This document shows positions 1-32,529 of a stretch of 32,529 nt of DNA, in pieces. The notes below the pieces were generated by a model. That model did no database searches. It saw only the letters and a list, made by a program, of their open reading frames with translations, and had not been told where the DNA came from. The position numbers and the translations under genes are program-made. Every line of letters begins with the position of its first letter. Position 1 is the first letter of the stretch. Source of the DNA: Kiritimatiellia bacterium (GTDB lineage Bacteria; Verrucomicrobiota; Kiritimatiellia; RFP12; UBA1067); assembly GCA_017450695.1 (NCBI GenBank), contig JAFSTA010000223.1, positions 1-32,529 of the forward strand, given 5' to 3'.

Positions 1-34
1 AAAGGCAACAGAGGAATCTTTGATCAATTCATGG

Positions 35-253
35 GCGCATCTGCGTTTTTCACCGTGATCCAGGTAGATGCCTGCGATACCGAACGCGGAGATTCAACCT
101 CACGCAAAGTCCGCAAAGTTCGCAAAGGGAAGGATGTCGGCCACTTCGCGGACTTCGCGGACTTTGCGTGAGACCATGACACGAAAATTTCCGTGCTTGA
201 GCAAGACTGGCACTTGTTGAATTACGCAGATGCGCGCATCTCCGTTTTTCACC
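35..253. repeat. Direct repeat pair, 20 bp, about 200 bp apart
   Basis: GCGCATCTGCGTTTTTCACC at 35-54 recurs at 234-253 with one mismatch (TCTCC for TCTGC). The two copies flank the first inverted repeat (101-170). No reading frame in this stretch looks like a gene. It looks like duplicated non-coding sequence. Confidence 0.7.
101..170. repeat. Inverted repeat of the CGCAAAGTCCGCAAAG type, copy 1
   Basis: CACGCAAAGTCCGC at 101-114 is the exact reverse complement of 157-170. The pairing continues imperfectly inward for about 28 bp per arm. The arms are made of a degenerate 9-bp word (CGCAAAGTC/T). It could fold as a long hairpin and belongs to the repeat family that also occurs at 278-338. 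Confidence 0.7.
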
Positions 254-277
254 CATGCGCATGGTCTCTTTCAGAAA

Positions 278-338
278 CACGCAAAGTCCGCAAAGGGGAA
301 TAATCGGAAACTTCGCGGACTTGGCGAACTTGGCGTGG
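278..338. repeat. Inverted repeat of the CGCAAAGTCCGCAAAG type, copy 2
   Basis: The left arm at 278-297 repeats the left arm of the copy at 101-170. The right arm (311-338) is a diverged reverse complement (CTTCGCGGACTTGGCG...). The region from here to about 530 shows no gene and no further clear structure. Confidence 0.6.
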
Positions 339-531
339 GAAAAAAAGGCAACCGGTCTTGGATACCCTCATACCCGAACGCGGACGGGGTAGCCCGCGCA
401 CCACAGGCTGGTTGTTTCCTGTCGTGATTTCCGAGTCATCGGAAGAATCGGCGGCGACTTGCAGAGATGCGCCCAAAGCGGGACGGCACTTCGCGCAAAC
501 TACGCCGCCCCCAGTTTTTTCAAACTTCTTC

Positions 532-560
532 TTTCTTCTGGGGGAAGTGTTTGGTAAAAT
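532..560 (+). promoter_or_regulatory. Weak candidate promoter for the BREX leader
   Basis: TTTCTT (532-537), a 17-bp spacer and TAAAAT (555-560) precede the structured leader. The -10 is preceded by TTGG, as in other promoters here, but the -35 is poor. It is proposed mainly because it lies just upstream of the folded region and the BREX genes. Confidence 0.3.
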
Positions 561-571
561 CGGCGCGTCAA

Positions 572-848
572 CTTCGGTTGGAAGACCGGGGATGGCCAAG
601 CTTCGGACGGATGCGGGGGAGAAATCCCGCCGAGGTTCGGAGTGGGTATGCCGTTTCTTACGAAATACCGCTACATTTCAAAAGGCACATAACGGCATAG
701 GGTAATTATGCCCTTCATGGGGCGTATTCTGCCCTGTGCATTGTGTCTGCCCGTAGCGGGGCTTCGTAAGAGTGCATGGGGAGCAACAGGAGCGCCCTCT
801 TTTCATGCACGGAACTTCTCCGACGGTAACCGAGGGTGCCAAGGAGAA
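572..848 (+). ncRNA. Candidate structured 5' leader RNA upstream of the BREX operon
   Basis: Consecutive helices can be drawn by eye. 572-578 pairs with 585-591. 601-608 pairs with 635-642, enclosing 613-617 with 626-630. TCTTACGAA (656-664) pairs with TTCGTAAGA (763-771), and inside it CCGCTAC (668-674) pairs with GTAGCGG (753-759) across a 3x3 internal loop. GTGCATG (772-778) pairs with CATGCAC (804-810). TTCTCC (816-821) pairs with GGAGAA (843-848), which is the Shine-Dalgarno of the ORF at 856. ATGCCGTT (648-655) could also pair with AACGGCAT (691-698), giving a pseudoknot or an alternative fold. I do not recognise a known RNA family. The arrangement resembles a cis-regulator with a ribosome-site-blocking hairpin, but a ribozyme remnant or a decayed mobile element is also possible. 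No folding program was run. Confidence 0.5.
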
Positions 849-855
849 CGAAAGC

Positions 856-1047
856 ATGACAATGGCTGGTTCCGTGCCAAATCCGCCATCGGCAGGAAAG
901 AAAAGCCGGACCGAATCGCTCGTTCGGCGTTTACACATGAATCCCGCTCGCGAAACGTGTTGGGACAAGCACAATCCAATCCGGCCGGAATATACGTTCA
1001 TCGGGATCCGTGGCATGGAAAGTTCCTCATTCCCTTTCGCGCTGTGA
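856..1047 (+). CDS. Possible small protein (63 aa) of unknown function
   Basis: This is a short frame starting MTMAGSVPNPPSAGKK and ending at TGA 1045-1047. It is preceded by a full AAGGAG (841-846) nine bases before the ATG. That is the best ribosome binding site in the area, much better than the one before brxA 34 bp downstream. The product is basic and proline-rich at its N-terminus. It has no membrane segment, and I recognise no motif in it. It could be a leader peptide coupling translation to brxA, or a chance frame. It lies just after the hairpin that would block its ribosome site. Confidence 0.3.
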   Translation: MTMAGSVPNPPSAGKKSRTESLVRRLHMNPARETCWDKHNPIRPEYTFIGIRGMESSSFPFAL

Positions 1048-1081
1048 ACGTGCCGCTTCAATATCGGGTCGAAATTTCACG

Positions 1082-1732
1082 ATGAGAGCGAACAAGCAAA
1101 ATAGCCCCTACAGTGCGGCGTTTACGGGATGCGGCTTCATGCTGGATGAAACCGTGGCGCTTCTGCCCATTCTGCAATCGCCCGACGCGGATGCGCTTCT
1201 CAAGGCGGAGGTCGAGGGCAACAATCTACTCCAGCTCGGCAAGGCCAAGACGCGTTCCCGCATGGTCGCGGAGTTCAGGCGCCGCTATCACGCATTGCCG
1301 CCCTCGTTCTGGAACTGGTTTCTCTCGCTTGATCGCGCGGGGCAGACCGTGGCGCTCTACTACTGCCTTATGCGCACCTACCTCATGCTGAAAGAGGTAC
1401 ACCTCAATCTCTTCCTCCCGCGCCTGAAATCGGCAAACCCCGTCGTCGCCAAGTCCGACGTGGATCGCCACATCCTCAAGATCGCCGCCTCGGACGCATT
1501 CGTCGAAAGCTGGTCGGACGCGACGAAGGCGAAAATCGCCGGAACTTGCCTTTCCTTCCTTCGTGCCGTGGGGATGCTCGAAGCGGCCACAGGCGCTCTC
1601 CATCCTGTCCCCGTTCCCGATGCGGTAGCCACCCGCTTCATTTCGCGTGGCGAAGCCTGGTACATGGAGGCACTTGGAATGCCGCTTTACGAGGTCAGCA
1701 GACTCTACCAGAGCGAGGTGTCAAAACCATGA
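1082..1732 (+). CDS. brxA: BREX protein BrxA (DUF1819 family)
   Basis: The product is 216 aa, about the usual size for BrxA, the small first protein of type I BREX phage-defence operons. It contains a tract rich in aromatic and basic residues (MVAEFRRRYHALPPSFWNWF, about residues 61-80) followed by helices, as in the DUF1819 family. Family members are known as small helical DNA-binding proteins. The ATG at 1082 (MRANKQNSPY) is chosen over an in-frame upstream ATG at 1010 because the family's start region resembles the shorter form. Neither start has a good Shine-Dalgarno. The stop overlaps the brxB start as ATGA (1729-1732), so the two are translationally coupled. The call rests on sequence character plus the canonical brxA-brxB-brxC-pglX order. 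Confidence 0.85.
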   Translation: MRANKQNSPYSAAFTGCGFMLDETVALLPILQSPDADALLKAEVEGNNLLQLGKAKTRSRMVAEFRRRYHALPPSFWNWFLSLDRAGQTVALYYCLMRTYLMLKEVHLNLFLPRLKSANPVVAKSDVDRHILKIAASDAFVESWSDATKAKIAGTCLSFLRAVGMLEAATGALHPVPVPDAVATRFISRGEAWYMEALGMPLYEVSRLYQSEVSKP

Positions 1733-2376
1733 TCCAAGAACTCTACAGCAAGCTGAACAACAACGAATTCCTCGCCCCTGGCGGAATCGCCTATAACTTC
1801 TATATCGTTCCCTACGAGGTACGAAAGGAAGCGGAGACGCTGGCCGACATCGATCATATCGTCGAGGATCTCAGGAGACCCACGGATTTTATCGACGTCC
1901 TCTCGCTCGACCTTTTCTCCGTGTTTCTGGAATACCTCGACGCAGACAAGTTCGGCAATCAAAGCAGATTGGCGTTTCTGCTGGATTCGGACGCCCGTGC
2001 GGAATCCGCGTATCTCCACACGAATGTGACCAAGTCGCTCTTTGAGAAAGCACACAGCGAGCAGTTCCGTGATTACGTGCATGCCAAGATCGTGGCGCAT
2101 TTTTCTCAGACAGATCCCGTACACAAACGCCCCTACGTGTTCTTGTGGGGTTTTGGCGCGATGTTCCCCTATCTGCGAGCCAACGAGTTTTTGATCGCTT
2201 ACGAGGCCGTGAATGACGCCAACCTCTACAAAGTGATCCTGTTCTATCCCGGAACGGTGCGCGACGGGCAGTTCTCGTTGTTTGGAGTCCTGAACGACCA
2301 GCACGCCTACCGTGCGCAGATACTGGAAATCGAATCCGAATCGAAAGGAACGAACCATCATGGAAAAACTGGGTGA
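1729..2376 (+). CDS. brxB: BREX protein BrxB (DUF1788 family)
   Basis: The product is 215 aa, starting MIQELYSKLNNNEF and ending ...QILEIESESKGTNHHGKTG. The length, the segment KRPYVFLWGFGAMFPYLRA (about residues 135-153) and the late FYPG motif fit DUF1788/BrxB, a required but biochemically poorly defined BREX component. The start codon overlaps the brxA stop (ATGA), and the 3' end overlaps brxC by 17 bp. Expression is therefore tightly linked to both neighbours. An in-frame ATG at 1546 lies inside brxA and is rejected. Confidence 0.88.
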   Translation: MIQELYSKLNNNEFLAPGGIAYNFYIVPYEVRKEAETLADIDHIVEDLRRPTDFIDVLSLDLFSVFLEYLDADKFGNQSRLAFLLDSDARAESAYLHTNVTKSLFEKAHSEQFRDYVHAKIVAHFSQTDPVHKRPYVFLWGFGAMFPYLRANEFLIAYEAVNDANLYKVILFYPGTVRDGQFSLFGVLNDQHAYRAQILEIESESKGTNHHGKTG

Positions 2377-5300
2377 ACTCTATTCCCGAAACGTGGAGGC
2401 ATCTCTCAATGCCGTCGTCTCCACGGGTGATACAACCGACCAGACAGTCCAGACAGAAATCAACGAGTACGTGTTTACCGACGATATCGTAAACGGCCTG
2501 TACAGGACACTGGAAGCGATAAAGAACGGTTCCACGAGCCACAACGGTGTATGGGTGAGCGGCTATTTCGGATCGGGCAAGTCCCATTTCCTCAAATATG
2601 TCAGCTACTGTCTCCGCAACATGGGCAATGCGATCTCCCGTATGACGGATGCCGTAAAGGAATCCCTTGCGGGTGACAATTTGGGTGTCGTGCCATTGGA
2701 GTGGGCGGGTGTGGCGGATTGGCTGGTGCAACATGCGGCATCCGTCAAGACGATCCTGTTCAACATGGGAGAATCAGGCGATTTCAACGCAAAGGAGGGC
2801 GAAGAGTTCCTGACCGTGTTCTGGAGGAAGTTCAACGAAATGCGCGGGTACAGCGGAGTCAATCTGCCGCTTGCCTATTTCTTGGAGCGTCCGCTCGATA
2901 AGGTCGGCAAGTTCGATGACTTCAAGGCGAAGATCGCGGAGAAGGGATATAACTGGGAGAATGATCGCAGCGATCTGGCGGGGATGAGTCTGGATACCGT
3001 CCTGATGGTAGCGAAGGACACCATGCCGGAACTGACGGTCGATGCCGTCCGGGAAAACATCATCCACAATCGTGTGGTGCTTTCCGTCTCGAATTTTATG
3101 GAGGATGTGAACGAATGGATCCTCGCGCAGGATCCGGATTGCCGTCTTGTCTTCTGTGTGGACGAGATTAGCCAATACATCAACAACCGCGTACAGCTGT
3201 TGCTGCAACTTCAGGAAATCGTGACCGCGTTCCACAACAAGTGTGGCGAGAAGGTCTGGCTCGTCTGCACGGCCCAGCAGGACTTGTCAGAAATCACCTC
3301 CGCGAGTGGGATCGGCGCGGCGAGCGCAGGGTACGGCAAGATTATGGGACGTTTCCCGATCATGGTACAGCTCTCGGCGTCATCTACCGAATTCATCACG
3401 CGCAAGCGCGTGTTGGCGAAAACGGCATCCGCCGCGATCGAACTGGGGCATTTCTACGACGAACAGAAAGACAAAATCAATCATTCCCAGTATGTGTTTC
3501 CGGCCGCTTATCCCGTCTATGCCGACCGTGATGACTTCATCGCCACCTATCCGTTCCTAGGCTGCCATTTCCGGCTCATGGGACAGGTGCTGCGCGCATT
3601 TCGCGACCGGAACTTCGTTGTCCAGAATGTTAAGGACAATGCGCGAAGCGTTCTGACTCTTACCCTTGATGTCGCAAAGGTAACCAGGAACTGCCAGATC
3701 GGAAAGTTCATCGCGTTCGACGAGTTTTTCAGCTGGAATCTCAAGACGGGACTCACGGCTCGCGCCAATTCCGTGATTCAGAACGCCCGGGAGTTGATCA
3801 AACAACGTGAGAACCCGGCATTCGCCGAGCGTGTTTTGAATGTGCTCTTCATGATCTGTCACCTTGACTATCAGGACGCGCAGACGTTCCCTGCGACAAT
3901 CGACAACTTAACTTCGCTGCTGATGACCGATCTCTCGACTTCACGAAAGACACTACGGGAACAGATCGAGGCGGAGGTGAGTTGGCTATGCGAGAAAAGC
4001 GTTCTGATGCGCGAGACCACCAAGGCCGGAACAGATCACTTCAAGTTCTACTCCAAGACTGAATCGGAGATTGATTGCCAGATCAAGGGCATTACGCCCG
4101 GACTTGGCGATCTCGCCTCGATATGGGAGAACCTGATATCCGAACGACTCGGAAGCGCGCTCAAGCCGAAGGTGACTTTCCACGCGACCAAGGTGTCCGT
4201 GGGCATGGACATCCTGGGGCGGCATCTCTTGAGCGGCAATGCGGACGTGAACATCGATCTGCGCATCAATTCGGGAGGCATGTCGCTGGGACAGTTCAGG
4301 CTCGGCAATCACGACACGACACTTGCTTTCTTCGTGAACGATCTGTGCAACGCCGACACGAAATTCCGTGACGCGCTCGATTCCTACTGCAGGTTCGATC
4401 TGTTCAGCAAGCACAATGCGCCCAACAGCCCCGAGGAAAAAGCGGCGTTCGAGGTGTTTCGTGACCGTGCGAAGAGACTCCGTTCAGACCGCCTGATTCC
4501 GGGCATGGAGAAGTTCCTGCTGGAAGCGCCGATCATCAGCGGACAAAATGACATTTCAACCTCGCCGACATCAAATCCCGCCAAGCGGTTCGAGGAGGCG
4601 CTTCAGAAACATCTTGAAATCCTCTATCCCAAGGCGCAGGCGGCTGAAAACCTTCCGCATACAGCCGTGACTCTTTCCGCCGACATTACGGGATGGCATG
4701 CGCCGCTTCCCGGCACTTCGCTTGCCGGTGCGGAGCGGATCGTCGAGGGCTATTTGAGCGGACTTTCCTCGCCGTACCCCATTGCCAGTGTGGTGGATTA
4801 CTTTCAGAAACGCCCCTACGGCTGGGACGAATATGCGACGCTTGCCGTCCTGAACCGTCTCGTGGTTTCCGAACATCGCCAATTCATCTACAATGGTTCG
4901 CCCAATCCGTCCCGCGAGACGGTGGCCGCCAACCTCGCGAAGAATACCGCGAACTTTTCCATTGTCACAAAGGCGGCGATTCCCAAAGAGACAATCGACG
5001 CGTTCCTGGGCGCAATGCGAAAACTTTTCGGGCATACGACGCTCCACAATGCGAGTCAGCAGACAAGCGAACTCGTTGCGCAAGCCAAGGAATTTTTGTC
5101 CGGGAAGACGGAAAGAATTCACACGGTGAAGGGCAAGACCGGGCCGCGCCCGTTCATCGCGACACCGGATGCCGTCTGCACGAAGTTCAGCGCCTGGGAA
5201 CAAATCGTGGATGTTCCCGCCTTCTTCGCCCAGGTCACCGATGAGGCACCCTCGCTCACGGCTGACTGGGACACCACCAAACAGGCGATGGGATTCGTCG

Positions 5301-5878
5301 AAGGAACCCAATGGGACAAGTATCTCGACATCCTCCGCTTTGTATCGCAAAATACGGAGAACGCCCTATTTCTCTCCGGAGCCGACAAGGAAAAGTTCGG
5401 GTATCTTGTCGCCGCAAAGGACGATACGCAACCGTGGAATAGCCTTCCGAGCTGGATCCAGATCAAGAAACAGCTCGAAGCGGCTTTCGAGGAATGCCGT
5501 CAGGAAAAACGCGCCGCCATCGAGGAGGTTTACACGTTCGTGTTCAACGAACTGGCGGAGATTGCGGAAAGTCTCGGCGTGGCGGAATCTCCCGTAGCCT
5601 TTGGCGCGGAGACGATTGCCGAGAAACAGAAGAGCGACTCGCTCATGGCGCTTGAGAACGCGATCAATTCCGCCCAAGCCTTCAAGGATAGGAAAATGCG
5701 GGAGATTATCGCCGCCCAACCTTCTGCCCCCTCTGCAAAACACGTCAAGAGTGTGAAGCTCGCGGTTTCTCATGCGACGCCCCTGAAGAACGAGGCTGAA
5801 GTGGACGCCTATCTGCGTGCGCTGAAACGGAAGCTGATGGCTGAGATCGACGGCGGTTTCGCGATTGTCATTCAGTAA
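2360..5878 (+). CDS. brxC: BREX P-loop ATPase BrxC
   Basis: The product is a 1172-aa large P-loop protein, the usual size of type I BrxC. The Walker A motif GYFGSGKS is at residues 68-75 and a Walker B-like LVFCVDE is at about 263-269, with the acidic pair D268-E269. The rest is long and mostly helical, with no other recognised catalytic motif. BrxC is thought to power or assemble the BREX complex and is needed for defence. The start ATG at 2360 (MEKLGELYS) lies 17 bp inside brxB; a more upstream ATG at 2312 is unlikely. The gap to pglX is 29 bp and contains an AAGGGGG ribosome site. Confidence 0.93.
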   Translation: MEKLGELYSRNVEASLNAVVSTGDTTDQTVQTEINEYVFTDDIVNGLYRTLEAIKNGSTSHNGVWVSGYFGSGKSHFLKYVSYCLRNMGNAISRMTDAVKESLAGDNLGVVPLEWAGVADWLVQHAASVKTILFNMGESGDFNAKEGEEFLTVFWRKFNEMRGYSGVNLPLAYFLERPLDKVGKFDDFKAKIAEKGYNWENDRSDLAGMSLDTVLMVAKDTMPELTVDAVRENIIHNRVVLSVSNFMEDVNEWILAQDPDCRLVFCVDEISQYINNRVQLLLQLQEIVTAFHNKCGEKVWLVCTAQQDLSEITSASGIGAASAGYGKIMGRFPIMVQLSASSTEFITRKRVLAKTASAAIELGHFYDEQKDKINHSQYVFPAAYPVYADRDDFIATYPFLGCHFRLMGQVLRAFRDRNFVVQNVKDNARSVLTLTLDVAKVTRNCQIGKFIAFDEFFSWNLKTGLTARANSVIQNARELIKQRENPAFAERVLNVLFMICHLDYQDAQTFPATIDNLTSLLMTDLSTSRKTLREQIEAEVSWLCEKSVLMRETTKAGTDHFKFYSKTESEIDCQIKGITPGLGDLASIWENLISERLGSALKPKVTFHATKVSVGMDILGRHLLSGNADVNIDLRINSGGMSLGQFRLGNHDTTLAFFVNDLCNADTKFRDALDSYCRFDLFSKHNAPNSPEEKAAFEVFRDRAKRLRSDRLIPGMEKFLLEAPIISGQNDISTSPTSNPAKRFEEALQKHLEILYPKAQAAENLPHTAVTLSADITGWHAPLPGTSLAGAERIVEGYLSGLSSPYPIASVVDYFQKRPYGWDEYATLAVLNRLVVSEHRQFIYNGSPNPSRETVAANLAKNTANFSIVTKAAIPKETIDAFLGAMRKLFGHTTLHNASQQTSELVAQAKEFLSGKTERIHTVKGKTGPRPFIATPDAVCTKFSAWEQIVDVPAFFAQVTDEAPSLTADWDTTKQAMGFVEGTQWDKYLDILRFVSQNTENALFLSGADKEKFGYLVAAKDDTQPWNSLPSWIQIKKQLEAAFEECRQEKRAAIEEVYTFVFNELAEIAESLGVAESPVAFGAETIAEKQKSDSLMALENAINSAQAFKDRKMREIIAAQPSAPSAKHVKSVKLAVSHATPLKNEAEVDAYLRALKRKLMAEIDGGFAIVIQ

Positions 5879-5907
5879 GTCGTGGTGAATGGCCAAGGGG
5901 GATTCGG

Positions 5908-8900
5908 ATGAACCTGACGAAAATCGAGAACTTTGCGAAAAACATCCGACGTAGTCTGATGGAGGGTGTGGATGCCGCCCTCACCCTGCTGGGGTTTACG
6001 GATCAAATGCCGGAAGCGCCTATGGCCGTGCAGGGCGGTTGGACCTATCGTGGCAAGGTGGTTGATGATGTGGAGTTTGGCGCGCGGTGGCAGCGGCTCA
6101 AGGATTTCATCGCACACGAAGAGGACGGGCGCAAGGCCGCCGTGGAACGCGCGGCGTACACCTGGTTCAATCGGCTTGTCGCGATTCGGATTCTCGCCAA
6201 GTGCGGTCTTGTGCAGCCTCAGCTCGAATGGGCGGACCAGGCGGCGCATATCCCCGTGATTGTCCATCGGATGCGCACGGGCGGCTGGAAACCCAACCTG
6301 ACGCCCGGCGAGGATGCCGCCTTGGCGCGTATCCGCCACGATCCGACCCAAACGCGCGAGCAGTTCGCAATCCTCGCGGGCGCGTTCTGCCGCGAAACGC
6401 CCATCCTCCAGGCGTCGTTTGGCGAGATCGATGACTGGACGATGCTCCTTGTCCCGACCAATCTGCTCGCGGAGGGCGGGCTTGTCGATTGCCTCAACGA
6501 CGCCACGCTCCTTTCCGATGAGGACTACCGACAGGACGAGCTGATCGGCTGGCTCTACCAGTACTACATCGCCGAGCGCAAGGCCGAGGTGTACGACGGG
6601 TTCAAAAAGAAAAAGAAGGCTGGTGTCGCCGAGATCCCTGCCGCCACGCAGATATTCACCCCGGACTGGATTGTGAAGTATCTCGTGGAGAATACGTTGG
6701 ATTCCGCCGATCCCACCTCAACATCCTTTCTCGATCCCTGCTGCGGATCGGGGCACATTCTGCTGGAGGGATTCCGCCATCTCCTTGCGGCATACGATGA
6801 GCTGGGCTATTCGAAGCGTGTCGCCGTCGAGAGAATTTTCGCCAATAACCTGACGGGGATCGACATCGACCCGCGCGCGCGGCAGCTCTCCACATTCGCG
6901 CTGTTGCTCGCGGCGGCAAAGGAGGACGATTCGTTTGCCGATGCGCACGCGCTCCCGCGTGTGTTTGATACGGCGGGGGCTGTTATCGGCGATTCTATCG
7001 CCGATAACGGGACTCTCGAAAACTACATCGCCAAGACGCTCGGCACATCGAAAGAGAAGGAGATAGGGGAAATCCGTGCCGCCCTTTCGCTTCTCCGCGA
7101 CAGGGGAGAGAACATCGGATCGCTACTCAAGCTCGACCTCGCGCCCGAGACGCGGGCGCTCATCAAAACACGGCTCCCGGATGTGGAGGACAAGGTGCTG
7201 CGACGTGCGCTGGATCGGTTGCTTGTGCTTACGGGCGAATACGATGCGCTCGTCACCAATCCGCCGTATCTCGGCGCAGGGAACCTCAACGCCACCCTGA
7301 AGGAATATCTGGAAAAACACTACAAGGACGGTAAGGGCGACCTCTTCTCGGCATTCATTCTGCGGCTCATCGAAATGTGCAAGACCGGTGGGCGCGTGGG
7401 CATGATCACGATGCAGAGCTGGATGTTTCTCTCTTCTTTTGAAGCGATGCGAAAATGTCTCTTGGAAAAATGCACCATCCTCTCGATGGCTCATCTGGGG
7501 GCGCACGCTTTCGATTCTCTCGGTGGCGAAGTGACACAGACCACTGCCTTTGTACTGGCCAATGAGTTTTACCCTGGTTTTGCGGGAACATACTACCGCC
7601 TTGTGGATGGAAAAAGTGAAAAGGAAAAGAAGGAGTTGTTTTCCAAAATAGAACCATTCCATGTCTCAGCTGACAATTTCAAAAAGATTCCAGGCACTCC
7701 CTTCGCCTATTGGGTGAGCGAGAAGATGCTCAAGGCGTTTGAGGAGGGGAAGCCACTGTCAGAATATGCTTTGCCGCGGCAAGGGATAGCAACTGGCGAT
7801 AATAATCGGTTTTTGAGGTTGTGGTATGAAGTAAGTCTTTCAAGGCTTGGTTTTGACGGACGGCAAGGTGAACATACAACAAAGAAGTGGTATCCTTGCA
7901 GAAAGGGAGGAAGTTATCGGAGGTGGTATGGGAACTATGAGATTGTCCTTGATTGGGAAAATGATGGAAAGAGACTGAAGGAGTTTTCTGGATCCGTAAT
8001 AAGAAATCCCAATTATCATTTTCTTGAGGGAATAACATGGACATCAATTGGGCATACTTTCTCAATGCGGTACGCGCCAGCTGGTTTTCTCTTTGAAAGT
8101 AAGGGTGCGACATGTGTACCAGTAGGGGATTTCTCACTAAAGTTTTCGCTGGCACTTTGCAATACCGTTGTGGCAGATAAGTTCTTGGAACTACTTGCTC
8201 CTACATTAGATTTCCATGAGGGACCAGTTGGCAATCTCCCGACGCTTTTTGTACCAAGGATTCAAAGACAAGTGGAATCACATATTGATGAATTGATTTC
8301 CCTCTCCCGCTCCGATTGGGACGAATATGAGACATCTTGGGATTTTAAGGTGAATCCGCTTGTGCAGGAGGGGTTACGGAAGGGCGCGGGCGGAATGTCG
8401 CTTGAAGATGCGTGGCGGTCGGTCTTTGCCCGGCGCATGGAATGGGCGGCACGCATGAAAGAGCTGGAAGAGGAAAACAACCGACTCTTCATCGAAGCGT
8501 ACGGGCTGGAGGGCGAGCTGTCGCCGACGGTGGCGTGGAAGGATGTGTCGATCACGGGGAATCCGTATTATCGGTATAAGATCGACGGGGAGGGGTTCCG
8601 TTCGGCGCAATATTATTGCGCCGAACAGGACTGCGCCGAACAGGACATAGGGCCGGCCATGCCGCAGATGCCGCCCGAATTGGAGGCGCGGGCGCGGGCG
8701 GATGCGGTGCGCGAGTTGCTATCCTACGGAATGGGCGTTCTGATGGGGCGGTATTCGCTGGAGAAGGAAGGGCCGATCCTTGCCTCGCAGGGCGAAACCA
8801 TACAAGACTACAGGGAACGGATACACGGGGCGGGGAGAATCAGTCCGGATGAAGACGGCGTCATCCCCGCCATCGCGCTGGACGGAGACTTTTTCCAAGA

Positions 8901-9396
8901 CAATCTCCTGTACCGTATGCGCGAGTTCCTGTCGGCGGCATTCGGCAGCGACAGGATCAATGTCAACCTCAACTTCATCGAGGCGGCGCTGGACTGCAAG
9001 ATCGACAAATACCTGACGGACAAGTTCTTCGATGACCATGCGAAGATGTACCGCAAGCGGCCGATCTACTGGCTCTTCGAATCACCGAAAGGCTATTTTT
9101 GCGCATTCGCCTATATGCACCGCATGACGGGGGCGACGGCGGGACTGATCCGCAACAAGTACTTGCTGCCGTACATCGCGCATTTGGAGAAGTGCCATGT
9201 CTCCGAGGCAGCGAAGGGCGCGGCCATGACGAATGCGGAACGCAAGCGCGTGAAAGAAATTGAAAAAGCGATTGCGGACTGCAAGAAGTACGACCTTGCC
9301 CTCCATGACCTTGCGGAAAAGTCCATCGCCATCGACCTCGATGACGGCGTGGCCGTGAACCGGGAGAAATACAAATCTGTCTTGGCGAAAATCTAG
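5908..9396 (+). CDS. pglX: BREX adenine-specific DNA methyltransferase PglX
   Basis: The product is a 1162-aa N6-adenine methyltransferase that marks host DNA in BREX systems. The AdoMet-binding motif I is DPCCGSGH (D276-H283) and the catalytic motif IV is NPPY (451-454); both are intact. The N-terminal 250 residues are the helical region typical of PglX. Residues from about 545 to 810, where target recognition is expected, are encoded by DNA of much lower GC than the flanks. The coding sequence contains two palindromic insertions that keep the frame: one encoding IGDSIADN at 6982-7008, and a hairpin plus a 15-bp tandem duplication at 8600-8646. No frameshift is seen, so the gene should be functional. 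The start follows brxC by 29 bp. Confidence 0.95.
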   Translation: MNLTKIENFAKNIRRSLMEGVDAALTLLGFTDQMPEAPMAVQGGWTYRGKVVDDVEFGARWQRLKDFIAHEEDGRKAAVERAAYTWFNRLVAIRILAKCGLVQPQLEWADQAAHIPVIVHRMRTGGWKPNLTPGEDAALARIRHDPTQTREQFAILAGAFCRETPILQASFGEIDDWTMLLVPTNLLAEGGLVDCLNDATLLSDEDYRQDELIGWLYQYYIAERKAEVYDGFKKKKKAGVAEIPAATQIFTPDWIVKYLVENTLDSADPTSTSFLDPCCGSGHILLEGFRHLLAAYDELGYSKRVAVERIFANNLTGIDIDPRARQLSTFALLLAAAKEDDSFADAHALPRVFDTAGAVIGDSIADNGTLENYIAKTLGTSKEKEIGEIRAALSLLRDRGENIGSLLKLDLAPETRALIKTRLPDVEDKVLRRALDRLLVLTGEYDALVTNPPYLGAGNLNATLKEYLEKHYKDGKGDLFSAFILRLIEMCKTGGRVGMITMQSWMFLSSFEAMRKCLLEKCTILSMAHLGAHAFDSLGGEVTQTTAFVLANEFYPGFAGTYYRLVDGKSEKEKKELFSKIEPFHVSADNFKKIPGTPFAYWVSEKMLKAFEEGKPLSEYALPRQGIATGDNNRFLRLWYEVSLSRLGFDGRQGEHTTKKWYPCRKGGSYRRWYGNYEIVLDWENDGKRLKEFSGSVIRNPNYHFLEGITWTSIGHTFSMRYAPAGFLFESKGATCVPVGDFSLKFSLALCNTVVADKFLELLAPTLDFHEGPVGNLPTLFVPRIQRQVESHIDELISLSRSDWDEYETSWDFKVNPLVQEGLRKGAGGMSLEDAWRSVFARRMEWAARMKELEEENNRLFIEAYGLEGELSPTVAWKDVSITGNPYYRYKIDGEGFRSAQYYCAEQDCAEQDIGPAMPQMPPELEARARADAVRELLSYGMGVLMGRYSLEKEGPILASQGETIQDYRERIHGAGRISPDEDGVIPAIALDGDFFQDNLLYRMREFLSAAFGSDRINVNLNFIEAALDCKIDKYLTDKFFDDHAKMYRKRPIYWLFESPKGYFCAFAYMHRMTGATAGLIRNKYLLPYIAHLEKCHVSEAAKGAAMTNAERKRVKEIEKAIADCKKYDLALHDLAEKSIAIDLDDGVAVNREKYKSVLAKI
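6982..7008. repeat. REP-like palindrome inside pglX
   Basis: GTTATCGGCGAT (6982-6993) and ATCGCCGATAAC (6997-7008) are perfect 12-bp arms around a 3-base loop (TCT). The element encodes VIGDSIADN in frame. The same core (ATCGGCGAT-N3-ATCGCCGAT) occurs in the transposase gene at 9823-9843, with an arm-swapped version at 9573-9591. Confidence 0.8.
7540..8340 (+). other. Low-GC block in the putative target-recognition region of pglX
   Basis: By hand count, sampled 60-base lines between 7801 and 8220 are about 35-42% GC. The line at 8401-8460 is about 62%, and the rest of the gene looks similar. Methyltransferase motifs I and IV lie outside the block. This fits replacement of the specificity segment by recombination with a foreign allele. 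Confidence 0.6.
8600..8646. repeat. Hairpin plus 15-bp tandem duplication inside pglX
   Basis: GTTCGGCGCAA (8600-8610) and TTGCGCCGAAC (8616-8626) are perfect 11-bp arms around TATTA. The right arm starts a 15-bp unit (TGCGCCGAACAGGAC) present twice, at 8617-8631 and 8632-8646, and encoding CAEQD twice. The unit length is a multiple of three, so copy-number change would not break the frame. Confidence 0.8.
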
Positions 9397-9405
9397 AAGA
9401 CATGG

Positions 9406-9419
9406 TAAACTATAGTTTA
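9406..9419. promoter_or_regulatory. AT-rich 14-bp perfect palindrome before the transposase gene
   Basis: TAAACTATAGTTTA reads the same on both strands. It lies 10-23 bp after the pglX stop and 17 bp before the transposase ATG. It is strikingly AT-rich for this region. TTGGCG (9382-9387), 18 bp and TAAACT could form an internal promoter, which would make the palindrome a possible operator. It could also mark an insertion junction. Confidence 0.35.
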
Positions 9420-9436
9420 ACAAATGGGAGAGAACG

Positions 9437-10603
9437 ATGACTGATTATCCTCTGAAAGAAACAATCCATTCCATGCTTCGGCGGTGTGTCGGCTGGGACT
9501 ACACGAAGCCCTGCATCTACATGATCACCGTCGTGCTGGCTGACCGGCGCGGCAAGGCGCTGGGTACCGTTCTCGCCGATAGGATCGGCGATCGCGGGCT
9601 TCCCGCCGCCGCCCATTGCGAACCGACCGACCTGGGGCGGGCGGTGGAAGGATGCTGGGAGGCAATCCCGCGCTTCTATCCGCAGGTGCAGATTCTCGGC
9701 AAACAGGTGATGCCGGACCATTTCCACGGAATCCTGTGGGTGAAAGAGCCGCTGGACTGCCATTTGGGACAGGTGGTCAAAGGCTTCAAGCTGGGTTGCA
9801 ACAAGGCGGCGCGGGCTCTATCATCGGCGATGGCATCGCCGATAACAGGGCTCGGCAAGGGGCTATTCGCGGAGGGCTTTCAGGACACCATCCTTTTCAG
9901 CAGAGGGCAACTCGAAAAGATGATCACCTACATCCAGGCGAACCCGTTACGCCTTGCCGTCAAGCGCGCGATGCCGGAGTTGTTCACGATGGTACGAGAT
10001 GTCCGGATCCCGGTGATCCTGTCGCCGACGGCAGAACCCGCCGACCTGCATTTCTCCGCCATCGGCAACCTGGGGCTGCTGGACCGACCGTTGGTACAGG
10101 TGCAATGCTCACGGCGACACCTCAACTACAGGCGCGTTCCCAAGCCCGGCGGCGGGTTGAAGATCGCGCGGGATGCACAAGGCGAGCCCATCGTTGAATT
10201 CGCCACGAGCGAATACGAGAACCGGCGCGACGAACTGCTGGCGGCAGGCCGTCACGGCGCGGCACTCATTTCACCCTGCATCTCCGACGGGGAGCGGCAG
10301 ATCGCCCGCGAGGCGTTGAAGGAGGGACTGCCGCTCGTCACCATGCAGAACAAGGGTTTCTCGAAACTGCAAAAGCCAAGCGGCCGGTATTTCGACGCCT
10401 GTGCCGCCGGGCGGCTTCTCATGATTGCCCCTGCGGCTTGGCCGCACATGGTCGGTGAAAAGCGGATGACCCGTGACGATGCCCTCGCCATGAATCGCCT
10501 CTGCCAATGGTTGGCGGGGGAGGGGGCCGCCACGATTGACTACAAGGGGCACACACCGGTCAATATCGACCGCATGGCGCTCGACGCCACAAGGAGTCCG
10601 TGA
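9437..10603 (+). CDS. Y1 (HUH) transposase, RAYT-like, with an extra C-terminal domain, inside the BREX operon
   Basis: The product is 388 aa. The N-terminal half is a Y1/IS200-type single-strand transposase domain. The metal-binding HUH signature is H95-F-H97 in VMPDHFHGILWV, and the likely catalytic tyrosine is Y165 in TYIQANP. This matches the REP-associated tyrosine transposase (RAYT) group. Residues about 260-365 form a second domain (LISPCISDGERQIAREAL; later KPSGRYFDACAAGRLLMIAP) that looks Rossmann-like and reminiscent of DprA/SMF. That reading is only tentative. The ATG follows GGGAGAG by about nine bases. The stop overlaps the pglZ start as TGATG. No IS ends or target duplications are seen, so it looks like a resident operon gene and not a fresh insertion. 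Two REP-like palindromes lie within it. Confidence 0.85.
   Translation: MTDYPLKETIHSMLRRCVGWDYTKPCIYMITVVLADRRGKALGTVLADRIGDRGLPAAAHCEPTDLGRAVEGCWEAIPRFYPQVQILGKQVMPDHFHGILWVKEPLDCHLGQVVKGFKLGCNKAARALSSAMASPITGLGKGLFAEGFQDTILFSRGQLEKMITYIQANPLRLAVKRAMPELFTMVRDVRIPVILSPTAEPADLHFSAIGNLGLLDRPLVQVQCSRRHLNYRRVPKPGGGLKIARDAQGEPIVEFATSEYENRRDELLAAGRHGAALISPCISDGERQIAREALKEGLPLVTMQNKGFSKLQKPSGRYFDACAAGRLLMIAPAAWPHMVGEKRMTRDDALAMNRLCQWLAGEGAATIDYKGHTPVNIDRMALDATRSP
9573..9591. repeat. REP-like palindrome inside the transposase gene, copy 1
   Basis: TCGCCGAT (9573-9580) and ATCGGCGA (9584-9591) are 8-bp arms with loop AGG. The arms are the same words as in the palindrome at 6982-7008 but in swapped order. 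In frame it encodes part of LADRIGDRG. Confidence 0.7.
9823..9843. repeat. REP-like palindrome inside the transposase gene, copy 2
   Basis: ATCGGCGAT (9823-9831) and ATCGCCGAT (9835-9843) are 9-bp arms with loop GGC. It is followed by AACAGGGC; read on the other strand, the element and its left flank (CCTGTTATCGGCGAT) nearly match the pglX copy at 6982-7008. It is translated as part of LSSAMASPITG. Confidence 0.75.
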
Positions 10604-13167
10604 TGAAAGCGGAAGAAATCAAAAAGCATTTCGAAACAAGCGGAAGAAACGTCGCGTTTCTATTCGCGGAAGATATCTTCGTGCGTGACGAGATCATGCG
10701 GTTCGACCTGGGAGCCGATACAGAAATCGTGGAATACAAAGGCGATGCGTTCGTGCTCAAGCACAAGATACGCACGTTACCGAAAGAGAAGCGCCTTGTG
10801 GTACTGGTATCGGGACCGTCGCCGCTCGCAACGGGAGAAGACACGGGGTCGTTTCCGCTTCTCGGCGAACTTATGGCGAACGGAGAGTGCAAGGCGCAGA
10901 CGCCGGTCTCGTTCATGGCGGCGAACGGAATGAACACGGGCGATGCCGCACTTGCGGGAATCGTGTCGCGCCATCTTGCAGAGATGACGACGGGAAAAGG
11001 CGATGCGGTGTTCGGCGGGCAGTTCGGGACCGGGTTCACGGCGGAGAAGGCGGCGCAGGGACTGGTGAGCATTCATCTCGGCGCGAAGGAGATGTGGGAG
11101 TGGCGGGAGATATTTGCGAACCTGTTCCTCTGCGATGCCGAAGAGGTAAAGAATCCGAAAAACGGATCGAAGGCGGCGTTCCTGTTCAAATCAGGATTCG
11201 GCGACGTGTTGAAAGAAGTCCAGGGGAAATGCCGATGGTATTTTGGCGCGGAGGGGCAGACGCCGAAAGGCGGAGAAATCGGAAAGAGGGGCTTTTTCTC
11301 TACGGCGGTGGAGCGGCTCGTGTACAATGCGGTGACGCGTCCCCTGCCGGTCGCTGCGGGCGATCCCTATACGACGCGGAAAGAGACGGATGCAGGGAGA
11401 CTGGATCGGATGGAAGGATTCCTGCGCTGGGCTTCAGAGAGCCTGCCGGAGCAGAAGCGGCGAAAGTTCTTCGGCGCGGTCGAGGCATTGTCGGCGCAAG
11501 TCAAGGGCAAGGGCATTGTTGCGGCATACGGCGCGACGGCAAGGTACGGGTTCTATTTCCAGCGGGTTTCGAAGGAGATTCTGCGCACATTGGCAGCGGA
11601 CGGATTCGGGGCTGATTCGGCGACGAAGGCAAAGGCGGCGGAGCGCGTGGCGAGCTCGGCGGTGGCCGATGGCGATACGGTGGCGCTCGCGCGCACGGAG
11701 GCGGCGATGGCCCGGTTCTATGTGGAGCGGGCGAAGATCGCCACGTTCGCGCGGAATACGCGGGAGGAGATGCTTTCCGCATACACGGGCGGATGGTGGC
11801 GCCTCGACAGGGAGTACAGGCTGGCGCTGGAGCACCTTGCCTCAATCGCGAATGACGAGTGCCGTGCTGTGGTGGAGAGGGCAAAGGAGAAGTTTGAGAC
11901 GGATGCCCAAGGGACATTCAACGAAATGAACCTTGCCTGGACAAACACGCTCAATGCGGCGGGTGGTGCCGTAGGCATAGAGGGGGTGTTGGCGCAAGAG
12001 GACTTCTACGAGAAGAAGAAAGACCCGTCGGTGAAGATGGCCGTGGTGGTGAGCGACGCCCTGCGGTACGAGGTGGCGCTGGAGGTGATGGACCGGCTGA
12101 ACGCGAACCGGGGGGCCGTCACGATGGAGGCGGGAATCGCGCATCTGCCGACCGAGACCCAGTACACGAAAGCGACATTGCTGCCGCACACTTCAATCGA
12201 ATTCCAGAGGGGCCAGGCGCTGCGGCTCGACGGCGGCAAACCGACGGTGACGACGGCCGACAAGCAGGGCATTCTTCAGGCGCACTGCACGGAGGGGGTG
12301 TGCGTGACGGCGAAAGATCTGAAGGGCAAGGCACAGACTGAGAAAAGAGCCATTTTCAAGAACAGGGTCGTCTATGTTTTCCACGACTCCATCGACCATA
12401 CCGGACACGGTGCGGCAACCGGACAAGAGATGGCCGGGGCGTGTCGCGAGGCTGTGGACGAGTTGGTCAAGCTGATACAGAACATCCAGAACACATGCAA
12501 TGTCAACCATGTGTGGCTGGTGGCAGACCATGGCTTTCTGCTCTGCGACCGCGACATCCCGGACGGCGAAAAGATTCCGGTGGAGGAGAATGAAGACGCC
12601 AAGGAGAAGACGACGCGCTACTACTTCACGGAGCGGGCGGATCCCATCCATGCCATCTTGAAGGTGGCGCTTCCGGATGGCGGATTCGTGGCGGTGCCGG
12701 CGGGGACGCGTCGCTTCAAGGCCAACGGAAGCTATACGTTCGTGCATGGCGGCGCGTCGCTACAGGAGATGGTCATCCCGGTCATGCATTCGCGGCTGCT
12801 CGGCACGGACGCGACGAGGAGCCGTGCGAAGGTGGGCGTGACGATACTCGGTACCAACCTGCGCGTACAGTCGAGTCGGATCAAGTTCGAGTTGTTGCAG
12901 AACGAGGCCGTTTCCGCGGAGATGCAGGAACGGACGGTGCTTTGCGCCCTGTATGCGGATTCCGAGATGGTCAGCAACGAAGTGAGGATCAAGCTCGACT
13001 CCACGAGTGCGTCGCTGGATGATCGGAAGAAGGTCGTCGAGCTTGTGCTGAACGGGGAGACGGCGGGCATCCTCACGCTCAAGGTCTTCGCGGATGGCGA
13101 TTCGTTAAACGCGCTTGACGAAAAGACCGTAACCAACGAAACCCTTATCCCTATGGACAACTGGTAA
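10603..13167 (+). CDS. pglZ: BREX alkaline-phosphatase-superfamily protein PglZ
   Basis: The product is 854 aa, the usual size for type I PglZ, a member of the alkaline phosphatase superfamily required for BREX. Metal-site motifs are visible: VVVSDALRYE (481-490) and LVADHGF (639-645), with VFHDSIDHTGHG between them. The first 400 residues are helical and charged, as expected for the N-terminal BREX-specific part. The ATG at 10603 has AAGGAG six bases upstream. The GTG at 10600 is in frame but too close to that site. The start overlaps the transposase stop (TGATG), so its translation probably depends on the transposase gene. It is followed after 15 bp by the brxL-type gene. Confidence 0.93.
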   Translation: MKAEEIKKHFETSGRNVAFLFAEDIFVRDEIMRFDLGADTEIVEYKGDAFVLKHKIRTLPKEKRLVVLVSGPSPLATGEDTGSFPLLGELMANGECKAQTPVSFMAANGMNTGDAALAGIVSRHLAEMTTGKGDAVFGGQFGTGFTAEKAAQGLVSIHLGAKEMWEWREIFANLFLCDAEEVKNPKNGSKAAFLFKSGFGDVLKEVQGKCRWYFGAEGQTPKGGEIGKRGFFSTAVERLVYNAVTRPLPVAAGDPYTTRKETDAGRLDRMEGFLRWASESLPEQKRRKFFGAVEALSAQVKGKGIVAAYGATARYGFYFQRVSKEILRTLAADGFGADSATKAKAAERVASSAVADGDTVALARTEAAMARFYVERAKIATFARNTREEMLSAYTGGWWRLDREYRLALEHLASIANDECRAVVERAKEKFETDAQGTFNEMNLAWTNTLNAAGGAVGIEGVLAQEDFYEKKKDPSVKMAVVVSDALRYEVALEVMDRLNANRGAVTMEAGIAHLPTETQYTKATLLPHTSIEFQRGQALRLDGGKPTVTTADKQGILQAHCTEGVCVTAKDLKGKAQTEKRAIFKNRVVYVFHDSIDHTGHGAATGQEMAGACREAVDELVKLIQNIQNTCNVNHVWLVADHGFLLCDRDIPDGEKIPVEENEDAKEKTTRYYFTERADPIHAILKVALPDGGFVAVPAGTRRFKANGSYTFVHGGASLQEMVIPVMHSRLLGTDATRSRAKVGVTILGTNLRVQSSRIKFELLQNEAVSAEMQERTVLCALYADSEMVSNEVRIKLDSTSASLDDRKKVVELVLNGETAGILTLKVFADGDSLNALDEKTVTNETLIPMDNW

Positions 13168-13182
13168 GACAGGAGAAGAAAG

Positions 13183-15615
13183 ATGACGGAGATAGACAAC
13201 GAAGTGCTGGAAGCGGACAAGAAACTCAATGTGAAGGTACTGGAGAGATTCGCGAAGTCCGTGGTGCGCAAAGACCTTGCCTTTCAGGTGAAGGGGAATC
13301 TGCCCGTGCCCACGTATGTGATCGAGTATCTGCTCGCGCAATTCTGTCAGTCAAGTGACGAACAGGAGATTGCCAAGGGCATGGAGGAGGTGAAGGAGAT
13401 CGTTCGCGAACGCTATTTCAACCGGGCGGACAACGAAATCATCAAAGGACGCATTCGGGAGAAGGGTTCGTATCTGATCATCGACAAGGTGAGCGCGTAT
13501 CTTGATGCAGGGGCGAACTGCTATCGGTGCAAGTTGGAAAATCTCGGGCTTGGCGGACTCAATATCCCGGATCAGGTCGTCCGGGCGAACGAGAAGCTGC
13601 TTTCAGGCACGGGGGTGTGGTCGCTCATCAAGATGAAATTCGATCCGGGCGACGATGCGGTTGATCGGTGGGTCATCGAAGAGTACAAGCCGATCCAGAT
13701 CGCCAACGTGGATGTGGGGGAATACAAGGCACACCGCAAGGAGTTCACGACAGATGAATGGATCGACTTCCTGATCCATTCGTCCGGGCTGAACCCGTGC
13801 GTCCTCAACCGGCGCGAGAAGCTGCTTGTCATCGCGAGGTTCTTGCCATACGTGGAGAACAACTTCAACTTTATGGAACTGGGGCCGAAAGGGACGGGAA
13901 AGAGCCATGTGTTCCAGGACTTCTCCCCTTATGGCGTACTGGTGAGCGGAGGCGACATGACAAGCGCCAGGCTGTTTGTGAAAGAGGGCAAGCAGGAGTC
14001 GCTGGGGCTTGTGGCATTTTGGGACAATGTCACCTGGGATGAATATGAACAACGGAAAGGAACGCGCATCAAAGACCCGTCCATTGTTGCGACAATGCAG
14101 AACTATCTTGCCAACAAGGCGTTCAACAGGGGTGGTGCGACGCATGTGGCATCGGCTTCCATGTCCTTCGTGGGCAACACGAAACATACCGTCGATTACA
14201 TGATGCGCCGGACGCATCTTTTTGAATCAATCCCCTCGGACTTCTTTGTCAACGGCGGCGCTTTCCTCGACCGCATCCATCTGTATAATCCCGGATGGGA
14301 GATTTCGCCGCTTAAGAAAAGCAGTTTCTCGGTGGGTTATGGCATGATCACGGACTATTTCGCGGCGATTCTCCATGCCATGCGCAACGAGGACCGCTCG
14401 GGGGAGATGGCGAAGTTTGCGAAGTTCAGCAGCACGTTAAGCGAACGCGACCACCTTGCCGTTCGCAAGACTTTCTCCGGCATGATGAAGCTGCTGTTTC
14501 CCGATGGCGCTTATACGACGGACGAGGCGTTTGAGATCATCGACTTCGCGGCGGAAGGACGCAAGCGGGTGAAGGAGCAGCTGTACAAGATCGACGAGAC
14601 CTTCAGGGCGGAGCCGGCGGTGTTCGAGTACACGATCCTGTCAAGCGGAGAGAAGCGGCAGATCAAGACGCTGGAAGAGATCGAGAACGTAGTGGCGGGT
14701 GACGAGTGCCCGGTGGCTAGCGGTGCGTGCCCGGTGGATCGTGACGGCAATCACGAACTAGCCACTGACCACTACCCGACGGCCACGAATTTTGGCCCGA
14801 AGCATGTTTATATCCAGACCAACCAGCGCGGTGTCTCGTACAAGTCGCTGTTCGGAGACTATCTGAGGGGCGCTCAGGAGATCGTCATCGTCGATCCCTA
14901 CATCCACAAACCGTACCAGATAGACAATCTCACCGACCTGTTGCAGCTGATCCTGGACTTGAACGCAGACTCAGAGGATCTGCGTGTAGAGTTGCACACG
15001 AGCGTGAACGAGGCCGATCCTGCGGGGCAGAACGAGGCGTTTGAATCGCTCAAGGAGGATTTGGCGCGTGAGGGTGTGGAGTTCGATTTCACCTACGACG
15101 CCACGCATGACAGGGCGATTCTGGTTGACGACAAGTGGGCGATCAACCTTGGACGCGGGTTGGACATCTTTGAATGGTTTCAACGATATTCGCTGAAGAA
15201 GACGTCACAGCGGATGCGCAAGTGCCGCGACTTCCAGATGACAATCGCGCCGATCCGGCCGACGGTCAGCGCGGATGAGCTAATCGCCGGCGTCAAGGCG
15301 GGGCAGGTCAAGTCCAATAGCACCGACGGCTATCTTGTGCTTGCGGGACAGTTCTACGATGAGATCGAGGCCGGCACGAAGACCGTCGAGTACCGTGATT
15401 TCACGAAGTACAACCTCAAGCGCACAATCGGCATCACAACGATCCGGTTCAATCGCGGCTACGGGCACCCCGGCCAGCCGCCCGCGCAGATGCGCTGGGA
15501 GGTGGAGAAGGTCGTGTTTCAGGATGCCGCCAACAACGAGTGCGATCCTATGACCGCGCCGGACGGTTTTGTCCCCGTGAGGATAGCGATCTATCTTGGG
15601 AAGCGAATCGGGTAA
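13183..15615 (+). CDS. brxL: BrxL-type AAA+ protein with MIT_C/PLD-like and ASCH domains replacing the Lon-like domain
   Basis: The product is 810 aa, longer than typical type I BrxL (about 680). Residues 1-500 match the BrxL AAA+ core: Walker A GPKGTGKS (234-241), Walker B-like LVAFWDN (276-282), and a sensor-like GNTKH further on. D281 is followed by N282 where a glutamate is usual. After GRKRVKEQLYKIDE and a short repeat-derived linker (about 508-535), the expected Lon-protease-like domain is absent. Instead about 540-690 resembles the MIT_C phospholipase-D-like fold (IVIVDPYIHKPYQ; HDRAILVDDKWAINLGRGLD). About 715-808 is an ASCH domain with the signature GxKxxExR (G731, K733, E736, R738). 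ASCH belongs to the PUA-like superfamily that also contains modified-base readers. AGGAG lies seven bases before the ATG. In other BREX systems BrxL is a DNA-binding AAA+ ring. The AAA+ and ASCH calls are firm; MIT_C is likely. Confidence 0.88.
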   Translation: MTEIDNEVLEADKKLNVKVLERFAKSVVRKDLAFQVKGNLPVPTYVIEYLLAQFCQSSDEQEIAKGMEEVKEIVRERYFNRADNEIIKGRIREKGSYLIIDKVSAYLDAGANCYRCKLENLGLGGLNIPDQVVRANEKLLSGTGVWSLIKMKFDPGDDAVDRWVIEEYKPIQIANVDVGEYKAHRKEFTTDEWIDFLIHSSGLNPCVLNRREKLLVIARFLPYVENNFNFMELGPKGTGKSHVFQDFSPYGVLVSGGDMTSARLFVKEGKQESLGLVAFWDNVTWDEYEQRKGTRIKDPSIVATMQNYLANKAFNRGGATHVASASMSFVGNTKHTVDYMMRRTHLFESIPSDFFVNGGAFLDRIHLYNPGWEISPLKKSSFSVGYGMITDYFAAILHAMRNEDRSGEMAKFAKFSSTLSERDHLAVRKTFSGMMKLLFPDGAYTTDEAFEIIDFAAEGRKRVKEQLYKIDETFRAEPAVFEYTILSSGEKRQIKTLEEIENVVAGDECPVASGACPVDRDGNHELATDHYPTATNFGPKHVYIQTNQRGVSYKSLFGDYLRGAQEIVIVDPYIHKPYQIDNLTDLLQLILDLNADSEDLRVELHTSVNEADPAGQNEAFESLKEDLAREGVEFDFTYDATHDRAILVDDKWAINLGRGLDIFEWFQRYSLKKTSQRMRKCRDFQMTIAPIRPTVSADELIAGVKAGQVKSNSTDGYLVLAGQFYDEIEAGTKTVEYRDFTKYNLKRTIGITTIRFNRGYGHPGQPPAQMRWEVEKVVFQDAANNECDPMTAPDGFVPVRIAIYLGKRIG
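14707..14765 (+). repeat. Intergenic-type repeat embedded in the brxL linker
   Basis: TGCCCGGTGG occurs at 14707-14716 and 14728-14737. GTGGCTAG (14713-14720) is inverted at 14758-14765 (CTAGCCAC). The style (GGTGGCTAGCGG, CTAGCCACTGACCACTACCCG) resembles the non-coding repeats at 18602-18634 and 21960-22015. It encodes a low-complexity linker between the AAA+ and PLD-like domains without breaking the frame. Confidence 0.55.
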
Positions 15616-16084
15616 ATGGGGAGAAAGGGACTGTAGAGGCGACGCTACGCGCCGCCAGCGGAGAAGCGGCGGCATTCGGGGAAGCGGCACTCCCGCCGCT
15701 TCATTCCGTTCCGTTGTCCCGCAAGGCGACAAATCAACGTTCCTTTCGTGATTGGGAGTTTGGGAGGCTTGGAGAACAGCCGCCCCTTATCTCCAAAACT
15801 CCGAGACTCCCCGGAGCGAAAGCAAGATCCGCTTGTCCAAAGCGGTCGCGACGGGGCGCGACCCTCCCGTGCTCTGCGTCTCAGCGGCTCTGCGTGAGAA
15901 TCGGTTGACAGGTTAGCGTGTTCAGCAAAGCGGTCGCGATCCATCCTGCGCGAGGCTACGGAGGACAGGCTAGCGCGCCCCTCCCAATTCGGGCAACGAG
16001 GACGTTGCCCCTCCCGCTCGGCTTTCCGCGCTGAGGGCTGCGCGTGGCAAAACCCGACTGCCGTCTTTGCCCGAAAACAGGAAA
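15616..16084. other. Non-coding region between brxL and nagB
   Basis: About 470 bp without a convincing gene. It starts with the 80-bp repeat at 15632-15711. Further on are AAAGCGGTCGCGA twice (about 15838 and 15934) and a CTCTGCGTCTCAGCGGCTCTGCGTGAG-type repeat (about 15874-15900; the words CTCTGCGT and CTCTGCGTGAG recur). CGGGCAACGAGGACGTTGCCC (about 15989-16009) can form a hairpin. No clear terminator with a T-run follows the BREX operon. Confidence 0.6.
15632..15711 (+). repeat. 80-bp gene-end repeat, copy A
   Basis: It starts 17 bp after the brxL stop. It aligns over about 80 bp with 27921-28000, with roughly five sixths of positions identical. Shared blocks include CATTCGGG.AAGCGGCACTC and GCCGCTTCATTC.GTTC. 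It begins with a GGCG...CGCC hairpin, like the other gene-end elements in this window. Confidence 0.75.
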
Positions 16085-16113
16085 TTGACAGGGGAGGGGA
16101 GAAGTGGTAGGCT
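16085..16113 (+). promoter_or_regulatory. Promoter of nagB
   Basis: TTGACA (16085-16090), exactly 17 bp, then TAGGCT (16108-16113). The expected start of transcription is near 16120, leaving a leader of about 23 bases before the nagB ATG. It is the best sigma-70-like promoter in the window. Confidence 0.75.
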
Positions 16114-16142
16114 AGAGACGTTTTTCATGGAAGGGTTTGATT

Positions 16143-16904
16143 ATGCAGATTACGATTGCAAAGACAGAGCAGGCCGCGAGTGCGCTTGCCGGGAAAGTGG
16201 TGAATGAAGCGGTTCGCAAAAATCCGTTCATCGTGTTGGGTTTGGCGACCGGCAGCACACCGCTGGGGCTGTACGCCGAGATGATCAAGGCGCATCAGAA
16301 GGGGTTGGATTTCAGCCATGTCCGTTCGTTCAATCTGGACGAGTATTACGGGATCACCGGAACCCATCCGCAGTCCTACCGCAAGTTCATGAACGACAAC
16401 CTCTTCAAGCACATCAACATCGACCTCAAGAACACGCGCGTGCCGGACGGCATGGCGAAGGATGTGGATGCGTTCTGCCGCCAGTACGAGGCGGACATGA
16501 AGGCTGTCGGCGGGGTGGATATCCAGGTCTTGGGAATCGGGAGCGACGGGCACATCGGATTCAACGAGCCGGGTTCCTCGCTCGTTTCCCGCACGCGCAA
16601 GGTGACGCTCGCGCCCTCGACGATCAAGGACAACACGCGCTTCTTCAAGAAGGAGTCGGACGTGCCGCGTTTCGCGATCTCGATGGGCATCGGGACGGTG
16701 ATGGAGGCCAAGCAGTGCATCCTTCTCGCCTTTGGCGTGAACAAGGCGAAGGCGGTCAAGGGAATGATCGAGGGCGGCATCTCGCAGTTCTGCCCCGCAT
16801 CCGCCTTGCAGATGCACCCGAACACGCTGGTCTTCCTCGACGAGGCCGCCGCCTCCGAGCTGGAGCTCAAAGACTACTACAAGTGGTGCCAGAAGGCGAA
16901 GTGA
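16143..16904 (+). CDS. nagB: Glucosamine-6-phosphate deaminase NagB
   Basis: The product is a 253-aa cytoplasmic enzyme converting glucosamine-6-phosphate to fructose-6-phosphate and ammonia, linking amino-sugar use to glycolysis. The phosphate-binding LATGSTPLGLY is at 34-44. Catalytic residues match the E. coli enzyme with its exact spacing: D66 in FNLDEY, then D135, H137 and E142 in GSDGHIGFNEP. The ATG at 16143 (MQITIAKTEQ) follows GAAGGG by seven bases; a TTG two codons upstream is less likely. It has its own strong promoter and follows the non-coding end of the BREX island. A 168-bp gap with another promoter separates it from the next gene. Confidence 0.96.
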   Translation: MQITIAKTEQAASALAGKVVNEAVRKNPFIVLGLATGSTPLGLYAEMIKAHQKGLDFSHVRSFNLDEYYGITGTHPQSYRKFMNDNLFKHINIDLKNTRVPDGMAKDVDAFCRQYEADMKAVGGVDIQVLGIGSDGHIGFNEPGSSLVSRTRKVTLAPSTIKDNTRFFKKESDVPRFAISMGIGTVMEAKQCILLAFGVNKAKAVKGMIEGGISQFCPASALQMHPNTLVFLDEAAASELELKDYYKWCQKAK

Positions 16905-17007
16905 GGGCGTTGTGCGTCCGCGTTGGTTGGGTTTTCGCTAGCAGTCGATTGCTTTCGGCATCCTTCCTCCCTACTGCCTGCTCCCTCAAATTTTTTGCCG
17001 AAAAGGC

Positions 17008-17036
17008 TTGACTTCCCGCAAAGGAAAGTCTTTACT
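17008..17036 (+). promoter_or_regulatory. Promoter of the glycogen-binding-domain gene
   Basis: TTGACT (17008-17013), a 17-bp spacer and TTTACT (17031-17036) precede the gene at 17073. The implied leader is about 30 bases and includes AAAGGAG. The rest of the 16905-17007 gap shows nothing clear. Confidence 0.6.
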
Positions 17037-17072
17037 TACGCCTCCATTGCAAGGAACGAAAGGAGTTGAGAT

Positions 17073-17426
17073 ATGGCAAAAATACGTAGTGAGAAGAAGG
17101 TGACCAAGAAAGCGGCGGCGAAAGCCGTCGAGAAGCCCGCCGTGGCGAAAAAGGCGGCGAAGGCGCAGCGCGTGACGTTTTCGGTACACGCGGATGTCGG
17201 CAGCAAGGTGTTCCTCGCTGGCGACTTCAACGGCTGGGATCCCGAGGCGAAGCCGATGGTTGACAAGAAAGGCGACGGGAATTTCTCCGTCACGCTTTCC
17301 CTGCGTCCGGGCGAGTACCAGTACAAGTTCGTCGTGAACGGAACCTGGTGCGCGGACCCTCTGAACAAGGACGTGGTGCCGAACGACCTCGGGACGTTCA
17401 ACAGCGTCAAGCTGGTGACCGAGTAG
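17073..17426 (+). CDS. Small glycogen-binding (CBM48/AMPK-beta-like) domain protein
   Basis: The product is 117 aa. Residues 1-31 are a Lys/Ala-rich basic tail. Residues 33-115 are one CBM48-type domain as in isoamylase N-termini and AMPK beta subunits (VFLAGDFNGWDPEAKPM, then GEYQYKFVVNGTW). Candidate sugar-contact residues W55, K85, W92 and N110 are present with nearly the spacing seen in AMPK beta. No catalytic domain is attached and no signal peptide is seen, so it is probably a cytoplasmic glycogen- or starch-binding protein. Its target is unknown. AAAGGAG precedes the ATG by about seven bases. pdxA starts seven bases after its stop, so the two are likely co-transcribed. Confidence 0.85.
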   Translation: MAKIRSEKKVTKKAAAKAVEKPAVAKKAAKAQRVTFSVHADVGSKVFLAGDFNGWDPEAKPMVDKKGDGNFSVTLSLRPGEYQYKFVVNGTWCADPLNKDVVPNDLGTFNSVKLVTE

Positions 17427-17433
17427 CCGCGCG

Positions 17434-18456
17434 ATGCAAAAGAGGCGGCTAGCGGTTACGTTGGGCGACCTTTCGGGAATCGGTCCCGAAATCGTCCTGA
17501 AGGCTCTGGCACGAAAAGACGTGACGGAAAGCTGCCAACTGTTGCTCTACGGGAACGCCTACGTTCTTGAAAAAATCGCCAAATCTTCCGGCATTCCCCT
17601 GCCGGAAGATTTGCTTTTTCTGCGCGGCGCGGACCCGTCGGACCGGAATTGCGGGGCGTCGCCCGCGCTGATCGATTTCCCGTTCCCGGAAGAGGAGGAC
17701 ATCCGTCCCGGCGAGGTGCAAGAGGCGTGCGGGCGGATGGCGGAACGGTTTATCCGTCAGGCAGTGCAGGACGTGCGGGCGGGCGTGGCGGATGCGTTGG
17801 TCACCGCGCCGATTCACAAGAAGGCGTTGCGGCTGGCTGGCGTTCCGTTCCCCGGACATACGGAGATGCTGGCGCACTTGACCGGCGTCGCCGATCCCGT
17901 GATGGCGTTCGATTCCCCGAATCTGTTTGTCAGCCTGGTTACGATTCACGAGGCGATTTCCGATGTGGCGGGGCTGATCACGCAGGAGCGCCTGGAACGG
18001 ACGGTGCGGCTGACTGCGGACGCTTGCCGCAAGCGGATCGGCGGGAATCCGAGGATTGGCGTGTTGGCGCTCAATCCGCACGCGGGGGAGCAGGGGCTTT
18101 TCGGGGACGAGGAAGAGCGGGTCTTGCGTCCCGTGATCGAGCGGTTGCGGGGTGAGGGGCTTGACCTCTCCGATCCGCTGGTTCCGGACACGGCGTTCTC
18201 TTGGATCGTGCCGGGCGGAAAGTCGCCTTACGACGGTTATGTCGCGATGTACCATGACCAGGGGTTGATTCCCTTCAAGATGGTCGCGTTCGATTGCGGC
18301 GTGAACGTGACGCTGGGGCTTCCGATCGTGCGGACCTCGCCGGATCACGGCACGGCCTTTGACAAGGCATGGAAGGGAACCGCGTCGGAATCCAGCCTCG
18401 TGGCGGCAATCCGACTGGCGGGGCGCTTCGCGCCAGCTGAGAGGCTGAGAAGCTGA
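17434..18456 (+). CDS. pdxA: 4-hydroxythreonine-4-phosphate dehydrogenase PdxA
   Basis: The product is 340 aa. It catalyses the NAD-dependent oxidation of 4-phosphohydroxy-L-threonine in the DXP-dependent pathway to pyridoxal phosphate. Seen motifs: GDLSGIGPEI (11-20; usually GDP, here GDL), the metal histidines H172 (TIHEAI), H216 (NPHAGE) and H274 (YHDQG), and VRTSPDHGTAFD (299-310). The stop codon (18454-18456) lies inside an array of GCTGAGAR octamers, so the last six or so residues (AERLRS) are encoded by repeat DNA. The original end may have been replaced. No good ribosome site precedes the ATG, which follows the previous stop by seven bases; coupling is likely. A PanE- or PdxA2-like role is possible but less likely. 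Confidence 0.95.
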   Translation: MQKRRLAVTLGDLSGIGPEIVLKALARKDVTESCQLLLYGNAYVLEKIAKSSGIPLPEDLLFLRGADPSDRNCGASPALIDFPFPEEEDIRPGEVQEACGRMAERFIRQAVQDVRAGVADALVTAPIHKKALRLAGVPFPGHTEMLAHLTGVADPVMAFDSPNLFVSLVTIHEAISDVAGLITQERLERTVRLTADACRKRIGGNPRIGVLALNPHAGEQGLFGDEEERVLRPVIERLRGEGLDLSDPLVPDTAFSWIVPGGKSPYDGYVAMYHDQGLIPFKMVAFDCGVNVTLGLPIVRTSPDHGTAFDKAWKGTASESSLVAAIRLAGRFAPAERLRS

Positions 18457-18483
18457 GAGGCTGAGAGGCTGAGAAGCTGAGAA
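18422..18483 (+). repeat. Gene-end hairpin followed by six GCTGAGAR octamers
   Basis: GGCGC-TTC-GCGCC (18422-18434) is followed by six 8-bp units, GCTGAGAG or GCTGAGAA, at 18436-18483. The hairpin and the first units lie within the 3' end of pdxA. Closely similar hairpins with the same CAGCTG tail follow gpmI and kdsD. Confidence 0.8.
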
Positions 18484-18496
18484 GCGGGCTGGCGGA

Positions 18497-18559
18497 TAAG
18501 TGGCGGCTGCGCCGTCTAAGTGGCCTTGCGGCTTAAGTGGGGCTGGCGCCCCTAAGTTG
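18497..18559 (+). repeat. TAAGT mini-hairpin array, short copy (3 units)
   Basis: Three units, each TAAGT plus a small hairpin, lie at 18497-18516, 18517-18533 and 18534-18552. They are closed by TAAGTTG (18553-18559). The unit types (GGCGGCTGCGCCGTC, GGCCTTGCGGCT, GGGGCTGGCGCCCC) recur in the longer array at 28714-28848. The rest of the gap before alr is CCACCAGCTAACGGC-type repeat. Confidence 0.8.
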
Positions 18560-18651
18560 TTGGCTTGGCAGAGAAGCGGGGAAGTAGGCGAATGGAATCG
18601 AGCCACCAGCTAACGGCCACCAGCCACCCGCTAACAACAAGGAGTAGAGAC

Positions 18652-19767
18652 ATGGAACAGATCCCTCACAGAGTCTGTCTGGAGATCAGCCTTTCCAAAC
18701 TCAAGGACAACTTTCAGAAAATCCGGCGTGCGGTGAAGCCCGCGAAGGTGCTGACCGTGGTGAAGGCGAACGCATACGGTCTGGGCGTGATGCCTGTCGC
18801 GAACGCGCTGGCTGAGGCGGGGAGCGCGGGGTTCGGCGTGGCGGAACCGCGCGAGGCGATGCAGCTGCTTCCGCTTGGGAAGCCGGTGCAAATCCTCAGC
18901 AGCGTTCTGCCGGAGGAAATCGGGCCGATGGTCGAGGCGGGCGTGACATTGCCGGTGATGGACTGGGAAACCGCCCGCCAGATCAGCCGTGCGGCGGTCC
19001 GTCTTCGGAAGACCGCGACGGTGCAGTTCAAGATCGACACGGGAATGGGACGGTTGGGAATCCTGGCGAAGGATGCGCCGGAGGTGATCCGTCGCGTCGT
19101 GAAGTTGCCGAACCTGGATTGCGAAGGGATGTTCTCCCATTTCCCGCAAGCCTACGAGAACGGTTCTGGAGTGACGAACCGGCAGATGGATCTCTTCTGC
19201 GAAATCCTCCGCGAGGTCGCGGGGGACGGGATCCAATTCCGCAAATGCCACATCGCGGCCAGCAGCGGGATCAACAGTTTCCCCCGCGCGCACAAGCCGC
19301 CGTTCAATTACGTGCGGGCGGGCATCGATCTGCACGGTTCGTTCGAGCCGGAAGGGCATGCCCTGGGGATGCAGCCGATACTGACGTTGAAGGCGAGAAT
19401 CGCGCAGATCCGTCGCCTTCCCGCGAACGCGACGGTCGGGTACGGGCTGACCTGCCGCCTCCCGCGCGCCACGCGCGTGGCGACGGTCACCGCCGGATAC
19501 GCCGACGGATTCCCGCTGGCGTTGTCGAACCGCGGTTACTTTCTGGTCCACGGAATTCCCTGTCCAATCCTCGGACGGATTTCGATGGACTACACGGTCG
19601 TGTCACTGGAGGGTGTTCCGCAGGCGAAGGTCGGCGATGAAGTCGTCTGTATCGGTGGCGAAGGGCCGAACGCGATTCGGGTGGAGGACTGGGCGTCGCT
19701 GAAGATGACCCACGGGTACGACATCCTCTGCTCGTTCGGAAACCGGGTCGTGCGCCGCTACGTCTAG
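18652..19767 (+). CDS. alr: Alanine racemase
   Basis: The product is a 371-aa PLP enzyme interconverting L- and D-alanine for peptidoglycan. The PLP lysine is K38 in VVKANAYGLG and the opposing catalytic tyrosine is Y264 in VGYGLT, one position off the Geobacillus reference numbering (39 and 265). RISMDY and AGYADG are also present. The ATG at 18652 (MEQIPHRVCL) follows AAGGAG (18639-18644) by seven bases. The in-frame upstream sequence from 18565 runs through intergenic repeats and is not part of the protein. No promoter is evident in the repeat-rich 195-bp gap, so read-through from pdxA is possible. Confidence 0.96.
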   Translation: MEQIPHRVCLEISLSKLKDNFQKIRRAVKPAKVLTVVKANAYGLGVMPVANALAEAGSAGFGVAEPREAMQLLPLGKPVQILSSVLPEEIGPMVEAGVTLPVMDWETARQISRAAVRLRKTATVQFKIDTGMGRLGILAKDAPEVIRRVVKLPNLDCEGMFSHFPQAYENGSGVTNRQMDLFCEILREVAGDGIQFRKCHIAASSGINSFPRAHKPPFNYVRAGIDLHGSFEPEGHALGMQPILTLKARIAQIRRLPANATVGYGLTCRLPRATRVATVTAGYADGFPLALSNRGYFLVHGIPCPILGRISMDYTVVSLEGVPQAKVGDEVVCIGGEGPNAIRVEDWASLKMTHGYDILCSFGNRVVRRYV

Positions 19768-19814
19768 GTGCCTCGTGCGCGGCATGGTATGCCGCGCCAC
19801 GGAACGGTGCAAAT

Positions 19815-20123
19815 TTATTCCGCGATGTGGTTGAGTCCCTGGTCGATGATCGTGTGGACGTGGGAGTCGGCAAGGGAATAGATCACCTGTTTCCCGTCGC
19901 GGCGGGATTTGACCAGCTTCGCCTGTTTCAGGATTTTGAGCTGATGGGAGACGGCGGATTGCGTGATGCCCAGCGACGAGGTGAGTTCGTTGACGCAAAT
20001 CTCCCGCTCGAACAGGGCGAACAAAATCCGGATGCGCGTCGAGTCTCCGAATACCTTGAAGAGTTCGGAGAGGTCGATCAATGTGTTTTCCGAAGGGATT
20101 CCGCTTTTGGCAGTCGTTTTCAT
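19815..20123 (-). CDS. ArsR/SmtB-family metal-sensing repressor, zinc type
   Basis: The product is a 102-aa winged-helix repressor. The recognition helix region is LGITQSAVSHQLKILKQAKLV (51-71, read here in parts). The C-terminal helix carries D86, H88, H99 and E102, the exact spacing of the alpha-5 zinc site of SmtB (Asp-x-His-x10-His-x2-Glu). Only one cysteine (C43, in EICVNEL) is in the alpha-3 region, which argues against an arsenic-type site. The ATG at 20123 (MKTTAKSG) is preferred over a TTG eight codons upstream. A TATCAT -10-like box ends seven bases before this ATG, so the mRNA may be leaderless. A palindrome covering that box (20126-20152) is the likely autoregulatory operator. No metal transporter is adjacent. 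Confidence 0.9.
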   Translation of the reverse strand: MKTTAKSGIPSENTLIDLSELFKVFGDSTRIRILFALFEREICVNELTSSLGITQSAVSHQLKILKQAKLVKSRRDGKQVIYSLADSHVHTIIDQGLNHIAE

Positions 20124-20125
20124 GT

Positions 20126-20152
20126 CGCGTATGATACCGAAAATCAAACGCG
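20126..20152. promoter_or_regulatory. Likely ArsR operator overlapping the repressor's promoter
   Basis: CGCGTATGAT (20126-20135) and ATCAAACGCG (20143-20152) form an inverted repeat with 9 of 10 positions matching and a 7-bp centre. On the - strand the -10 box TATCAT lies within it, just upstream of the repressor's ATG. The geometry fits autorepression. Confidence 0.6.
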
Positions 20153-20197
20153 TGGGGAAGCCAAATGTACAACTCGTCAGTCTCCCGCTTTTTCTCC

Positions 20198-20226
20198 TTT
20201 TGTTCCGGGGAGGAAAGGAGTATCAT
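20198..20226 (+). promoter_or_regulatory. Candidate promoter of gpmI
   Basis: TATCAT (20221-20226) matches the -10 pattern used elsewhere in this window. A weak -35 (TTTTGT, 20198-20203) lies 17 bp upstream. The leader would be about 27 bases with AAGGAG at 20246-20251. Confidence 0.45.
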
Positions 20227-20259
20227 AGTCCCCGCTTTACAGCACAAGGAGAATTGATT

Positions 20260-21834
20260 ATGAGACCAGTCGTTTTGATTATCCGTGACGGATGGGGAAT
20301 CAACCCCCGTGAAAAGGGCAATGCCGTGTTTGCCGCCCAGACGCCGACCATCGACCGCATCCGCGCCCGGTATCCGTACACGCGCGTGCAGACCAGCGGG
20401 GAGGCGGTCGGGCTGCCCGCCGGTTATATGGGCTCCAGCGAGGTGGGGCACCTGAACATGGGTGCGGGCCGCATTGTCGAGCAGGAGCTGAAGCGGATCG
20501 ACGACGGGTTGAGCAACGGCACTCTGTTCACCTCCCCCAAGTGGGCGAACCTGATCAAGAACTGGAAGAAGAACAAGAGCACGCTTCATTTCATGGGACT
20601 GTTGCAGGACGAGGGCGTACACGCGCATCAGGAGCATCTCTTCAAGCTGATGCGCCGCGCGCGCCAGGAGAATCCGGAAGGCAAGATCGTGATCCATCCG
20701 TTCCTGGACGGGCGCGACACGCCGCCGCGCAGCACCGCCTCCTACCTGGTCCGGTTGCAGAAGGAGATGGAGGCGGTCGGCAACTGCGTGATCGGCACGA
20801 TGATGGGGCGCTACTACGGCATGGACCGTTCCAAGAACTGGGACATCACCGACCAGGCGTTCCACGTGCTGACGATGGCCAAGGCGGACCGCCGCACGAA
20901 CGACGTGCTCGCCGCCGTCCAGGAGTCGTACGCGAATGACAAGACGCCGGACGGGACGGAGATGACCGACGAGTACATCCCCCCGTACATCGTCGGGGAT
21001 TTCGCGGGTATCCAGGACGGCGACAGCGTGATGCACTTCAACTATCGCCAGGACCGCGCCATCCAGTTGACGCAGGCGTTCGTCTGCGACGATTACGCGG
21101 GCAAGCGTCTGGCGCGTCCGAAGATCGCCTACCTGGGCTTCACGCGCTACTGGGACGAGTTCGAAGACTACCTGTTGGGCGCGATGGGCGGTGACGGCGG
21201 CATGGACAATCTGCTGGGCGAGGTTGTCTCGCGCGCCGGGATCAAGCAACTGCGAATCGCCGAGACGCAGAAGTTCCGTCATGTCACGAGTTTCTTCAAC
21301 GGCAAATCCACCAAGCCGAGCGAGGGCGAGGAACAGGTCGATATCAAAAGCCGCTTTGACCCCGCGACCTTCGCGAGCCATCCTGAAATGGAGGCGTACA
21401 ACGTCACGGACGCCCTGCTGAAGAAGCTGGAGAACAATCCCTACGGATTGATCGTGGTGAACTACGCCAACTGCGACATGGTCGGTCATACCGGCGATTA
21501 CGACGCCGCGAAGCGCGCGGTGGAGATCGTCGATGAGTGCATCGGCAAGCTCCTTCCACGCTTGATGGAACTCGACGCGCACGTGCTGATCACGGCCGAT
21601 CACGGGAACGCGGAAGAGATGTTCGACTACGACACGAAGATGGTGAAGACCAGCCACACGACCTTTGACGTGGAGCTGTTCTACGTCGCGAAGGACGCGC
21701 CCGGGACGCCGATGCTCGAATTCGGCAAGCTGGCGGACATCGCCCCGACGATCCTCTACCTGCTCGGAATCCCGCAGCCGAAGGAGATGACGGCGGTCAA
21801 CCTGATCACGGGCAAACGCCCGTGGAACGACTAG
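20260..21834 (+). CDS. gpmI: Cofactor-independent phosphoglycerate mutase
   Basis: The product is a 524-aa glycolytic enzyme interconverting 3- and 2-phosphoglycerate, belonging to the alkaline phosphatase superfamily. The N-terminal metal motif RDGWG is at 9-13. The phosphoserine nucleophile is S60 in GSSEVGHLN. DGRDTPP, a GRYYGMDR segment and the late metal motif ITADHGNAE are present. The ATG at 20260 (MRPVVLIIRD) follows AAGGAG by eight bases. Long in-frame sequence upstream from 19963 overlaps the opposite-strand repressor gene and is not coding. A GGCGC-TTC-GCGCC hairpin follows the stop by 14 bases. Confidence 0.97.
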   Translation: MRPVVLIIRDGWGINPREKGNAVFAAQTPTIDRIRARYPYTRVQTSGEAVGLPAGYMGSSEVGHLNMGAGRIVEQELKRIDDGLSNGTLFTSPKWANLIKNWKKNKSTLHFMGLLQDEGVHAHQEHLFKLMRRARQENPEGKIVIHPFLDGRDTPPRSTASYLVRLQKEMEAVGNCVIGTMMGRYYGMDRSKNWDITDQAFHVLTMAKADRRTNDVLAAVQESYANDKTPDGTEMTDEYIPPYIVGDFAGIQDGDSVMHFNYRQDRAIQLTQAFVCDDYAGKRLARPKIAYLGFTRYWDEFEDYLLGAMGGDGGMDNLLGEVVSRAGIKQLRIAETQKFRHVTSFFNGKSTKPSEGEEQVDIKSRFDPATFASHPEMEAYNVTDALLKKLENNPYGLIVVNYANCDMVGHTGDYDAAKRAVEIVDECIGKLLPRLMELDAHVLITADHGNAEEMFDYDTKMVKTSHTTFDVELFYVAKDAPGTPMLEFGKLADIAPTILYLLGIPQPKEMTAVNLITGKRPWND

Positions 21835-22035
21835 CGCGGCGGAGCGGGGGCGCTTCGCGCCAGCTGTTTAAGCCGGTTAAGCGTGTTAAGCTGAGAAGAA
21901 TGCGGTAGGAAATCATCGATAGCTATCGAAGGCTATCGATTGCGATCGGCCACCGAACCACCTACCCGCTACCGGCTAAAAGCTACCCGCTACAAGCCAC
22001 CCGCCACCACCCCCCATTTCCTTCGAAAATTGGGC
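21835..22035. repeat. Repeat-filled gap after gpmI
   Basis: GGCGC-TTC-GCGCC (21849-21861) and the CAGCTG tail match the gene-end hairpin seen after pdxA and kdsD. TCGATAGCTATCGA (21916-21929) is a 14-bp palindrome that recurs at 24757-24770. From about 21960 to 22015 there are CTACCCGCTAC / GCCACCCGCC repeats. No gene is seen. Confidence 0.7.
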
Positions 22036-22065
22036 TTGACGGAGGCGGGGCAGGTTTGGTATCGT
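22036..22065 (+). promoter_or_regulatory. Promoter of rpsO-pnp
   Basis: TTGACG (22036-22041), an 18-bp spacer and TATCGT (22060-22065), the latter preceded by GG. It starts a leader of about 170 bases ahead of rpsO. Confidence 0.65.
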
Positions 22066-22071
22066 AGCCGC

Positions 22072-22244
22072 TCATTTCTGCGACGTGTCTAAGGAGACAT
22101 TCCCCGTCGCGGGTTTTCCGGCGAAAGAATCGCTGGGGCATGGGTCTGTTCGGAAGGTCCGGACGGAACTGCGGCGGGGACGTTCGGCTTTGCCGACCGT
22201 CGCGGGAACGGACACAACTGCGGAAAAGGACCGCGAGACAGACT
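22072..22244 (+). promoter_or_regulatory. Long leader of rpsO, possible S15 autoregulation site
   Basis: This is about 170 bases of GC-rich untranslated sequence. GACGTTCGGC-TTT-GCCGACCGTC (about 22179-22201) forms a hairpin with one mismatch, and GTCCGGAC lies upstream of it. S15 controls its own mRNA through leader structures in several bacteria, so a similar role is plausible. I could not identify a specific S15-binding motif. No strong Shine-Dalgarno is seen immediately before the rpsO ATG. Confidence 0.4.
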
Positions 22245-22508
22245 ATGAGCCAGATTGATAAAGCAGCCATTCGCAAAGAGTTTCAGCGTCATGACCGGGA
22301 CACCGGTTCCAGCGAGGTTCAGATCGCCACATTGACCAAGCGCATCGAGCATCTCACGCAACACCTCAAGGCCAACAAGAAGGACCAGAGTTCCCGTTAC
22401 GGGTTGATCCGTATGGTCAACAACCGTCGCAGCCTTCTGGAATACCTGAAACGCGAAGACGAAGCTCGTTACCAGCAGGTCATCAAAGCCCTTGGACTCC
22501 GCCGTTAA
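22245..22508 (+). CDS. rpsO: 30S ribosomal protein S15
   Basis: The product is 87 aa, a full-length S15 that binds the central domain of 16S rRNA early in 30S assembly. Family sequence is clear throughout: [19 protein letters not shown] (16-34), [18 protein letters not shown] (51-68) and a basic C-terminus. The ATG at 22245 ([10 protein letters not shown]) is chosen; upstream in-frame sequence belongs to the leader. It is followed after 29 bp by pnp, the classic rpsO-pnp arrangement. Confidence 0.97.
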
Positions 22509-22537
22509 CCGATTGAACAGTAGGAGTAAGGGTTTTT

Positions 22538-24658
22538 ATGAAAGACACGAAATCCGTCTCATTTGACGTAGGCGGGAGAACCATGACGATCGAGACGGGG
22601 CTTCTGGCCCGTCAGGCCGCCGGCGCGACGACCGTCCGTTTCGGCGATTCGATGGTTTTCTCGGCCGTGACGAACACCGACAAGCCCCGCGAGGGAATCG
22701 ACTTCTTCCCCCTGCAGTGCGAATACCGCGAGAAGTTTTACGCTTCCGGAAAATTCCCCGGCGGGCATTTCAAACGCGAGTCCCGTCCCACCACGCGCGA
22801 GATCCTCTGTAGCCGGATCACCGACCGCCCGATCCGTCCGCTCTTCCCGGAAGGCTATTACAATGACGTGCAGATCAACAGCATGGTCATCTCCGCCGAC
22901 GGCGAGAACGAGACCGACACGCTGGCGGTGAACGCGGCGTCCGCCGCGCTGACGATCTCCGAGATTCCCTTCATGGGACCGATCGGCGCCGTGCGCATCG
23001 GGCGCATCAACGGCGAGTTCGTCATCAACCCCACGCAGAAGCAGCGTCTCGATAGCGACCTCGACCTGCTCTACGCCGGCACACACGACCGCTTCCTGAT
23101 GATGGAAGGCAGCGCGAAGGAAATCACGGAAGAGGACTTCCTCGCCGCGATGAAGCGCGCGCACGTCGAAGTCGTCAAGATCGTCGAGGCGCAGCTCCAG
23201 CTCCGCCGCGATCTCGGCAAGCCGGACAAGCACATCGAGGACGGCAAGCTGGACGAAGAGAAGCTGGCGTTTCTCTACGCCGAGGGCGGGGAGAAGCTGA
23301 AGGCGGCCCTGCTGGTCGCGGACAAGCTGGACCGCGAGGGACAGGTCAAGGCGATCCGCGAGGAACTCTGCGCGAAGATGAAGGAGAAGTGGCCGGAGGA
23401 GATCGACGACGTGAAGTTCGTCCATTTCTTCGACGCGATGGAGATCGCGATCGTCCGCAAGAACGTCCTGGAAGAAGGAAAGCGGATCGACGGGCGCGGT
23501 TTCGATGAAGTGCGCAAGCTCTATGCGCAGATCGACCTGCTGCCGCGCGCGCACGGTTCCGCTCTCTTCGAGCGCGGCGAAACCTCCGCGATGGGCGTTG
23601 TCACGCTCGGCACGCGCAAGGACGCGCAGGATCTCGACAATATCGTCGGGGGCGCTTCCTCGCAGAGCTTCCTGCTCCACTACAACTTCCCGCCGTACTG
23701 CACGGGCGAAGTCGGCAAGCTCGGTTCGACCGGACGCCGCGAGATCGGTCACGGCGCGTTGGCGGAACGTTCGCTGGCGCAGGTGTTGCCCGACAACTTC
23801 CCGTACACGATTCGCGTGGTTTCGGAAGTTATGGGGTCGAACGGCTCCTCCTCGATGGCGACCTGCTGTGTCGGTACGTTGGCGCTTCAGGCTGCCGGTG
23901 TCCCGATCAAGGCGCCTGTGGCCGGCATCTCCATCGGTATGTTCACCACGCCGGACGAGAGCAAGCGGATCCTCGTCACCGACATTCTCGGTGCGGAAGA
24001 CCACTGCGGCGACATGGACTTCAAGATCGCCGGAACGCGCAAGGGTATCACCGGGTTCCAGGTCGATCTCAAGATCCGCGGCTTGACGTGGGAGATGGTC
24101 GAAGAGGCGCTGCACAAGGCGAAGGTCGCCCGCGGCCAGATTCTGGACTACATGCAGACGATTCTGCCTGAGTCCCGTGCGGAACTCTCGCCGTATGCCC
24201 CGCGCATCACGACGATGGAAATCCCGAAGGACAAGATCGGTGCTCTCATCGGTCCGGGCGGCGCGAACATCCGCGGCATCTGCGAGCTTTCCGGTGCGCA
24301 GATCGATATCGTCGAAGAGGGCGATGTCGGCGTGGTCCACATCTACGCGAACAACGGCGAATCGATGCGCATCGCGCAGGAGAAGGTCGCCGAGGTCACC
24401 GCGCAGGCGGAGGAAGGCAAGATCTACGAGGGTACGGTCACGGGCGTCAAGGAGTTCGGCGCGTTTGTCGAAATCCTTCCCGGCATCGAGGGGTTGTGCC
24501 ACATCAGCGAACTCGCCGACCGCCGTATCGCGCGTGTCGAGGATGTCTGCAAGATGGGTGAGAAGATCACCGTCAAGTGCATCGGCATCAACGACCGCGG
24601 CCAGGTCAAGCTCTCCCGCCGCGAGGCGATGCACGACCTGGATGCGAAGAAGCAGTAA
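22538..24658 (+). CDS. pnp: Polyribonucleotide nucleotidyltransferase (PNPase)
   Basis: The product is a 706-aa 3'-5' phosphorolytic exoribonuclease of the RNA degradosome, of standard length. Domain order: RNase PH-like 1 (about 10-145), a helical linker, RNase PH-like 2 (about 310-530), a KH domain with GPGG at 572-575, and an S1 domain (about 625-695, [18 protein letters not shown]). Phosphate-site residues are expected around S-N-G-S-S-S in [19 protein letters not shown] and an AAGGG precede the ATG. It is co-transcribed with rpsO. A perfect 14-bp-stem hairpin lies just downstream. Confidence 0.97.
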
Positions 24659-24672
24659 CGTGTCTAGACGGC

Positions 24673-24704
24673 AGGGCGTACCGGACGCGAGTCCGGTACG
24701 CCCT
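24673..24704. terminator. Strong hairpin after pnp, possible terminator
   Basis: AGGGCGTACCGGAC (24673-24686) and GTCCGGTACGCCCT (24691-24704) pair perfectly around GCGA. TCTAG (24663-24667) and CTAGA (24711-24715) could extend it. No T-run follows, so it may be a processing or stability element, not an intrinsic terminator. Confidence 0.5.
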
Positions 24705-24756
24705 CCTTGCCTAGAAAGTTAAGCGGGGAGGCGAGAAAGAAGGCAGTAGGGAATAA

Positions 24757-24818
24757 TCGATAGCTATCGACTGCAATCGATTGCACAACCACCCAACCAC
24801 CTAACCACCTAACCACCC
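24757..24818. repeat. Palindrome and AACCACCY octamer array before kdsD
   Basis: TCGATAGCTATCGA (24757-24770) repeats the palindrome at 21916-21929. Four 8-bp units AACCACCC/T follow at 24787-24818 and end about 15 bases before the ribosome site of kdsD. A change in copy number would alter promoter or leader spacing. Confidence 0.75.
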
Positions 24819-24846
24819 AACCCTCAATTCACGGAGAGGATATACA

Positions 24847-25827
24847 ATGGATGACCGGCAGATGATCGAACGCGCCCGTCAGGTGATGGACACGGAAATC
24901 GAGGGACTTCGGCTTTCGCGCGATGCCATGGGCGAAGGGTTCGTCCAGACTGTCCGCCTGTTGTATGATGCCATCGCGGCGGGCGGCAAGATTATCGTCT
25001 CCGGCGTGGGGAAGAATCTCCACATCGCCGAAAAGTTCTCCGCGACGCTTGCCAGCACCGGTTCGATCAGCGTGGTGATGAATCCGATTCAGGCGATGCA
25101 TGGCGATCTCGGCATGGTTGCGGAGAATGACGTGTTGGTGGCCCTCAGCTTCTCCGGCGAATCGGATGAGATTATCAAACTCATTCCCGCCGTGCGGCGG
25201 CTGGGGCTGAAGGTGATCGGCATGGTCGGCAATACGGAGAGTACGCTCGCAAAACTCAGCGATGTCGTGCTTCCCGTCGTGATCGGACAGGAGGCGTGTC
25301 CCTTCGGGATGGCCCCGACAACCAGCACCACCGCCACGCTTGCCGTTGCCGACGCGGTCGCGATGGTTCTCATCGACCTCCATAATTTCCGCAAGGAGAA
25401 TTACGCGCGTCTGCATCCGGCGGGCGCGATCGGGCGCGCGCTCATTCTGCGGGCGCGCGACATCATGCGTACCGGCGTCCACCTGGCGCGGTTGCGCGAG
25501 GACGCTACCGTCATGGACGCGATTCTCGCCATGACGAAGAGCCAATCCGGATCCGCCGTCATCGTCGATGCCGACGGGAAACTCGCCGGCATCTTCACCG
25601 ACGGCGATTTCCGCCGCCACATCTCCACGGGGTTGACCGACCTCCAGACGCCGGTCTCCCAGGTGATGACCCGCAATCCGATTCATGCGCAGGACACGCT
25701 GTTTGCGATGGAAATCCTGCGCATTTTCGAGAAACGCAAAATCGACGATCTGCCGATTGTCGATGCCGACAATACGCTTGTCGGCTGTATCGATATCCAA
25801 GACCTCCCCAAGATGAAAGTGCTCTGA
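24847..25827 (+). CDS. kdsD: Arabinose-5-phosphate isomerase (KdsD/KpsF family)
   Basis: The product is 326 aa. It converts ribulose-5-phosphate to arabinose-5-phosphate, the first step to KDO, which points to a lipopolysaccharide-bearing outer membrane. The SIS domain (about 40-180) contains SGVGKNLHIAEK (the usual form has KSGH; here KNLH), HGDLGM and APTTSTT. It is followed by LHPAGAIGRAL and two CBS domains (about 208-262 and 273-326). A GGAGAGG ribosome site precedes the ATG. It stands alone between repeat-rich gaps. A capsule-linked KpsF role is possible, but no capsule genes are adjacent. Confidence 0.93.
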   Translation: MDDRQMIERARQVMDTEIEGLRLSRDAMGEGFVQTVRLLYDAIAAGGKIIVSGVGKNLHIAEKFSATLASTGSISVVMNPIQAMHGDLGMVAENDVLVALSFSGESDEIIKLIPAVRRLGLKVIGMVGNTESTLAKLSDVVLPVVIGQEACPFGMAPTTSTTATLAVADAVAMVLIDLHNFRKENYARLHPAGAIGRALILRARDIMRTGVHLARLREDATVMDAILAMTKSQSGSAVIVDADGKLAGIFTDGDFRRHISTGLTDLQTPVSQVMTRNPIHAQDTLFAMEILRIFEKRKIDDLPIVDADNTLVGCIDIQDLPKMKVL

Positions 25828-26031
25828 GAGGGCGGGGCGCTTTGCGCCAGCTGAGAGGCTGAGAAGCGGGGGTAGTAGTATCAAGCCAGTAAGTTGTGAG
25901 CTAGTGGTGAGCCTCTGCGCAGCGTCTAGAATGGCTAGAAGCCTAGAACCTCTAGACTACTAGCTAACGGCTGCCACCTACCCGCTACCAGCCAAAACAC
26001 CACCTACCCGCGCGAAGAGCGGGCGGCGGGC
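25828..26031. repeat. Repeat-filled gap after kdsD
   Basis: GGCGC-TTT-GCGCC (25836-25848) with the tail CAGCTGAGAGGCTGAGAAG is the gene-end hairpin also found after pdxA and gpmI. The loop base has changed. Downstream are short repeats built on CTAGAA and CTACCCGCTACC. No gene is seen. Confidence 0.7.
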
Positions 26032-26060
26032 TTGTCAAGCGGTCGATTACTTGGTATCTT
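26032..26060 (+). promoter_or_regulatory. Promoter of rsmE with no room for a leader
   Basis: TTGTCA (26032-26037), 17 bp and TATCTT (26055-26060). The rsmE ATG begins at 26067, where transcription should start, so the message is probably leaderless. Confidence 0.65.
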
Positions 26061-26066
26061 GTGCGC

Positions 26067-26810
26067 ATGAACAGAATCCTTTGGGAAGAGAAAGAGATCT
26101 TGCCGGACGGGAGTGTCCTCCTTACGGACAAACGCGCCGACCACATCCGGAATGTCCTTCACGGTACGCCGGGGCAGACGATTCAAACCGGGACAGTCAA
26201 CGGGCTGGCGGGACATTCGACCATTGTCGAGACGACCGAGCAGTCGGTGCGTCTCCTTCCGTGCCACGAAACACGCGCCGCCGCGCCGTGGCTGGATTTG
26301 ATTCTCGCGTGTCCCCGTCCCAAGGTGATGAAACGGCTTTGGGCGCAACTCGCCGCGTTGGGCGTTCGAAGAATCGCGGTCATCCACGCGGGCAAGGTGG
26401 AGAAGTTTTATTTCAGCAGCCAATGGCTCTCGCCCGAGTCGTATCGCCCGTTGCTTCTCGAAGGACTGCAGCAGGCGGGCACGACCGAAATGCCGGAAGT
26501 CTTTGTCCGTCCCTTGTTCAAGCCGTTCTTCGAGGATGAACTGGACACCCTGTTCCCCGCCGATGTCCGGTTGCTTGCGCATCCCGCGCCTCATCCGAGT
26601 CAAGCGATTGAAATTCCGCCCGATTCCCCCGTTACCCTCGCCATCGGACCGGAAGGCGGATGGACGGAATACGAGCTCCGCCTGTTCCAAGAAAAGGGAT
26701 TTCGGTTTTTCTCGCTTGGTTCCCGCACGTTACGGACGGACACCGCCTGTATCGCACTGATTTCGACGCTGGACTGGATTCGTTCCCGAAAGGAGGAGGT
26801 ACGTCAATGA
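26067..26810 (+). CDS. rsmE: 16S rRNA (uracil-1498-N3)-methyltransferase RsmE
   Basis: The product is a 247-aa SPOUT-fold methyltransferase that modifies U1498 of 16S rRNA. The AdoMet-binding knot motifs are LAIGPEGGWTEYEL (191-204) and LGSRTLRTDTACIAL (217-231; RTDTA where RTETA is common). The N-terminal PUA-like part covers about 1-70. The ATG at 26067 is preferred over a GTG at 26061. The promoter -10 ends six bases before it and no ribosome site is present, which suggests leaderless translation. The stop overlaps the next gene as ATGA. Confidence 0.93.
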   Translation: MNRILWEEKEILPDGSVLLTDKRADHIRNVLHGTPGQTIQTGTVNGLAGHSTIVETTEQSVRLLPCHETRAAAPWLDLILACPRPKVMKRLWAQLAALGVRRIAVIHAGKVEKFYFSSQWLSPESYRPLLLEGLQQAGTTEMPEVFVRPLFKPFFEDELDTLFPADVRLLAHPAPHPSQAIEIPPDSPVTLAIGPEGGWTEYELRLFQEKGFRFFSLGSRTLRTDTACIALISTLDWIRSRKEEVRQ

Positions 26811-27925
26811 GTAGTAACCCGACCGTTTTCGTGACCCGCTGCGACAATTATCAGGAGAGCTTCCCCGACGCTTTCCGCAAGCTGATGGACGCGACCGGCT
26901 GGCTGGATTCGATGTCGTTGCGCGGGAAACGCGTTCTGATCAAGCCGAACCTGCTGACGGACCGGAAGCCGGAACAGGCGGTAACCACGCACCCTGCCGT
27001 GTTGCGCCAGACCATCCGATTCCTGAAAGAGGCGGGCGTCGGCCGTATCTGCGTGGGGGACAGTCCCGCCAGCACCGCCAACCTGCAAGCCGTGCTGGAT
27101 CTGTCGGGGATCGGTGAGGTTTGCCGCGAAGAGGATGTCGAGATCGTTCGGTTTGAGCAGACGCCGCCGGTTCAACTGGAACGCAACGGGTTTTCCTTCA
27201 CCCTTTCCCAAGCCGTGCTGGACGCCGAGTGGATCGTCAATCTCCCCAAGGTGAAAAGCCACTCCCTGACCCTGTTGACGGCGGCTGTCAAAAACCTCTA
27301 CGGCGCCGTGCCGGGGTACACCAAAACGCACCTTCACCGTTGTTATCCCAAGCCGAACCTCTTCGGGAAACTCCTGCAGACGATCTGGGAGGTCCTGCCC
27401 CCCGTTCTTTCGATCGCCGACGGCGTGGTCGGCATGGAAGGGCAGGGACCCGCGAACGGGAAACCCGTGCCGCTCGGATTCCTTGCGGCGTCCGCCGACG
27501 CCTATGCGCTCGACAACTGGCTCTGCGAGACCTTGCACATCAACCGTTCCCGCGTACCTTATCTGCGTGACTTGGATGAAACCCACACGCCCGTTGTAGA
27601 AGGGGATCAGATCCAGGTCGATTCATTTGAGATTCCGTCCGGCGCACACTTGCTCAACCTCCTGCCGGAATGGTTCGTCCATCTGGCGGGCAGGATTCTT
27701 TGGGTGAATCCGGCGTTCGATCCCTCGCGCTGCATCGCGTGCGGTCAATGTGTAAAAGCCTGTCCGATGAAAGCGCTGACGATTCCCGTTGGACAGAAGA
27801 TTCCGCGCCTCGACCGACACAACTGCATCGGATGCGCCTGCTGTCACGAAATCTGTCCGCGCGGCGCGATCCACATGACCCAGTCCGGCATCCTGCGCAT
27901 GATGAAAGTCTTCAAGGGCCTGTAG
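26807..27925 (+). CDS. DUF362 protein with two 4Fe-4S ferredoxin clusters
   Basis: The product is 372 aa. The N-terminal part (about 40-270) is a DUF362 domain (KRVLIKPNLL; VNLPKVKSHSLTLLTAAVKN). The C-terminus is a two-cluster ferredoxin with cysteines at 309, 312, 315 and 319, then 340, 343, 346 and 350. The biochemical role of this family is not established; a redox function is inferred from the clusters. The start overlaps the rsmE stop (ATGA) and has a very strong AAAGGAGGAGGT six bases upstream, unlike leaderless rsmE. No signal peptide is seen. The stop TAG lies in the first bases of the 80-bp repeat (27921-28000). Confidence 0.9.
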   Translation: MSSNPTVFVTRCDNYQESFPDAFRKLMDATGWLDSMSLRGKRVLIKPNLLTDRKPEQAVTTHPAVLRQTIRFLKEAGVGRICVGDSPASTANLQAVLDLSGIGEVCREEDVEIVRFEQTPPVQLERNGFSFTLSQAVLDAEWIVNLPKVKSHSLTLLTAAVKNLYGAVPGYTKTHLHRCYPKPNLFGKLLQTIWEVLPPVLSIADGVVGMEGQGPANGKPVPLGFLAASADAYALDNWLCETLHINRSRVPYLRDLDETHTPVVEGDQIQVDSFEIPSGAHLLNLLPEWFVHLAGRILWVNPAFDPSRCIACGQCVKACPMKALTIPVGQKIPRLDRHNCIGCACCHEICPRGAIHMTQSGILRMMKVFKGL

Positions 27926-28000
27926 GGGCGGCGCCGCGCGCCGCCAACTGCGAAGCGGTGCCATTCGGGAAAGCGGCACTCCTGCCGCTTCATTCTGTTC
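27921..28000 (+). repeat. 80-bp gene-end repeat, copy B
   Basis: It is the partner of 15632-15711. It supplies the stop codon of the DUF362 gene (TAG 27923-27925). It starts with a very GC-rich hairpin (GGCGGCGCCGCGCGCCGCC, 27928-27946). Confidence 0.75.
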
Positions 28001-28171
28001 GAGTGCTTCTCCGACGCGGCTCCATCGCCAGCGGAAAAGGAATCCTGATGTTTTCAAAAATTCAGCTTGCCAAAGGGAACGGAAAAGGCAAAAATAGACC
28101 TTAACAGAATGAGGGAGGGCGGAAGTCTTCGCGCGTTTGCGGGACACCTTCCAACAGAAAGGTTTCGTCGT

Positions 28172-28609
28172 ATGAAAATTCATCAGCTTTCGATCTTTTT
28201 GGAGAACAAGCCTGGTCATCTTCAGGCAATCTGCCAGGCGTTGGCAGACGCGCAGATCAACATCGTGACGCTTTCGCTGGCGGATACGCAGCAGTTCGGC
28301 ATCGTCCGGCTGATCGTGGAGGACTGGCAGAAGGCGAAAGAGGTTCTCTCCGGCGCCGGATACGCGGTCAACATCCGCGAGGTGGTCGCGGCCACGGTTC
28401 CCGACAAGCCGGGCGGCATGGTGGAAATCCTGAAGGCGATCGGTACGGCGGGCGTGAACATCGAGTACATGTACGCATTCGCCAACCGCAGCAAGGAAGA
28501 GGCGATTCTCGTCTTCCGCTTCCAGGATGCGGATGCGGCGATCGCGGCCCTGCAAAAGGCCGGACGCGAAGTCCTGAGCGAAGAATCCCTCTTCTCGCTT
28601 TCCAAGTAG
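28172..28609 (+). CDS. Tandem ACT-domain protein
   Basis: The product is 145 aa made of two ACT domains (about 1-66 and 72-141). Both have the usual start: LSIFLENKPGHLQAICQALA and VPDKPGGMVEILKAIGTAGV. ACT domains bind small ligands, often amino acids; no catalytic domain is attached. Stand-alone tandem ACT proteins often sit near phenylacetate-CoA-ligase or amino-acid genes, but none is adjacent here. The ATG at 28172 follows AGAAAGG by about nine bases. In-frame sequence upstream from 28067 has no family similarity. A weak promoter (TTGCCA 28067-28072, then AAAAAT) may drive it. Confidence 0.9.
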   Translation: MKIHQLSIFLENKPGHLQAICQALADAQINIVTLSLADTQQFGIVRLIVEDWQKAKEVLSGAGYAVNIREVVAATVPDKPGGMVEILKAIGTAGVNIEYMYAFANRSKEEAILVFRFQDADAAIAALQKAGREVLSEESLFSLSK

Positions 28610-28613
28610 GCGG

Positions 28614-28704
28614 GGCGGCTGTCGCCGCCAGCGGGGAAGCTGAAAGGCTGAGAAGCGGGGAAGCTGAGAGGCTGAGAAGCGGGGAAGCTGAAAGGCTGAG
28701 AGGC
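28614..28704 (+). repeat. Gene-end hairpin and three 24-bp tandem repeats
   Basis: GGCGGC-TGTC-GCCGCC (28614-28629) starts four bases after the ACT gene stop. Three 24-bp units (GGGGAAGCTGARAGGCTGAG plus ARGC) follow at 28633-28656, 28657-28680 and 28681-28704. The wording is related to the octamers after pdxA. Confidence 0.85.
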
Positions 28705-28713
28705 GGGAGTGTA

Positions 28714-28848
28714 TAAGTGGCGGCTGCGCCGCCTAAGTGGGGCTGGTGCCTAAGCGGGGCTGGCGCCCCTAAGTGGCCTTGCGGCCTAAGTGGGGCTGGC
28801 GCCCCTAAGTGGCCTTGCGGCTTAAGTGGGGCTGGTGCCGCTAAGTTG
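28714..28848 (+). repeat. TAAGT mini-hairpin array, long copy (7 units)
   Basis: Units of 17-20 bp begin at 28714, 28734, 28751, 28770, 28787, 28806 and 28823, closed by TAAGTTG (28842-28848). Each has TAAG(T/C) plus a small stem. Stem sequences differ between units (GGCGGC..GCCGCC, GGGGC..GCCCC, GGCC..GGCC), but most remain self-complementary. No spacers are present. Confidence 0.85.
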
Positions 28849-28912
28849 ATTTGGCTGAGTGGCCGGACCGGTAGGGTTTTGCCACGCGCTTCCCTCAGCG
28901 CGGAAAATCGCT

Positions 28913-28950
28913 AAAAAAACGCGGACGCAATTTCTTGCGTCCGCGTTTTT
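28913..28950. terminator. Bidirectional intrinsic terminator
   Basis: ACGCGGACGCAA (28919-28930) and TTGCGTCCGCGT (28935-28946) pair perfectly around TTTC. There are seven A on the left and five T on the right. It ends the chaperone operon on the - strand (long T-run in that direction) and the ACT gene on the + strand. Confidence 0.9.
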
Positions 28951-28981
28951 GTTTACCGCCTGTTCGCGGCAACGGTAGCGC

Positions 28982-30607
28982 TTACATTCCCATTTCCGGA
29001 TTCGGAGCGGGGGCGGCCTTCTTCTCTTCCGGGATCTCCGTGACCATGCACTCGGTCGTGAGGAGCAGTCCGGCGATCGAAGCGGCGTTCTGCAGCGCGC
29101 TGCGCGTGACCTTGGCGGGATCGAGGACACCGGCCTTGACCAGATCCTCGTAGGTGCCCGTGGCGACGTTGTAGCCGTTGGAACCCTTGGCGTTCTTCAC
29201 GTTCTCGACGATCAGAGCGGCCTCAAGACCGGCGTTGGAGACCAGCGTACGGAGCGGGGCTTCCAGGCAGCGGGAGATGATATCGAAACCGATCTTCTCG
29301 TCGCCGACAGCCGCTTCCTTCGCGGTCTCGACGGCCTTCTGGCAGCGGATGAGCGCCACGCCGCCACCGGCGACGATGCCCTCTTCCACGGCGGCGCGCG
29401 TCGCATGCAGCGCGTCGTCCACGCGATCCTTCTTCTCCTTCATCTCGGCTTCCGTCGCGGCACCGACCTTCAGCACGGCCACGCCACCGGCGAGCTTCGC
29501 CAGACGTTCCTGCAGCTTCTCGCGGTCATAGTCGGAGGTCGTGGTCTCGATCTCCTTCTTGATCGTCGCGACACGGCCCTGGATTTCGGAGGACTTGCCG
29601 CCGCCTTCCACGATCGTGGTGTTATCCTTGGTGATCGTCACCTTCTTGCAGGTGCCGAGCATATCGAGCGTCACGTTCTCCAGCTTCGTGCCGAGGTCTT
29701 CGGTAATGACCTTGCCGCCGGTCAGAATCGCGATATCCTGCAACATCGCCTTCCGGCGATCGCCGAATCCCGGAGCCTTGACAGCTGCGATCTGCAGCGT
29801 GCCGCGCAGCTTGTTCACGACGAGCGTCGCCAGAGCTTCGCCCTCGACATCCTCGGCGATGATCAACAGCGGCTTGCCAGACTTCGCGACATTCTGCAGC
29901 AGAGGCAGCATATCGTTCAGGTTGGAGATCTTCTTCTCGTTGATGAGGAGGTACGGATTCTCGAGCACGCACTCCATGTCTTCGGGATTCGTCACGAAGT
30001 ACGGGGAGAGGTAACCCTTGTCAAACTGCATACCTTCGACGACGTCCAAGGTCGTCTCCAGCGTCTTCGCCTCTTCGACCGTGATGGTGCCGTCCTTGCC
30101 GACCTTGTCCATCGCGTCGGCGATCAGCTTGCCGATGCTGGCGTCGCCGTTCGCGGAGATGGCCGCGACCTTCTCGATCTCGGAAGCGTCCTTGACCTTC
30201 TTGGCCTGCTTCGCGATCGCCTCGACGACGGCGGCGGTGGCCTTGTCGATGCCGCGGCGGATTGCCATCGGGTTGGCGCCGGCGGTGATGTTCTTCAGAC
30301 CTTCGCGGTAGATCGCCTCGGCGAGCAGGGTCGCGGTGGTCGTGCCGTCACCGGCGATGTCGTTCGTCTTCGAAGCGACTTCGCGCACCATCTGGGCGCC
30401 CATGTTCTCGAACGGATCAGGAAGGTCGATTTCCTTCGCGACGGTCACGCCGTCCTTGGTGATCTGCGGGGAACCGAATTTCTTGTCCAGGATCACATTG
30501 CGTCCGCCCGGTCCCAACGTGGACGAGACGGCTCTCGACAGTTTGGAAACGCCGGCCAAGATCTTCTGGCGGGCATCCGCTTCGTACATCATCTGTTTCG
30601 CTGCCAT
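28982..30607 (-). CDS. groL: Chaperonin GroEL (60 kDa)
   Basis: The product is a 541-aa group I chaperonin forming the ATP-driven folding double ring with GroES. Typical segments are present: [19 protein letters not shown] (29-47), the nucleotide motif AGDGTTTAT, and [12 protein letters not shown] in the equatorial domain. It ends in a short PEMGM tail, not the long GGM repeats of many GroELs. AGGAG lies about ten bases before the ATG. It follows groS by 43 bp on the same strand and is closed by the terminator at 28913-28950. Confidence 0.98.
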
Positions 30608-30650
30608 AACTCAACAACTCCTTTTCTGAAAACGTTACCTTGTGAAACCC

Positions 30651-30947
30651 TTACTCGATCACGCCGAGCAAATCCTCTTCGCGGACGAGCTGGTAGGTCT
30701 TGTCCCCGATCTTGACTTCCGTGCCGCCGTACTTCGGCAGCAGAACCGCGTCGCCGACCTTGACGTCGAAGGCGATCTCTTTGCCATCGTCATCGCGCTT
30801 CTTGCCGATCGCGATCACTTTGCCCTCCATGGGCTTCTCCTTGGCGGTGTCAGGGATGTAAATCCCTCCCTTGATCTCCTCTTTGACCTCTTTCGGCTCG
30901 ACCAGCACGCGCGCTCCGAGCGGACGAATCTTTGTCTCTTTCGCCAT
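30651..30947 (-). CDS. groS: Co-chaperonin GroES (10 kDa)
   Basis: The product is 98 aa, the lid of the GroEL cage. It has the family start ([12 protein letters not shown]), the mobile-loop segment ([17 protein letters not shown]) and the late [27 protein letters not shown] region. AAGGAG lies nine bases before the ATG. It sits between dnaK (109 bp upstream) and groL. No CIRCE heat-shock operator is visible in the gap before it. Confidence 0.98.
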
Positions 30948-31013
30948 TTTGTTTTCTCCTTACCTTGTCGTGTTGCGGCGGACTGGCTACCGCCTTGTGA
31001 AGTGGGGTCCGCA

Positions 31014-31041
31014 GGATTCCGGATCACCTTCACCGGAATCC
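31014..31041. other. Hairpin between dnaK and groS
   Basis: GGATTCCGG (31014-31022) and CCGGAATCC (31033-31041) are perfect 9-bp arms with a 10-base loop, 15 bases after the dnaK stop. No T-run follows in the - direction, so it is more likely an RNA-processing or attenuation element than a full terminator. Confidence 0.5.
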
Positions 31042-31056
31042 CGCGGATCGAAACCG

Positions 31057-32529
31057 TTACTTCTCCATCGTGAAATCTGCGTCGATCACGTCATCCTTCT
31101 TGCCCGCGTCGGACTTCGGTTCCTCATGCGGGGGAGGCGGGGGCTGCTGCCCGGCGGCACCGGCCTGTTGTCCGGCCTGCTGGCTGTACATGCCCTTCGT
31201 GACGTTATCGAGGATCGAGGTGAGCGCCTCCTGCTTCGCCTTGATCTCGTCGATCGGGGCGTTCGCCTTCAGCGCGTCCTTCAGGTCGGAGACGGCCTTC
31301 TCCACCGAGGACTTCACGTCCGCCGGGATCTTGTCGCCGTTCTCCTTGATCAGCGTCTCGCAACGGAAGCAGAGGGCGTCCGCGTTGTTGCGGGTCTCAA
31401 CCTCCTCGCCGCGCTTCTTGTCCTCCTGCGCGTGGAGCTCCGCGTCCTTGCGCATCCGCTCGATCTCCTCCTTGGAGAGACCGCTGGAGGCCGTGATCGT
31501 GATCTTCTGCGCCTTGCCGGTACCCAGGTCCTTCGCGCTCACGTTGAGGATGCCGTTGGCGTCGATATCGAACGTGACCTCGATCTGCGGGCGTCCGCGC
31601 GGGGCGGGCGGGATGCCGTCCAGCTGGAAGTTGCCGATCATCTTGTTGTCGTTGGCGAACTTGCGCTCGCCCTGCAGCACCTTGATATCCACGGAGGGCT
31701 GGTTGTCGGCGGCCGTCGAGAAGATCTCGCTCTTCTTGGTCGGGATCGTCGTGTTGCGTTCGATGAGCGGGGTCATCACGCCGCCCAGCGTCTCGATGCC
31801 GAGCGTCAGCGGGGTCACGTCGAGCAACAGCACGTCCTTGACCTCTCCCTTCAGGATGCCGCCCTGGATCGCCGCGCCGATGGAGACCACCTCGTCCGGG
31901 TTGACGCCCTTGTGCGGTTCCTTGCTGAACAGCTTCTCGGCCTGCTTCTGGATGCGCGGCATACGCGTCTGGCCGCCGACGAGCACCACCTCGTCCACGG
32001 TGCTAAGCTGCGCGTCGGCAAGGCACTTGCGGCAGGGATCCGCCGTGCGCTCGACGGTCGCGTCGGTCAGCTGCTCCAGCATGGCGCGGGTCAACGTCTT
32101 GGTCAGGTGCTTCGGGCCGGTCTGGTCCGCCGTGATGAACGGCAGGTTGATCTCGCTCGTCTGCGCGGTGCTGAGTTCGCACTTCGCCTTTTCGGCGGCC
32201 TCCTTCAGACGCTGCAGGGCCATGATGTCCTTGCTGAGGTCAAGACCGTTGTTCTCGCGCTTGAAGTCGTCGATCAGCCAGTTCATGATGATCTGGTCGA
32301 GGTCGTCGCCGCCGAGGTGCGTGTCGCCGTTCGTCGCCTTCACCTCGAAGACGCCGTCGCCGATATCCAGAATCGAAATATCGAAGGTGCCGCCGCCGAA
32401 GTCGTACACCGCGATCTTCTCGTTCTTCTTCTTGTCCAGTCCGTAGGCCAGCGAGGCGGCGGTCGGCTCGTTCACGATACGCAGCACGTCCAGGCCCGCG
32501 ATGCGCCCGGCGTCCTTCGTCGCCTGACG
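31057..32529 (-). CDS. dnaK: Chaperone DnaK (Hsp70), 5' end outside the window
   Basis: The visible part is 490 codons. It enters in frame at the window edge as [25 protein letters not shown] (read in parts), so about the first 150 residues of the ATPase domain lie outside. Seen: the [11 protein letters not shown] and [10 protein letters not shown] nucleotide-binding motifs, [14 protein letters not shown], the linker [15 protein letters not shown], the substrate-binding domain and helical lid. The tail is rich in Q/G/P and ends [11 protein letters not shown]. It is the first gene of a dnaK-groS-groL run on the - strand; any promoter would lie outside the window. No truncation or frameshift is seen within the visible part. 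Confidence 0.97.

Follow-up and report, generated by a model that had tools for sequence, protein, structure and literature searches.

The 5′ leader of the BREX operon in the window, by which we mean the whole 32,529-nt stretch of Kiritimatiellia DNA that was analysed, is one copy of a new and widespread RNA family which is absent from Rfam; of this we are certain. The core of the element comprises a long arm (P1 to P5) locked by a pseudoknot (PK1), followed by a hairpin (P6). We consider it probable (roughly 60%) that the element is a cis-acting RNA switch, in which competition of P5 with a comparably strong alternative helix would set the expression of the downstream gene. The leader is not specific to BREX and most often precedes restriction-modification genes, those for DNA methyltransferases included. 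The original prediction, a new structured leader controlling the BREX operon, is substantially correct and drawn too narrowly.

The control of costly and self-toxic defence systems in bacteria is a question to which the answers so far have mostly been protein regulators. With one RNA leader shared by unrelated defence systems, this control becomes directly testable, as the question of what flips the leader. In addition, the leader can be used as a marker and points to DUF4417 proteins, the protein at locus L184 and BspA-type repeat proteins as candidates for functions in defence or phage contact. Furthermore, the size of this new RNA family, its two pseudoknots and its exceptionally strong covariation make it a good target for structure determination. 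For BREX itself, the DNA-binding WYL protein BrxR has been described as a regulator (PMC9122589). According to the main text of that paper, in which the words “leader”, “untranslated” and “riboswitch” are absent, transcription of the Acinetobacter BREX operon starts 23 bp upstream of brxR, and a long leader would therefore be lacking there. The leader would share with BrxR a control point at the start of a BREX operon; they differ in that BrxR is a protein and that its operon, as described, has no long leader (PMC9122589).

Folding of positions 560-860 resulted in a minimum free energy (MFE) of -136.8 kcal/mol, compared with -104.9 +/- 5.4 kcal/mol for 100 dinucleotide shuffles (z -5.95), none of which reached an equal value. 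This agrees with the earlier view that such a run of helices is unlikely by chance. The 9-bp and 7-bp parts of the long-range stem proposed there are found as P1 and P2 in the sequence and in the MFE fold, and the 8-bp complementarity proposed as an alternative pairing can be read from the sequence as PK1 (Table 1). Between its own promoter and the start codon, the leader measures about 290 nt. The 5′ domain, which varies among copies, consists of a hairpin (572-579/584-591), a stem (600-608/635-643) and an inner hairpin (613-618/625-630), and contains GGGGGAGAAAUCCCG, present in many copies as GGGAGAAAUCC. P6 carries one strand of PK2 in its loop and a U-rich tract, near 800-803, in its 3′ arm. 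An RNAalifold consensus was not found 3′ of P6, and a small hairpin there (P7, GAGACGGUCUC type) is a reading by eye.

Table 1. Features of the leader and of the BREX operon in the window
Feature	Position	Strand	Basis or remark
Extended -10 promoter box TGGTAAAAT	552..560	+	1 mismatch to TGNTATAAT
5′ domain	567..645	+	MFE fold, upstream sequences of other copies, alignment with second own-genome copy
PK1 pseudoknot (648-655/691-698)	648..698	+	Swap test, paired cells
P1 (656-664/763-771)	656..771	+	96.1% of cells paired (88 distinct copies); two-sided changes at 7/8 modelled pairs
P2 (668-674/753-759)	668..759	+	99.4% of cells paired; two-sided changes at 7/7 pairs
P3 (~683-689/742-748)	683..748	+	91.2% paired; two-sided changes at 9/9 modelled pairs
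P4 (~696-702/732-738)	696..738	+	MFE fold of the window copy; model helix 4, 95.1% paired
P5 hairpin (707-713/720-726)	707..726	+	93.2% paired, 12 modelled pairs
PK2 (719-725 and 727-731 with 787-798, 12 pairs)	719..798	+	Swap test
P6 hairpin (772-783/797-810)	772..810	+	Model helix 7, 96.3% paired
Possible Shine-Dalgarno-hiding hairpin (UUCUCC 816-821/GGAGAA 843-848)	816..848	+	Sequence; weak family-wide support
63-codon ORF	856..1047	+	Start codon after the Shine-Dalgarno sequence of the leader; no Pfam match
brxA, first recognisable BREX gene	1082..1732	+	Pfam BrxA 2.4e-25 on ORF 1010-1732
brxB, brxC, pglX, ORF 9437-10603, pglZ, brxL	1732..15615	+	Rest of the BREX operon

For the search of relatives, a covariance model (R1) was built from seven well-aligned relatives with the window copy left out, and a second one (R2) was built from 97 matches (88 distinct), its training alignment including the window copy. 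R1 recovered the window copy at 646-812 with 88.3 bits (E 2.6e-17 in the 5-Mb genome of the window), and the sole match of R2 in the window was the leader (98.7 bits, the copy being among the 97 used in training). In the genome of the window, R1 yielded 24 matches at E<=1, 13 of these at E<=1.7e-8, and R2 yielded 35 matches at E<=0.01, including a few on the strand opposite to a true copy. Of 96 family genomes, 69 contain R1 matches at E<=0.01, as do 24 of 29 among the better assemblies; phylum-wide, 72 of 387 genomes have matches at E<=1e-4. By BLASTN, matches were detected in 13 of 94 related genomes, together with a second own-genome copy (G000:C106) that has 82% identity and precedes an unrelated gene, which is MzaC-like with a Z1 domain. 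The core was confirmed at ten loci, not counting the window copy and the duplicate loci of L002; seven of these ten supplied the training set of R1. A pattern search of named genomes gave 49 stretches, mainly from rumen and gut assemblies, titled mostly Kiritimatiellae, Lentisphaerae, Verrucomicrobia or uncultured bacterium; one stretch titled Bacillota and one titled Bacteroidales may be binning errors. As a small control, 50 kb of E. coli K-12 searched with R2 gave 0 matches at E<=10.

The earlier statement that no known family could be recognised holds for Rfam, with 0 matches in the element at gathering and permissive thresholds in the window and 16 relatives. In detail, Rfam 15 at the gathering threshold assigned 0 families to the window, and at E<=5 positions 400-1200 gave nothing in the core and one lncRNA match (15.2 bits) outside it. 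Ten relatives showed nothing in the element and two weak microRNA matches outside it, and six further loci had 0 matches. The family is not named in the literature searched, a scope that excludes subscription papers and supplements. A scan for tRNA and tmRNA in the window detected none.

The conserved helices are supported by compensatory changes. Among the 88 distinct copies, 94.4% of cells are standard pairs and two-sided changes occur at 51 of 54 pairs; P1 and P2, the helix for which covariation had been proposed as a check, covary strongly. The covariation score of P1-P6 is 0.542 for these copies versus 0.217 for shuffles and <0.1 for a slid partner strand, and 0.774 versus 0.267 (shuffles) for 41 more diverse copies, both alignments being fitted to the covariance model, which favours the model. 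The first seven-copy alignment, made from sequence only, already shows the covariation pattern. Copy counts given here are not independent because the copies share descent.

For PK1, the own pairing in 39 diverse copies has -8.3 kcal/mol versus -5.0 kcal/mol with swapped partners, and 0 of 5000 permutations were as good. Its cells are paired in 92.8%, with compensatory types present. Two shuffle controls were weak, and in a column control on a less diverse alignment 41 of 500 shuffles matched the number of two-sided pairs. We take the swap test on the diverse set as decisive; it supports PK1 as a real pairing kept by compensatory changes, and of the two options named in the original prediction, competition or a pseudoknot, it backs the latter.

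A further long-range pairing (PK2) is formed between the P6 loop and the 3′ strand of P5; like the extended -10 box and the additional own-genome copies, it is absent from the original prediction. In 41 diverse copies it has -16.2 kcal/mol versus -10.9 kcal/mol with swapped and -7.4 kcal/mol with shuffled loops, 0 of 2000 permutations being as good; in the column control on the less diverse alignment, 205 of 500 shuffles matched the number of two-sided pairs. Again the swap test on the diverse set is regarded as decisive, and supports that PK2 has been kept by compensatory change. The pairing is preserved despite wholly changed sequence or shifted register in L137, L142, L148, L167 and L181, and in the 41-copy set it is weak or missing in L038, L041 and L139, the match of L139 being cut short.

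Since PK2 takes the 3′ strand of P5, the two helices are mutually exclusive. Their mean energies in the 41 copies are -16.0 (P5) and -16.2 kcal/mol (PK2), with pseudoknot entropy and the remaining fold left out, and PK2 is the stronger one in 22 of them. In the window copy, PK2 has -17.4 kcal/mol versus -11.8 kcal/mol for P5, pseudoknot costs not counted. Where the last position of PK2 is C, its partner in the P6 loop is G in 13 of 14 copies, and in 12 of 14 the P5 partner is A, a mismatch, several of the copies being close relatives. Behind the PK2 strand lies a U-rich tract whose longest U run is at least 5 in 65 of 88 distinct copies. At P6 and the U tract, scanning of the window for terminators detected none; the tract need not be a terminator because P6, with its 3′ arm beyond the U tract, is itself conserved.

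The position of the element is that of a leader. The box TGNTATAAT with <=1 mismatch is located upstream of 51 of 75 copies, whereas after shuffling of the upstream regions it precedes 2.5 copies on average and 8 at most. The 75 are those whose upstream sequence was long enough, the divergent own-genome copies L033-L040 and L089 and antisense matches being excluded. For the window copy, the predicted 5′ end of the RNA is at about 567. A same-strand ORF of at least 150 codons begins <=160 nt from the core in 72 of 83 copies and on the other side in 10 of 77, and the median distance from core to ORF start is 43.5 nt. Judged by these sequence signals, the element lies between a promoter signal and a same-strand start codon, which supports the proposed structured 5′ leader RNA of the downstream gene and makes action in cis on this gene likely. 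Its size, double pseudoknot and copy number are reminiscent of catalytic or RNP RNAs and could suggest an RNA that is processed or acts in trans, as a ribozyme or guide-like RNA, and is merely co-located with defence genes. However, the element continues at its 3′ end into the ribosome-binding site and the start codon, and Rfam has no matching catalytic or guide family; we consider this explanation very improbable.

The suggestion that a final hairpin hides the AAGGAG of the next ORF (841-846) stands in part. The pairing sequences UUCUCC/GGAGAA are identical in the window, L002 and L004, and L005 has the compensatory AUCUUCC/GGAAGAU; on the other hand, the hairpin is not in the MFE structure of 560-860. 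Across 71 copies, pairing between the region 3′ of P6 and the region before the start codon has -16.9 versus -15.8 for swapped partners (1 of 2000), a small family-wide effect that shared base composition could produce. Hiding of the Shine-Dalgarno sequence throughout the family is thus a possibility, less well supported than the core.

Of the 88 distinct copies, 85 are followed by an ORF of at least 60 codons, two of these ORFs lying behind antisense matches. The downstream genes were grouped by BLASTP, and representatives were typed; other members were assigned by BLASTP link alone. Restriction-modification or other defence genes account for 56 of the 85, a raw count without a background rate of defence genes. 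The most frequent class is the EcoRI-type methylase (27/85), and further classes are N6/N4 (type III-like) methylases (5), type II methylases (4), DUF4417 proteins (4), HsdM (3), type ISP/IIG enzymes (3) and, with two each, SacI-type endonucleases, D12 methylases, Eco57I-type methylases, MzaC-like proteins and SNF2 helicases like DrmD or HmaA. ResIII, GajB-like UvrD, MmeI-like and BREX genes occur once each. Eight of the 85 encode BspA-type repeat proteins, which are not defence genes. The window's own genome has three additional copies, detected only with R2 or with lower R1 scores, and these lead into type I, type IIG and type III genes. In the reverse search of 96 genomes, the RNA is directly upstream of 23 of 30 EcoRI-methylase loci, counted at most once per genome and including a few that also served to build R1. 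The leader does head the BREX operon of the window, as predicted, but as one member of a multi-copy family in front of various defence genes, and only two of six brxA loci in the 96 family genomes carry it. These are the window and L181, a locus in another genus with the same fold and quite different sequence (28.5 bits); the remaining four are from genomes without any R1 match. In more distant genomes the fold persists and the genes are mixed; a restriction gene again occurs, along with genes for secreted and membrane proteins and sigma factors.

Several observations concern these genes. DUF4417 proteins recur behind the leader (L031, L012, L064, L089) and may be a defence or phage-related family; in L109, the contig of L064, a second leader copy lies about 2 kb away before a type ISP gene. 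Proteins without a family match follow the leader in two genera (L184/L039 and L133), the L184 protein having 0 matches in NCBIfam or PADLOC. BspA-type leucine-rich repeat and similar secreted proteins are found at L023, L047, L053, L057, L075, L088, L092 and L121. At the BREX locus L181 the leader runs straight into brxA, versus the intervening 63-codon ORF in the window, where a brxA start at 1082 is suggested by the match to the L181 orthologue. Between pglX and pglZ, ORF 9437-10603 (388 aa) has no match in Pfam or PADLOC.

From the structure, both pseudoknots, the promoter signal, the position and the gene association as observed, we infer transcription, switching, a signal, a level of control and a direction of effect. 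P5 and PK2 are exclusive, both covary and have equal calculated strength, and so the RNA appears to be built for either of two states, the 3′ strand of P5 pairing either with the P5 5′ strand or with the P6 loop. A shared signal, which may be a ligand, a protein or the transcription rate, would tip this balance during RNA synthesis, and the resulting state would decide the expression level of the downstream gene. The control point could be the U-rich tract after the PK2 strand, through pausing or termination, or the ribosome-binding site just 3′ of P6. With this leader shared by many different defence genes, the whole immune repertoire would be set by one signal. That a single signal acts through about 25-30 homologous leaders per genome and sets BREX, type I, II, IIG, III and ISP restriction-modification, MZA-like and Hma-like systems together would make the leader a hitherto undescribed class of RNA switch coordinating immunity across an entire bacterial lineage; it is a tentative extension of the model, which we would not yet favour. 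The proportion of BspA-type genes given above and the secreted and membrane proteins common in more distant genomes speak against the switch.

Alternatively, the leader could be a constitutive structure without sensing, which protects the mRNA, helps weak ribosome-binding sites or, in the manner of put or EAR elements, binds RNA polymerase and promotes its read-through of long foreign operons. Its occurrence before long operons and many kinds of genes would fit, as would the facts that no one protein family accounts for the RNA and that many copies are without a clear Shine-Dalgarno sequence. Two conserved exclusive helices of matched strength are, however, unexpected in a static element, and we regard a constitutive leader as rather unlikely.

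The proposed switch resembles riboswitches and orphan candidates in being a 5′ leader with its own promoter, a covarying core with pseudoknots and alternative helices near the start codon, present in many copies per genome before a functionally related gene set. It differs in that it has no Rfam match or known ligand and that the genes belong to anti-phage defence and not to metabolism or transport. Attenuators and T-box leaders (RF00230) use two mutually exclusive helices, one of which is followed by a U-rich tract. The new leader likewise has exclusive helices (P5/PK2) and a helix strand followed by a U run, whereas its PK2 strands are far apart, P6 encloses the U tract and Rfam gives no match. 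The put and EAR elements are processive antitermination leader RNAs of long operons; the new RNA also leads long operons and differs in that it lacks an Rfam match and that polymerase binding is unsupported here.

A last explanation is that of a DNA-level recombination site or mobile module (attC-like or MITE-like), in which the folded strand is recognised and the RNA is incidental. There are many copies per genome, and near-identical cores precede unrelated genes, namely L103 (Eco57I-type) and L090 (D12) with 96% and L083 (EcoRI-type) and L095 (Eco57I-type) with 98% identity; the leader is therefore an exchangeable module that has moved between genes. Furthermore, L016 (G054, 1501-1580) repeats the 5′ module of the leader of L004 without the core. 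This module runs into a gene read by eye as a restriction subunit, and reflects a recombination event or an assembly error. Against a mobile module, the copies have a promoter at a nearly fixed place just 5′ and a gene start just 3′, and an exact-pattern search of viral contigs found 0 copies. A plasmid collection queried with the window copy gave 0 matches. In the window's own genome the element is dispersed across many contigs, every copy heading a gene, and cassette arrays are lacking; an integron attC-type site was rejected for this reason. Seventeen of these copies have pairwise identities of 0.29-0.80 (median 0.46), which indicates that they are old, compared with a true adjoining repeat at 82-91%; not being near-identical, they were also rejected as a recently spread MITE or REP. 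We consider a DNA-level element improbable.

The adjoining repeat just mentioned is an unrelated dispersed sequence of about 176 bp just upstream of the leader (60-236). It is palindromic, with arms at 99-127/144-172, and has about 40 full or partial copies in the genome. At L125 (G049:C15, 854-1665), two leader copies are divergently oriented about 500 nt apart.

Follow-up and report, generated by a model that had tools for sequence, protein, structure and literature searches.

A RAYT-like HUH gene with a predicted DprA-like domain, nested in a BREX operon and related to genes inside Type I restriction-modification operons

RAYTs (TnpAREP) belong to the small group of bacterial transposases that are regarded as domesticated. 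ShosA, a protein with a DprA-type fold, is part of an anti-phage toxin-antitoxin pair. Defence operons often move between genomes, and a gene embedded in one would therefore be carried along. In the text of Quentin et al. (2018, PMC6006769), REPs that lie in frame within the gene itself, in most cases in the stretch separating the HuH from the Tyr motif, are described as unique to RAYT subclass 2.4, whose members have the motifs NH[IFV]H and YIxNNP, a median length of 194 aa and a GT[AG]G foot; the term DprA does not occur in the main text of that study. Genes nested in defence operons have also been described: BrxU lies between brxC and pglX in BREX (PMC8565348) and TgvAB inside a Type I restriction-modification (R-M) operon of V. 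cholerae (PMC11411939), both with tested defence. Literature searches on RAYT, DprA, ShosA, REP and Type I R-M returned no RAYT variant that carries a DprA-like domain and is nested in defence operons.

The gene occupies positions 9437–10603 (+ strand) of the window, by which we mean the whole stretch of 32,529 nucleotides that was analysed (Kiritimatiellia bacterium, assembly GCA_017450695.1, contig JAFSTA010000223.1, positions 1–32,529 of the forward strand). The ORF is intact, starting with ATG and encoding 388 aa with no internal stops, and it lies between pglX and pglZ of a BREX type 1 operon with all genes on the + strand, in the order brxA (1139–1732), brxB (1729–2376), brxC (2360–5878), pglX (5908–9396), the RAYT-DprA gene, pglZ (10603–13167) and brxL (13183–15615). 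BrxA, BrxB, BrxC, PglX, PglZ and BrxL each matched PADLOC models (the scan used longer ORFs for brxA, 1010–1732, and brxB, 1546–2376), and no PADLOC model matched the RAYT-DprA protein. Several observations of a preliminary description of this locus were borne out: the gene is RAYT-like with intact motifs, H95, H97 and Y165 being where they had been placed; it has its own presumed ribosome site, GGGAGAG, read from the sequence 5' of the start (9426–9432, + strand); and it is co-oriented with pglZ and overlaps it, the stop TGA (10601–10603) having its A in common with the pglZ start ATG (10603–10605) to give TGATG. This junction (10591–10605, + strand) also includes AAGGAG, a ribosome-site-like stretch for pglZ within the end of the RAYT-DprA ORF.

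H95, H97, Y165 and N169 are kept in all 38 aligned sequences, and P170 in 37 of the 38. The sole sequence-family match was NCBIfam REP_Tyr_transpos (NF047646; E 6.9e-10), whose 39 bits are below the curated cut-off of 80 for a model that represents one equivalog and not the whole RAYT/TnpAREP class. Pfam gave no match at E ≤ 1, the protein alone, used as a sequence query against PDB, gave none, and the gene was matched neither in viral contigs nor in a plasmid collection; Rfam had no match in window positions 9000–11000. The AlphaFold2 model, made with 57 sequences, has a mean pLDDT of 91.4 and two domains. The first, a HUH/Y1 domain (aa 1–180; 9437–9976, + strand), contains H95-F96-H97, Y165, N169 and P170, and its core matches the IS608 and ISDra2 transposases (VIA-align Z ~12–13) and the E. 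coli RAYT 4er8 (Foldseek E 2.7e-5, rmsd 2.3; VIA Z 11.7). The second (aa 184–379; 9986–10573, + strand) resembles DprA/ShosA structures (4ljk, 3uqz, 8zva) with Z 9.8–12.0 over ~147–150 residues at 12–15% identity, ShosA 8zva scoring 12.0 and the DprA proteins of H. pylori (4ljk, 10.4) and pneumococcus 9.8–10.4; a profile of the 57 sequences found no DprA chain at E ≤ 1 among PDB sequences. The second domain is DprA-like at the level of the predicted fold, as the preliminary description had supposed, and the model thus joins an N-terminal HUH/Y1 single-strand nuclease fold to a DprA-like fold.

Compared with E. coli TnpAREP (4er8), the window protein has the same HUH and Tyr core, the Y---NP motif, the core fold and the association with REPs, but is about twice as long, with an extra DprA-like C-terminal domain, has a REP foot of GTYCYG instead of GT[AG]G, and belongs to a family in which some copies are embedded in defence operons. 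The catalytic-core fold is also that of IS200/IS605 TnpA (IS608, ISDra2); here the window protein differs by Y---NP (Y165, N169, P170) in place of Y---Q and by its large extra domain, and the copies in its own genome are not near-identical as IS copies are. The C-terminal fold is like that of DprA and ShosA over ~150 residues, whereas the window domain is fused to a HUH domain and the similarity is one of fold only.

The gene contains an in-frame REP-like hairpin (9823–9843, + strand) in the part that separates its HUH motif from the catalytic Tyr; the tail of this hairpin, AACAGGGC, differs from the foot pattern by one base. The hairpin scan gave a second, shorter palindrome with the same type of stem (9573–9591, + strand). 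Across the family, hairpins with 8-bp arms occur at 1.92 per kb of family ORF, compared to 0.27 per kb in other genes, and codon-shuffled family ORFs contained 14 of them against 184 in the real ones. A C[AG]G[AG]AC foot was present on 95 of these 184 hairpins (1.9% at random positions), and footed hairpins numbered 9.9 per 10 kb in family ORFs, 1.1 between genes and 0.28 in other genes. The in-frame REP between the HuH and Tyr motifs is common to the window gene and subclass 2.4 of Quentin et al.; since the motifs (DHFH, YIQANP), length (388 aa) and foot (GTYCYG) do not agree, the gene was not filed under that subclass. Two further REP-like hairpins lie in frame in pglX, one with the C[AG]G[AG]AC foot at 6982–7008 and a second footed one at 8600–8626 (both + strand), each at an indel relative to the pglX of genome G133, whose operon is described below. 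They suggest past activity of the REP system in the window BREX operon. The preliminary description had envisaged a shuffling of the locus, of which no sign was found apart from these REP hairpins in pglX.

The orthologous operon in G133 (contig C29), a genome from the same family, reads brxA-brxB-brxC-pglX-pglZ-brxL and lacks the RAYT-DprA gene, the pglX stop and the pglZ ATG being 10 nt apart with nothing between them. Amino acid identities to the window proteins are 75% for BrxA, 65% for BrxB, 63% for BrxC, 65% for PglX, 65% for PglZ and 75% for BrxL. Four genomes out of 161 in the order, counting the one that the window comes from, have a PglZ of the window type, and two of these four are distant; at these distant loci (L084, L085; ~28% identity, 1.5 kb flank) the RAYT-DprA family was not matched. 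In tblastn searches with the BREX proteins, the surroundings of the copies were free of BREX genes in a set of 44 loci and in one of 80 loci, and the relatives with 78, 74 and 65% identity to the window gene are all outside BREX. The nearest (L042, the same as L087; 78%) comes from G001, a genome of the window's genus, where it is flanked by an M16 peptidase gene and, on the opposite strand, an acyltransferase gene.

Because the orthologous site is empty and no BREX association was seen among related copies, gain in the window operon after the split from the G133 relative is the likeliest history; loss in G133 is possible, a single close empty site having been compared, but needs more steps. 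The RAYT-DprA gene is not a BREX component. It had been presented as built into BREX, with the order pglX-RAYT-pglZ to be looked for elsewhere and a clean empty site named as evidence to the contrary; such a site is what G133 has, and no examined related copy is in BREX. A domesticated, constitutive component with a role in tuning or shuffling the operon, as the preliminary description would have it, agrees with the intact motifs, the shared strand, the TGATG overlap with pglZ and the REP hairpins in pglX, but is largely refuted by the empty site, the lack of any other BREX association found and the ordinary frequency of such overlaps, and we hold it to be very improbable. Two minor features of the compared operon may be recorded. 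In G133 (L086, reverse strand) pglX matches in two frames near the N-terminus, which may be a frameshift or an assembly error, and the last ~110 residues of the window BrxL (13183–15615) match a separate place of G133 ~1.5 kb further downstream, with other genes between.

The overlap with pglZ had been put forward as an argument against recent insertion. Among the copies of the family, 17 of 79 end in ATGA and 2 of 79 in TGATG, giving 19 of 79 with a stop-start overlap, and the same arrangement was found for 104 of 583 other genes in these loci. As coupling is ordinary, the argument fails; coupling does not date an insertion, and within an operon it is no sign of long residence. On the same counts, stop-start overlap was rejected as a hallmark of the family.

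The window's own genome has the family at five places, with copies no more than ~58% alike over the matched pieces. Matches were found in 43 of 60 relatives, in at least 121 of the 161 genomes of the order (E ≤ 1e-10) and in 30 of 387 genomes in a draw from the phylum (E ≤ 1e-60), 18 of these 30 belonging to the window's order; nearly all genomes are metagenome assemblies. When contigs of 84,980 species were scanned, 236 related stretches were obtained, and the best 80 of these, 76 of them stop-free, came from Kiritimatiellae, Lentisphaerae/Victivallales, bacteria named as Verrucomicrobia, and Prevotellaceae, many from gut or rumen.

The window gene and L087 are sisters on the tree (100/93), and their similarity runs from position −10 relative to the start codon through the stop, and no further. 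Likewise, L122, which is in an R-M operon, and L120, which is outside one, are similar from −2 onwards, up to a point 9 nt short of the stop. Since the similarity between copies in unrelated places corresponds approximately to the ORF alone, it is the gene itself that moves. Copies enter operon junctions with both neighbouring genes undamaged: in one Type I R-M operon (L048, the same as L116) the copy lies exactly between hsdM and hsdS and overlaps both, and in L268, whose hsdM and hsdR DNA is ~90% identical to that of L116, hsdM and hsdS are 1 nt apart. A common target sequence at the insertion points was considered and rejected, as the flanks differ. At one R-M site a GAGGT...ATGAGC repeat is present on both sides of the copy. 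Four related copies (L111, L124, L125, L126) have a common upstream gene of ~240 aa, two of them standing before hsdR and two elsewhere, and gene and neighbour may travel together in these loci; the upstream gene of L111, the one of the four that was scanned on its own, had no Pfam match.

Type I R-M genes were close to the copy in 14 of 80 loci. Immediate downstream neighbours matched HSDR_N in 11 of 73 cases and upstream neighbours N6_Mtase in 5 of 62, counts that are lower bounds because the gene caller, a custom script (16 of 81 copies were pinned by hand), missed some genes. As a control, 110 genes were drawn from the same loci at distances above 5 kb, of which 70 were scanned; two matched N6_Mtase, and HSDR_N was not among the 25 families listed. 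The association was also assessed among the matches listed for HSDR_N (148 rows), for the family at E ≤ 1e-80 (91 rows) and for other Y1 transposases (PF01797, 149 rows after the RAYT-DprA gene itself had been dropped). Among these listed matches, HSDR_N lay within 2.0 kb downstream and on the same strand in 15 of the 91 strong family rows, with 0.04 expected if genomes of 3 Mb and uniform placement are assumed, and near 1 of the 149 PF01797 rows at a more generous limit of 2.6 kb (Fisher P 2.4e-6, the rows not being independent since some of the R-M operons are related to each other). Relatives of the window gene thus show a strong excess in Type I R-M operons, while at least 73 of the 91 copies have no known defence operon around them.

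Two more copies were found in R-M operons with another type of HsdR (G036:C231, L070/L144; G047:C46, L077), and another (G081:C290, L307) follows an apparent hsdS gene, as judged by eye; the latter came from the 21 of 40 fetched loci that were taken as not repeating earlier contigs. The R-M operons with copies fall into several diverged families, with hsdM-hsdS or hsdS-hsdR as the junction used. On a tree of 92 of the 108 proteins, near-identical rows having been dropped, the R-M label needs 12–13 changes, which means many separate gains or losses of the association. Label shuffles (n = 20, on an 88-row set in which 12 changes are needed) gave 13–17. The possibility that the R-M copies form a single domesticated clade was rejected on the 12–13 changes and on a clustering only slightly above that of the shuffles. 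One copy lies in another kind of defence operon: on a Lentisphaerae contig (L148, 2–2580) it is found between cas7 and cas4 and overlaps the cas4 start (Cas7 E 6.7e-104, Cas4 E 2.1e-24), with an apparent cas1 next, in what we take from the gene order to be a type I-C CRISPR-Cas operon. In sister R-M operons without RAYT-DprA (HsdR 92–94% identical) the slot is filled by other genes, namely a DUF1016/YhcG nuclease gene in L267 (5039–6115) and an AlbA_2 gene together with a 354-aa gene without assignment in L247 (6114–8629), and the R-M junction seems to be a site that accommodates accessory genes.

These data bear on a plain selfish REP-RAYT system (REPtron), for which the R-M enrichment would merely mark recombination hot spots that tolerate insertions. 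Multiple copies in varied contexts, REP hairpins within the ORF itself, a trait of subclass 2.4 in Quentin et al., and close R-M relatives both with and without a copy would all follow from such a system. The other Y1 transposases of the same genomes, of which 1 in 149 among the matches listed is near hsdR, speak against it, as does the finding that copies in R-M operons do not decay (see below); we regard it as possible, without favouring it.

Comparison of the window gene with L087 gave a dN/dS of 0.14, similar in both halves. In R-M operons, the values for RAYT-DprA were 0.17 (L097/L115), 0.18 (L122/L127) and 0.18 (L116/L109), and 0.19, 0.11, 0.12, 0.24 and 0.12 in five further pairs. With dN/dS of 0.11–0.24 in these eight pairs, the gene is not decaying there, although it is less constrained in most pairs than hsdR (0.05–0.18 across seven comparisons, L098–L100 left out). 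The dS values of RAYT-DprA and hsdR in the three closest pairs (0.17 and 0.12, 0.27 and 0.23, 0.17 and 0.29, respectively) are comparable, which fits joint inheritance. Purifying selection inside R-M operons could mean that the host wants the gene, in which case "passenger" would be the wrong word.

The constraint also speaks for a stand-alone immune gene nested in R-M or BREX operons, in the manner of BrxU and TgvAB. The DprA-like domain would then recognise DNA in single-stranded or hairpin form, whether from phages, from plasmids or taken up by transformation, and the HUH domain would cut it, complementing the double-strand systems around it. The over-representation in Type I R-M operons, the single BREX and CRISPR-Cas operons, the YhcG/DUF1016 nuclease (L267) or AlbA_2 gene (L247) in the same slot of related R-M operons, the top-scoring DprA-like fold being that of ShosA and the catalytic residues kept in 38 of 38 sequences all agree with such an effector; most copies, however, adjoin unrelated genes, R-M systems with 92–94% identical HsdR do without RAYT-DprA, and no PADLOC model matches the protein. 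BrxU and TgvAB are likewise accessory genes nested in a BREX or R-M operon, but they are GmrSD-type modification-dependent enzymes, whereas the window gene encodes an HUH-DprA protein. As embedded genes with proven defence, they give the defence reading a precedent. RAYT-DprA may contribute to defence, given that its copies recur inside Type I R-M operons, under purifying selection there, and in one CRISPR-Cas operon, even if we consider the embedded effector as such, and the division of labour proposed for its domains, rather unlikely. A broader proposal, in which a portable single-stranded DNA immune or uptake module is swapped among BREX, Type I R-M and CRISPR-Cas slots and a transposase family has repeatedly been recruited as an embedded defence gene, seems unlikely to us; if true, a single-strand-specific layer would be added to double-strand-specific systems.

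The account that we consider probable is that a mobile RAYT-DprA gene becomes an embedded passenger, perhaps an accessory, of defence operons and is not part of BREX; the data suggest a gene that travels with bacterial immune systems as a passenger or an addition to them. As to how the mobile gene moves, we infer that the gene's REP hairpins (stem and GTYCYG-type foot) would be the places where the HUH domain cuts and rejoins single-stranded DNA, while the DprA-like domain would hold the single strand, and that the gene would spread with its REPs through single-stranded intermediates, at replication forks or in incoming DNA. A copy would survive if it landed exactly in an operon junction with both neighbours still translated, and the window copy would have landed between pglX and pglZ after the operon parted from its G133 relative. 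The advantage of being a passenger, possibly together with an action of its own against single-stranded foreign DNA, may explain why the gene recurs in defence operons. RAYT-DprA adds to the genes known to be nested in defence systems. Its recurrence in R-M operons, where it is under purifying selection, together with the single BREX and CRISPR-Cas cases, offers a concrete setting in which to consider the role of RAYTs in the cell.

A recurrent neighbourhood of another kind was observed in Prevotellaceae/Bacteroidales. In seven loci (L149, L151–L154, L156 and L158) a small lipoprotein-like gene, related from locus to locus, comes next after the copy; DUF4840 is matched by six of these downstream neighbours, and MacB/FtsX permease genes are often nearby.

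Follow-up and report, generated by a model that had tools for sequence, protein, structure and literature searches.

The Acinetobacter BrxL (8emc/8emh), which represents the canonical form of this BREX protein, consists of an N-terminal domain, an AAA+ core and an inactive Lon-like domain at the C-terminus. A 2026 survey of type 1 BREX reported that, in 1,030 of the 2,913 taxa with BrxL, an HKD-type endonuclease domain carrying an HRD variant of the motif stands where the Lon-like domain would be (PMC12839542). This form, BrxL-HKD, is represented in PADLOC by a full-length model (PDLC02508), and its nuclease activity is a prediction of the survey. ASCH and related PUA-type domains have been found on other modification-based defence systems: ASCH is fused to HsdS, standalone ASCH or EVE proteins occur with type I restriction-modification (RM) systems (PMC7641849), and an ASCH/PUA reader is fused to DUF3780 in type 2 BR systems (PMC12839542). 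These systems pair the domain with a specificity or accessory subunit. The modification-dependent enzyme VcaM4I, an EVE-HNH protein, likewise joins a PUA-type reader to a nuclease.

Here we describe a brxL gene in a 32,529-nucleotide window (GenBank assembly GCA_017450695.1, contig JAFSTA010000223.1) from a metagenome-assembled genome (MAG) of a Kiritimatiellia bacterium. We show that a member of a divergent ASCH family is fused in frame to BrxL-HKD at the former position of the brxL stop codon, and that this ASCH family is a recurrent partner, sometimes a fused one, of restriction and modification systems across this family of gut bacteria. In the window it is joined to BrxL; HsdR and a type IIG/ISP specificity protein are its fusion partners elsewhere in the family.

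The BREX operon and the BrxL-HKD core

The window carries a complete type 1 BREX operon, in which all six core genes lie together on the forward strand in the order brxA, brxB, brxC, pglX, a RAYT-like gene, pglZ and brxL. The first gene, brxA (1010..1732), matches Pfam BrxA (E 2e-25) and PADLOC BrxA. The open frame of brxB (1723..2376; Pfam BrxB, E 3e-19) begins at 1546 and the BrxB match begins near 1730, with PADLOC BrxB covering residues 63-260 of the 1546-2376 frame. The product of brxC (2312..5878; 1188 aa) scores 639 bits with NCBIfam BREX_BrxC (cut-off 400) and has a Walker A motif at residues 84-91, while the N6-adenine methyltransferase encoded by pglX (5908..9396; 1162 aa) scores 996 bits with BREX_1_MTaseX (cut-off 500) and has NPPY at 451. 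PglZ (10600..13167; 855 aa) was identified by Pfam (E 4e-37) and PADLOC. The RAYT-like (REP-associated tyrosine transposase-like) gene between pglX and pglZ (9437..10603, forward strand; NCBIfam REP_Tyr_transpos, E 7e-10, below the cut-off) is probably not part of the BREX mechanism; its relatives were also found near other ASCH loci (L035, L038 and L104).

The last gene, brxL (13183..15615), is an open frame of 810 aa with an ATG start, supported by an ORF check, Pfam and PADLOC. Its product scores 481 bits with NCBIfam TIGR02688 (cut-off 329) and shares with the canonical protein, over about 460 aligned residues, the N-terminal domain (residues 22-153, 13246..13641; Pfam BrxL_N, E 6e-40) and the AAA+ ATPase (residues 163-476, 13669..14610; Pfam BrxL_ATPase, E 1e-112), the latter with the Walker A sequence GPKGTGKS at residues 234-241. 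By sequence, the solved BrxL structures 8emc and 8emh cover no more than residues 12-471, and the matches that follow are to MITD1 structures at residues 540-686. No Lon-like domain was found after the ATPase, the alignments to 8emc and to PADLOC PDLC02506 ending at residues 471-502. In its place lies an MIT_C domain (residues 550-688, 14830..15246; Pfam MIT_C, E 1e-37), which was matched to MITD1 by sequence and by fold and in which a motif scan found an intact HxRx4D catalytic-type motif (HDRAILVD, residues 642-649, 15106..15129). MIT_C is a phospholipase D (PLD)-like domain at the C-terminus of MIT proteins; in the BrxL of the window, the whole domain is placed at residues 540-690.

The AlphaFold2 model of residues 500-810 had a mean pLDDT of 86, with values above 90 across most of both C-terminal domains. 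A Foldseek search of this model against the PDB returned MITD1 MIT_C first (TM by target 0.86-0.88). Phospholipase D enzymes came next, followed by the ASCH proteins 3iuw and 1xne, and there was no Lon protein among the 50 matches listed. The first-pass annotation, made from the letters of the DNA, had read the protein as an AAA+ core followed by a PLD-like MIT_C and an ASCH domain instead of a Lon-like domain. This order is borne out by Pfam, by the motifs at residues 642-649 and 731-738 and by the structure model, in which residues 540-808 gave MITD1 MIT_C and ASCH matches and, among those listed, no Lon-like fold, and residues 715-808 took up the ASCH fold.

The same annotation had also proposed an effector logic different from that of standard type I BREX, and here its two parts fared differently. 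PDLC02508 covers residues 14-688 of the BrxL in the window, and the two share the N-terminal domain, the AAA+ core, a PLD-like domain for the Lon-like one, the HRD version of the HKD motif and the type 1 operon; the MIT_C region is the published BrxL-HKD replacement and a putative nuclease. BrxL-HKD was also found at 16 of the 26 BrxL loci sampled in the phylum, with HxRx4D in all 16. Given the publication, the PADLOC model and this frequency, the PLD-like domain in place of Lon is therefore not new. The ASCH part of the proposal stood as new for BrxL: the protein in the window has 118 additional residues, which include the ASCH domain, whereas the other HKD-type BrxLs sampled end no more than about 17 residues after the PLD-like domain.

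The C-terminal tail is a divergent ASCH domain

The predicted ASCH domain (residues 715-810, 15325..15612) carries the signature GxKxxExR as GTKTVEYR at residues 731-738 (15373..15396), located by a motif scan, and the G, K, E and R of the signature are invariant across 14 homologues. A Pfam search gave no direct match of the tail to the ASCH model (PF04266), which relatives of the tail reach at E 0.04 to 0.0007, under the bit cut-off. Standard annotation misses the family because its scores fall below this cut-off, and a PF04266 search of 21 close genomes was empty, which shows how the family escapes annotation.

Profile-profile comparisons linked the tail to a phage family resembling PHROG_625 (Prob 99.3), this phage family to bona fide Pfam-ASCH proteins above the cut-off (Prob 95.8) and the tail directly to the latter (Prob 77). 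A free-standing homologue of the tail from another genome (G057; 255 aa) was modelled with a pLDDT of 88, and its top four PDB matches in Foldseek were all ASCH proteins, namely 3iuw chains B and A (E 0.0014, TM up to 0.69), ZmASCH from Zymomonas mobilis (5gus) and 1xne. Run against PDB sequences, an hmmsearch with the tail family yielded just one unrelated, weak demethylase match. Taken together, the profile-profile steps and the predicted structures confirm the assignment of residues 715-810 as an ASCH domain, and an annotation accident is unlikely. The tail family has the same fold and a GxKxxExR-type motif in common with 3iuw, ZmASCH, 1xne and YqfB, and it differs from the ASCH superfamily proteins in having its own sequence, below the Pfam cut-off, and in being fused to or adjoining restriction enzymes.

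PHROG_625, listed as a family of unknown function, is an ASCH-type family of many phages (L084-L099 and L168), so phages encode relatives of the domain that their hosts attach to restriction systems.

The ASCH family as a partner of restriction systems

In a search with the tail-family profile, relatives turned up in 32 of the 162 genomes of the order. The ASCH genes lie downstream of type I, type III, BREX and Hma loci. Among close-family ASCH loci with a readable neighbourhood, 12 of 13 adjoin restriction or other defence genes, comprising type III Mod-Res, type I Hsd, BREX, Hma (DUF1156 + DUF499) and helicase or IetA-like AAA genes. DNA methyltransferase genes (PF01555, PF02384) occur within 10 kb at 8 of these 13 loci against 5.7% expected per site (binomial p ~1e-7, an approximate value that is uncorrected for clustering).

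The family is also found as a fused domain. ASCH forms the C-terminus of type I HsdR at L100:1100-4564, which belongs to the same genome as the window (G000:C163), and at L101:975-4436 (G056:C276), and it is fused to a type IIG/ISP specificity protein in three further genomes (G070, G071 and G088; L108, L112 and L114). The HsdR and type IIG/ISP fusions have a common linker-plus-ASCH cassette, 40% identical over about 100 aa. At L039, HsdR is followed by a separate ASCH gene, and the HsdR body is 55% identical to those of the L100 and L101 fusions. Together with the BREX pair described below, this pair shows that both systems thus occur in separate and fused states. In the genome of the window, ASCH is paired three times: as a fusion with BrxL, as a fusion with HsdR, and as a free-standing protein that follows a type III system.

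Several further features of these loci were observed. An Hma-type locus (DUF1156 methylase and DUF499 ATPase, L042:1390-7102) has an ASCH protein downstream. Two ASCH proteins have extra parts: one of 497 aa (L041:8730-10223) has two tandem ASCH domains, and one of 566 aa (L042:7684-9384) has a zinc-ribbon-like N-terminal part. Short proteins of repeats such as YYGxDGxYRGY recur beside ASCH genes (L043:7975-8379, L044:9695-10117, L050:2723-3334 and L039:11850-12437). Truncated ASCH remnants were found at L049:9714-9935 and L050:3391-3576, suggesting that the module has been gained and lost repeatedly.

Origin and rarity of the BrxL-ASCH fusion

The closest BrxL, which is unfused, is encoded in the same operon of the rumen genome RUG14463 (G085). 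This protein is 78% identical over residues 1-690 and ends in ...MTIAPIQ where the BrxL in the window continues; a separate 239-aa ASCH gene lies about 1 kb downstream of its brxL on the same strand. The fusion joint maps to 15252..15258 on the forward strand, the DNA similarity to the G085 brxL stopping at 15254, the site of the G085 stop codon. An N-terminal domain of about 115 residues, found in the free-standing ASCH proteins, is absent from the BrxL fusion. The tail is 66% identical to ASCH proteins that accompany type I and type III systems and 49% identical to the G085 ASCH protein; the tree of ASCH domains is poorly resolved over most of its extent and names no donor for the tail. As possible internal starts for a separate ASCH product, residues 660-740 offer only ATG 678, ATG 686 and GTG 719, none with an obvious ribosome-binding site, and a fused product is therefore assumed.

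The tail shows a purifying signal, with a dN/dS of about 0.23-0.26 against free-standing relatives. A three-point estimate, which is rough as dS is near saturation, gave about 0.4 on the branch of the tail and about 0.12 for the free-standing relatives, and the raised value may reflect relaxed constraint after fusion.

Residues 693-810 are absent from all 25 other BrxLs checked in the phylum, and the fusion is known from one MAG only. Beyond the phylum, our searches for it covered one genome-collection scan with short peptides, plasmids and viral contigs. The plasmids contained many MIT_C-type BrxLs and no ASCH relative; the combined MIT_C and ASCH region gave no match in the viral contigs, in which the ASCH family alone has phage relatives. 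A full-text literature search found no paper pairing 'ASCH domain' with BREX, and the mention of ASCH in PMC12839542 concerns DUF3780 of another system. The ASCH tail is, as far as we have searched, new for BrxL.

Proposed role of the ASCH tail

Most likely, the tail senses nucleic acid or a modified base and thereby gates the nuclease, and for the whole proposal, a BrxL-HKD whose nuclease is licensed or restrained by base-state sensing through the fused ASCH domain, we estimate a probability of about 0.5. BrxL would assemble as an AAA+ ring on DNA, in which the HxRx4D domains of neighbouring subunits would pair into a nuclease. The ASCH domain of each subunit would bind DNA, or less likely RNA, in the GxKxxExR cleft and sense the state of the bases, thereby licensing the nuclease on foreign DNA or holding it back on host DNA. 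In the relatives, a separate ASCH protein presumably acts in the same way without a covalent link, docking through its N-terminal domain, and fusion to BrxL would dispense with this docking domain. Such a protein would resemble VcaM4I in joining a candidate reader to a candidate nuclease, and would differ from it in that the motor is the BREX AAA+ core, the nuclease is PLD-like and the modified-base reader is putative. Reading of modified bases by ASCH is suggested by its kinship to the EVE/YTH readers and by the ASCH-HsdS and RM associations (PMC7641849), and the recurrent partnership of the family with restriction systems supports, as an idea, nucleic-acid sensing beside a modifying enzyme. 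What the domain would read may be PglX methylation, a phage modification or RNA. Several points weigh against the sensor proposal. The fusion occurs in a single MAG and in none of the other 25 BrxLs of the phylum, among the ASCH proteins that have been characterised are an ssRNA nuclease and an ac4C amidohydrolase and not DNA-base readers, the dN/dS of about 0.4 may mean relaxed constraint, and ASCH genes may in part move along with mobile cargo, the RAYT-like genes for example.

The most serious competitor, which we regard as improbable, is that the tail is a passenger, acquired when a read-through or a deletion happened to fuse brxL with a defence-island gene, and tolerated with no role in BREX. 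Its occurrence in one genome, the decayed ASCH fragments elsewhere in the same family (L050 and L049) and the rough three-point dN/dS near 0.4 speak for it. However, parallel ASCH fusions to HsdR and to the type IIG/ISP protein argue against it, as do the retained frame and signature residues, a dN/dS well below 1 and the well-folded predicted domain.

Less probable still is an RNA-acting module, a nuclease or binder of ssRNA that would serve as a backup or abortive effector and not as a DNA-modification sensor. ZmASCH, which is among the nearest solved folds, cuts ssRNA (PMC5615036, which lists Tyr47, Lys53 and Ser128 for this ribonuclease), and the ASCH superfamily is linked mostly to RNA; on the other hand, the ZmASCH activity is weak, and the constant partners of the tail family are DNA restriction-modification machinery. 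We consider it similarly unlikely that the domain has no part in recognising target DNA and is instead an antitoxin-like brake or regulator, silencing the nuclease in host cells, or a decoy aimed at phage proteins. One proposal gives toxin-antitoxin-like roles to ASCH and EVE proteins encoded near RM systems (PMC7641849), and phages encode relatives of the same domain (PHROG_625), but fusion to the effector would be equally expected of a sensor.

An amidohydrolase stripping acyl groups from modified cytosine is very improbable even though YqfB, which has this type of activity, is an ASCH protein (PMC9599836), because by octapeptide register its catalytic Thr24 corresponds to Glu in GTKTVEYR and in 14 of 14 family members, and the tail lacks the YqfB-type Lys-Thr-Glu triad with Thr in the octapeptide. 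An assembly chimera is equally remote: the sequence comes from a single MAG with 3% estimated contamination, but the joint preserves the reading frame at the site of the former stop codon, adds an intact ASCH domain of the right kind and mirrors fusions in other genomes.

Returning to the sensor, a natural BrxL carrying both a candidate nuclease and a candidate reader offers a direct handle on how BREX restricts and on what BrxL responds to. A broader form of the proposal, which we advance tentatively and hold to be doubtful as a whole, is that one lineage-specific ASCH family is an interchangeable sensing module, separate or fused, for BREX, type I, type III, type IIG/ISP and Hma systems, which in BrxL would directly license a ring-shaped motor-nuclease in line with how the DNA is modified. 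That a single ASCH family accompanies BREX, type I, type III, type IIG and Hma systems within one bacterial family, and three of these within a single genome, suggests that they have an accessory recognition module in common.
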